Source: a virus. From it: 41,461 nucleotides of DNA. The stretch spans positions 1-41,461 of IMG/VR virus record IMGVR_UViG_3300022752_005328; one strand, written 5' to 3'. The notes below the pieces were generated by a model. It ran no database searches. It had not been told where the DNA came from and saw nothing but the letters and a program-made list of their open reading frames with translations. Positions 1 through 41,461 of the stretch are shown one piece after another; within the stretch, counting starts at the first letter, position 1, and the number at the start of each line of letters is the position of its first letter. The position numbers were made by a program, and so were the translations under genes.

Positions 1-1
1 G

Positions 2-1126
2 CCCACTGGCAGGGCCAAGTCTGGCATTTCTCGTGATGCTACTAAACACGATTTCGTGCGACGTATGATGGTGCTGCTTAATAAGGCAGATCAAGAGCGT
101 TCTACTTCTCCGATTTATCTTGAGCCTGAGCAGAAGGAAGAAGCTTTGGCTCTTCTTGCACCGCTCGTTGGTGAGCCGGACGAGTTTGTTGAAACCATGA
201 ACAAGGAACGTGGTCTTGTTTTTGGTCAGGCTTATGGTGAAGTTGTTGGCGGTAAGTTGCGAAGCCACAATGATCCTGTGTCATATCTGCTCACACAGTA
301 TATTTCCGACAAGGATATTCTTCGTTCTTTGGACGCTGTTGAGCCTGACGCTCCTGCTGCTGTAGCTGCCAAGGCAGATGTAGAAGGGGAATATGACATT
401 ATTCCCGGCACTACCAGCAAGGCTGATATTGCTCGTTCTTTGTCTTCCGATCCAACGGAAACCACCACTGAAATGAGTGTGCTTAACCGTCTCAAGAAGG
501 CGATGAAGCATCTCACCAACGAACAGAACCTTGAGATTCTTGACTTTATCAAAGATCCTGCTGTTGAAAAGTCTGAGAAGGTTAAGCTTATGTCTGATTT
601 GGAAAAGATCACTAGCAGCACTAAGACTGCTGCTGGCAAGTATACTACCATGTTCGTTGATAGCATGATTAGTGCGATGAAGTCCGTCAAGGATGTTAAC
701 GACGATGCTCAAATTGACAAGGCTGTGCTGGCGGGCCGTAAGAAGTTCGTTGAAGCACTCAAGGCTGCTGATGTGTTTTCTCCTGCTGTGAACAAGGGTG
801 AGCTTAACCCCTTCGAATTCAATGTGTTTGCCGATGTTCTTGATCGTCAAGAAGGTCGTTGGACTGTTTTGGATATGATTGTGATTTCTGCAAAGAAGCC
901 AAATCAAGCCGAGCTTTTCCGTGACGAAGCGATTGCTGCTGCCAAGGAAGGCTTCTTGGAAGAAATGGAGAAGCAAACCAACTTCAACTCTTTGGGTGAT
1001 TTTACTGATACCTTGCCCGAGGTTAAGGAGCTTCGTGCAAACATCTTCAAGACGCTTGAAAAGCGTGGCCGCAAGAAGGGTTCCACAAAGGAAGTTCTTG
1101 CAGCGAAGAAGGCCGGTAAGAAGTGA
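2..1126 (+). CDS. Lys-rich phage protein of unknown function, 5'-truncated
   Basis: The frame is open from the first bases of the window, so the gene starts upstream. The GTG at 56 and ATGs at 65/68 are internal candidates, and no ribosome binding site precedes them. About 375 residues are visible. They are mostly helical, acidic in the middle and end in a basic tail (KRGRKKG, then AAKKAGKK). I recognise no enzymatic motif. Codon choice is strongly biased (AAG for Lys, CGT for Arg, CTT for Leu), unlike the AAA/CAA-rich genes that follow. Such bias often marks abundantly made proteins, so a virion or DNA-binding role is possible, but this is inference. A strong hairpin terminator lies about 80 nt after the stop. 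Confidence 0.75.
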   Translation, partial: PTGRAKSGISRDATKHDFVRRMMVLLNKADQERSTSPIYLEPEQKEEALALLAPLVGEPDEFVETMNKERGLVFGQAYGEVVGGKLRSHNDPVSYLLTQYISDKDILRSLDAVEPDAPAAVAAKADVEGEYDIIPGTTSKADIARSLSSDPTETTTEMSVLNRLKKAMKHLTNEQNLEILDFIKDPAVEKSEKVKLMSDLEKITSSTKTAAGKYTTMFVDSMISAMKSVKDVNDDAQIDKAVLAGRKKFVEALKAADVFSPAVNKGELNPFEFNVFADVLDRQEGRWTVLDMIVISAKKPNQAELFRDEAIAAAKEGFLEEMEKQTNFNSLGDFTDTLPEVKELRANIFKTLEKRGRKKGSTKEVLAAKKAGKK

Positions 1127-1155
1127 TTTAGCTCCCACAGCTAAGTCACTCCGTA

Positions 1156-1470
1156 ATGTTTAATCTACTAACAAAACTATTTCATTCATCTAGCTTGGAT
1201 GAATCAAATGCCCTTCGGGATTATTCTTCCGAAGGGCATTTTGTCAATTTTGCTATTGACTTTGAGAACAAAACCGACGCCAACACAATGATGTTTTCTG
1301 TATTGGAAATGCAACATGAAAAAACAATTCATGCAATAATGCGAATAGAACAAGCAACATTGTTTGTGTCAATACAACATTCCAACATAGAAGATCAAAA
1401 CTCTGTTATGACATTGATTAGCGAAATCAATCGAAAGGCGATAAAAATCAAAAATGGCAAAGATTATTGA
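1156..1470 (+). CDS. Small phage protein, unknown; start uncertain
   Basis: The longest frame gives 104 residues, but its first 30 codons run through two hairpins (1184-1244), and the ATG at 1156 has no Shine-Dalgarno sequence. The next in-frame ATGs are at 1288 and 1291, giving about 60 residues. Residues 28-100 alternate short hydrophobic strands with polar stretches, consistent with a small alpha/beta domain. I recognise no motif. The stop lies 17 nt inside the next gene (start 1454), suggesting coupled translation. Its AT-rich codons differ from those of the gene upstream. Confidence 0.5.
   Translation: MFNLLTKLFHSSSLDESNALRDYSSEGHFVNFAIDFENKTDANTMMFSVLEMQHEKTIHAIMRIEQATLFVSIQHSNIEDQNSVMTLISEINRKAIKIKNGKDY
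1184..1204 (+). other. 7-bp hairpin directly upstream of a terminator
   Basis: ATTCATC (1184-1190) and GATGAAT (1198-1204) are perfect inverted repeats with a 7-nt loop. The stem ends one base before the terminator stem at 1206. Two back-to-back hairpins after the Lys-rich gene look like the structured 3' end of its transcript. Confidence 0.5.
1206..1244 (+). terminator. Rho-independent terminator
   Basis: AAATGCCCTTCGG (1206-1218) pairs perfectly with CCGAAGGGCATTT (1229-1241): 13 bp with a 10-nt loop. It is followed by T, G, T and then further T-rich sequence. It most likely ends the transcript of the Lys-rich gene. It lies inside the longest version of the next open frame, which argues that the 5' part of that frame may not be translated. 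Confidence 0.7.
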
Positions 1471-1876
1471 AACATCAGATGGAATTCGAATGCTTGTAAG
1501 CGATGATGCTCCAGATGATATCATAAGCGATAAATGGAACAATACGTCGGTTGCAACATCAGAACCTTTTATGCCAACTATTGATCCATTAAGCATACTT
1601 TTATGCTTTGTGGAAGAAACGTTTCCTATTGTGCCTGTACAAGCAAACAAGTTTCTTGTGCAAAACAACAAGTTCAATCTAACTGGCACAATGTTGATAT
1701 TTGATTATGCATGGTTGTTGGCGAACATTGCAACCAAGGTTAGTCATTTCGAAATCAGAATGGAAGAAAGAATATACAAAATTGCGGTTGGCCCATTTTC
1801 GATTACACGCTTTCTTGGAAAAGATATCAATGCATCAACAGTTGATGTGAATGTTTCGTTTAAACGTGATATTTAG
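1454..1876 (+). CDS. Hypothetical phage protein, 140 aa
   Basis: It starts at an ATG that overlaps the end of the preceding frame by 17 nt. The N-terminus is acidic and polar. A hydrophobic patch around residues 44-56 and another around 78-92 look like buried strands or helices rather than clear membrane spans. The C-terminus is a run of short alternating hydrophobic strands ending in FKRDI. No family is recognised. It is followed after 20 nt by an Ala/Pro-rich protein with its own SD (GGAGAA), and the two are likely co-transcribed. Confidence 0.65.
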   Translation: MAKIIETSDGIRMLVSDDAPDDIISDKWNNTSVATSEPFMPTIDPLSILLCFVEETFPIVPVQANKFLVQNNKFNLTGTMLIFDYAWLLANIATKVSHFEIRMEERIYKIAVGPFSITRFLGKDINASTVDVNVSFKRDI

Positions 1877-1896
1877 TCAATGGAGAATAACTTAAA

Positions 1897-2322
1897 ATGT
1901 CAATGAGAAAAAACATTCTTGCGCTTTCTTTGTTTGAAGCCGCAAAAGCTTTAAAAGAACAAGCTGAAGCTCCAGCCCCCGCAGGGGAAGCAGGAGTGCC
2001 CACCGACGAAGAAACCGGTGAAGCAATTACATTAGATCATATCTTGGATCGATTTAACACGGTTCGTTCCGGTAAAAGCTTTCAAGACCCAGAAGTATAT
2101 GGCAAGCTTACAACCATTTTTAAAAATATGTCGTCAGAGGAAAAGCTTAAGCTTAACCAACAACTTCGCAACATTGGTGCAGTTGTACAAAATCAAACAC
2201 CTGTAGGTATGGAAGCAGGTGCAACACCATCAGCACCAGAAGCTGCGCCTCCTGCTGCTCCAACACCAGAAGCCGCTCCAGCCCCACCGCCTCCTGCTGC
2301 TACCCCTGCCCCAACAGCATAA
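1897..2322 (+). CDS. Ala/Pro-rich-tailed phage protein
   Basis: The 141-aa product has a helical N-terminal part (LSLFEAAKALKEQAE) and a central segment around residues 45-95 that looks like a small helical bundle. Its last 40 residues are almost entirely Ala, Pro, Glu and Thr. The SD GGAGAA precedes the ATG. Ala/Pro tails are common in virion-associated or linker proteins, so a structural role is possible but not shown. The convergent gene at 2681-3064 encodes another small helical protein with a similar Ala/Pro/Gln linker, so the two may be functionally related. Confidence 0.7.
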   Translation: MSMRKNILALSLFEAAKALKEQAEAPAPAGEAGVPTDEETGEAITLDHILDRFNTVRSGKSFQDPEVYGKLTTIFKNMSSEEKLKLNQQLRNIGAVVQNQTPVGMEAGATPSAPEAAPPAAPTPEAAPAPPPPAATPAPTA

Positions 2323-2323
2323 A

Positions 2324-2342
2324 AACGCTTAATTTAAGCGTT
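2324..2342. other. 8-bp hairpin next to an A-tract
   Basis: AACGCTTA (2324-2331) pairs with TAAGCGTT (2335-2342) around a 3-nt loop, just after the Ala/Pro-rich gene. Downstream on the + strand is A8, not T, so it is a poor + terminator. On the - strand the stem is followed by T5 (2325-2321), so it could end leftward transcription from the 2681-3064 gene. Confidence 0.3.
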
Positions 2343-2352
2343 AAAAAAAACT

Positions 2353-2381
2353 TTGAGAATTCCTTTACTTTCTGATATACT
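2353..2381 (+). promoter_or_regulatory. Sigma70-like extended -10 promoter
   Basis: TTGAGA (2353-2358), a 17-nt spacer and TATACT (2376-2381), with TGA immediately before the -10. The predicted start is about 2388, 20 nt ahead of the ATG at 2408, with an AAGGA-type SD between. This is one of the best promoter candidates in the window. Confidence 0.65.
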
Positions 2382-2407
2382 ATAGCAGTAAAGGATCAAA
2401 AGGAAAT

Positions 2408-2677
2408 ATGGCAATCAAAGAACCCGTTTTCGTGTATCGAAAGTATCGAGTAACATCAAACATCGAATGGATTCCTTGTTTGCCTGTTAAGGATCAAAAT
2501 TTTCCTACCGCAACAAGGATACCAAAGGGTGCTGAAGTTACGTTTTTGTCCAAGTACGATAACGACTTGGTAAAAATTCAGTTTAAGAAGGAAGACGGTA
2601 TCGACGAATTTGTTGTTTTGGCTATGCGTGAGTTTGTGTGTGACTACTTGTTGCCCATTTACAAACGTAACGGCTAA
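2408..2677 (+). CDS. Small phage protein, 89 aa
   Basis: This is a single gene behind its own promoter (2353-2381) with the SD AAAAGGAAAT. The product looks all-beta: YRVTSNIEW, then IPKGAEVTFLSKY, then LVKIQFKK and EFVVLAMREFV. That spacing of strands recalls SH3-like barrels and loosely resembles the tandem small-protein family at 5002-7879, but without the family's GxVG signature, so membership is only a suggestion. It converges on the next gene, with stops 3 nt apart. Confidence 0.7.
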   Translation: MAIKEPVFVYRKYRVTSNIEWIPCLPVKDQNFPTATRIPKGAEVTFLSKYDNDLVKIQFKKEDGIDEFVVLAMREFVCDYLLPIYKRNG

Positions 2678-2680
2678 TAG

Positions 2681-3064
2681 CTACTCAAACAAATAACCAA
2701 CAAACGCTTTAACCGATATAAAAGATTCTTTTACTGGTTGTGCAGCGGGAGCTGCTGGAGCTGGTGCTGCTGATTTTCCTGCTGCGGGTGCTGCTGCTTG
2801 TTGCGCTTGTGGTGCTTGTGGTTTCTTTTGTTCGGGTTCTTTTTCCTTTGCAGAAGCAAGTTCAAGCGCACCTTTCAATATTTTCGAACCAGCAATTTTG
2901 TCCCCGCCAAGTTTTTCAGCCATAGCGGCTAATATGTCTGCTGCATCATCACGTTTTGTAACGTTTTGCATAAGAGCTTCTAAACCGGGAATCTTGGCTA
3001 GGCGATCATTTAGTTTTTTTGCTGCGGCAGATTGTTGTGCGTCTTCTTTCACATATTTTTTCAT
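2681..3064 (-). CDS. Small helical protein with Ala/Pro/Gln linker, leftward
   Basis: One of only two leftward genes in the window. Residues 1-70 are helical and end in a small repeat-like unit (DDAADILAAMAEKLGGDKI). They are followed by a charged stretch (KEKEPEQKK) and about 30 residues of Ala, Pro and Gln, then a conserved-looking C-terminal tail (ESFISVKAFVGYLFE). The SD AAGG lies upstream of the ATG on the - strand. The domain-linker-tail layout suggests a virion or scaffold-associated protein, but nothing proves it. The low-complexity linker is similar in composition to that of the 1897-2322 product. Confidence 0.7.
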   Translation of the reverse strand: MKKYVKEDAQQSAAAKKLNDRLAKIPGLEALMQNVTKRDDAADILAAMAEKLGGDKIAGSKILKGALELASAKEKEPEQKKPQAPQAQQAAAPAAGKSAAPAPAAPAAQPVKESFISVKAFVGYLFE

Positions 3065-3086
3065 ATCAACCTTGTGATATATATGC

Positions 3087-3115
3087 TTTACTTATGCATA
3101 AAGTTTTGACATACT
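3087..3115 (+). promoter_or_regulatory. Extended -10 promoter for lipoprotein gene
   Basis: TTTACT (3087-3092), a 17-nt spacer and CATACT (3110-3115) with TGA directly upstream of the -10. An SD (AAGGAG) and the ATG at 3150 follow. A perfect TTGACA at 3106-3111 has no acceptable -10 downstream, so the TTTACT/CATACT pair is preferred. Confidence 0.45.
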
Positions 3116-3149
3116 TACTGATGACCCTAACGGTCGAAAAGGAGATATT

Positions 3150-3485
3150 ATGAGTATTCGTTCATTCGTTTTTGTATTGGCTTTCGGTATTGCTGGTTGC
3201 AATGGGTGTACCTCACCAGCTAGCTCTGATGCCGCCGTTGATGTAGCAGTGGAAGTTGCTTCTGATGTTACATCCTCTGATGTACCTTCTGATGTTGTTG
3301 TATCCTCAGATGTGGTTTCTGACGTAGCTGTAGAAGCTTCTGTGGCTGACGATGTTGTAGTTTCGGATGCTGTTGTAGCTAGCGACGTTGCAACGTTGGA
3401 TGCACGTTCGGATGTTGCAACCTCCGATGTTGTTGCAGACGCAGCTACAGCCGTGAGCGATGCATCACGGGATGCTCGTGATTGA
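3150..3485 (+). CDS. Lipoprotein with Ser-Asp-Val repeats
   Basis: The 111-aa product begins with a lipoprotein signal peptide: Arg4, a hydrophobic core and the lipobox IAGC with Cys17. The rest is low-complexity and acidic, built from irregular repeats of SDV, SDA, VASDV and VSSDV, with no other domain. After cleavage it would be an outer- or inner-membrane-anchored acidic stalk; Asn at +2 does not signal inner-membrane retention. Roles such as an outer-membrane spanin-like partner, a superinfection exclusion factor or a surface decoy are conceivable, but no motif decides. A second, shorter lipoprotein lies at 3790. The repeats are reminiscent of Asp-rich lipoproteins in myxobacterial relatives. 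Confidence 0.75.
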   Translation: MSIRSFVFVLAFGIAGCNGCTSPASSDAAVDVAVEVASDVTSSDVPSDVVVSSDVVSDVAVEASVADDVVVSDAVVASDVATLDARSDVATSDVVADAATAVSDASRDARD

Positions 3486-3490
3486 AAGCT

Positions 3491-3730
3491 ATGGATGAAA
3501 TAGCATTTGGGGTAGTAAGAGCGCATATACTACCGCATGGGGCTACGTTTGAATTGTTTCCTTTAACAGTTAAAGGAAATTATTTAGGAGTTATAACCCA
3601 TCCATCGCTAGCTAACAAGATTGAAGAAACAATTAACACGGCTGGATTGCCGCAAGCACTAGCAGAAGAATATATGCATTGTAGAATGCATTCTTTGGCT
3701 GGTAGGCTTATTTCCAAGCTTTATCCATAG
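3491..3730 (+). CDS. Hypothetical protein between two lipoprotein genes, 79 aa
   Basis: The ATG at 3491 is preferred to the upstream in-frame TTG at 3482, which overlaps the previous stop; neither has a strong SD. The product has a beta-rich first half (IAFGVVRAHILPHGATFELF) and a helical C-terminus with His and Cys residues (YMHCRMH). I do not recognise it. It is tightly linked to the lipoprotein gene upstream and is followed by a separate promoter for the second lipoprotein. Confidence 0.6.
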   Translation: MDEIAFGVVRAHILPHGATFELFPLTVKGNYLGVITHPSLANKIEETINTAGLPQALAEEYMHCRMHSLAGRLISKLYP

Positions 3731-3740
3731 AAATATTTTC

Positions 3741-3769
3741 TTTATATTTCTTTAAGCTTATGATATCCT
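3741..3769 (+). promoter_or_regulatory. Extended -10 promoter for second lipoprotein gene
   Basis: TTTATA (3741-3746), a 17-nt spacer and TATCCT (3764-3769) with TGA directly upstream of the -10. The predicted start is near 3776, with SD AAGGAG and ATG 3790 downstream. Confidence 0.5.
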
Positions 3770-3789
3770 TGTTTTACAAGGAGTAGGTT

Positions 3790-3969
3790 ATGAAGTTTCT
3801 AGCGGTTATGGTTTCGTTGTTCATTGTTGGTTGTTCTCCTCGTTGGGGAGATTATTGGTCATTGGACGCAGAAGTGCTTGACAGCGCACGGGAAACGTCA
3901 ATGTCAGAACCAGAATCACCATATATCTTTGATGATGTTGTTACTGCTGATGCTGTAATTTCAGACTGA
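3790..3969 (+). CDS. Small lipoprotein, 59 aa
   Basis: The product has Lys2, a hydrophobic core and a clear lipobox, IVGC, with Cys15. The mature part is 45 residues, aromatic near the start (PRWGDYW) and acidic at the end (DDVVTADAVISD). SD AAGGAG lies 6-7 nt before the ATG, and a promoter candidate sits just upstream. The acidic Val-Ala-Ser-Asp ending resembles the repeats of the larger lipoprotein at 3150, so the two may be related. The size would suit an outer-membrane spanin subunit, but no partner inner-membrane spanin is adjacent. Confidence 0.75.
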   Translation: MKFLAVMVSLFIVGCSPRWGDYWSLDAEVLDSARETSMSEPESPYIFDDVVTADAVISD

Positions 3970-3980
3970 AAGGTATTATC

Positions 3981-5009
3981 ATGGCAAAGGTTCTTGTAGG
4001 TTTGTCCGGTGGTGTTGACTCTGCTGTTGTTGCTGCGCTTCTAAAGCAACAAGGGCATGAAGTTTACGGTTACACTCTTAAGCTACTTGAAACCCTTGAC
4101 AGCGATGAAGGTGAAGGTTGCTGTACCTTTAAGGATATTCGTGATGCTCGTATGGTTTGCGACAAGATGGGTATTGAATATCTTGTAACAAACTGGAAGC
4201 AAGTCTTTAAGAAGAATGTAATTGATCGATATGTTGATGGTGCAAAGCAAGGCATTGCATATAATCCTTGTGTAACTTGTAATAGTACCATTAAGCTTCC
4301 AGTTCTTGCTGCTGTTGCAAACCATTTTAATTGTGAGTATATTGCTACAGGGCATTATGCTAGGGTTAGCAACGGACGAATCACAAGGGCAAAGAATCTA
4401 AAAAAGGATCAAAGCTATTTCCTATGGGAGACTCCATCTTCTGTTGTATCTCGACTTATGTTTCCCCTTGGTGAGTTTGATAGCAAGGATGATACAAGAG
4501 CTATTGCCCGTGAATTCGGGTTGCACGTTGCTGATAAAAAGGATAGTACCGATCTATGCTTTCTCGCTGGAGGAACAAAGAATGAGTTTTTGGAACGAAA
4601 CGGTGTGGTATCTAACGCTGGTAACATCATTGATGTTGATGGACAGGTGCTAGGCAAGCATGACGGCTACACAAAGTATGTAGCAGGACAACGTATTGGA
4701 GGTAGCTCCGAGCGTAGATACGTTCTTAATGTTATTCCTTCTAATGGTGATGTTGTGGTTGGAACAAGACAACAAGCAAACACAAACACTCTTAAGCTTG
4801 TTAATGCCAGAATCGATTTTAATGGCGATCTAACAAACGTTGCAGCAGTTACCCGTTACCATTCATCTCCTGTCACTGTTAAGGCTATTACGAGCGTTAA
4901 CGATGAAGTTAACGTCTCACTTAATGACTCAGTGTTTGGAGTAGCCAAGGGACAAAGCTGTGTGTTTTATCGTGGCGATGAAGTTGTAGGTGGAGGAATC
5001 ATTGCTTAA
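3981..5009 (+). CDS. mnmA: tRNA 2-thiouridylase (MnmA/TrmU)
   Basis: MnmA activates U34 of Lys, Glu and Gln tRNAs with ATP and inserts sulfur at C2 of the wobble uridine. All key elements are present: the PP-loop SGGVDS (residues 9-14), NPCVTCN with Cys100 in the place of E. coli Cys102, the GHYAR block near 125, and DSTDLCF with Cys193 in the place of Cys199. At 342 aa it is near the usual 350-380, and the C-terminal beta-barrel appears complete, ending FYRGDEVVGGGII, so it should be active. It follows the small lipoprotein by 11 nt. Its codons are AAG/GTT/GCT-biased. Phage-encoded MnmA is uncommon and may tune decoding of AAA/GAA/CAA, which are abundant in this genome. The cysteine desulfurase and sulfur relay would have to come from the host. 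Confidence 0.93.
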   Translation: MAKVLVGLSGGVDSAVVAALLKQQGHEVYGYTLKLLETLDSDEGEGCCTFKDIRDARMVCDKMGIEYLVTNWKQVFKKNVIDRYVDGAKQGIAYNPCVTCNSTIKLPVLAAVANHFNCEYIATGHYARVSNGRITRAKNLKKDQSYFLWETPSSVVSRLMFPLGEFDSKDDTRAIAREFGLHVADKKDSTDLCFLAGGTKNEFLERNGVVSNAGNIIDVDGQVLGKHDGYTKYVAGQRIGGSSERRYVLNVIPSNGDVVVGTRQQANTNTLKLVNARIDFNGDLTNVAAVTRYHSSPVTVKAITSVNDEVNVSLNDSVFGVAKGQSCVFYRGDEVVGGGIIA

Positions 5010-5235
5010 CATTAAACGTGGTGGTTTGTATGTTGCACCTTGGAAATATACTTTTATGGAATATTTCATAGAAAAAGGTGATTTGATTGTGATACTAGAA
5101 GTTAAGAAACTAGATTTTGAATACACAAACATTGACGCCGCTCATTATATGGTAAAAGCATTGTTGTCAACAGGCGATGTTGTAAAATTTCGTGCTTCAG
5201 AATCAGCACTTAAAAATCATTGGAAGCGTGTATGA
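5002..5235 (+). CDS. Tandem small-protein family member 1 (77 aa)
   Basis: A TTG start at 5002 is chosen because GGAGG (4992-4996) sits 5 nt upstream. It overlaps the mnmA stop, and the in-frame GTG at 4990 lacks an SD. The product begins IKRGGLYVAP and ends with a KALLSTGDVVKF segment followed by about 15 residues. That layout (N-terminal G-x-LY, central hydrophobic strands, C-terminal vkvLl-x-G-x-V) is shared with the genes at 5232, 5485, 6413 and 7622, suggesting one degenerate family, perhaps an SH3-like barrel. Function is unknown. Confidence 0.65.
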   Translation: MLNIKRGGLYVAPWKYTFMEYFIEKGDLIVILEVKKLDFEYTNIDAAHYMVKALLSTGDVVKFRASESALKNHWKRV

Positions 5236-5507
5236 ATACAGAAAGTATCACTATTGGTGCGCTTTATACGGTGCAGCTCCTCCCCGATAGCCACTCAACC
5301 AGCTTTATGGTTTCGGTGTATGGTGAGGGTTGGAAGTTTTGCAATGTGCATACATCGATGTTGATGGTTCTAGACAAAAACGTTGACGTTAACGTTGAAA
5401 ATTCCGACTTGATTAATGTTCGTGTTTTGTTGAATGATGGAACTGTTGGTGTGTATTGGGCACCAGAAAGATTACGTTTGATTGATGGAAAAACTTGTAA
5501 TAGGTAA
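5232..5507 (+). CDS. Tandem small-protein family member 2 (91 aa)
   Basis: The ATG at 5232 overlaps the preceding TGA (ATGA), a coupled junction, and is preferred over TTG 5220. The product carries the family signature: ITIGALYTV at the N-terminus, a hydrophobic strand MLMVLDKN in the middle and VRVLLNDGTVGVYW near the C-terminus. The GxVG turn is the best conserved part of the family. No catalytic residues are apparent. It overlaps the next paralogue by 23 nt. Confidence 0.7.
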   Translation: MNTESITIGALYTVQLLPDSHSTSFMVSVYGEGWKFCNVHTSMLMVLDKNVDVNVENSDLINVRVLLNDGTVGVYWAPERLRLIDGKTCNR

Positions 5508-5712
5508 GATATATTACATCGCTCCCGCCAGCGGATCGAAAACTTTCATGGTAAGAATTCAACCAAAAAAATGGGTTAACTATCCATGTAGTGAACCTAT
5601 TGTGCTTTTAAGCATATCTTCAAGTTTCTACAAAGCTTTGATGTATGACGGATTAATCGGTGAATTTTACGTTTCTTATCAACACTTTGTTGAAAAAGAA
5701 AAAAACGTTTAG
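5485..5712 (+). CDS. Tandem small-protein family member 3 (75 aa)
   Basis: The ATG at 5485 lies inside the end of the previous gene, and the in-frame TTG at 5482 is less likely. The product begins LVIGKIYYIAP, has the strand PIVLLSISS in the middle and ends with YKALMYDGLIGEFYVS, matching its two upstream neighbours in architecture but at low identity. It is the last of three overlapping paralogues. A promoter candidate overlaps its stop codon and drives the next gene. Confidence 0.7.
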   Translation: MEKLVIGKIYYIAPASGSKTFMVRIQPKKWVNYPCSEPIVLLSISSSFYKALMYDGLIGEFYVSYQHFVEKEKNV

Positions 5713-5736
5713 ATAATCTTAAACACATGATAGTAT
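5708..5736 (+). promoter_or_regulatory. Extended -10 promoter abutting the next ATG
   Basis: TTTAGA (5708-5713), a 17-nt spacer and TAGTAT (5731-5736) with TGA directly upstream of the -10. A typical start would fall at about 5743, the ATG of the next gene, which would make that message leaderless. Confidence 0.45.
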
Positions 5737-5742
5737 AAAACT

Positions 5743-5931
5743 ATGAAATACAAAGTTCGTAACTGGATTGCTGTTAATGCTTGGAACCGTAAGGGTGGTG
5801 TTCACACTCGCTCGCTGAATGAGCCCCGTGGTGGTCAGCGCAACGTTCAACGTGAATACATCGATGATTATGAGAACGAGCTAGACGTTGAAGATGCTTG
5901 CAACGATGATCTCAATGATTGTTGGGATTGA
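5743..5931 (+). CDS. Small phage protein with basic head and acidic tail, 62 aa
   Basis: The N-terminus (KVRNWIAVNAWNRKGGVHT) resembles a class of very small phage proteins I recall having an RN-x-hA-x-xA...GAGxH-type start; the likeness is from memory and weak. It continues with Arg/Gln-rich sequence and ends in an acidic tail (DDYENELDVEDACNDD). There is no SD upstream, and the promoter -10 ends only 6 nt before the ATG, so translation may be leaderless. Function unknown. Confidence 0.65.
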   Translation: MKYKVRNWIAVNAWNRKGGVHTRSLNEPRGGQRNVQREYIDDYENELDVEDACNDDLNDCWD

Positions 5932-5963
5932 AAAGTTGCAAACTCTTTGTTTTTAAAGGAAAA

Positions 5964-5999
5964 ATGAATTCGATCACACTATATATGCATACGTTTTAA
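5964..5999 (+). other. Possible 11-codon leader ORF in the 5932-6102 gap
   Basis: An AAAGGA sequence (5955-5960) is followed by an ATG and an 11-codon frame (MNSITLYMHTF). The gap also holds a short dyad, TGTTA/TAACA, around 6005-6022, and a promoter candidate further on. I see no other gene here. The mini-ORF may be chance. Confidence 0.2.
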
Positions 6000-6052
6000 A
6001 TGTTTGTTATCGGCTGGTAACATAAAAACATAAACGACAAACAAACAACTAC

Positions 6053-6082
6053 TTGACGAGACATAGCTATAATGTGTATAGC
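6053..6082 (+). promoter_or_regulatory. Promoter candidate upstream of 6103
   Basis: TTGACG (6053-6058) is followed after 18 nt by TATAGC (6077-6082), or after 17 nt by GTATAG preceded by TGT. A perfect TATAAT at 6068-6073 lacks a -35 at the right distance. The start would be near 6089, ahead of the ATG at 6103. Confidence 0.4.
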
Positions 6083-6102
6083 TTTGAAAGTCAGGAAAAC
6101 TA

Positions 6103-6411
6103 ATGTGGTTTAGGAACAAGAAAATGACGGGAAAGCATCAGTTTAAGACGGGTGATGTTGTTGTTATTTATGGTCGCACAAACTTTGATCGTGAAGTAAT
6201 TACATATACCGACGCAAAGGATCTTGTGGCTTATATCCGCAACAAGGATTATCCAGATAACAAAAGCATGAACAATGAAGAGTACATGAGAACCATTGTG
6301 CAAAACATTCAAGAATACAACGAAGGCTTTACTCTGCCGATTCATGATGAAGAAGCGTTTGTGTCTGCTTTGATTCGGTTGGGGCTATGTGACAAAACTC
6401 AATTAAACTAA
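6103..6411 (+). CDS. Hypothetical phage protein, 102 aa
   Basis: The ATG follows CAGGAAAACTA. After a basic start (WFRNKKMTGKHQ) comes FKTGDVVVIYGR, a beta-rich opening like that of small SH3-like or PilZ-like domains. A helical middle and an acidic C-terminal half (EEAFVSALIRLGLC) follow. No active-site motif is seen. It lies 1 nt upstream of another member of the tandem small-protein family and probably shares its transcript. Confidence 0.65.
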   Translation: MWFRNKKMTGKHQFKTGDVVVIYGRTNFDREVITYTDAKDLVAYIRNKDYPDNKSMNNEEYMRTIVQNIQEYNEGFTLPIHDEEAFVSALIRLGLCDKTQLN

Positions 6412-6412
6412 A

Positions 6413-6685
6413 ATGCATATCGAAGTTGGTAAAATCTACGAATTAATTCACTCCAACGTTGTTGAAACGGTGGTCTTCAATCTTGAATTTGAAGAAATTG
6501 CAAGGTTGTCGTTGGGGCAAACGTTCGTAGCTTTAGAGCTAATTGGTGAGTTTGAAACAACAGCCGAATACCAATCGATATATCCAAAAAACAACAAAAT
6601 ATTCAAAGTGAAAATCCTTACATCCGAAGGAAAAGTGGGTTTTTGCTCGTTTTGGGCCAGCGAAATAAAAATCGTAGAAAATTGA
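6413..6685 (+). CDS. Tandem small-protein family member 4 (90 aa)
   Basis: The start lies 1 nt after the previous stop, with no clear SD, so translational coupling is likely. The product has the family features in their clearest form: IEVGKIYELI at the start, TFVALELIGEF in the middle and FKVKILTSEGKVGFCSFW, then EIKIVEN, at the end. It is separated from members 1-3 by two unrelated small genes. Function unknown. Confidence 0.7.
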   Translation: MHIEVGKIYELIHSNVVETVVFNLEFEEIARLSLGQTFVALELIGEFETTAEYQSIYPKNNKIFKVKILTSEGKVGFCSFWASEIKIVEN

Positions 6686-6714
6686 TTTAGATATTCCAAA
6701 CCATGTGATATTCT
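6686..6714 (+). promoter_or_regulatory. Extended -10 promoter for 6742 gene
   Basis: TTTAGA (6686-6691), a 17-nt spacer and TATTCT (6709-6714) with TGA before the -10. The -35 directly follows the stop of the upstream gene. It closely resembles the 5708-5736 promoter, including the TTTAGATA and CATG-type spacer ends. Confidence 0.6.
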
Positions 6715-6741
6715 CTTTTAGAAAGAGAGACAGAAAGACAA

Positions 6742-6993
6742 ATGGCTCGCATCCGTTCAAATGAGTTTGTGACGTTCGTTAACACTGGCAAGAGCTTTAA
6801 GTTTGGTGCTCTTACCATGAATGGTAACGAGGTTCGCAGTTATAACACAGTGATTGCTACGGTTGATCGTGATAACAAGGTTGTTACGATTAATCCTCGC
6901 AAGTATAGCGTTACCACTACCATTCATCAGCGTGCAGCCGAGGTTGGTATGCACTATCTTCACGACTACACCGTTTCTTACATTCCGGTTTGA
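6742..6993 (+). CDS. Small conserved-looking phage protein, 83 aa
   Basis: It has its own promoter and a purine-rich leader (GAAAGAGAGACAGAAAG). The product reads FVTFVNTGKSFKFGALTMNG, then SYNTVIATV and KYSVTTTIHQRAAEVG. I recall small T4-like phage proteins with this succession of a VNTGKSF-type strand, a SYxTVIA strand and a YSxTTxxHQ helix, usually annotated as a domain of unknown function. No catalytic role is evident. Codons are AAG/CGT/GTT-biased, hinting at strong expression. Confidence 0.75.
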   Translation: MARIRSNEFVTFVNTGKSFKFGALTMNGNEVRSYNTVIATVDRDNKVVTINPRKYSVTTTIHQRAAEVGMHYLHDYTVSYIPV

Positions 6994-7013
6994 TAGAGTA
7001 AAAAGAAAAGACA

Positions 7014-7196
7014 ATGGCTAATCACAACAAGAACAAGCGGTTCAGCGGCGAGAATTTTCAACGTGTGCGAAAGGCTCGTGTTGTCGGGCAAGATGCGCTA
7101 GAGCGTGAACAACGCCGTCGAGAAGAGCGTGGATTTGTTCGTCCAATTGTAGAAACCGAAGAAGATTTTTATTTGGAATACTACAATGACGAGTGA
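7014..7196 (+). CDS. Small basic phage protein, 60 aa
   Basis: It starts 20 nt after the previous gene, behind a purine-rich AAAAAGAAAAGACA. The N-terminal 45 residues are strongly basic (Lys, Arg, Asn and the string EQRRREERG) and the last 15 are acidic (ETEEDFYLEYYNDE). The size and charge split suggest a nucleic-acid- or polymerase-binding factor, but this is speculation. Its stop lies just before the deaminase gene. Confidence 0.65.
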   Translation: MANHNKNKRFSGENFQRVRKARVVGQDALEREQRRREERGFVRPIVETEEDFYLEYYNDE

Positions 7197-7201
7197 TTCA
7201 T

Positions 7202-7618
7202 ATGAATCGGCTGATTGAAGCTACGTTGAGTTTTGCCCGTGCTCATAGGCATGATCCTGATATTCCTGCGTGGGTAACCGCAATGATCGTTTCTGGTGGC
7301 AGGGTTTTGTCCGTGGGATATAATTCCCGTGCAAGCTCTGGATTGCAGGAACGTTATAAGACCAATCCTCATTGCAACAGCATTCATGCCGAGGTTGATT
7401 CTGTTTTGAACGTTCGGCGTAAGGTTGATCTGCGAGGCAGCAAGATTGTTGTTGTTCGACGGCTTCGTACTGACAATGAGAATAATATGGCTTTGGCGAT
7501 GGCAAAGCCTTGTCCAATGTGTCAAGAAGTTTTGTACGCTTATGGTATCAAGAAGGCACTATATACTATTAGCACTAATGAATATGGTGTTATGAAAATT
7601 GTTGACCCAAGAGTTTGA
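7202..7618 (+). CDS. dCMP/cytidine deaminase-family zinc enzyme
   Basis: The CDA-fold signature is present: H62-A-E64 (zinc ligand plus proton shuttle) and P-C104-P-M-C107 (zinc ligands). The preceding block VSGGRVLSVGYNS and the following YGIKKALYTI are typical of the family. At 139 aa it is shorter than most dCMP deaminases (about 150-190), so the substrate could be dCMP, another cytidine form or a tRNA base; dCMP deamination to dUMP for dTTP synthesis is the usual phage role. ATG 7202 is preferred over GTG 7193, which overlaps the previous stop. It lies near a C5-cytosine methyltransferase gene, and a role in pyrimidine pools fits that context. Confidence 0.8.
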   Translation: MNRLIEATLSFARAHRHDPDIPAWVTAMIVSGGRVLSVGYNSRASSGLQERYKTNPHCNSIHAEVDSVLNVRRKVDLRGSKIVVVRRLRTDNENNMALAMAKPCPMCQEVLYAYGIKKALYTISTNEYGVMKIVDPRV

Positions 7619-7621
7619 GGT

Positions 7622-7879
7622 ATGCTAATAATAGGTAAATTATATCGTACAGAAAGAACTGCATCTCTTTACGATAGAATTTACAAAGACAACAACAACG
7701 TTGTCAACGGTTATAAGCATATTGGAATCGTAGAAGAAAATACGTTGTGTGTGGTGTTAGCGATAAACGAATCTAAGGAATGGCACACAAAGAACTATAT
7801 AGCAAAGGTGTTAACAGGTAATGGCATCGTTGGATGGTTGATACTATCATGTGCAGCTCCAACACTGGCACTCGTATAA
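7622..7879 (+). CDS. Tandem small-protein family member 5 (85 aa)
   Basis: It begins 3 nt after the deaminase stop. The product opens LIIGKLYRTER and has the middle strand LCVVLAINES and the C-terminal signature AKVLTGNGIVGWLILS, matching the family seen at 5002-5712 and 6413. It is the most distal copy. Function unknown. Confidence 0.7.
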   Translation: MLIIGKLYRTERTASLYDRIYKDNNNVVNGYKHIGIVEENTLCVVLAINESKEWHTKNYIAKVLTGNGIVGWLILSCAAPTLALV

Positions 7880-7883
7880 CCTA

Positions 7884-7912
7884 TTAACAATCGAATATAA
7901 AGGTGTTATGCT
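7884..7912 (+). promoter_or_regulatory. Extended -10 promoter for 7938/methyltransferase pair
   Basis: TTAACA (7884-7889), a 17-nt spacer and TATGCT (7907-7912) with TGT directly before the -10. The start is predicted near 7919. SD AAGGAG and ATG 7938 follow. Confidence 0.55.
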
Positions 7913-7937
7913 GTCATCTAACAAGGAGTAACGATCA

Positions 7938-8348
7938 ATGTCAAAGGTAACAACACAAGAAGTCACAGTTAAGGTTAAGAACCATCCCAGAGAAATGTTT
8001 TATGCAGGAAAGCAAACCCGAGATCATTTGAACGGCATCATGAAATATATGTCGTACAAGAAAACGTTTCCAGACCTTGAATGTGTAGCAAACTTTCTAA
8101 ACACCGTTAATGTTGGTGATTATGTAGGCGTGGAACATAACCAATATAAAGTAGAAGAAGTATCAGAACACAGTTTTATTGGAACAAATATTCATACCAA
8201 AAGGTTGCGAACAGTTAGTGCAGAAGATTTAACGATGGGACTTGGTTCGGGATATTGCGAAATTCTATATCGGGATGGTAAGCCGTATGGAATTGAAACC
8301 GAAAAGAAAGTTACAGTAAAAATCGTAGATCATACAAAGGATCAATGA
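7938..8348 (+). CDS. Hypothetical protein co-transcribed with DNA methyltransferase
   Basis: The 136-aa product has SD AAGGAG and its own promoter. It has an N-terminal strand (EVTVKVKNH), a helix around 35-60, then NVGDYVGVEHNQYKVEEV, which looks like a small beta-barrel, and an extended C-terminus rich in short strands. No motif is recognised. Its stop lies one base before the ATG of the C5 methyltransferase, so the two are almost certainly expressed together and it might assist or regulate that enzyme. Confidence 0.65.
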   Translation: MSKVTTQEVTVKVKNHPREMFYAGKQTRDHLNGIMKYMSYKKTFPDLECVANFLNTVNVGDYVGVEHNQYKVEEVSEHSFIGTNIHTKRLRTVSAEDLTMGLGSGYCEILYRDGKPYGIETEKKVTVKIVDHTKDQ

Positions 8349-8349
8349 T

Positions 8350-9189
8350 ATGAATGTGCTTAGTTTGTTTGACGGTATGAGTTGTGGGCAGCTTGCATTA
8401 AATCGTGCTGGAGTAAAGTACAACAAATACTACGCATCAGAGATTGAGAAGAATGCAATCAAGATCACGCAAACAAACTATCCAGCCACAATCCAACTTG
8501 GACCGATTCAATCGGTTACTGCTTCTCAACTTGAACCTATCGATCTTTTGATTGGTGGAAGTCCCTGCCAAGGATTTAGTACCGCAGGAAAGATGCAATC
8601 TTTCAACGACCCCCGCAGCCGTTTGTTTTTTGAATATGTGCGGGTATTTAAAGAATGCAATCCCAAGTATTTTCTTCTTGAAAATGTAGTAATGAAAAAG
8701 CAAGATCAAGAGGTTATTACCAAACTGCTTGGTGTTGAGCCTGTTAACATTAACAGTGCGCTTGTGTCTGCTCAAAACAGACGCCGACTATATTGGACTA
8801 ACATTCCATTTAAGGGATTGCCGCAGGATAAGAACATTACGTTGGATAGTATTTTGGAGAGCGATCCTTTGCCGAAATACTATCTTTCCGAGTTAGCGAT
8901 CGCTACACTTGAACGAACGAAATGGGTTAAGCCGTGGTGTACGTCAGCTACACCAAAAACAGGAACAATTATTGCGGGTTATAGTAAAAATCCCGGTGGT
9001 GCTTATTACTTTGATGACGGAACCAGAAAAAGAAAGTTTACACCACTAGAGTTTGAAAGGTTGCAAACCGTTCCAGATAATTACACTGCTTGCGTTGCCA
9101 ACACACATCGATATCATGCTTTGGGTAATGGTTGGACCGTTGATGTGATCGCTCATATCTTTAATGGTTTAATCACCACAAATGAATAA
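8350..9189 (+). CDS. DNA (cytosine-5) methyltransferase
   Basis: The enzyme transfers methyl from SAM to C5 of cytosine in DNA. Motifs appear in order: I (LSLFDGMSCG, residues 4-13), IV (GGSPCQGFS, catalytic Cys73), VI (ENV, 111-113), VIII (QNRRRLYW, 142-149), IX/X region (TPLEFERLQTVPDNYT and ALGNGWTVDVIAHI). The 279-aa length and the LFDGMSCGQ form of motif I are typical of small phage or DNMT3-like C5 enzymes with a short target-recognition region. No restriction endonuclease is adjacent, so it is most likely an orphan enzyme protecting phage DNA, or one feeding a DNA hypermodification. Sequence specificity cannot be read from motifs. Confidence 0.92.
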   Translation: MNVLSLFDGMSCGQLALNRAGVKYNKYYASEIEKNAIKITQTNYPATIQLGPIQSVTASQLEPIDLLIGGSPCQGFSTAGKMQSFNDPRSRLFFEYVRVFKECNPKYFLLENVVMKKQDQEVITKLLGVEPVNINSALVSAQNRRRLYWTNIPFKGLPQDKNITLDSILESDPLPKYYLSELAIATLERTKWVKPWCTSATPKTGTIIAGYSKNPGGAYYFDDGTRKRKFTPLEFERLQTVPDNYTACVANTHRYHALGNGWTVDVIAHIFNGLITTNE

Positions 9190-9210
9190 AGTTGTTGTAG
9201 ACTATGGCTC

Positions 9211-10128
9211 ATGCTATCAAGTCTACCTAAAGAATTCTATATTCCTGCCAAAGCGCAAGTTATTTTCGTTCAAGATTTTTTCGCTACAGAAATTCTTGGT
9301 GGTGCTGAGTTAACCTCAGACGCTATCATTAAAGCTTGCCCTAAACAATTGTTTCAAATGCACTCTCACAGTGTAACAGAAACAATGGTTAAAAAGCATC
9401 ATGACAAGATATGGGTGATTGGCAATCAAACAATGATTCCTCCCCATGTCTTGCAAGCTTTTATCGATCACAAGGTTCGATACTATTTCTTTGAGTATGA
9501 CTTTAAACCTTGTGTGTTACGTTCTACCAAAAAGCATGAGCTTCAAGCTGGTAGTTGCGGTTGTGAAAAAACTCCACACGGCAAATATATGGCTCATTGG
9601 ATGACTTGCGCCAAGGTTTTGTTTTGGTGCAGCGACGGACAAAGAGACAAGTTTTATAGATTGTATCCAGAACTTAAAGGCAAAACAAAAGACTTTACTC
9701 AAAGCTCTACGTTCTACCCAGAAACTATTCTAAACATTAGAAAGGTAAGAGAACGTAAAGAAGCTGGTGAGCTTGTGCCAGAAGATAGATGGGCTATTCT
9801 TGATTCAGATAGCTGGATTAAAGGCACAGAAGATGCGGTGAAATACTGCAAAGAAAAGAATATGCCTTATGTTCTTCTTAAGGGATTAACCAATGAAAGA
9901 TTCTTGGAAGAACTAGCGAAGAGTAAGGGGTTGGTATTCTTTCCAAGAGATATGGATGTAGGCTCCAGAATAACAACAGAAACAAAACTGTTGGGAGGAA
10001 CACCTATTGTTAACGATCAAGTTCTTCATGCCACAGAAGAATGGTTCAACAAAAGCATTCCAGAGATTGAAGAATATTTGATTGACGGACCTTCAAGATT
10101 TTGGAGGATTGTAGAGGAAACCCTTTAA
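9211..10128 (+). CDS. GT4-like glycosyltransferase
   Basis: The 305-aa product has the look of a GT-B fold enzyme of the GT4 type. An N-terminal VIFVQDFFATEILGGAEL block contains the GGAE acceptor-site motif. A C-terminal Rossmann half has SDSWIKGTEDAVKYC (a donor-domain start), FLEELAKSKGLVFFPRD and TETKLLGGTPIVND, equivalent to the E-x7-E region. A Cys-rich loop (SCGCEKT) near 113 is unusual. The ATG at 9211 lacks an SD. Its 3' end overlaps the convergent metallopeptidase gene by 36 nt. It lies apart from the main sugar cassette but may act in the same pathway or on modified DNA. Confidence 0.7.
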   Translation: MLSSLPKEFYIPAKAQVIFVQDFFATEILGGAELTSDAIIKACPKQLFQMHSHSVTETMVKKHHDKIWVIGNQTMIPPHVLQAFIDHKVRYYFFEYDFKPCVLRSTKKHELQAGSCGCEKTPHGKYMAHWMTCAKVLFWCSDGQRDKFYRLYPELKGKTKDFTQSSTFYPETILNIRKVRERKEAGELVPEDRWAILDSDSWIKGTEDAVKYCKEKNMPYVLLKGLTNERFLEELAKSKGLVFFPRDMDVGSRITTETKLLGGTPIVNDQVLHATEEWFNKSIPEIEEYLIDGPSRFWRIVEETL

Positions 10129-10500
10129 TCCTTCTGAAATTAAGTCTGCGTATATGTCACGGTTTTTTCTTCCGTAAAATCTTACAAGTCTTCCGCTCAT
10201 AGTATTAGCTTCATCTTCAAGGGGTTGAAGACCTTCATCATCCATAGGAAACAACGTTCCTTGTTGTTGTTGGCGGCAGTGAGTTAGCTCATGAGCCATT
10301 GTACGCATAATATCTGCTATAGCACGATTATGCACAGCAACAAACACCTCACAGTTATTAGGGTCAAAGTATCCTGCGGTTGGCATACCTGTTTGATGCT
10401 TGGACAAAGTTATTCTTACTGGCCCTTTAAGACCAAGTTCTTTAATGCAATGAGCCGCAAACTGTTTAATCATTGCGATGTTTTGCTTTGTGAGTTTCAT
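10093..10500 (-). CDS. Zinc metallopeptidase (HExxH), leftward
   Basis: The 135-aa product carries MAHELTHCRQQ, with H70-E71-x-x-H74 as zinc ligands and base. A downstream acidic helix (LEDEANTMSGR, Glu95 or Glu97) can supply the third ligand, as in SprT-like and gluzincin-type peptidases. There is no signal peptide. It is compact and would act in the cytoplasm or as a virion component. It is transcribed against its neighbours and overlaps the end of the GT4-like gene by 36 nt. Phage peptidases of this size are found both as virion maturation factors and as host-directed proteases; the sequence does not decide. Confidence 0.8.
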   Translation of the reverse strand: MKLTKQNIAMIKQFAAHCIKELGLKGPVRITLSKHQTGMPTAGYFDPNNCEVFVAVHNRAIADIMRTMAHELTHCRQQQQGTLFPMDDEGLQPLEDEANTMSGRLVRFYGRKNRDIYADLISEGLKGFLYNPPKS

Positions 10501-10511
10501 GCAGTTATAAC

Positions 10512-10540
10512 TAGACTTTGTTTTTAATATCTGCTAACAT
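10512..10540 (+). promoter_or_regulatory. Extended -10 promoter for the GMP reductase-like gene
   Basis: TAGACT (10512-10517), a 17-nt spacer and TAACAT (10535-10540) with TGC just upstream of the -10. ATG 10562 follows with an AAGGTAACGA leader. The leftward metallopeptidase gene diverges from the same 60-nt gap. Confidence 0.45.
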
Positions 10541-10561
10541 CGATAAGAAAGGTAACGAAAT

Positions 10562-11560
10562 ATGATTTTTCACGAATATGACGATGTGTTTATTTTCCCT
10601 GATTTCTCAGATATTCTGAGTAGATCAGAAGTGAATACATCTGTTGTGCTTGAGAGTGTTGATAGCGACCATAGCCTAACACTAAAAGTACCTGTAATTT
10701 CTGCCAACATGGATACGATTACAGAAGGCGATATGGCCAGAGTGCTTTCTCATGCTGGAGCTTGTGGTGCAATTCATCGATTTATGACAATCGAAGACAA
10801 TGTTTTGTCTTATGCTCAAGCAACAGCTCAAAGAGATACCGAATGTTTTGTTTCTATTGGCACCAATAGAGATTGGCAAGAACGAGCAGAAGCTCTTCAC
10901 AAAGCTGGTGCTCGATTCTTTGTGGTTGATATTGCTCACGGTCACACTCAAATGATGAAAAACACAATTGAGTGGTTGCGTAAACGTTTTGGTAGAGATA
11001 TTTTCATCATGGCAGGAAACGTTGGAACACCAGAAGCCGTCCATGATCTTGACTCATGGGGTGCTGATGCTATTAAGGTTGGTATTGGTGGTGGGTTTGT
11101 ATGTGAGACAAAGAATGTAACAGGTGTTAATACACCTATGTTTACAACAGTTATGCGTTGTGCAAGAAACACTGACAAGCCTGTTATTGCTGATGGTGGT
11201 GCAAGAGCTTATGGAGACGTTGCCAAGGCTATTGGTGCTGGAGCATCAGCGGTTATGAGCGGATATTTCTTTGCAGGTTGCCCAGAGAATCCAGATAGGT
11301 CAAGAGTATATGACCCAATCACTCATACATACAAGCCAATTTATCGTGGTATGGCATCAAGGGATGCAATGGCCGTGATTAGAGAAGCTGATAAAGGTTT
11401 GCCAACACCAGAAGGTAGAAGCACAACAACTAACTTGAAGGCAAGTGCTAAAGTTGTTGTTGAAGAAATTGCTGGTGGATTGCGTTCAGCGTTTTCTTAT
11501 GTTGGAGCACGCAATTTTTGCGAATTCCAAAGCAGAGTTAAGTTTGGATATCGTCGCTAG
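10562..11560 (+). CDS. GMP reductase / IMP dehydrogenase family enzyme
   Basis: It is a (beta/alpha)8 purine nucleotide oxidoreductase: VISANMDTITEGDMA early, GNVGT near 160, KVGIGGGFVCETKNVTGV with catalytic Cys181, DGGARAYGDVAKAIGAGA for phosphate binding, and GGLRSAFSYVGA near the end. The 332-aa length has no room for CBS domains. The stretch between YRGMASRDAM and PEGRS is short, as in GMP reductase, and lacks the long mobile flap of IMP dehydrogenase, so guaC-type activity (GMP + NADPH to IMP) is favoured; IMPDH cannot be excluded. It would shift the guanine/adenine nucleotide balance during infection. It has its own promoter and may head the transcript leading to the cupin and nuclease genes. 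Confidence 0.85.
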   Translation: MIFHEYDDVFIFPDFSDILSRSEVNTSVVLESVDSDHSLTLKVPVISANMDTITEGDMARVLSHAGACGAIHRFMTIEDNVLSYAQATAQRDTECFVSIGTNRDWQERAEALHKAGARFFVVDIAHGHTQMMKNTIEWLRKRFGRDIFIMAGNVGTPEAVHDLDSWGADAIKVGIGGGFVCETKNVTGVNTPMFTTVMRCARNTDKPVIADGGARAYGDVAKAIGAGASAVMSGYFFAGCPENPDRSRVYDPITHTYKPIYRGMASRDAMAVIREADKGLPTPEGRSTTTNLKASAKVVVEEIAGGLRSAFSYVGARNFCEFQSRVKFGYRR

Positions 11561-11578
11561 TTAACAACAGGAGTATAT

Positions 11579-11962
11579 ATGCAAAAAGTAAATCATCCTC
11601 TTAAAGCAAGAATGTACATTGGTGGTTTGAAATCGCTACTTGTTGATGTAGCTTCTTCAATTGAAGAAATTGAAAAAACAGGTGGTGTTCCTCAAAGCTT
11701 TCTAGAAAATTTAACTGATCTCAAAGAAGCAATCGATTTAACTGTAAGCGAGTTTAAAAAGGTTGTTGTTAAGTGTTGTGAGCACGGTGATGGACACGAT
11801 ACCTGTGACGAGGATTGTGATGATGATGCTGCGGAAGAATATGAAGAATATTGCGAAACCTGCGAACTTTTGATTGATGAATGCGAATGCGACGTAGAAG
11901 AAGAAGCTCCACCACCACCACCTCGCAAGCTTCCGGCTAAGAAACTTCCTGCTCGAAAGTAG
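11579..11962 (+). CDS. Acidic Cys-rich protein, possibly metal-binding
   Basis: SD ACAGGAG lies 8 nt ahead of the ATG. Residues 1-62 are helical, with a coiled-coil-like region around 15-62. Residues 63-105 hold nine Cys and two His in a very acidic context (CCEHGDGHDTC, then CDEDCDD and CETCELLIDECECD), suggesting zinc or iron binding. The C-terminus is a Pro run followed by the repeat KLPAKKLPARK. No family is recognised. The pattern could be a small Zn-ribbon-like module or an acidic mimic. Confidence 0.65.
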   Translation: MQKVNHPLKARMYIGGLKSLLVDVASSIEEIEKTGGVPQSFLENLTDLKEAIDLTVSEFKKVVVKCCEHGDGHDTCDEDCDDDAAEEYEEYCETCELLIDECECDVEEEAPPPPPRKLPAKKLPARK

Positions 11963-11988
11963 TTAAAGTGGATTGAAAGGATTTAAAG

Positions 11989-12372
11989 ATGTTTAAATGG
12001 CTTAAGAGTTTATTCAGTAGCAACAAAAGGTCATGGGGCGGCTCAAAGGTATTATGGGATACTCCATATGTTAGAGTTACTTGGATTTGGGTTGAAGCTG
12101 GCAAAGCAACAGAACTTTATACTTCACAAGATTTCACTGTTAAGGATTGGTTGTTTTTGAAAGGTAGTGGTGATTATACCGTTGGAGCTATGAAGAAGAA
12201 AATTCTTCCCGGCACACATCCTATTATCACTGCTGGAACAAAGCATTCAATTCAAGCAAGTAACGAACGTGTAGAGGTTCTAGAGATTCTTTCCGGTCCT
12301 CCAGTTATCGAGAGTTCCAAGCAACTTCCCGCACCAGTACAAACCGTGGTACCACCACCCGAAAACTCATAA
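11989..12372 (+). CDS. Small cupin-like protein, 127 aa
   Basis: The N-terminal helix is basic and aromatic (FKWLKSLFSSNKRSW). Residues 22-105 then look like a single cupin barrel: VRVTWIWVEAG, FLKGSGDYTVG, LPGTHPIITAGTKHSIQ and VEVLEILSG. The usual His pair of motif 1 is not obvious, so metal binding is doubtful; His in TKHSIQ fits motif 2. A Pro-rich tail follows. It is the first of three cupin-type proteins in the window (see 17113 and 24206) and precedes the nuclease and sugar cassette. Confidence 0.6.
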   Translation: MFKWLKSLFSSNKRSWGGSKVLWDTPYVRVTWIWVEAGKATELYTSQDFTVKDWLFLKGSGDYTVGAMKKKILPGTHPIITAGTKHSIQASNERVEVLEILSGPPVIESSKQLPAPVQTVVPPPENS

Positions 12373-12374
12373 TA

Positions 12375-12403
12375 TTTAGCTTTCCAAAACGGTGAGTTAT
12401 ATA
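12375..12403 (+). promoter_or_regulatory. Promoter candidate just ahead of the nuclease ORF
   Basis: TTTAGC (12375-12380), a 17-nt spacer and TATATA (12398-12403). It would start RNA near 12410, nearly at the ATG 12413, and lacks the TGn extension. The second candidate at 12456 is better. Confidence 0.3.
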
Positions 12404-12412
12404 CTTTACTCT

Positions 12413-13348
12413 ATGAGTAAAGACCAAACAATAACAAAAAAACATTTAAAAATACTTGAGATTGCTAAAAAGGATGTGCTATACTCTAATAGTATAGACA
12501 ACCTTTTAGATAGCAAAATGACAATCTCAACAGACATTGATTTTTCTTCACCTACCAACGTAGAATATATTCAACTTCGTAAGCATGTCTCTTATTCAGA
12601 GATCGCTACTTGGATGGATTGTTCGTTTAAACACAAGCTCAAGTATCTTGATGAAGTCAAGACCGAGAATGACGGTCCCTCCGAGCATACAGAGTTCGGT
12701 CAAGTTATTCACGATGCACTAGAACAATACCTAACAACCAAGGTAATGCCACCTATCGAGCAAGTAAGAGCAAACCTTACCGAGATGTTCAGTAAGCTTC
12801 CAAATGCTAGCGAGCTAAAGGAAAGCGAATGGCACGATACCATTGAACCTATTCTTTCAGAGGTACCAGCCTTTATGGAAAATACTTTTGGTGATTGGAA
12901 GTTTGTTGCTGCCGAGCTACCTTTGATGGAATCAATCGATAATCACAATCATATGTTCAAGGGATTTATCGATGGAGTAATTGAAGGTGTAAACAAAAAG
13001 GGTGAGCGAGTTGTTTGGATTATTGATTGGAAGACTTGTTCGTTCTTTTGGCCGCTAGCCAAGCGTATCGACCCCAAGAAAACGATGCAGCTTGCCTTTT
13101 ATAAACATTTCTATGCCAGAAAGCATAACTTGTCTCTCAAGGATATCAAGTGTGGCTTTATTCTCTTGCGTAGAAGCAAGAAGGCTAATAACTGTGAACT
13201 TGTTACAGTAAGTGTTGGTGACAAGGCAGTAGAAAAAGCTATGAGCACGATTGATACTATGCTGGGTTATATTCAAAAGCGTATGTTTCCAAAGAACAGA
13301 GAATCATGTAAGTATTGTCCATATGCCGGAACGGAGCATTGTCCATGA
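12413..13348 (+). CDS. Cas4/RecB-like PD-(D/E)XK nuclease with Cys cluster
   Basis: The core nuclease motifs are visible: FGQVIHDALEQYL (His100), GFIDGVIEG with Asp187, VVWIIDWKTC with Asp205 and Lys207, then QLAFYKHFYA (QxxxY motif). One Cys in WMDCSFKHK (70) and three at the end (ESCKYCPYAGTEHC: 299, 302, 310) match the 4Fe-4S layout of Cas4/AddB-type nucleases. In phages such enzymes process DNA ends or recombination intermediates. The start is uncertain: GTG 12392, ATG 12413 or ATG 12518. None has an SD, and a promoter at 12456-12485 favours 12518. The stop overlaps the epimerase ATG. Confidence 0.82.
   Translation: MSKDQTITKKHLKILEIAKKDVLYSNSIDNLLDSKMTISTDIDFSSPTNVEYIQLRKHVSYSEIATWMDCSFKHKLKYLDEVKTENDGPSEHTEFGQVIHDALEQYLTTKVMPPIEQVRANLTEMFSKLPNASELKESEWHDTIEPILSEVPAFMENTFGDWKFVAAELPLMESIDNHNHMFKGFIDGVIEGVNKKGERVVWIIDWKTCSFFWPLAKRIDPKKTMQLAFYKHFYARKHNLSLKDIKCGFILLRRSKKANNCELVTVSVGDKAVEKAMSTIDTMLGYIQKRMFPKNRESCKYCPYAGTEHCP
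12456..12485 (+). promoter_or_regulatory. Extended -10 promoter inside the 5' end of the nuclease ORF
   Basis: TTGAGA (12456-12461), an 18-nt spacer and TATACT (12480-12485), with TGC directly before the -10. Both hexamers equal those of the 2353 promoter. A start near 12492 would favour ATG 12518 as the true start of the nuclease and could feed the sugar cassette. Confidence 0.5.
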
Positions 13349-14289
13349 AGAATGTGCTAGTAACTGGGGGGCTTGGTTTTATTGGTAGTCACGTTGTAGA
13401 TTTACTACTAGAACAAGATTACAACGTAACGGCTGTAGACAACTTAGACACCGGGAAACAAGCCAATCTTCAACATTTGAAACCTTATGAAAATTCTCGG
13501 CTTAAAATTTACAAATTTGAGTTTGATGATTTTGGTATTTTATCAAACATAAGGGATGGTAAGTACGATTACGTTTTGCATCTTGCGGCAAAAGCGAGCG
13601 TTCCTTATTCGGTTGACAATCCTATGCTGTCAAACGACGTTAATGTGTCGAAAACTTTAGCATTGCTAGACGCTTGTAGGTCTGGTAAAGTCAAAAAGTT
13701 TGTGTTTTCTTCTTCGTCTGCTGTATACGGTGACTCTGATATGTTTCCTACAAAAGAATCGTGCAGCAAAAACCCATTGTCTCCGTATGCTTTACAGAAA
13801 AGCGTTATCGAAGATTATTGCAAGATGTTTTATAACCTTTATGGTGTAGAAAGCGTTTGTTTGCGATATTTCAATGTTTTTGGTCCAAGGCAAGCAGGTT
13901 CGGGACCATATGCTAATGTTATTTCTTCATGGTGCGAAAACGGTATCAAACACAAGAAGATTCGGTTGGATGGTAAAGGTGAATCGTCACGAGATTTTGT
14001 TTATGTGAAAGACGTTGCAAAAGCAAATTTGCTAGCAATGACTAGTCATATGAAACACGCATGTATTAATATCGGTGGTGGTAACTCTATTCCTATTAAA
14101 GATGTGCTTCTTACTTTTGAAGAATGTTTTGATGTACAAGTTACGAATGCACCAGCAAGACTAGGTGATCCACTTCGTACATTGGCTGATGTTAGTTTGG
14201 CAAAAACGTTGCTTGGATTCGAACCAACAAAAGTTACACCTGACTTGTTTCGTGAAACCTTTGTTTGGTACAAGGAGAACGTTAAATGA
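13345..14289 (+). CDS. NAD-dependent sugar epimerase/dehydratase (SDR)
   Basis: This is an extended SDR of the UDP-hexose/N-acetylhexosamine 4-epimerase type. It has the NAD-binding TGGLGFIGSH (residues 7-16), the VDNLDTG segment, the HLAA block, the SSSSAVYG strand and the catalytic pair Tyr148 / Lys152 in SPYALQK. RYFNVFGPRQ and SRDFVYVKDVAKA are the typical substrate-side motifs. 314 aa is the usual length. The ATG overlaps the nuclease stop (ATGA), and the next start overlaps its own stop, so it opens a chain of coupled sugar genes. Substrate (UDP-Glc, UDP-GlcNAc or another NDP-sugar) cannot be settled from motifs. Confidence 0.88.
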   Translation: MKNVLVTGGLGFIGSHVVDLLLEQDYNVTAVDNLDTGKQANLQHLKPYENSRLKIYKFEFDDFGILSNIRDGKYDYVLHLAAKASVPYSVDNPMLSNDVNVSKTLALLDACRSGKVKKFVFSSSSAVYGDSDMFPTKESCSKNPLSPYALQKSVIEDYCKMFYNLYGVESVCLRYFNVFGPRQAGSGPYANVISSWCENGIKHKKIRLDGKGESSRDFVYVKDVAKANLLAMTSHMKHACINIGGGNSIPIKDVLLTFEECFDVQVTNAPARLGDPLRTLADVSLAKTLLGFEPTKVTPDLFRETFVWYKENVK

Positions 14290-16289
14290 ACACAAAAATG
14301 AAAATCGTTGTTCCAGTTTATAATGCCCAAGAATGGATTAAAAAATGTTTGGAATCTATTGCAACACAACAACACAAGAACTTTGAATGTGTTGTTATCA
14401 ACGATGCGTCAAAAGACAATACAAAGGAAGCGATAAACAGCCTACAACTTGATGAACGATTTCATGTAATACACAACGAAGTCAATCAAGGTGCGTTGTA
14501 TAACATCGTTAACGGTTTTAAGTATCTTCAAGCAGAAAAAGAACCAGAAAGCGTATTGATGGCTATTGATGGTGATGATTGGTTGTTTAGTCCAACATCG
14601 TTAACAGTTATCAACAAGGTATATACCAAAATGCCTAGTTGTCTTTTGACATATGGCAGCTACAACGATTGGCCCACGGGAGCCAAAGGTATTTGTGAAG
14701 CATTTCCACAAGAAGTTATCAACGCTCGCTCTTATCGAGCTTATCCAAAGTTTGTTACTTCACATCTAAGAACCTTTAAAAGCAAGCTTTGGTATTCGCT
14801 ACAAGAACAAGATTTAATCGATCCAAGAACAAACAAGCATTACTCCGTTGCTTGGGATTTAGCGTTTATGATGCCCATGCTAGAAATGGCTGGGAAGCAT
14901 TTTGTGTTCATCGATCAGCCATTGTACTCATATAATCGTAACAACCCAATCAGTGATGGTTATATTCGTCAAAAACAACAATGGGAAACCGATCAATTTA
15001 TTCGTAAGCTTCCAAGAAAAGAAGTGATTGATTTTAATTCCAAGGTAACCGATGGGATTGATGCAAAACAGTTATTGACTCCTTACAGATTTGATGTGGC
15101 CGTAAAATATATGTACGCCAAATCGATTGTAGAGGGTTTTAAAACCGATTACTTCAAAGATGCGTACAAAGAGCATCTCAAGGTTTGGAACGGCTTTAAA
15201 GAGTATGACAACCCCAACAAAACAACCTTTGAAGCGTTTGACAACGAATTCAAATCAATCATTAAATCGATTGAAAACAAAGGTTTTGATGCAACAGTTT
15301 CCAAGGTACCTATTCAAGATTCAAAATATATTTTGAATGGAGCGCATCGTGTTGCCGCTGCAATGGCATTAAACAAACAAGTTGTATGCAAACAAGGTGT
15401 TGACGGTAATGATGGGCAGATGTATTGCGGTTGGCCTATGTTTCAAAAGCTTGGCTTGTCCCACGTTTATGCAGATCAAGCAGCTATAGAATATGCCAAG
15501 CTAAAACCAAACACTTTTATCGCTACTTTGTTTCCAGCGGCAAAAGGAAATGGACAACTAGCTGTTGATGTACTTAACAAGCATGGCAAGGTTGTTTATT
15601 ACAAAAGTGTCAAGTTAATCAAAAACGGTCCATTGAATCTAATGGCAGAGTTTTATGAAAACGAAGCATGGGCTGGCGGGCCACATAACAACTATGCAGG
15701 TTATCGAGAAAAGGCTAACTTGTGTTTTACATCAGATCATCCAACGGTGTTCTTTTTGGTTGAGTTCGACAGTTTGCAAAACTCTGTTGCGGCCAAACGT
15801 GAGATAAGAGAAGCATTTAACCTTGGCAACCACACCATTCATATCAACGATACACACGAACAAACCATTAGACTAGCTAACGTCGTGTTTAACAACAACA
15901 GCTTGCATCATTTGGTTTATGCCAAAAAGGTTTCGTTTCCAAAGTTCGATCAACTTCTTGCTAAGTTTAAGCAACTAGTTCCTAATGTAGACGACTATGC
16001 TGTTACTGTAAGCTCTGTGTTGTCTGCGTATGGTTTAAGAGAAGGTAAGGATTTAGATTACGTTACAAGAAGCAATGTGATTGTTAAAGATGATTTGATT
16101 GATTGCCATAATCAATATCTGGAAACGTTGTATGGTACAACCGCTGATGAAATTGTACTAAACCCTAGAAACTACTTTTATACCAAAGGTGTTAAGTTTG
16201 TATCGCTTGCCTTTATTCGTGATTTGAAAGCAAAACGAAACGAACCAAAAGACATAGAAGATATTAAACTGATAGATTCGTTAGCATGA
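14286..16289 (+). CDS. Multidomain GT2 glycosyltransferase with extra C-terminal domains
   Basis: Residues 1-220 are a GT2 (GT-A fold) transferase: IVVPVYNAQEWIKKCLESI, VVINDASKDNT and the metal-binding IDGDDW. After a linker, around residue 355, comes YILNGAHRVAAAMAL, a motif like the D/NG-x-HR-x-AA loop of ParB/sulfiredoxin-like domains. The last 180 residues contain VGNHT/IHIND-like and FNNNSLHHL segments and then SSVLSAYGLREGKDLDYVTR, which recalls a minimal nucleotidyltransferase-like fold with a closing KRNEPKDIEDIKLI helix. Such three-part proteins are unusual, and the latter two domain calls are by eye. It is coupled to both neighbours by ATGA overlaps. Confidence 0.75.
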   Translation: MNTKMKIVVPVYNAQEWIKKCLESIATQQHKNFECVVINDASKDNTKEAINSLQLDERFHVIHNEVNQGALYNIVNGFKYLQAEKEPESVLMAIDGDDWLFSPTSLTVINKVYTKMPSCLLTYGSYNDWPTGAKGICEAFPQEVINARSYRAYPKFVTSHLRTFKSKLWYSLQEQDLIDPRTNKHYSVAWDLAFMMPMLEMAGKHFVFIDQPLYSYNRNNPISDGYIRQKQQWETDQFIRKLPRKEVIDFNSKVTDGIDAKQLLTPYRFDVAVKYMYAKSIVEGFKTDYFKDAYKEHLKVWNGFKEYDNPNKTTFEAFDNEFKSIIKSIENKGFDATVSKVPIQDSKYILNGAHRVAAAMALNKQVVCKQGVDGNDGQMYCGWPMFQKLGLSHVYADQAAIEYAKLKPNTFIATLFPAAKGNGQLAVDVLNKHGKVVYYKSVKLIKNGPLNLMAEFYENEAWAGGPHNNYAGYREKANLCFTSDHPTVFFLVEFDSLQNSVAAKREIREAFNLGNHTIHINDTHEQTIRLANVVFNNNSLHHLVYAKKVSFPKFDQLLAKFKQLVPNVDDYAVTVSSVLSAYGLREGKDLDYVTRSNVIVKDDLIDCHNQYLETLYGTTADEIVLNPRNYFYTKGVKFVSLAFIRDLKAKRNEPKDIEDIKLIDSLA

Positions 16290-17098
16290 GAAAACTCAAC
16301 ATGTTCATCCCAATAAGGGATGAAACCAATCATATGATAAAAATCTACCAATACTTGTATAACAAATATTGGGGCGATATGAATGTGTATTTCCTTGGCT
16401 ATTCAAAACCAACATTTGAGTTAGAAAAGAACATACATTTTGTTTCGCTAGCTGAAAAAAGAGATCCAAAACCAACAGCGTGGTCAAATGACTTGATTAA
16501 GTTCTTTAAACAACTTCCAGATCAGTATTTTTACTTTAGCTTGGAAGATTTGTTGGTTATTAGACCTGTTGATTTTGAGCTTTTGGATATATGTGAAGAA
16601 ATGATGAATCCTTCTATTGGAAGGATTGATTTATGGAATTCTGTGCAATATGATATAGGGCGCAGAGGTTGGTTGCAACCATACAAAACGCATCGAGGTG
16701 TAACGTTTGTGAAAGAGCATTCGAACGCTCCACCTTCCGTTTACAAGATTTCTTGTTCGAACTCTATTTGGAATCGTGCATGGTTTTTAAAAACCTTGTT
16801 TCCGAATTGGTCAACATATGATTGGGAAACAAAAGGAAACGATGGTAGAAACAACGACGGATTTGAAGTAATATCTCCTATAAATCGTTGGACTCCATCT
16901 GTTGTTCATGCTTTGAGTCGGAACCATTGGGGCGATGCGATTAATTTGGATGGTATGCTCCCAGATGATAAACAAAAGGTGGCTCAACTGTTAAAAGATA
17001 TCAACGTTGATAAACAATTGATCGAGTTTACATCGATGAATCAAGTTATAAACTTGCGAGGTTTTCAACCAACAGATTCTGACGTATCTAATTTTTAG
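16286..17098 (+). CDS. Putative glycosyltransferase-like protein, 270 aa
   Basis: The product starts LNMFIPIRDETNHMIKIYQYL and contains YFYFSLEDLLVIRPVDFELL around residue 80. This layout (beta strand, then an acidic E-D-x motif, then a helix) resembles the metal-binding region of GT-A glycosyltransferases in polysaccharide loci. A Trp/Asn-rich C-terminal half (NRAWFLKTLFPNWSTYDWE) may form the acceptor site. I do not recognise a specific family. It is coupled to the multidomain GT upstream (ATGA). Confidence 0.55.
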   Translation: MRKLNMFIPIRDETNHMIKIYQYLYNKYWGDMNVYFLGYSKPTFELEKNIHFVSLAEKRDPKPTAWSNDLIKFFKQLPDQYFYFSLEDLLVIRPVDFELLDICEEMMNPSIGRIDLWNSVQYDIGRRGWLQPYKTHRGVTFVKEHSNAPPSVYKISCSNSIWNRAWFLKTLFPNWSTYDWETKGNDGRNNDGFEVISPINRWTPSVVHALSRNHWGDAINLDGMLPDDKQKVAQLLKDINVDKQLIEFTSMNQVINLRGFQPTDSDVSNF

Positions 17099-17112
17099 AA
17101 AGAGTAAATAAA

Positions 17113-17454
17113 ATGGAAATAACTACAAAACCTTGGGGATACTATCTCCCTATTTTAGAAGAAGATTACTGCAAAGTTAAAAAGCTGCTCATCAAAGCTG
17201 GAGAAGCTCCAAGTTATCAATATCATTTTAAGCGTAGCGAAGTTTGGGTTGTTGTTAAAGGTCAAGGTGAAGTGAGAATAGACGGAGAAGTTACTACCTG
17301 CGGCGTTGGTAGCGTTATTACTGTTCCTGTCGAAGCAAAACACCAAATTAAAAACACTGGCACCGACGATCTTATTTTTATCGAAGTACAACTTGGAGAA
17401 TCTTTTGAAGAATCTGATATCGTAAGAGTTGAAGACAAATATGGCCGACTATAA
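17113..17454 (+). CDS. Stand-alone cupin of the mannose-6-P isomerase/ManC type
   Basis: The 113 residues match the C-terminal cupin of type II phosphomannose isomerases: KPWGYYLPI at the start, YQYHFKRSEVWVVVKGQGEV, GSVITVPVEAKHQIKNTG and LIFIEVQLGESFEESDIVRVEDKYGR at the end. The His/Glu of HFKRSE and His of KHQIKN fit the metal site. The partner nucleotidyltransferase of ManC is absent from this polypeptide, but the next gene begins with an NTP-transferase domain, so the two may work as a split pair. Isomerisation of a sugar phosphate is the likely role. SD AGAAAGAG precedes the ATG. Confidence 0.8.
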   Translation: MEITTKPWGYYLPILEEDYCKVKKLLIKAGEAPSYQYHFKRSEVWVVVKGQGEVRIDGEVTTCGVGSVITVPVEAKHQIKNTGTDDLIFIEVQLGESFEESDIVRVEDKYGRL

Positions 17455-19003
17455 GGTATTGATAACAACCAGTGGTACTGGTTCACGATTAGGAGAACTA
17501 ACAAAGTACACAAACAAAAGTTTGGTACGTGTTGGGGATAAACCTACCATAGCTCACATCATCGATCAGTATTCAAAAGATACCGAGTTCGTGGTTACTC
17601 TTGGCTATTATGGTAGCCATGTTAAACAGTTTTTAGAGCTTTGTTATCCAGATCGTAGCTTTACTTTTGTAGAAGTAGATCATTACACTGGACCAAAAAG
17701 CAGCTTGCTATATTCTATCTCGCTTTGTGAATCAGTATTGCAAAAACCTTTTGTGTTTCATGCTTGCGATACTGTGCTAGGCCCAGAATATCATAAAAAC
17801 TTAACACTTACTTCTAACTGGATTGTTGGTTGTGTAAGTGAAGCAAGTCATCACTATCGTACCTTTAACGTTCACCTAGACAAGATTGTTACAATCAATG
17901 AAAAAGGTGAACAAAATTACAACTTTGCCTACGTTGGCGTAGCGGGTATATACGATTATAAAGAGTTTTGGAACGCAACCCGAGAGATTTTGCAGCAACC
18001 ATCAAACGAACTTTCCGACTGTCACACAATAAACAAAATGATTGAAAAAGGTTTTAAGTTTTCTTGTAACCAAATCAAATCATGGTTGGACGTAGGAAAC
18101 GTTGACTCGTTAAAAATAGCTCGAACAAAAATACCATCTTCGTTTCATGTTTTAGACAAAGACGATGAAAACATATTCATTTTTGATGGGTACGTTTACA
18201 AGTTTTTTCACGACGAAAAGATTTGTTCGAATCGTGTTGCTAGGTTTGAGCACTTGAAGGATATGGTACCAAAGCTTGTTGCTCATACAACCAACTTTTA
18301 CAAGTACGAATATGTAGAAGGCGATTTGTTAGCTGACTGCGTGAATATTTCAAAGTTCAAAGAGCTTTTGAAATGGGCAAACACAAACCTTTGGATTGAA
18401 AAACCAAACGCAAATCACAAAAGCAACTGTCTTGCGTTCTATAAACAAAAAACTTTTGATCGTGTAAATCGCTTTCTTAAGAAATACAACATAAAAGACG
18501 CAGAAAACACAATAAACGGATTCAAGGTTCCATCGATGGTTGATTTGTTATCGATGGTTGATTTTGATAGTTTGTCTGGAAAGCAATCAACCGGCTATCA
18601 TGGAGATTTTATCTTGGATAATGTGTTGATGACAAGCCAAGGAATCAAATTGATTGATTGGAGGCAAGACTTTAACGGAGACATAAAGCATGGTGATATG
18701 TTTTATGACTTAGCCAAACTCAATCACAACTTGATTGTGAATCACGGTATGATTAAAGACAATCAGTTTAAAATCGATTTCTGTGGCAACGAAACAGTTG
18801 AGTGTGATATAAACGTCAAGAAGTCTTTGATCGACTGTAGACAGGTTATAATCGATTTCTGCGGTCAAAAAAACATCGATTACAAAAACATAGACATACT
18901 AACTTCTATTATATGGATCAACATGGCTCCGTTGCATGAGCATCCGTTGGATATCTTTTTATACTACTTTGGGAAATACAACCTATTTTTGAAACTACAA
19001 TGA
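17441..19003 (+). CDS. Nucleotidyltransferase-kinase fusion (LicC/LicA-like)
   Basis: Residues 1-230 form an NTP-transferase domain: TTSGTGSRLGELTKYTNKSL, a signature with the Gly/Arg loop and Lys, then HACDTV for the metal Asp. Residues 250-520 form an aminoglycoside/choline-kinase-like phosphotransferase, with HGDFILDN (His387, Asp389, Asn394), the Brenner motif, and KLIDWRQ about 15 residues later. Fusion of a sugar- or choline-phosphate nucleotidyltransferase to its kinase would let one protein phosphorylate and activate a small hydroxyl substrate (choline, glycerol, an amino alcohol or sugar). ATG 17441 is chosen over TTG 17429. It overlaps the cupin gene by 14 nt. Confidence 0.85.
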   Translation: MADYKVLITTSGTGSRLGELTKYTNKSLVRVGDKPTIAHIIDQYSKDTEFVVTLGYYGSHVKQFLELCYPDRSFTFVEVDHYTGPKSSLLYSISLCESVLQKPFVFHACDTVLGPEYHKNLTLTSNWIVGCVSEASHHYRTFNVHLDKIVTINEKGEQNYNFAYVGVAGIYDYKEFWNATREILQQPSNELSDCHTINKMIEKGFKFSCNQIKSWLDVGNVDSLKIARTKIPSSFHVLDKDDENIFIFDGYVYKFFHDEKICSNRVARFEHLKDMVPKLVAHTTNFYKYEYVEGDLLADCVNISKFKELLKWANTNLWIEKPNANHKSNCLAFYKQKTFDRVNRFLKKYNIKDAENTINGFKVPSMVDLLSMVDFDSLSGKQSTGYHGDFILDNVLMTSQGIKLIDWRQDFNGDIKHGDMFYDLAKLNHNLIVNHGMIKDNQFKIDFCGNETVECDINVKKSLIDCRQVIIDFCGQKNIDYKNIDILTSIIWINMAPLHEHPLDIFLYYFGKYNLFLKLQ

Positions 19004-20004
19004 AAAACGCAAGATATTACATTGGACCAATGAGCTTGAACGTTGTTGATGCTGTTATCGATCACAGCAGCAAAGCACCTATTGGATTGATTCCTTCCAG
19101 AAGGCAAGTTGATTATAGCTCTGGATATGTTAACAACTGGAATACTGCAAATTTCGCTGATTATGTACGTTCTCGCAGTTTAAACGTTTCTCTTTGTCGA
19201 GATCATGGAGGGCCACTCCAAGGTAGCACGGAAGACGATGGGCTGGTTTCAATTCTTCACGACGCTGAAAGCTTGGATCTTATTCATATCGATCCTTTCA
19301 AACAAGAAAAAGATATGCAAAAAGCTGCTTTGGTTACGGTCGAGCTTATACAGCAAGCGTACAAAAGAAACCCAAACGTTTTCTATGAAGTTGGAACCGA
19401 AGAAGCTATTAGAAAGTACGAACCAGAAGACTTACAACGGTTTTTGTCTATTGTTAGATCAAACCTTAAAGATCACGAATATCAACAAATCAAGTATGCT
19501 GTTGTGCAATCAGGTACGGGTTTAGATTTAGCCGCTCGTAGAAACACAGGTGAGTTCAATCAAAAGCGTTTAGAAGCATTTGTCATGACTTGCAAGCCGT
19601 TTGGACTTTTAAGCAAAGAACACAACGGAGATTATTTGATCGAGCATCGCCAGCTAGCTCCCAGATTTGATGTTGGATTAGATGCGATCAACATTGCTCC
19701 TGAGTTTGGTCAAATCGAAACCGAATGGTATATCAACACTTGCAAGAAAGACGAACAAACATATGAAACGTTGTTTGGCATTTGTTATCATTCTGGCAAA
19801 TGGAAGAAATGGGTCAATCAACACAATGAAAAACAATTGACAAAGGACAGTTATGTATGGATGACTGTTCACTATCTTTTGTCGGACCCAAAGTTTACTC
19901 AACATATCAAACGTTTGTTTCCAAATGCCGACAGCGAAATAAAACAAATGGTGAATCATAGATTAGATTCACTTTATGAGCAGACAAAAAACTATAGCTT
20001 TTGA
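19000..20004 (+). CDS. TIM-barrel protein, tagatose-bisphosphate aldolase GatZ/KbaZ-like
   Basis: The 334-aa product resembles the non-catalytic subunit of class II tagatose-bisphosphate aldolases and their relatives. It has GLIPSRRQVDYSSGYVNNW, VSLCRDHGGP (compare the GGDHxGP motif), then LIHIDPF and VFYEVGTEEAIRKY (compare EVGTEEAI) along a barrel. The DHGGP site suggests divalent-metal or sugar-phosphate binding. In polysaccharide loci such barrels accompany nucleotidyltransferase/kinase and HAD genes that make small activated phosphates. The exact reaction is not known from motifs. It is coupled upstream (ATGA) and overlaps the HAD gene by 29 nt. Confidence 0.7.
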   Translation: MKNARYYIGPMSLNVVDAVIDHSSKAPIGLIPSRRQVDYSSGYVNNWNTANFADYVRSRSLNVSLCRDHGGPLQGSTEDDGLVSILHDAESLDLIHIDPFKQEKDMQKAALVTVELIQQAYKRNPNVFYEVGTEEAIRKYEPEDLQRFLSIVRSNLKDHEYQQIKYAVVQSGTGLDLAARRNTGEFNQKRLEAFVMTCKPFGLLSKEHNGDYLIEHRQLAPRFDVGLDAINIAPEFGQIETEWYINTCKKDEQTYETLFGICYHSGKWKKWVNQHNEKQLTKDSYVWMTVHYLLSDPKFTQHIKRLFPNADSEIKQMVNHRLDSLYEQTKNYSF

Positions 20005-20353
20005 TTTAGACGACGTTCTTTGTGAACGAGACAGTAAGTTTGAATCGTTAGGAGCTTTAAAATATCATCATTGTGTTCCAAAAATGGAATACATCAATAT
20101 GGCTAACAGCTTATACGAAGCTGGTTACAAGATTATTGTGTACACAGCAAGAGGCATGACTCATTTCGCTGGTGACGTTAAAGCTATTGAAGAAAACCTT
20201 AGATCGATAACAGAACAACAGTTAAACGATTGGGGTGTTCGTTATCATGAGCTGGTGTTTGGGAAAAAACACTACGAACTTTTAATCGATGATAAGGCAT
20301 TAAACTCTGTTGGACTTACACTTGATCAAATCAAAGGGTTTTTAAACACATGA
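19976..20353 (+). CDS. HAD-family phosphatase of capsule-locus type
   Basis: Motif I is FDLDDVLC (Asp10 and Asp12), motif II is IIVYTARGM, and the end reads WGVRYHELVFGKKHYELLIDDKA, giving the motif III Lys and motif IV Asp-Asp. At 125 aa it lacks a cap domain. This compact form is common in capsule and LPS clusters, where it removes a phosphate from a small phosphorylated intermediate such as a glycerol- or serinol-phosphate derivative. The partner substrate is likely made by the preceding barrel and fusion enzyme. It overlaps both neighbours. Confidence 0.85.
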   Translation: MSRQKTIAFDLDDVLCERDSKFESLGALKYHHCVPKMEYINMANSLYEAGYKIIVYTARGMTHFAGDVKAIEENLRSITEQQLNDWGVRYHELVFGKKHYELLIDDKALNSVGLTLDQIKGFLNT

Positions 20354-21486
20354 AACTGATACAACGAAACAAAGATATAATCCTTGATAAAGAGGATTTA
20401 GAACACATTTATACCTTTAAGGATTTTCCTGTTTTTATGGGATGCGTAGATCAAGATCCAAGCAAAGATCTTGTTGCTGATATGTCTTGGCATATAAGCA
20501 AGAAATCTGGCATGGTTCAACTTAATCCATTGCTTCCATTAGACGTAGTATACAATGTGTCTCATGGTTCTGGAACAACAGGAAAGCTTTGGGAACAGCA
20601 TCACGAAGCTTTTTCTAGGTTTATAGAACGGTTCAAAGTAAAAACTGTGTTAGAGATTGGTGGAGGGCACGGACAGCTTGCCAAAAAGTACATTAAAAGA
20701 AACCAAGAAACGTTTTGGGTTATTGTAGAACCCAATCCTTCGGTGGATGAATCTGTTCCAGTTGAAGTTGTTAAAGGTTTTTTCGACAACAACTTCAAAC
20801 ATAGCAAGCGGTTTGATGCTTTGATTCATTCTCATGTATTAGAGCACGTTTACAACGTTGATGAGTTTTTGTCACATCAATCAAGCTTTATGCAAGAATC
20901 TAGTTTGTTGTTGTTTTCCGTTCCAAATATGCAGGTTATGATCGACAACAACTATACCAACTGCGTTAACTTTGAGCACACCATGTTGCTCACCGAACCT
21001 TATATCGAATATTTGTTGGCAAAACATGGATATGCTTTAGTAGACAAAGAATATTTTATGACAGACCACAGCATATTCTACTGTGCAAGAAAATCTTTGA
21101 ATGTAGAGAAAATCGAGTTATCGACCAGCTTGTATGATAAGAATCTTAAAAGCTTTTGCAGCTACATTCAGTTTCATTTGGACGAAGTTCAAAGATTAAA
21201 CAAGATTATCGACAAGGCTAGTTCGCCAGTATACTTGTTTGGAGCGCACGTTTTTTCTCAATACTTGATATCGTTTGGTTTGGACACAACAAAGATTGTG
21301 TGCTTGTTAGACAACGATTTGAAAAAAGAAAACAAACGCTTGTATGGAACAACGTTAATATCAAAAACACCCAAAATTCTAGGGAACGGAGAAAAATGTC
21401 TTGTTATTTTGAGGGCCGGGGTATATAATGAAGAAATCAAGAATGACATTCTTGACAACATAAACAAAAGCGTGGAGTTTATCTGA
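20350..21486 (+). CDS. Sugar C-methyltransferase-like SAM enzyme
   Basis: The central Rossmann domain has VLEIGGGHGQLAKKY (SAM motif I) and HSHVLEHVYNVDEFL. The C-terminal third, PVYLFGAHVFSQYLISFG with CLLDNDLKKENKRLYG, is the separate domain seen in NDP-sugar C-methyltransferases (TylCIII/NovU type). The family's N-terminal Cys-rich zinc domain is replaced by a shorter segment without the Cys set, so zinc binding is doubtful. The likely reaction is methylation of a ketosugar carbon. It is coupled to the HAD gene upstream (ATGA). Confidence 0.78.
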   Translation: MKLIQRNKDIILDKEDLEHIYTFKDFPVFMGCVDQDPSKDLVADMSWHISKKSGMVQLNPLLPLDVVYNVSHGSGTTGKLWEQHHEAFSRFIERFKVKTVLEIGGGHGQLAKKYIKRNQETFWVIVEPNPSVDESVPVEVVKGFFDNNFKHSKRFDALIHSHVLEHVYNVDEFLSHQSSFMQESSLLLFSVPNMQVMIDNNYTNCVNFEHTMLLTEPYIEYLLAKHGYALVDKEYFMTDHSIFYCARKSLNVEKIELSTSLYDKNLKSFCSYIQFHLDEVQRLNKIIDKASSPVYLFGAHVFSQYLISFGLDTTKIVCLLDNDLKKENKRLYGTTLISKTPKILGNGEKCLVILRAGVYNEEIKNDILDNINKSVEFI

Positions 21487-22373
21487 TGAGAAAAATATAT
21501 TTCGCTGCGACTCCTTGGGCATCAAGCGAGCAGATTCTAGAAGATTATAGACATCAGACTCCTAAGAGCGAAGGGGTTTGGGAAGATGTTGTTGCTGTAA
21601 AAGATCCGAAACAAGCCGAATTCATCGTTATACAAGACGAAGTTGCTGGACCGAGTTTGCTTAATATGTTTAAACCAGAAAAACGACTTTACTTTAACAG
21701 AGAAGCGTTATCTTTGCATTTAAAAAACCAATATCCAGTTGGTGAGTTCAAGCGATTTTCTTTTTGGGATGGTACTGGGTATCTTCCAATTCGATGGTGG
21801 TATGGTACTAATGTGCAAGCTTCTGCTCAAGGTTATAGCGGAATCGCAAAAACATACGATGAACTTATGGCTGAAAAGCCATATCCCAAAACAAAGCATA
21901 TAACAAGCATTGTTTCTAACAAGGTGATGAACGAAGGTCATCAATTAAGAAAACTGTTTTCAAAACGTTTTCTAAAAGAATATCCAAGATTGGATTTGTA
22001 CGGCTCAATAGAGTTTCATAACAAATCGATTCCAAACAACGATAAAGTTCAAGCTTTACAAGATTATAAATATTGCCTTGGTTATGACAACCAAGATTTC
22101 ATCAAAGACTTTTTTGGTACACAATTAAGCGATTCTTTGCTTTGTTGGTGCGTTCCAATATTTTGGTGCGGAACAAACCTTTCAAGATATCTCCCAGAAG
22201 GTTCGTTTATTCAGTTTGATGCAAGGAAGCCAGCAACTGAAATACCAAGGTTGATTGAATTAATCGAAAACGATGACTATGAAAAAAGATTGCCAGCAAT
22301 AACAGAAGCTAGAAATCTTATCTTAAACAAATACAACTTTTGGCCTACCATCAAACATGTAATAGAGCTATAA
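21486..22373 (+). CDS. GT10 fucosyltransferase-like glycosyltransferase
   Basis: The C-terminal half carries the family-10 donor-site block: YCLGYDNQDFIKDFFGTQLS, then CWCVPIFWCGTNLSRYLPEGSFI, equivalent to the alpha-1,3-fucosyltransferase FENS...TEK...PIYWG...FI pattern. The N-terminal half (KIYFAATPW..., FIVIQDEVAGPSLL) is a second Rossmann-like domain. 295 aa is a usual bacterial length. The donor is probably a GDP-6-deoxysugar, consistent with the GDP-mannose dehydratase gene downstream. Its ATG overlaps the upstream stop (TGATG). Confidence 0.82.
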   Translation: MRKIYFAATPWASSEQILEDYRHQTPKSEGVWEDVVAVKDPKQAEFIVIQDEVAGPSLLNMFKPEKRLYFNREALSLHLKNQYPVGEFKRFSFWDGTGYLPIRWWYGTNVQASAQGYSGIAKTYDELMAEKPYPKTKHITSIVSNKVMNEGHQLRKLFSKRFLKEYPRLDLYGSIEFHNKSIPNNDKVQALQDYKYCLGYDNQDFIKDFFGTQLSDSLLCWCVPIFWCGTNLSRYLPEGSFIQFDARKPATEIPRLIELIENDDYEKRLPAITEARNLILNKYNFWPTIKHVIEL

Positions 22374-22375
22374 TC

Positions 22376-23479
22376 ATGGAAAAAATCCCACAGTTTCAAC
22401 CATATTTCGATGACAGAGAATACGCAGCAATCAAACAATGCTTTGATTCAAACTGGATTACAGAGGGTCCAAAATCCAAAGAGTTCGTTGAAAAGTTATG
22501 CAAGCTTATGAATGTCAGATATGGAGTGCTGGCTCCCAATGGCACTCTATCGCTTTATATGGCATTAAGAGCCTTGGGCATTGGTCGTGGTGACGAAGTA
22601 TTAGTACCGAACTTTACGTTTATTGCCAGTGCCAATGCAGTGGAAATGTGCGGTGCGACACCTGTCTTCGTTGATATTGACGATGATTTGCATATCAATA
22701 TCAGTATGGCAGAAAAACTAGTTGGTAAAAAAACAAAAGCAGTTATGCCTGTTCATGTATATGGTATGGCTTGCAATATGGAAGCAATCATGTCTTTTGC
22801 AGAAAAACATGGATTAAAGGTGGTTGAAGATGCTGCTCAAGGAGTTGGAATCACATGGAATAACAAACATGTTGGTACCTACGGTGACATTGGCAGTTTT
22901 TCTTTTTTTGCTGACAAAACTATTACAACAGGCGAAGGTGGTTTGTTAGTTACAAACAATGAAGAAACATATAAAAAGCTTCTTTATGTTCGCAACCAAG
23001 GTAGAATCGACCGTGGAAGCTTCATTCATCCAGAAATCGGTTATAACTTTCGTATGACAGATATTCAATCTGCAATCGGTTTGGTGCAACTAGAAAAACT
23101 ACCAGATATCATAAGTAAAAAAGCTACGATATTAAAAACATATCAACAAAACCTAGACAGCAGATATGAAATCATCGTTCCAAAAAGCGATAAATCAAAC
23201 CATATACCATTTCGAGTTTGTACAACAGTTGCAGGTGGTTCCGAACAGTTAATGCAACATCTTAAAGAAAACAACATCGAAACCAGAACGTTTTTTTATC
23301 CTCTACATATGCAGCCATGTTTTTCTAACTTGAAAAAGAAAAAGAAAACATCGTATGAGATATCGATTAAAAAATACAAAGAAGGTGTTTGTCTACCATC
23401 ATTTGTTGGGATAACAAACGAACAAATCTTATACGTTTGTGAGAAAATGAATGAGTACGTACAACGACAAACTGGCTAA
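22376..23479 (+). CDS. DegT/DnrJ/EryC1/StrS aminotransferase (perosamine synthase-like)
   Basis: This is a PLP-dependent sugar aminotransferase. It has QPYFDDREYAAIKQ, the APNGTLSLYMAL phosphate-binding block, EDAAQ (151-155) for the pyridine N, and SFSFFADKTITTGEGG with the Schiff-base Lys181. With GDP-mannose 4,6-dehydratase in the same operon, conversion of GDP-4-keto-6-deoxymannose to GDP-perosamine or a related 4-amino sugar is the simplest reading. ATG 22376 is preferred to TTG 22340. 367 aa matches the family. Confidence 0.9.
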   Translation: MEKIPQFQPYFDDREYAAIKQCFDSNWITEGPKSKEFVEKLCKLMNVRYGVLAPNGTLSLYMALRALGIGRGDEVLVPNFTFIASANAVEMCGATPVFVDIDDDLHINISMAEKLVGKKTKAVMPVHVYGMACNMEAIMSFAEKHGLKVVEDAAQGVGITWNNKHVGTYGDIGSFSFFADKTITTGEGGLLVTNNEETYKKLLYVRNQGRIDRGSFIHPEIGYNFRMTDIQSAIGLVQLEKLPDIISKKATILKTYQQNLDSRYEIIVPKSDKSNHIPFRVCTTVAGGSEQLMQHLKENNIETRTFFYPLHMQPCFSNLKKKKKTSYEISIKKYKEGVCLPSFVGITNEQILYVCEKMNEYVQRQTG

Positions 23480-24209
23480 CTGCTACGACGACCTTTATCT
23501 AGATAAAGACTATTCAAAAGAAGCCGAGTACATAACGAGAACCGCTGATAGTCATAACGTTCTACTTGACATTGGTTGCGGTACAATGTCTCACACGATC
23601 TTGTTAGCTCCAAAGTTCAAGCAAGTTATTGCTGTTGACTTATCTAAACCAATGATTGATATTGGTTTGTTGAAGCTTAAAAACCTTGGCATAAAAAATG
23701 TGTCAGGTTTTTGTTGTGATGTTGCTGATTTAAAAATCTCCGAGCAAGTTGATTGTGCAATATCAATGTTTAATGTTGTCAACCACATTGAAAGCATAAA
23801 AGACTTGCAAACGTTTTTTGATGCTATTAATAACCGTTTAAAGCCAAATGGAGTGTTTGTGTTTGACTGTTGGAACGGTGTTGCTTGTACTATCGAGCAG
23901 CCAACAGAACATTCATTTAAGACAAAAACCGCAAGCAGTAAAACGTTTGAAATATCAACATCAACGAAAACTAACTTATTCGATTCTATTTCGATTATGG
24001 AAAATAATGTTGTTGTAAAAGAAAACAACACGATTGTTGATGTTTTTTCATATGAGTTGCGACATATACTTTGGTCGAACCATACGTTAAAAGATTTGTT
24101 AAAAAATGCTGGTTTCGTTTTAGAAACGATTACACCGAATGTTACGGTGAAGACGCCAGCGACTATCAAGGATTATCGTTTGGTTTACACATGTAGGAAA
24201 AAAGTATGA
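23451..24209 (+). CDS. SAM-dependent methyltransferase, sugar N-methyltransferase-like
   Basis: The N-terminus (YDDLYLDKDYSKEAEYI) and motif I (VLLDIGCGTMSHTILLA) followed by IAVDLSKPMI and ISMFNVVNHI match the amino-sugar N-methyltransferase pattern of DesVI/TylM1. 252 aa is typical. Placed directly after the DegT aminotransferase (29-nt overlap), it probably methylates the amino group installed by that enzyme, giving an N-methyl- or N,N-dimethyl-amino sugar. O-methylation cannot be excluded. It is coupled to the cupin downstream (ATGA). Confidence 0.75.
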   Translation: MSTYNDKLANCYDDLYLDKDYSKEAEYITRTADSHNVLLDIGCGTMSHTILLAPKFKQVIAVDLSKPMIDIGLLKLKNLGIKNVSGFCCDVADLKISEQVDCAISMFNVVNHIESIKDLQTFFDAINNRLKPNGVFVFDCWNGVACTIEQPTEHSFKTKTASSKTFEISTSTKTNLFDSISIMENNVVVKENNTIVDVFSYELRHILWSNHTLKDLLKNAGFVLETITPNVTVKTPATIKDYRLVYTCRKKV

Positions 24210-24628
24210 AAAAAGTTTATTCAAAAATAGAAAAAAATAAACTGCTGTTTGTGATGTATGATTTGAATAACGTTACGGACAGAGTTGATTTGGTTGATGA
24301 AAATGAGTTCTTGCAATGCGCTGTGATAAAAAAACCAAAGAACACCAAGTTTCGTCCACATAAGCACATATCAAAACCTATCAAGGTTTCTGAACAAATA
24401 GCGCAAGAATCTTGGTTTGTTTTCAAAGGTAAGATCAGAGTTTTTCATTATGATATTGATGATTCATTTATGGGAACGCATGATCTTTCAGAAGGCGAGA
24501 TACACATAACTTTAGAAGGTGGTCATAGTCTTGAATGCTTAGAAGATAATACGATCATCTGCGAGCATAAAAATGGGCCGTACTACGGTCAAAAATTGGA
24601 TAAAACATTCATTGAGGAAAACATATGA
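24206..24628 (+). CDS. Cupin of O-antigen/capsule-locus type, 140 aa
   Basis: The product has FRPHKHISKP, ESWFVFKGKIRVFHYDID, LSEGEIHITLEGGHSLECLED and the ending CEHKNGPYYGQKLDKTFI. I recall this arrangement (HKH, xGGHSxE, NGPYYGxxLD) from small cupins in LPS/capsule clusters (WbuC/WxcM-like in neighbourhood). His residues in HKH and GGHS fit a metal centre. A role in sugar isomerisation or acyl handling is plausible but not shown. It is coupled to both neighbours by ATGA overlaps. Confidence 0.75.
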   Translation: MKKVYSKIEKNKLLFVMYDLNNVTDRVDLVDENEFLQCAVIKKPKNTKFRPHKHISKPIKVSEQIAQESWFVFKGKIRVFHYDIDDSFMGTHDLSEGEIHITLEGGHSLECLEDNTIICEHKNGPYYGQKLDKTFIEENI

Positions 24629-25596
24629 GTAAAAAAGCATTTATCACTGGAATCAATGGTCAAGACGGAAGCTATCTAGCTGAATATCTTTTGTCTTTGG
24701 GTTATGAAGTTCATGGTATGGTTCGTAGAAATTCTATGGCCGAGAATCAAGATATTCGAATCGGTCATATTACTAAAAACATAGTAACCCACTATGGCGA
24801 CTTACTGGATGAAAGTTCTATTGACCGACTTTTGTTCGATCTTAAGCCAGATGAAATCTATAACATTGGAGCGCAAAGCCACGTTAAAATCAGCTTTGAA
24901 ATCCCACAATTTACCGTGAAAACTAATGCTCTTGGTGTTATGAATATGCTAGAGGCTTATCGTAGATTTTGTCCTAACGCAAAGTTTTATCAAGCTAGTT
25001 CATCAGAAATGTTTGGAAACAGCCAAGACTCAGATGGATTCCAAAGAGAAACAACACCAATGCATCCAGTAAGTCCATATGGTTGCTCTAAGTTGTTTGG
25101 ATATTCTATTGTTAGAAACTATCGCAAAGCTTATGGTTTGCACGCTGTTAACGGAATATTGTTTAACCACGAATCTCCACGTAGAGGCTCTAACTTTGTT
25201 ACCAACAAGGTGGTTAAAACAGCCGTACAAATCTACCGTGGAGTGACGGATAAACTTGAACTTGGCAATCTAGACTCATATCGTGATTGGGGTCACTCAA
25301 AAGATTATGTAAAAGCCATGCACAAAATCATCAACCATGAAACACCAGATGATTTTGTTGTTTCAACCGGTGAAACGCATTCAGTTAGAGAAATGGTTGA
25401 TTATGTTTTTCGTAGGCTTGATATGAATTATCAAGATTACGTTGTGCAAAATCCTGCGTTCATGCGTCCAGAAGAGCTTAAGTACCTTAAGGGAGACTCA
25501 ACAAAAGCAAGAACCGTGTTGGGTTGGAAACCAGAATATACGTTTGAAACATTGCTCGATGAAATGATTGAGTATTGGAAAGAAAAGATTAGATAA
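24625..25596 (+). CDS. gmd: GDP-mannose 4,6-dehydratase
   Basis: It converts GDP-mannose to GDP-4-keto-6-deoxymannose. It has the NADP-binding ITGINGQDGSYLAEYL (residues 7-22), HGMVRRNS, NIGAQSHVKISFE (typical of Gmd), SSSEMFG and the catalytic Tyr152/Lys156 in YGCSK. ILFNHESPRRGSNFVTNKV is the Gmd substrate block. 323 aa is slightly short for the family (about 340-370) but all motifs are there. The substrate GDP-mannose would come from the host or from a ManC activity. It is the last coupled member before a promoter at 25600. Confidence 0.93.
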   Translation: MSKKAFITGINGQDGSYLAEYLLSLGYEVHGMVRRNSMAENQDIRIGHITKNIVTHYGDLLDESSIDRLLFDLKPDEIYNIGAQSHVKISFEIPQFTVKTNALGVMNMLEAYRRFCPNAKFYQASSSEMFGNSQDSDGFQRETTPMHPVSPYGCSKLFGYSIVRNYRKAYGLHAVNGILFNHESPRRGSNFVTNKVVKTAVQIYRGVTDKLELGNLDSYRDWGHSKDYVKAMHKIINHETPDDFVVSTGETHSVREMVDYVFRRLDMNYQDYVVQNPAFMRPEELKYLKGDSTKARTVLGWKPEYTFETLLDEMIEYWKEKIR

Positions 25597-25599
25597 GTA

Positions 25600-25628
25600 A
25601 AAACATAACCTTGTGTTTGTGCTACGAT
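25600..25628 (+). promoter_or_regulatory. Extended -10 promoter candidate for the GT4 pair
   Basis: TACGAT (25623-25628) with TGC directly upstream. The -35 position (25600-25605) reads AAAACA and is poor, so the element would depend on the extended -10. SD AAGGAG and ATG 25655 follow. Confidence 0.35.
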
Positions 25629-25654
25629 ATCTGGTTACTAAGGAGAACCTTTAA

Positions 25655-26947
25655 ATGAGTTCAAATGACGTAGCCGTTGTTGTTCCACAACGCAAACACA
25701 AGATTTTGATGTTGAGTGACCATCCACTATGCACAAGTGGTGTTGGTGTTCAAGCAAGATTCCTTATTCAAGGCTTGTTGAATACAGGCAAGTATAGCTT
25801 TCGTTGTCTCGGTGGAGCAATCAAGCATCCAAACTATGACACAGTTATGCTTAATCCAGACTTTGTTATCAAACCTGTTGATGGTTTCGGAAACCCCGAA
25901 ATCATTCGCAACATCTTGATTAACGAACGACCTGACGCTGTGCTTCTTTTCACAGACCCAAGACAGTTTTTTTGGCTTTGGGATATCGAAGACGAAATTC
26001 ATCAAATCTGTCCAATAACCTATTGGCATGTATGGGACAATGACCCATATCCAGATTACAACGATGTATGGTACAAGTCTACAGACCTCATCAATTGCCT
26101 TTCATATAAAACATATGAAATGGTGAATTCAAAGTTCCCAGAACGTACAAACTACATTCCTCACGCTTTTCCAAAAGAAGTATATTTCCCTCTTCCAGAA
26201 CAAGCAAGAATAGAACTTCGCAAGAAGAACTTTGGAGAACGAGCTGATTGGTTTGTTGGCACATGGGTTAACCGTAATGCAACCCGTAAAATGCCAAACG
26301 ATGTTCTTAATGCTTGGCGGGTGTTTCTCGACCGTCTACAAGCTGAAGAAGGGCATCGCAAGGCTGTGCTAATCATGCACACAGACCCAAACGATGTTGA
26401 GGGTCCAAACCTTATCGCTGTCACAGAAAAGCTTGGTATTAATGAACACGTTATGTTTTCAACTCAAAAAGTTGATTTCAATGATATGAACGCTCTTTAT
26501 AACATCACAGACTTTACTGTTAACGTTGCAAAGGCCGAAGGATTTGGTTTAGCCACTCTGTCAGCCATGATGGCTGGTAAGCCTATTATCGCTCTTAAAA
26601 CAGGTGGATTAACTCGTCAAGTTGTAGATCACCGTGATGGGTCGGAGAATGGAGTGGCTATTGAACCAGCAGCACGAACCTTGGTTGGGTCACAAGCTGT
26701 TCCTTACATTTACGACGATCACGTTAACTATCTTGACGTTGCCGAAGCTTATTGGAAGGTTTATAAGATGACACCAGAGGAACGAAAAGCTTTGTCTGAA
26801 AAGAACATTGATTATTGCAACTTTGAGTTTTCATATGAAAATATGATTAAACAATGGGACGAAACGTTGGATAAATGCATTACCGGTTTTAAAACGAACA
26901 AACCAAAAAGCTGGACTTGTGAACAACTTCGTCCGTTTGGTAAATGA
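25655..26947 (+). CDS. GT4-family glycosyltransferase (first of pair)
   Basis: This is a GT-B fold protein of 430 aa. The N-terminal half has ILMLSDHPLCTSGVGVQARFLIQGL, and the donor half has VGTWVNRNATRKMPNDVLNAW, HVMFSTQKVDFNDMNALYN and the E-x7-E motif in KAEGFGLATLSAMMAGKPIIA (Glu at the KAEGFG position). The retaining GT4 mechanism uses a nucleotide sugar. SD AAGGAG is good. AAG/CTT-type codon bias returns here compared with the AAA-rich cassette. It is followed after 17 nt by a second GT4. They may build a chain with sugars made by the cassette. Confidence 0.88.
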   Translation: MSSNDVAVVVPQRKHKILMLSDHPLCTSGVGVQARFLIQGLLNTGKYSFRCLGGAIKHPNYDTVMLNPDFVIKPVDGFGNPEIIRNILINERPDAVLLFTDPRQFFWLWDIEDEIHQICPITYWHVWDNDPYPDYNDVWYKSTDLINCLSYKTYEMVNSKFPERTNYIPHAFPKEVYFPLPEQARIELRKKNFGERADWFVGTWVNRNATRKMPNDVLNAWRVFLDRLQAEEGHRKAVLIMHTDPNDVEGPNLIAVTEKLGINEHVMFSTQKVDFNDMNALYNITDFTVNVAKAEGFGLATLSAMMAGKPIIALKTGGLTRQVVDHRDGSENGVAIEPAARTLVGSQAVPYIYDDHVNYLDVAEAYWKVYKMTPEERKALSEKNIDYCNFEFSYENMIKQWDETLDKCITGFKTNKPKSWTCEQLRPFGK

Positions 26948-26964
26948 TAGGAAGACTATAAACA

Positions 26965-28149
26965 ATGAAATCTGTACTACTTAGAGCACCTCTTTTGGTT
27001 CATGCAGGCTACGGTGTTCACGCCCGTCAAATCGCTCGCTGGCTTTTTCGTGTGGCAACAGAAACACACCAACTAGACATTACAACTGAACCTCTTGGTT
27101 GGGGTAAAACTCATATGATTGTTGATACTGAAGCAGAAGATGGTCTTATTGGACAAATTCTTCAAGCAGCAGGAAACAAAAAGAACTTCTATGATGTAAC
27201 CATTCAACTTCAACTTCCAAATGAATGGAATCCTTTTCTTGGAACGTTTAACGTTGGGGTAACAGCAGGTGTAGAAACCGATAAGTGCAATCCAGCTTGG
27301 ATTGAATGCATTAATCGTATGGATATGATTATTGTTCCAAGCGAGTTCACAAAGCAAACTTTCCTAAACACAGGAGAAGTAACAGTTCCAATTATCGTTG
27401 TGCCAGAAAGCTTTCCAGATGGTTTGCTATCCGAAGCTATTAGTGTAGACCTTGGCTTATCAACCAAGTTTAACTTTCTTGTTGTTGGTCAACTCACTGG
27501 TAACAACACAGAAAATGATCGTAAAAACCTTCCTTATACAATGAAGTGGCTGGCTGACGCATTCGTAGATTGTCCTGACGTTGGTATCGTTGTTAAAACA
27601 AACTCTGGCGCACAAACACAACTCGACAAGCAAAACATTAGGAATATCTTTTCTAAGTTGGTTGGAGAAATTGTTGGACCAAAGAACAAAGGACCAAAGT
27701 TTTATCTACTTCATGGTCATATGACAGATGAAGAAATGCATGGACTTTATACACATCCAGACATCAAGGCTCTTGTAACTTTTACCCACGGCGAAGGATA
27801 TGGTTTACCTATTGTAGAAGCTGCTGCTTGTGATCTACCCATTATTGCAACAAATTGGAGCGGTCATTTAGAGTTCCTTAAGCATGGAAGATTTATTCCT
27901 GTAGACTATAATTTGATGACAATTCCTGCATCTAGAGTTGACAATCAAATTTTTATGAAGGATGTAAAGTGGGCTAATCCTGTTGAACTTGATGCCAAAC
28001 AACGATTAAAGAAGTTTTATTCTGGCTCACAGATTCCAAAGCAATGGGCAACCGAGCTTGGAACAAAAATCCGAGAACATTATTGTTTTGATGCTGTAGC
28101 TCGTATTTATTCAGAAGTGTTGAATGAGCATTTGAAAGAAGAACAATGA
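26965..28149 (+). CDS. GT4-family glycosyltransferase (second of pair)
   Basis: The 394-aa GT-B protein starts SVLLRAPLLVHAGYGVHARQIARWL (Gly-rich acceptor loop). It has MIIVPSEFTKQTF at the domain boundary, FLVVGQLTGNN at the donor domain, and the E-x7-E signature in HGEGYGLPIVEAAACDLPIIA followed by NWSGHLEFL. It resembles its neighbour in plan but not closely in sequence. Its stop overlaps the ATG of the membrane protein (ATGA), linking the sugar genes to the late-gene block. Confidence 0.9.
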   Translation: MKSVLLRAPLLVHAGYGVHARQIARWLFRVATETHQLDITTEPLGWGKTHMIVDTEAEDGLIGQILQAAGNKKNFYDVTIQLQLPNEWNPFLGTFNVGVTAGVETDKCNPAWIECINRMDMIIVPSEFTKQTFLNTGEVTVPIIVVPESFPDGLLSEAISVDLGLSTKFNFLVVGQLTGNNTENDRKNLPYTMKWLADAFVDCPDVGIVVKTNSGAQTQLDKQNIRNIFSKLVGEIVGPKNKGPKFYLLHGHMTDEEMHGLYTHPDIKALVTFTHGEGYGLPIVEAAACDLPIIATNWSGHLEFLKHGRFIPVDYNLMTIPASRVDNQIFMKDVKWANPVELDAKQRLKKFYSGSQIPKQWATELGTKIREHYCFDAVARIYSEVLNEHLKEEQ

Positions 28150-28469
28150 TAGGTTATTTTTTAGCGTTCTTACTTGCAATCGCTTTAGGTTTTGTAATTT
28201 ACCACGCCTTTAGATGGGCTAAAATCATTTTCATTTTAGAAGATGATCTTGCCGATGCGATTGAGATTCATGAAAGAACATTAGAAACATTGGAAGCTAT
28301 CGTTAAAACTCCTATGTTTTTTGACAATCCACAAACAAAAGCAGCGGTTGATGAAGCAATGGAAAATGTAAAAATGTGTCAAACCGCAACGCACAAGCTT
28401 ATTCAAAACTTTACACAACGAAGCAAGCAACGCTATATTCGGCTTGTAGATGAAGACGAGGGCGAATGA
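28146..28469 (+). CDS. Single-pass membrane protein with long helical tail, 107 aa
   Basis: Residues 3-22 (GYFLAFLLAIALGFVIYHAF) form one clear transmembrane segment near the N-terminus, with the basic RWAK after it. The remaining 80 residues are helical and acidic at the end (VDEDEGE), with coiled-coil character. There is no signal cleavage site. A membrane-tethered factor, or a baseplate/tail-associated membrane protein, is possible. It is coupled by ATGA overlaps to the GT4 gene upstream and the sigma factor downstream. Confidence 0.7.
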   Translation: MIGYFLAFLLAIALGFVIYHAFRWAKIIFILEDDLADAIEIHERTLETLEAIVKTPMFFDNPQTKAAVDEAMENVKMCQTATHKLIQNFTQRSKQRYIRLVDEDEGE

Positions 28470-29203
28470 TTCCAACAGGTAAAAAGCTAATCAAACGCAA
28501 GCCAAAAGGCGGGGCAGCTCCACAAGAGTTTTATTTCAATGCTAACACTCAACAAGCTATTGTTGATTACAAAGCTGAAACAATACCTTCCAAACGCAAC
28601 GACATATACGTTCGTGAAATACTTCCAGCTTTTAACAAGCTTGTGGAAAACTTGATTAACGTTTATGGTTTTCAAATTCAATATGAAAGCAAAGCAGATT
28701 TGCAAAATGAATGCATCGAGTTTTTGTATGGTGTAATTACAAAGTTTGATGCAAGTAAAGGCACCAAAGCATTCTCATACTTCAATGTTGTTGCAAAACA
28801 TTGGTTAATCATTAAAAGCAAACAAAGTGTTCGTAATGTTCATGTGTTTACTTCTATTGATGATACTGAAGCCTTGTCTCAACATGACTTGGAAACAATA
28901 GAAAATCATAGTGTTTCACCGTCTCCAGAAGAAAGTTTGGTAGAAGAATGCGATCACCAAAAAATCAAAACAATATTGGAGTTTATTTCTTCAAAAGCCA
29001 TAACTGATAACGAACTTGAATGTCTTAAGGGAATTAACTTGTTGTTTAGCAACGTTAACGAACTTGATTTTCTTAACAAACGTGCTGTAATGCTTTATTT
29101 AAGAGAAATAACCAACCTTTCGCCCAAGCAACTTAGTGTTGTGCTTTCTCTTATGAAACGTCATTACAAAGCAGCCAAAGAAGAATATGAACGAATTGAT
29201 TGA
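28466..29203 (+). CDS. RNA polymerase sigma factor for late transcription (gp55-like)
   Basis: The core around residues 75-125 reads LQNECIEFLYGVITKFDASK, then GTKAFSYFNVVAKHWLIIKSK, matching sigma region 2 (compare the KFDPSRGxxFxTYA pattern). It is followed by an acidic linker (SPSPEESLVEE) and a C-terminal helical part (LTDNELECLKGINLL..., LSPKQLSVVLSLMKRHYKAA) that looks like a region-4-like unit. In T4-type phages gp55 directs host core polymerase to late promoters of the form TATAAATA. Position at the head of the baseplate block fits. 245 aa is longer than T4 gp55 (185 aa). Confidence 0.8.
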   Translation: MIPTGKKLIKRKPKGGAAPQEFYFNANTQQAIVDYKAETIPSKRNDIYVREILPAFNKLVENLINVYGFQIQYESKADLQNECIEFLYGVITKFDASKGTKAFSYFNVVAKHWLIIKSKQSVRNVHVFTSIDDTEALSQHDLETIENHSVSPSPEESLVEECDHQKIKTILEFISSKAITDNELECLKGINLLFSNVNELDFLNKRAVMLYLREITNLSPKQLSVVLSLMKRHYKAAKEEYERID

Positions 29204-29612
29204 TGACATGACAAACTTTGAAGACATAGAAAAAGACAACCCAGCAGGGCGAGAATTGATCAAAAAAACCGATCAAGATCTTGCCGTGTTTTCAGAGTTG
29301 TTGGATTCAATTACAACAATAGACGAACGTTTAAAGCTTTTGTGGAAACAAATCTACGAAAACGCTTTGATCGATAGAAGAAACGCTTATATGATTTGGA
29401 CCGACTTATACGTTCAAGTTCATGGTAATGCTGAACAACATGTTATTCATGGCGATCATATGGCAAAATATATGGAACGTATGGAAAAAGCCAACACTCA
29501 ACTTTTGAAGTTAGCTGAGTTGGTTTATAAGGCCAAGGACAAACAAGAAGCCGAAGAAATCCCAGATAGTCGTTCTTTGTTCGACAGAATAAAACGTAGT
29601 AGCAAGGATTGA
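29187..29612 (+). CDS. Hypothetical helical protein after the sigma factor, 141 aa
   Basis: It starts inside the sigma gene (17-nt overlap), with coupled expression likely. The product is almost wholly helical, with an acidic N-terminus (ELIDDMTNFEDIEKDN), a central aromatic stretch (YMIWTDLYVQVHGNAEQHVIH) and a coiled-coil-like C-terminus. Its adjacency to a late sigma factor invites comparison with T4 gp33, the late co-activator, but no sequence likeness is seen. Function unknown. Confidence 0.65.
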   Translation: MNELIDDMTNFEDIEKDNPAGRELIKKTDQDLAVFSELLDSITTIDERLKLLWKQIYENALIDRRNAYMIWTDLYVQVHGNAEQHVIHGDHMAKYMERMEKANTQLLKLAELVYKAKDKQEAEEIPDSRSLFDRIKRSSKD

Positions 29613-29615
29613 TCG

Positions 29616-31400
29616 ATGCCTAATGAAAACATTAACGTAGGAAGAGTTTTAGCTGGAGCTACTTCTCCTACATTAGACATGTCTAAATTGGTGTTAAACA
29701 GCCAAGTGGCTGGTTCACCACCGATATTTCAACGTGCAACCGTTGAAGAAGTTATCTATAATCCAAAAGAATTAACAGTTGAAGATCGTGATCGTATAAA
29801 ACGTTTGGTTGTTAATCCAGAAGAAGTAGAACAAGCTCCTGCTAACAGCGTTATTGCTACTGCAATCTCTGATGGTGTAAGCGACTCTACTCCAATCAAG
29901 ATTCTTATTGCTCCTTTTTTTCAAAGCCATTTCATGCTTCCCATACAAGTTGGAGAGCAAATAACAATTGTTTTTGAAGACTTTCAAAAATACGGTTGGA
30001 AAGGTTCAAAATGGCTTACACGAACACCAGAAGGTTTGCCTGTAGAAGATCCAAACTTTACACACAACGATAGAAGATTCAATCAAGAATATTTTGAGTC
30101 TCGTCGTGTTAGCCAATCATTAAACAGAAGCAGCAGCTTATATGTTCCGTATTTTCCAAACGGAGGAAATGAAAGCAACACAACAACGTTGCCGCAAGAT
30201 GGTGCAACAAATCCATATGATACCATATATCAACTATCACGTTCTGGTAGCTTGCAACACGCTTATGAAGTAGTTCCTCGTTGGACAAAAAGACCACAAG
30301 AGTTTGTTATTCAAGGCATGAATAACTCATTAATCATGCTTGGCAGAGATCGTGTTGGGTATGTTACAAGCTCTGCTATAGAACAAAAAAACTATGCTGG
30401 TGCAATTGATATCGTTACTGGTAGAAGTCGTTATATATTAGATCCATCAGATCGTTCTATTCCTTCTGCTCAAGCTTCTCATAAAGGTACAAGCCCTTTT
30501 GTTGTTACAAACTCTCGTGGATTAAAAGAAGTAGATAAAACTCCTAGATTGAATGGTAGGGTAGAACAACTCAAAGAAGGTGATCCAGATTTTGTTCATG
30601 ATGCTGCAAGAATATATGTCAGCATGAAAACTCTTGGCGACACCAATTTCAAAACAGCAAAAACAACACAAGGAGCAGTTAACGACGCATTAAAACCAGA
30701 AGGCATCAACTATAGTCCCAATGGTTTATACCCAGTTCAGTTTTCTTCTTCTAGTGCTAATGTTGGTAGTTCTTACATCGTTAACAAAGCCGATCATATT
30801 CGATTGATCGCAAGACGATCTGTACCAAACGAAGATAGTTTGGGTGATGTTATTTCTGGTTCTGTGTTGATTTTGAAAGAAGGTAAAAACAGAACACCAG
30901 AAGATTTAGATGCACAAGCTGCTGGAACAGATCATTTAGCTTTTATGTATATGTCTCCAGAAGGCAGAATCCAAATCGATGGAATGCAAATCTTTCTTGG
31001 TGGAGCAGCATTAAGTGGATCGAATCCAACTCAACAACCTGTTCCTGATCGTCCCAGAAACAAACAAGGTGCCACAGGCGAACTAAATGTTGGGGACGCA
31101 AATGAATTTGCTGGGACCGAGCCTTATATCAAATGGAGCGAGTTTAAACGAGTTGTTGAAGGCTTACAAAGGCAAATAAGCGCATTGCAAACAGCTTATA
31201 GTCAGTTGGTTGATAATTTCGGACGATGCGCCACTTCAACTAGTATATGCACTCACGGCGGACCAGATTTAGCGTGGGGAACATTGAAATCAGATTGCGA
31301 AGGCAATCGATCAGCATTAAACAACAAAGTAGAAGATGCTAGACAAAAAACAAACGAAGCTGTTTATAAGTCTCGAAGTTCTAAAATCTTTGGTCAATAG
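29616..31400 (+). CDS. Baseplate hub/spike-like protein with OB-type domain
   Basis: The 594-aa product has an N-terminal region (residues 85-130: PIKILIAPFFQSHFMLPIQVGEQITIVFEDFQKYGW, two strands around a Val-Gly-Glu turn) like the OB-fold of gp5-type hub proteins. The C-terminus carries SPEGRIQIDGMQIFLGG, a helix (FKRVVEGLQRQISALQTAY) and a Cys-containing tail (RCATSTSICTHGGPD). There is no lysozyme catalytic domain. Position directly before the gp25- and gp6-like genes supports a baseplate role. The call is structural inference. Confidence 0.65.
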   Translation: MPNENINVGRVLAGATSPTLDMSKLVLNSQVAGSPPIFQRATVEEVIYNPKELTVEDRDRIKRLVVNPEEVEQAPANSVIATAISDGVSDSTPIKILIAPFFQSHFMLPIQVGEQITIVFEDFQKYGWKGSKWLTRTPEGLPVEDPNFTHNDRRFNQEYFESRRVSQSLNRSSSLYVPYFPNGGNESNTTTLPQDGATNPYDTIYQLSRSGSLQHAYEVVPRWTKRPQEFVIQGMNNSLIMLGRDRVGYVTSSAIEQKNYAGAIDIVTGRSRYILDPSDRSIPSAQASHKGTSPFVVTNSRGLKEVDKTPRLNGRVEQLKEGDPDFVHDAARIYVSMKTLGDTNFKTAKTTQGAVNDALKPEGINYSPNGLYPVQFSSSSANVGSSYIVNKADHIRLIARRSVPNEDSLGDVISGSVLILKEGKNRTPEDLDAQAAGTDHLAFMYMSPEGRIQIDGMQIFLGGAALSGSNPTQQPVPDRPRNKQGATGELNVGDANEFAGTEPYIKWSEFKRVVEGLQRQISALQTAYSQLVDNFGRCATSTSICTHGGPDLAWGTLKSDCEGNRSALNNKVEDARQKTNEAVYKSRSSKIFGQ

Positions 31401-31418
31401 TTTAAACTAGTTAACGTT

Positions 31419-32213
31419 ATGCCAAACCGAGACGACTTAGCAAGAACGCAAGAAACAACTGCTGCGGCTACACGAGCTCAAATAGAAAATCAAACAAACA
31501 AGTTAATAGCACAAGCTCAAATAACCATTATCGAGCAAGCTATCAACGCATTGCCTCCACCTGTGAATGCAGGAGCAAGAACTTTGGGCGAAGGCATATA
31601 CGCAGCGTTTAAAACACCTTTATCTGCTGTTAGTAATCCTAGCCCTAATCAAGACCCAATAAAACTTATGGCTTTTGCAATTGCGTTCGCAATATTAAAA
31701 GCTCTTTGGTGCTTTATAAAAAGCTTGCTTAATCCTATTCCGATTGTTGGTATATTTTTCCCTCTTTGCAACGATGATCCACAACTTACTGGAAACGATG
31801 TTGCAACAAACAATGCTAGAAATGCAGCCAACATTGATGCATCTAACTTAGCTGCAAACAACGCTACCAATCAATTTCGAAGCGGAGTAAGTGAAAACGC
31901 TGCTAACGAAGCAAAAAAACAAGCAATACAACAAATACCGCAAATCTCAGGCACTGTTTCTGCTTTAAGTTCAGATATGAACAGTGGAAGCGAAGGAATG
32001 ACGTTTGACGATTTCGTTGCGAAAACAGTTGTTCCTGCTTCGGTAACAACAGATGAAACCAATCCAACGAACGCATTAAGAGGAGAAACAAACCAAAACG
32101 AAACTTCGGCTAATATTCCGGTGCAACCAGTTTCTGAACCTAAATGGCAAGCAACAGACGAATTAACTGAACGTACTTCGTATGAAGCTTATCGTAGATT
32201 GTTTGGTTTATAG
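31419..32213 (+). CDS. Hypothetical baseplate-associated protein with hydrophobic segment, 264 aa
   Basis: The first 75 residues are Ala/Thr/Gln-rich and helical (AAATRAQIENQTNKLIAQAQ). A long hydrophobic stretch follows at about 85-115 (IKLMAFAIAFAILKALWCFI, then NPIPIVGIFFPLC), long enough for one or two membrane spans or a buried helix. The second half is Asn/Ala/Ser-rich and low in complexity. It lies between the hub-like and gp25-like genes. Such proteins could line or plug the baseplate tube or contact the membrane, but no family is recognised. Confidence 0.65.
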   Translation: MPNRDDLARTQETTAAATRAQIENQTNKLIAQAQITIIEQAINALPPPVNAGARTLGEGIYAAFKTPLSAVSNPSPNQDPIKLMAFAIAFAILKALWCFIKSLLNPIPIVGIFFPLCNDDPQLTGNDVATNNARNAANIDASNLAANNATNQFRSGVSENAANEAKKQAIQQIPQISGTVSALSSDMNSGSEGMTFDDFVAKTVVPASVTTDETNPTNALRGETNQNETSANIPVQPVSEPKWQATDELTERTSYEAYRRLFGL

Positions 32214-32222
32214 TTATAGAAC

Positions 32223-32699
32223 ATGAGAAGCTTTAAAAGTGTTGGTATTACTTCTGCTGAACTAACAACTCAGGAATCATCTGTAGCTCCCACACCAAAA
32301 CCAATTGGTATCATAACTCCGTTGCGTTTGGGACAAAACAACGATGGTTTACTGGGTATGCATTACACCGTTGGTGAAACCATGAAAAACAATCTTCGTG
32401 ATTTGATTATGACCAACTGGGGTGAAAGATTGGCTTTGTACGATTATGGGGCAAACATTGCGCCTTTGGTAACTGAATACGAGTTAGGTAAAGGTGCATT
32501 TGATGATGCAGCAATGCAAAGAATATCTGATGCGGTTGGTAAATGGATGCCTTATGTTGAATTGGAAAGCTTTGATAGTTCTCAACAAACGTTTGCAAGC
32601 AGCCCCGGTTTAGGTGTTGTTGTTATAACGTTAGATTATAGCATACCAAGAGCATCGATACCAACATCACGTTTGCAAATAACATTTGCGGTGAGTTAA
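32223..32699 (+). CDS. Baseplate wedge protein, gp25-like
   Basis: The product belongs to the GPW/gp25 group that starts sheath assembly. The central block reads NNLRDLIMTNWGERLALYDY, typical of the family (compare the xNLRxLLxTxxGERvxxpxyG pattern), then GANIAPLVTE, and a C-terminal half of short strands (VVVITLDYSI). 158 aa is slightly longer than T4 gp25 (132 aa), with an extra 40-residue N-terminal extension rich in Thr and Pro. It is followed by the gp6-like gene, the same order as in many contractile tails. Confidence 0.88.
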   Translation: MRSFKSVGITSAELTTQESSVAPTPKPIGIITPLRLGQNNDGLLGMHYTVGETMKNNLRDLIMTNWGERLALYDYGANIAPLVTEYELGKGAFDDAAMQRISDAVGKWMPYVELESFDSSQQTFASSPGLGVVVITLDYSIPRASIPTSRLQITFAVS

Positions 32700-32732
32700 A
32701 CTGTTTCATATCTAACATAAGGTGACAATACA

Positions 32733-34595
32733 ATGCCAATCGATACCAGACGATCAATCACACAAATCATTAAAGAAAGAAAATATCTTAACAAAGACTT
32801 TGATAGTTTTCGTGCTGATTTAGAAGAATACGCACGCATATACTTTCCAGATCGAATTCAAGATTTTTCTGCAAACGGATTTGGTGGTTTGCTTTTAGAG
32901 CTAGCGTCTTATGTTGGTGACGTTCAAAGCTTTTATCTCGATCACCAATTTGGTGAACTTAATGCTGAAACAGCCGTTGAATCAAAGAACCTTGAAAAGC
33001 TTTTAAGAGAAGCTGGAGTTCAAATTGTTGGAGCCGCACCAGCAGTTCTACCTGTTACATTTTACGTTCGTATCCCTGTTGATACTGATGGTTCGTATAA
33101 CAAAACAGCTCTTCCTATAATAAAAGAAGGCACAACTGTTAACTCCAACTTATCAGTTCAATTTCAACTAATCGATGATTTAGATTTCACTGTTACAAAA
33201 AGCGACGGAACACCGGGTATAGGTATAAGCTATGTTATTGGTGACGTTGACAACAACAACAATCCTGCAAACTTTATTTTTTCGGCAACTGGAAATTGTT
33301 TGAGTAGCGTTACAACCACTGAATCATTTCCTGTTAATGGATTTGAACCGTTTAAAAGATACACACTTCAAAACCGAGACGTAACTGACATTATATCAGT
33401 TATTGATAGTGACGGCAACAACTACTACGAAGTTGATTATCTAACACAAGATACTGTTTTTAAATCTGTAAGAAATAGAAATCCTGCTTCAACCGCTGCG
33501 CCAACCGAACAATATGTTGAAGCTAATTTAGAGATTCAACCAGCACCATTTAGATTTTATCGTACAACAGCACTTGCAACACGTTTAACAACATTAACCT
33601 TTGGTGGCGGTTCTGGGCAAACAATGAATGACGATCTTGTACCAGATCCTTCTGAAGCGGCTTTGCCTTTGTATGGCCGTAAGAACTTTTCTAGGTTTAC
33701 GATTGACCCAAACAATCTTTTAAGAACATCAACATTGGGAGCTATAGCTCCAAACGTAACAATCACAGTAACATATCGTGCAGGTGGAGGTTTAAGTCAT
33801 AATGTACCTCCACAAAGCATTGTAGATATAGCAACGTTGCTAACAGAGTTTCCAAACAATCCATCATCAGCAATTGCCGCAGATGTTAGAGCTTCTGCTG
33901 ATGCAAACAACAACGTGTCTGGTGCGGGTGGTGCAGATGCACCAACTTTAGATGAACTTCGTATTCAAATCCCAAGTGCTAGAGCAGCACAATCACGCAT
34001 TGTAAGCAAAGAAGATTTAATGGCAAGAATATATTCATTGCCAGCAAACTTTGGCCGTGTATATCGTGCTTCGATAAAAAACAATCCTGACAACCCGAAC
34101 AGTGCTTTGCTTTATATCTTGTGTCGTAACAATTTAAACCAACTAATACTAGCTCCAGACCTTCTTAAAAAGAACATAGCAGTATATCTCAATCAATATC
34201 GTATGATTTCTGATGCTATCGATATACTAGATGGACGTATTGTTAACTTACAAATCAACTATGACATAACAGTTGACCCCACATATAGCCGTCAACTAGT
34301 GTTGCAAAACGTACAAAGCAAACTTATTCAATACTTCAATGTTGGAAACTTTCAAATGGATCAACCATTGATTTTAGACGACATAAGAAACATTATCTAT
34401 AACAACGTTGGTGTGTTGAGCGTTAGAGGAATAACAGCAACAAACGTTACAGGCACTGTTGGTGATCGTGTGTATAGCGATGTTCGCTATGATATCACAA
34501 CAAACTTAATCAACAACTCAATTCTTATTCCACCACCGGGAGGAATGTTTGAAATCAAATATGTAGATTTTGATTTAGTTGGTAGAGCGGCTTAG
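32733..34595 (+). CDS. Baseplate wedge protein, gp6/J-like
   Basis: A 620-aa product with the gp6/Baseplate J profile: an N-terminal block (YLNKDFDSFRADLEEYARIY, then GFGGLLLELASYVGDVQSFYLD and AVESKNLEKLLREAG) and a C-terminal half with VSKEDLMARIYSLPANFGRV, where J-like proteins carry the xTxxDYxxlv-type segment. T4 gp6 is 660 aa. SD AAGGTGA precedes the ATG. It forms the wedge ring together with the gp25-like protein encoded just upstream. A homing endonuclease gene has been inserted directly downstream. Confidence 0.9.
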   Translation: MPIDTRRSITQIIKERKYLNKDFDSFRADLEEYARIYFPDRIQDFSANGFGGLLLELASYVGDVQSFYLDHQFGELNAETAVESKNLEKLLREAGVQIVGAAPAVLPVTFYVRIPVDTDGSYNKTALPIIKEGTTVNSNLSVQFQLIDDLDFTVTKSDGTPGIGISYVIGDVDNNNNPANFIFSATGNCLSSVTTTESFPVNGFEPFKRYTLQNRDVTDIISVIDSDGNNYYEVDYLTQDTVFKSVRNRNPASTAAPTEQYVEANLEIQPAPFRFYRTTALATRLTTLTFGGGSGQTMNDDLVPDPSEAALPLYGRKNFSRFTIDPNNLLRTSTLGAIAPNVTITVTYRAGGGLSHNVPPQSIVDIATLLTEFPNNPSSAIAADVRASADANNNVSGAGGADAPTLDELRIQIPSARAAQSRIVSKEDLMARIYSLPANFGRVYRASIKNNPDNPNSALLYILCRNNLNQLILAPDLLKKNIAVYLNQYRMISDAIDILDGRIVNLQINYDITVDPTYSRQLVLQNVQSKLIQYFNVGNFQMDQPLILDDIRNIIYNNVGVLSVRGITATNVTGTVGDRVYSDVRYDITTNLINNSILIPPPGGMFEIKYVDFDLVGRAA

Positions 34596-34619
34596 TTTGT
34601 AAAACGTTACCTCCTTACT
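34595..34619 (+). repeat. Imperfect direct repeat, copy A (upstream of endonuclease 1)
   Basis: GTTTGTAAAAC...CCTCCTTACT overlaps the gp6-like stop codon and matches the copy at 35671-35695 at 21 of 25 positions. The pair brackets the endonuclease gene and contains the anti-SD sequence CCTCC. Confidence 0.6.
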
Positions 34620-34640
34620 ATATAGTAATAGGAGAGGTAA
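34607..34640 (+). promoter_or_regulatory. Hairpin burying the endonuclease-1 Shine-Dalgarno
   Basis: TTACCT (34607-34612) pairs with AGGTAA (34635-34640). Inside, TTACTA (34615-34620) pairs with TAGTAA (34623-34628). The C residues 34613-34614 can reach the G residues of AGGAG (34630-34634). The whole GGAGAGG ribosome site is thus in the structure, 7 nt before ATG 34647. The loop includes TATATAGTA, a loose late-promoter-like string. Confidence 0.6.
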
Positions 34641-34646
34641 AGTTTT

Positions 34647-35678
34647 ATGGAATACAAGTACGAAGGTCATTCTCTTAAGTCTGGAATTTATAAGATCACA
34701 AATAAACTAAATGGAAGAATCTATATTGGTTCTGCGAAACTTTTCAAAGTTCGCTGGAATCAGCATTCATCTTCTCTTCGTAATCAAAAGCATCAAAACA
34801 AGTTTCTTCAAGCAGATTTTAACAAATGTGGTGAAGATGCATTTCTATTTGAAGTTATTGAAGTAACTGAAGACAAATCAAAAGAAGAGCGTTTAATGAT
34901 TGAAGAAGGTTATATTAACCAATATTATGATAAAGGAAACAACTGCTACAATCTTTGTGACAGGGCGATTTCAAGGGAGGGGAATCCTAGCAAAGATCCA
35001 GAAGCAACAAGGAATAAGCTTAAAGGAAAGACTCCTTGGAACAAGGGCAAACAAACTGGTATCGAACCGTGGAACAAAGGCAAGACTAATGTATTTGCAG
35101 AAGAAACTTTAGAAAAGATTAGGCAAGCGAGAGCGGAGCAAGTTTTTTCTGAAGAATCGAATAGAAAAAGGGCTGATAGTTTGCGTGGCAGAACTTTTTC
35201 TGACGAAGCAAAAGCGAAAATAGGTGCAGCAAACAGTGTTCTTATGAAGGAGAAGTGGGAAGATCCAGAATATCGTGAATCTCAAATAGAAAAACTAAGG
35301 TCGGTAGAACGTGTATATACTGATGAAATGCGAGCTAGAGCGAGTGAAGCACGCAAAGGAAAGACTCACAGTGTAGAAACGATTGAAAAACTTCAAGAAA
35401 CAAGGAAGAAACAGTGGGAAGACCCAGAGTTTAGAGAGAAAGTTGTAAATTCGATGAATAGCCCAGAAGCTATCGAAAACTATAGCAAAGCATCTTCAGC
35501 AAGATGGCAGGATGAAGAGTATCGCAAACGCATGATTGAATCGATACGAAATTCGATTGACAAAACGCAGAGAGCCGAAACATCAAAAAAACGGTGGGAA
35601 GATCCCGAGTATAAAGCAAAAGTTTCTGCTAAAATAAAAGCTTCATGGGAAAGACGCAAGGCACAAAAGAGTTCGTAA
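34647..35678 (+). CDS. GIY-YIG homing endonuclease 1 with NUMOD3-type repeats
   Basis: A free-standing homing endonuclease of 343 aa. The catalytic domain has GIY at 13-15, YIG at 26-28, Arg36 in FKVRW and a Glu near residue 88, followed by NCYNL. The DNA-binding part has several NUMOD3-like repeats (GKTPWNKGK, then EPWNKGK and GRTFSDEAKAKIG, GKTHSVETIEKL) and repeated KKxWEDPEYR units. It sits between two structural genes that would otherwise be neighbours, bracketed by an imperfect 25-nt direct repeat. Its ribosome site is hidden in a hairpin. A paralogue with the same spacing of GIY, YIG and Arg36 begins at 40826. Confidence 0.92.
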   Translation: MEYKYEGHSLKSGIYKITNKLNGRIYIGSAKLFKVRWNQHSSSLRNQKHQNKFLQADFNKCGEDAFLFEVIEVTEDKSKEERLMIEEGYINQYYDKGNNCYNLCDRAISREGNPSKDPEATRNKLKGKTPWNKGKQTGIEPWNKGKTNVFAEETLEKIRQARAEQVFSEESNRKRADSLRGRTFSDEAKAKIGAANSVLMKEKWEDPEYRESQIEKLRSVERVYTDEMRARASEARKGKTHSVETIEKLQETRKKQWEDPEFREKVVNSMNSPEAIENYSKASSARWQDEEYRKRMIESIRNSIDKTQRAETSKKRWEDPEYKAKVSAKIKASWERRKAQKSS

Positions 35679-35695
35679 AACCTGCCCTCCTTACT
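35671..35695 (+). repeat. Imperfect direct repeat, copy B (downstream of endonuclease 1)
   Basis: GTTCGTAAAAC...CCTCCTTACT overlaps the endonuclease stop codon. It mirrors copy A at 34595-34619 with four mismatches, as if a duplicated intergenic segment flanked the insertion. The remaining 47 nt to the next ATG contain a TTTATATAAAG string (35704-35714), a weak late-promoter candidate. Confidence 0.6.
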
Positions 35696-35742
35696 TCTCT
35701 AGATTTATATAAAGCAGCTATTTACATCATAGTGGAAAAACT

Positions 35743-37332
35743 ATGTATCGTATTCTTAAAGCTGACAAAGATAGCTACGTTACCAACAAAATAATTAATA
35801 GCACACGCCCAACTACTTCAGCTTCTACGGATGCAAACGTAGGCCAAGCTGGTACCATTGATTTGTTCAAGCTATACAACGCTACCACCGTGCCAAGCGG
35901 TACTTCTGGTGTAGAACTATCTCGTGGCCTTATTCATTTTGATTTAAATGAACTTCGTGCTCTTACTGGTTCTATTCTTAACATCAATGATTCAAGCTTT
36001 AAATGCTATGTGTCGATAAAAAATGTGTATGGTGGGCAAACTGTTCCATCAAATTATACGCTTATTCTATATCCGCTAGCAAAAGATTGGGAAGAAGGTC
36101 GTGGTAACGACGTTATTGGTTATCGTGACTTAGATGCTGTCAACTGGTTTACTGCTTCAATTAATCCAACAGTTGTAACATGGACAAGTGGTGGAATAGG
36201 TTATGGATCAGATGTAACAGATGTTAATGCAGACTATTATCTTTCTTCTTCTCTTATTGGTAATGTTCCACTAGGCTTCTCTCAAAGCTTTGCCAGAGGT
36301 GATGAAGACTTGCTAATCGATGTAACTACAGCAGTTTCTGCTACACTTAATGGTGACATACCTGATTATGGATTTAGATTAAGTTTTTCTGGGTCACAAG
36401 AAACTGATACAGTTACAAGATTTGTTAAACGTTTTTCTTCAAGACAAAGTAGAAACACTAATATTCATCCAGCACTTGTTGTAAAATACAACGATAGCTT
36501 TTTCGACAATCAAGCAAGTTCGTTTTTTGATTACAACAACAAAATAGGCTACTATTATTCGCCATTTGGTGTTGAATCAAACTTTATGTCTGGCAGCACT
36601 GAAGTATCTGGTTCTGGTAGCATTATTCTAGAACTAATTGCCAGCAAAAGCGTATATGTTACCGCAACAACATATAGTTTCAGTCATTCAATGTCGATAA
36701 ACTATACGTCAGCAAGTTGGAATTATTTTTCTCAAAGCTTTACAGGTTCTCAAATAAGTTTTGGTGGAATATTTCAAACAGGAAGTTATTATGCTGATGT
36801 GTTTATTCCCTTGAATACAACAGGATTATCTGGGGTTCTTAAATCAGACAAAAGCGTTGAGTTCGAAAGTGTTTGGAAGTCGCCGGATAATACCGTTATA
36901 TTCGCTACAGGGTCATCTATAACCTTCAATCAGCTTCGTGGACGTAACACCATAGTCAACACTCAAAACTACGGTATTAACATCACCAACCTAGAAGAAA
37001 ACTACCCAAACAATCAATCAACAACCTTGCAAGTTTTTGTGTACGATTTTGATCCAACTCTTAAAAGTTTTTATTTGCCTTATAAGGCTCAACCAAAAGT
37101 GTTTCCAAAGATGTATTGGAGATTGATTGATCCATTTACAAAAGAAGTGTTGATTCCTTTTGATGATGTTGGAACAAAGCTTTCAGCGGACGGTGGTGGT
37201 ATGTATTTTACTTTGTATATGCAAGACTTACCAATCAACAAACCTTTGGAAATTCAATTTTTGATCAAAGAAAACAACGAAACATATTTGATTGAAAATC
37301 AAGGGTTTAAGTTTAAGGTTATCGCATCATGA
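35743..37332 (+). CDS. Structural protein with DNRLRE-like domain
   Basis: The 529-aa product has an N-terminal half like a DNRLRE/CBM96-type beta-sandwich: DANVGQAGTI near residue 30, ELSRGLIHFDLNEL near 60, YVSIKNV and ILYPLAKDWEEGRGND near 115, then VTWTSGGIGYG. Such modules are found in surface and carbohydrate-binding proteins. The rest is Ser/Thr/Tyr-rich beta sequence (SGSTEVSGSGSI, TGSYYADVFIP). Location after the gp6-like gene suggests a baseplate or short-fibre component. It is coupled to the next gene (ATGA). Confidence 0.65.
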   Translation: MYRILKADKDSYVTNKIINSTRPTTSASTDANVGQAGTIDLFKLYNATTVPSGTSGVELSRGLIHFDLNELRALTGSILNINDSSFKCYVSIKNVYGGQTVPSNYTLILYPLAKDWEEGRGNDVIGYRDLDAVNWFTASINPTVVTWTSGGIGYGSDVTDVNADYYLSSSLIGNVPLGFSQSFARGDEDLLIDVTTAVSATLNGDIPDYGFRLSFSGSQETDTVTRFVKRFSSRQSRNTNIHPALVVKYNDSFFDNQASSFFDYNNKIGYYYSPFGVESNFMSGSTEVSGSGSIILELIASKSVYVTATTYSFSHSMSINYTSASWNYFSQSFTGSQISFGGIFQTGSYYADVFIPLNTTGLSGVLKSDKSVEFESVWKSPDNTVIFATGSSITFNQLRGRNTIVNTQNYGINITNLEENYPNNQSTTLQVFVYDFDPTLKSFYLPYKAQPKVFPKMYWRLIDPFTKEVLIPFDDVGTKLSADGGGMYFTLYMQDLPINKPLEIQFLIKENNETYLIENQGFKFKVIAS

Positions 37333-40300
37333 CAACATTACCAACATCAATTCAAAGATTGGTTGCTTTACGTCCCGGTGTTTTCAGTCCATCATTGGTT
37401 CGTGGAGTTATTGATCCAGATGGAGGATTGTCAACCTTTTCTTCAGAAAACGGAGCGTTCTTAACTCAAGCACCTGTTGGAGAAACAGGATCGTTTCGTT
37501 ATGATCCAATAGGTTCTGGTATTAAATCAACTCAACAACTAAATGTTGATTGGAGTTTGTTTGAAAACCATGTGTTTTTCAACAGTGCTCAAGTAAAAGT
37601 TAACGCAGCTTTTAACAAAATCTTTGATCGTTATCCTTTTGACGGAACTCAAAAAGAAACCGAACTTTTCTACGATCAAATGACAGGTTATGAAAACTAT
37701 GTGTTTACAAATCTTCCAAAGCACAAAGGTTATCTTTTCTTTTCTGGCAGTAACATTGGCGATACACCAGTAAGAGGTACGTGGATTACCGTAAAAGATA
37801 GCGCAGGCACATCGTTTCCTTTTCTTACAAAGAATCCAAACGGTGCTAGCAGGCTTGATCCAACATCGGGTTCAGTCTCGTTTCAGTTTCAAATCTATGC
37901 TGCATCAGGTTCCAACTCAAACCAAATGGTTTTCCAAAAACTCGAAACTTTAAGCGCAACCGAACAACATGGTTTTGGTTGCTTTCTTTCGAGTTCTACG
38001 GCCCCTACAGCGAGCTTAACATTCTTTGTTGCCTCTGGGTCAACAAACGTTATGTCTGCCACTGTTGAGCTTGTTAAAGAGTCTTGGACGCCTATTACAT
38101 TTACTTGGAACAGAACAAGTGGTATCAATCAATTGTTTGGTTATGTAAGTGGTTCATTGGTTGCAACAAGCAGTCAAGTTACAATTCGTAACTTGAATTT
38201 TCCAACAGCCAGTTTGCTTATTGGGACAGGAAGTAACATTCTTGCACCATTGTTTACACCAGCAACAACATTCTCTGGAGCTATAGACGAGTTTCGTTAT
38301 TTCAAGCGTGTTGTTTCTACCGATGAAATGATATCGTATCAAAGCAGCAGCATATATGCTGAACCAGAACTTGCTTTGTACTTTAAGTTTAATGAGCCAA
38401 GTGGATCAACTACAAACCTTGTTTTAGATTCTTCTGGTAAAGGTATGCATGGCACATTAAATGGCTATGCGTTAAACATCTTAAAAGTAAGAGATATCAA
38501 CACAGGTTCTTATATGGGCGAAAGCCCAATGATTTATGAAGACATAAGAAAATGTCCGATATTGTTTCCAGATCAACCAGAAGTTGTAACATATCGTGAG
38601 AACCTTATTTCTGATGGAGCTTCATACGATTCTTACAACCCAAACATCATAACAAAGCTTGTACCAAAGCAATATTTCACATATGGACAAGAACAAGCTG
38701 CGTTGGAAACCGAAGAAGGTGAAATCAATGAGTTGCAATATGGTTCTGAACCAAACACAGCAGCTCTTGGCAGCACACAAACTTTGTTAAGTTTGCTTTA
38801 TCTTTGGGCAGGATTCTTTGACGAAATCAAATTGTTTCTTGATGCGTTTTCAACATTAAGACACGTTGATTATGACCAAAATGACACAGCCCCAGATGCG
38901 TTTTTAAAACAACTTGCTGATTTTTACGGCTTGGATCTTCCACCTTTGTTTATTGGTTCAGATGTTAATCAGTTCATTAACGGAACCAACGTTACACCAA
39001 CCATTGTTAACAGCGAATATACCCTTCAATATCTACAAAATCAAATCTGGCGTAGGATATTGATTAATGCCAACGACATTCTTAAAAGCAAAGGTACAAT
39101 ACACAGCATCAAAGCTTTTTTAAGAGCGGTTGGTATTGATGGAGACAACATTTTTAGATTCAAAGAATATGGTGGACCAACACAACGTACACTTGATTCT
39201 TTGCGTGAGTCAAGAAATGAAATCGGAACAACGTTAAACTTTAAAGCTGGTGGTTATGTAAAAACACCATATCTTTCTGGAAGCAGAGTTGAACCGGGAT
39301 ATCCAACACCTGTTGGATCATTTGTTGTCGATCCTAATACTGGACATAACATAGGAACAACAAACGTTAACGACGGTTTGTTTACAAGTGGTTCATGGAC
39401 ATACGAAGGTATTTACAACTATTCTGGTACACCTAGTACCAGTTCTGTTCAAAGCCTTGTACGCATTATGTCTACAGGTTCTAGCAACGTAGAAAATGTG
39501 TTAGCTAACTTGTATGCAACAACTGGGTCAGGTGTTACGTTGTACGTCAACCCAAACTCAACTGTTGGAGCAACTGCTTTAACAATGAGCATAACAACAC
39601 CCGACATTATGAACGGTCAAGCTTGGAACATAAGCTTTGGTAGAGTTCGTGGTGATTCTATTAACCAAGTATCTTCGTCTTACTTTTTGCGTGTTGGTAG
39701 AAACAACCTTGGAAGTATTGTAGAAGAGTACACAACAAGTTCTTATTACGATGATAACTTTGGGTCTAACTCTGCTAACAATATGTGGCAAGTTATCAAT
39801 GGAACATATAATGGTTCTGGTTCTTTTCTAGCGTTTGGTAGCGGTAGCACAACAATTGCCACAACCAATCGATTTGTTAACGAACATCCGTTACAAACGT
39901 TTGATGGTAAGATAACGCAAATGCGTTGGTGGAGCGAAGGATTAACTCTTGACGAATGGAGAGAACACGTAAGAGACTATAAGAGCCTTGGTGTACAAGA
40001 TCCGTTGGTTAACTTCAACTTTGAAAACTTTAGAAGCGGATCATTCCAAAAACTTCGTGGTGATTGGAACACAGATCAAGTTGAGTTGATGACAGACTCA
40101 ACAGGTTCAATTCAAATCTTTGACTTTTCTCAGCATTATCTACATGCTAGCGGTACTGGATTCCCTGTAACGTCTTCTGTTATCATCCCAGAACGATTTT
40201 ACTATTCGTTTATTTCTCCAAACTTTGATGAAGCTGTAACAGATCAAAAGGTTCGTGTAAGAAGCTATCAAAGCTTGGATTATGTCGATCAAGACGTTGG

Positions 40301-40784
40301 TTCGTATTCTCAAGCAGCTCCTATATACGAGATTCAACAAGAACAAATACCCGAAGACAATGCTAAGTTCAGCATTGATTTTTCTATCGTTGACTCACTA
40401 AACCAAGACATGATTGGAATGTTTTCTTCGTTGGATATATTCAACAACATTCTTGGAGCCCCAGATATGATGTTTTCTCCAGATTACCCAGATCTAGAAT
40501 CATTGCGAGACATATACTTTAACCGACTAACAACTCAGTTAAACATTCGTGGCTTCTTTGAGTTTTATCAATGGTTTAATACCAACATGGGTAAGTTTAT
40601 TGAACAACTACTGCCAAGAAAAACAAAGTTTAAAGGCATCAACTATGTGATTCAATCTCACATGCTTGAACGTCCAAAACTTGAATACCACTTCGAAGAT
40701 ATCTACGTGGGCGTCAATAACAGAAATCGTCAAAAAGAAGTGCTTTTACTGCAACTTTTCACCGGTACGTTAAAAAAATATTAG
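37329..40784 (+). CDS. Large baseplate/fibre-like protein with LamG-type domains, 1151 aa
   Basis: Two concanavalin/LamG-like modules are suggested by FSGAIDEFRYFKRVVSTDEM (about 315-335) and FDGKITQMRWWSEGLTLDEW (about 857-877), each the usual closing strand and helix of that fold. FKFNEPSGSTTNLVLDSSGK (about 355) starts another such unit. Around 585, ILKSKGTIHSIKAFLRAVGI resembles the segment of P2 gpI-like tail proteins. The C-terminus has a helix-rich anchor (EQLLPRKTKFKGINYVI). The protein could be the gp7-position wedge/arm, carrying glycan-binding modules. Exact assignment is uncertain. It is flanked by two homing endonuclease genes. Confidence 0.7.
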   Translation: MTTLPTSIQRLVALRPGVFSPSLVRGVIDPDGGLSTFSSENGAFLTQAPVGETGSFRYDPIGSGIKSTQQLNVDWSLFENHVFFNSAQVKVNAAFNKIFDRYPFDGTQKETELFYDQMTGYENYVFTNLPKHKGYLFFSGSNIGDTPVRGTWITVKDSAGTSFPFLTKNPNGASRLDPTSGSVSFQFQIYAASGSNSNQMVFQKLETLSATEQHGFGCFLSSSTAPTASLTFFVASGSTNVMSATVELVKESWTPITFTWNRTSGINQLFGYVSGSLVATSSQVTIRNLNFPTASLLIGTGSNILAPLFTPATTFSGAIDEFRYFKRVVSTDEMISYQSSSIYAEPELALYFKFNEPSGSTTNLVLDSSGKGMHGTLNGYALNILKVRDINTGSYMGESPMIYEDIRKCPILFPDQPEVVTYRENLISDGASYDSYNPNIITKLVPKQYFTYGQEQAALETEEGEINELQYGSEPNTAALGSTQTLLSLLYLWAGFFDEIKLFLDAFSTLRHVDYDQNDTAPDAFLKQLADFYGLDLPPLFIGSDVNQFINGTNVTPTIVNSEYTLQYLQNQIWRRILINANDILKSKGTIHSIKAFLRAVGIDGDNIFRFKEYGGPTQRTLDSLRESRNEIGTTLNFKAGGYVKTPYLSGSRVEPGYPTPVGSFVVDPNTGHNIGTTNVNDGLFTSGSWTYEGIYNYSGTPSTSSVQSLVRIMSTGSSNVENVLANLYATTGSGVTLYVNPNSTVGATALTMSITTPDIMNGQAWNISFGRVRGDSINQVSSSYFLRVGRNNLGSIVEEYTTSSYYDDNFGSNSANNMWQVINGTYNGSGSFLAFGSGSTTIATTNRFVNEHPLQTFDGKITQMRWWSEGLTLDEWREHVRDYKSLGVQDPLVNFNFENFRSGSFQKLRGDWNTDQVELMTDSTGSIQIFDFSQHYLHASGTGFPVTSSVIIPERFYYSFISPNFDEAVTDQKVRVRSYQSLDYVDQDVGSYSQAAPIYEIQQEQIPEDNAKFSIDFSIVDSLNQDMIGMFSSLDIFNNILGAPDMMFSPDYPDLESLRDIYFNRLTTQLNIRGFFEFYQWFNTNMGKFIEQLLPRKTKFKGINYVIQSHMLERPKLEYHFEDIYVGVNNRNRQKEVLLLQLFTGTLKKY

Positions 40785-40787
40785 CAA

Positions 40788-40823
40788 AAACCTCCCCCAC
40801 GATATACCTATATTTGGGAGTTT
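40788..40823 (+). promoter_or_regulatory. Hairpin burying the endonuclease-2 Shine-Dalgarno
   Basis: AAACCTCCC (40788-40796) pairs with GGGAGTTT (40816-40823) with one bulged C. ATATA (40802-40806) pairs with TATAT (40809-40813) inside. GGGAG is the SD, 5 nt before ATG 40826, and lies wholly in the stem, as in the endonuclease-1 leader. Confidence 0.6.
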
Positions 40824-40825
40824 AT

Positions 40826-41461
40826 ATGATTTTTTTGTATGAAGGGAAGAGTAAATCAAGCGGCATCTACCATATCCATAACAAACATACTAATCGGTAT
40901 TATATCGGGCAGTCAAAAGAGTTCAAAGAACGTTGGAAAAATCATTCTTGGAGCTTGTTACAGCAAAAACAACAAAACAAATATTTTCAGTCCGATTTTA
41001 ATCTGTGTTTTTCAGAGCTTGGACATACCGATTTCCTAGAATTTAAGATTATTGAACTACTTCCTGATTCTAAAAAGGAAGACCGAAACAAACGAGAAGA
41101 TTGGTGGATATCAGAATATAAGCGGCAAGGTAAACAACTATATAACTTCGTAACGAACAACTGTTCGACCGAACATGTCCATTCACATGACCCAGAAACC
41201 ACAAAACGAAAATTGTCTGATGCCGCTAAAAAAAGATGGCAAAAGCCGGAATACCGTGACAAAGTTTTGGAGGTATTAAAAAATCGTCCAGCGGAAGGTT
41301 ATAGACATACCGATGAGGCTAAAGAACGTATAAAAAAAGCTATGTCAACACCAGAAAACAAAAAAAGATTATCTGAGTTGTGCCAAACAAAAAAACCACA
41401 CACAAAAACTCATGATGTAAGATTGGTTTCGCCAGATGGTACAATTTATGGCCCTATAACA
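40826..41461 (+). CDS. GIY-YIG homing endonuclease 2, 3'-truncated by window end
   Basis: The frame is open from ATG 40826 to the last base (212 codons, no stop). It has GIY at 13-15, YIG at 26-28 and Arg36 in FKERWKNH, at exactly the positions seen in endonuclease 1. QNKYFQSDFN and a Glu-rich helix (EDWWISEYK) follow, then KKRWQKPEYRDKV and GYRHTDEAKERIKKAM, NUMOD-like repeats as in the first copy. The visible end, VRLVSPDGTIYGPI, looks like the start of another DNA-binding module. It is a paralogue of the 34647 gene, inserted after the 1151-aa structural gene. Confidence 0.88.
   Translation, partial: MIFLYEGKSKSSGIYHIHNKHTNRYYIGQSKEFKERWKNHSWSLLQQKQQNKYFQSDFNLCFSELGHTDFLEFKIIELLPDSKKEDRNKREDWWISEYKRQGKQLYNFVTNNCSTEHVHSHDPETTKRKLSDAAKKRWQKPEYRDKVLEVLKNRPAEGYRHTDEAKERIKKAMSTPENKKRLSELCQTKKPHTKTHDVRLVSPDGTIYGPIT

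Follow-up and report, generated by a model that had tools for sequence, protein, structure and literature searches.

Hairpins that lock the ribosome binding site of a phage endonuclease gene have been described for a handful of T4-type phage endonucleases. According to the sections of two papers that deal with them (PMC2988022, PMC3014915), the design is experimentally established for I-TevI and for Aeh1 mobE, and implicated for segB, and the transcripts that carry these three genes also code for early and middle products. I-TevI, from the td intron of T4, is a GIY-YIG enzyme whose Shine-Dalgarno (SD) sequence lies in a stable hairpin, and a promoter motif gives rise to short transcripts without the 5' arm (PMC2988022, in the part on its expression). 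As far as the account in PMC3014915 goes, mobE and T4 segB are free-standing endonuclease genes with RNA structure over the ribosome binding site, and the T4 lysozyme gene e has an inhibitory structure in its long transcripts and late promoters near the 5' strand of that structure.

Here we analyse a gene, gene 1, in a 41,461-nt stretch of viral DNA (the window). It resembles I-TevI in encoding a GIY-YIG protein, in the predicted burial of its SD and in a promoter motif from which RNAs lacking the 5' arm could start. In contrast to I-TevI, it is free-standing between structural genes, is known from sequence alone, has CTATATA instead of TATAAATA, and uses as left arm a repeat that is found at other junctions. 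Gene 1 shares its free-standing position and the structure over its ribosome binding site with mobE and segB. However, mobE is an HNH gene of a ribonucleotide reductase gene region whereas the unit of gene 1 consists of structural genes, and the direct repeats at the boundaries of gene 1 are absent from the description of mobE and segB in the relevant part of PMC3014915. Gene e, whose inhibitory structure resembles the one predicted for gene 1, is a phage gene proper, whereas gene 1 is a mobile element. A lock of the I-TevI/segB/mobE type is supported for gene 1 by its sequence, and the hairpin recurs in the family to which the gene belongs, in large uncultured T4-like phages. The T4-type 'mobile regulatory cassettes' (PeSL), reportedly described by Arbiol et al. 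in 2010, are said to be short mobile elements of a promoter and a stem-loop at gene junctions, and to carry early promoters. Gene 1 is likened to them by this general description, and differs in that its repeat bounds an endonuclease gene.

Results

In the genome of an uncultured T4-like phage, two structural genes are separated by gene 1, a free-standing GIY-YIG cassette (Table 1). The end of the window is a block of structural genes which holds two GIY-YIG endonuclease genes, both encoding the catalytic domain, and the neighbours of gene 1 are baseplate, head-tail and other structural genes.

Table 1. Features of the two endonuclease loci and the candidate sigma factor gene, in window coordinates.
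Feature	Position	Strand	Description and evidence
gp55-like late sigma factor that may read CTATATA	28466-29203	+	phrog_234 in 17/18 homologues; sigma region 2 fold
5' boundary repeat TTTGTAAAACGTTACCTCCTTA	34597-34617	+	its CCTCC part forms the blocking left arm; supported by the fold and by further copies, 3' of the gene and at other junctions
CTATATA, promoter-like motif	34618-34624	+	apical part of hairpin, 29 nt before gene 1 start; kept in 15/16 main leaders
Right arm with SD AGGAGAGG (34630-34637) and stretch to AUG	34630-34646	+	sequence; opening energy; barrier gone without left arm
Gene 1	34647-35678	+	free-standing GIY-YIG homing endonuclease, 343 aa, NUMOD3 motif; PF01541 2e-10, PF07460, phrog_314; ATG at 34647
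3' boundary repeat GTAAAACCTGCCCTCCTTACT	35675-35695	+	overlaps gene 1 stop codon; 13/13 match to repeat, shuffle P 0.001
CTATTTA, promoter-like motif	35718-35724	+	25 nt before downstream gene (ATG 35743)
Repeat-like left arm CAAAAACCTCCCCCA	40785-40799	+	11/13 match to repeat, shuffle P 0.05; in L038 without the gene
GGGAG, SD of gene 2	40816-40820	+	weak 5-bp helix with 40792-40796; no better than chance
Gene 2, GIY-YIG endonuclease	40826-41461	+	PF01541 6.6e-7; runs off window end, 212 aa visible

Relatives of gene 1 were found at 31 viral loci, and a profile search added more; all of them were metagenomic contigs. No member of the family was found in cellular genomes, and isolated phages gave no DNA match and only protein matches below 60% identity. 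Three related genomes encode a gp23-type capsid. When the same junction was compared across related genomes, the endonuclease gene was present in some and absent from others at J1, J2, J3, J4 and J8, as befits a mobile gene; at the gene 1 junction L045, L059 and L044 do not carry it.

The start of gene 1, but not that of gene 2, is predicted to be locked

The segment 34597-34652 folded at -17.5 kcal/mol (z -3.2; 2 of 200 shuffles equal or better), with the left arm pairing to AGGAGAGG and the pairing continuing to the AUG of gene 1. Within the blocking arm, ACCTCCTTA (34609-34617) has the sequence of the anti-SD at the 16S rRNA 3' end, so that the arm mimics the SD-binding strand of the ribosome. 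Opening positions -17 to +3 cost 17.1 kcal/mol, which is the 98.8th percentile of 332 control genes (median 5.9 kcal/mol) drawn from the window and three related genomes, with start codons picked by a simple script, and none of 200 left-arm shuffles reached this cost. With the 5' end of the RNA at -26 or later the barrier fell from 15-17 to 5.1 kcal/mol, and similar drops followed 5' truncation past the left arm in L002, L006, L010, L013 and L101. In the structure predicted for read-through RNA, gene 1 thus has its SD sequestered like the hairpin-regulated phage endonucleases. The unpaired probability of the best SD string was noisy, placed gene 1 at no better than the joint 12th percentile, and was replaced by the opening energy of -17 to +3 with controls.

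The original prediction held that both endonuclease genes have their SD in a hairpin complete enough to block initiation, and that two independent occurrences point to selection. For gene 1 these values bear the hairpin and the block out. For gene 2 a CUCCC/GGGAG helix (40792-40796 with 40816-40820) does exist, but at chance level: its fold reached -7.1 kcal/mol (z -1.1 to -1.4), 26 of 200 shuffles were equal or better, and the opening cost of 7.1 kcal/mol lies at the 61st percentile of the controls. A helix of at least 5 bp on the SD occurs in about 10% of ordinary genes. The predicted TATA-rich strings are present in both loops, with CTATATT at 40808-40814 in gene 2. Independence has to be given up: the two proteins are homologous (46% identity across some 130 aa, beginning at residue 1), and each left arm is similar to the repeat AAAACCTsCCC.

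The gene 2 hairpin is probably a functionless chance helix formed from a repeat remnant, as its z-score and percentile, the frequency of such helices and the presence of its left arm in L038 without the gene suggest. On the other hand, gene 2 is a homologue of gene 1 with a similar layout of repeat-like arm, TATA string and SD, and by analogy it may work in the same way, although its own leader gives no significant evidence. No relatives of gene 2 were found in viral_contigs.

The leader is conserved among relatives of gene 1

The leader of gene 1 was conserved in about 20 relatives, and nearly all close relatives have in common AAAACsTkmCCTCnnTACTATATACTAATAGGAGAGGTAACGTTTT-ATGGAATAC. The median opening cost was 15.3 kcal/mol in 21 family leaders as against 5.9 in the controls (Mann-Whitney p 2e-11, gene 2 included), a comparison that overstates independence because the leaders are related. 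With gene 2 left out, 14 of 20 leaders lay above the 95th percentile of the controls; the remaining ones (L096, L099, L103, L008, L014 and L011) fell between the 63rd and 95th percentiles, with L008, L011, L014 and L103 at only the 63rd-91st.

Column-wise covariation was absent from 16 aligned leaders (paired cells 75.7% observed, 75.7% in shuffles), and the pairing of the main branch is therefore inseparable from plain sequence conservation, part of which may merely reflect conservation of the repeat. In L101 and L102, whose proteins are 52-54% identical, another stem, CCATATACTTATCTA/TAGGTAGGTATATGG, buries both SD and AUG at a predicted 25-26.5 kcal/mol. It does not use the boundary repeat, and CTATATA again stands between left arm and SD. 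A diverged branch would thus do the same job with a second, different stem, and nothing else speaks as strongly for selection acting on the lock itself.

The blocking arm is a repeat that also occurs without the endonuclease gene

The blocking arm is the repeat AAAACsTkmCCTC, which stands on both sides of the endonuclease gene in 7 of 14 complete relatives, the downstream copy lying within about 25 nt of the stop codon (13/13 match with variants allowed; shuffle P ≤0.002 each). The repeat was also found alone at gene junctions free of the endonuclease. That the arm which covers the SD is a repeat flanking the gene and standing by itself at endonuclease-free junctions is new here.

Orthologous junctions occurred in up to three states, i.e. 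with the gene, with the repeat alone, or with neither. The 620/529-aa junction reads repeat-gene-repeat in the window and in L002, and has neither in L045, L059 and L044. At the MSTFN/MARLF junction the gene is present in G005 and a lone repeat in G008 and G004, and at the gene 2 junction the gene is present in the window, a lone repeat in L038, and neither in L034 and L059. Recombination between repeats would remove or install the endonuclease gene, and the lone repeats would then be scars or targets.

Remnants of such genes were seen as well. Decayed endonuclease starts (CTATATATTTCTTAGAGAGGTACTGTTTATGGAATATA) in L067 at 18439 (G005 238439) and in L016 at 3856 consist of a promoter-like motif and an SD without the left arm, followed by a broken frame. 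On the minus strand of L039 near 3209, two repeats enclose a short stretch that resembles the C-terminus of an endonuclease, and a terminator-like hairpin comes next; this looks like an internally deleted cassette. L051 (G004) has another GIY-YIG-like ORF (MEHGKLNWYF..., 1117-2016) next to the MARLF gene but on the other strand, and the MARLF gene seems to be split or duplicated at this locus.

Could the inverted repeat then be a DNA feature of the mobile cassette, a boundary for recombination or insertion, with the covered SD as a by-product that has no regulatory role? The distribution of the repeat fits this explanation, as do the lack of covariation in the leaders and the fact that many relatives have, as right arm, an almost perfect inversion of the repeat. 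We nevertheless consider it unlikely. L101 and L102 keep SD and AUG buried by a stem other than the repeat, and single repeats before native genes without an endonuclease leave the SDs uncovered (opening 0.9-4.9 kcal/mol). Since native starts behind lone repeats are open, it is only in the endonuclease leader that the repeat meets a complementary SD region. Tentatively, the boundary repeat might do two jobs, as a DNA recombination or docking unit at many junctions and as the RNA arm that locks the endonuclease start. If so, on read-through RNA a cassette would be locked from the moment it landed at a junction with a repeat, its expression would depend on its own promoter alone, and a selfish gene could move among many junctions within essential structural operons and yet avoid over-expression there.

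A promoter-like motif and a gp55-like sigma factor

The CTATATA of gene 1 lies between the 5' arm and the SD, spaced as before other genes, and is a candidate late promoter. In three related genomes and the window, with the endonuclease family excluded, CTATWTA (CTATATA/CTATTTA) showed an enrichment of about 6-fold at 20-39 nt before starts, and its reverse complement one of 2.2-fold. An EM motif search returned only a weak CTWTWTAT-like motif. The capsid gene leader carries no CTATATA in the three related genomes, and for this reason we speak of a putative promoter. The loop region of gene 1 contains a sigma-70-like match as well; matches of this kind are as frequent as chance predicts.

A possible reader of the motif, a 245-aa protein, is encoded in the window. 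Its homologues matched phrog_234 with a best value of 3.3e-7, and its structural model superposed on sigma region 2 with Z about 9 and an rmsd of 2.4-2.6 Å over about 90 residues (residues 26-127). By profile and predicted fold the product is a member of the gp55 late sigma family of T4. Searching with the T4 gp55 sequence on its own gave no match, but the profile search did find the candidate; solved structures searched by sequence with the candidate gave chance matches only. A phrog_12791 match in G008 was discarded as not credible, since it spans a stop. The candidate gene lies near baseplate genes, and several helices are predicted outside region 2.

In gene-free relatives the SD of the gene downstream of gene 1 overlaps the upstream stop codon, and in the window CTATTTA precedes the start of that gene, a placement consistent with a cassette that supplies a promoter to the downstream gene.

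The late promoter of I-TevI is overlaid by an operator that resembles a homing site and is bound by I-TevI, as stated in the part of PMC2988022 that concerns it, and by analogy the conserved repeat and TATA region could be an operator through which the endonuclease represses itself, with the hairpin secondary. Conservation of the loop CTATATACTAATA and the repeats at empty junctions, as possible targets, agree with this. Such an operator leaves the alternative stem of L101 and L102 and the high opening cost unexplained, however, and we hold it to be improbable. More improbable still is that the upstream structural gene has its transcription terminator or insulator in the hairpin: the palindrome does end in UUUU right behind the upstream stop codon, but a scan for intrinsic terminators found none at the hairpin, only four U precede the AUG, and the stems of L101 and L102 have no U tract.

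Proposed regulation of gene 1

With a probability of roughly 0.6, we favour a lock formed by the repeat arm on read-through RNA and its release through short RNAs from an internal gp55-type promoter. When transcription of the upstream structural gene continues into gene 1, the 5' boundary repeat (AAAACGTTACCTCC) in the resulting RNA would pair with the SD of gene 1 up to the start codon, and the endonuclease would remain largely untranslated. Near the top of the hairpin, CTATATA would direct the start of short RNAs close to 34630; these would be devoid of the left arm, so that the ribosome site would be open and the endonuclease translated. What the computations show is the cassette, a stable lock conserved in the family, the motif with its spacing, the sigma-like gene and a repeat at either edge; from these we infer that the lock represses, that the sigma factor uses CTATATA as a promoter, and where the short RNAs begin. 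Counting against this, an RNA start near 34630 would place the SD at the extreme 5' end.

An I-TevI-like lock with a promoter inside it had been predicted for both genes. Fold, family conservation, motif and the gp55-like gene argue for it in gene 1; for gene 2 it lacks support. Doubtful, too, is the idea that the lock serves to hold off translation of early transcripts, although the SD lock as such stands for gene 1. Baseplate and other structural genes are late in T4. As the neighbours of gene 1 are structural, and the lock of the family sits at structural-gene junctions, it would act mainly on late read-through RNA. Limiting over-translation from such RNA is more likely its main role than preventing early translation, and a block on early RNA may add to it.

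Other genes of the window

The window also encodes an MnmA-like tRNA 2-thiouridylase (3981-5009; PF03054, 2e-62), and no tRNA gene was found in it. Glycosyltransferases and a nucleotide-sugar epimerase are encoded at 14286-16289 and 24625-28149.
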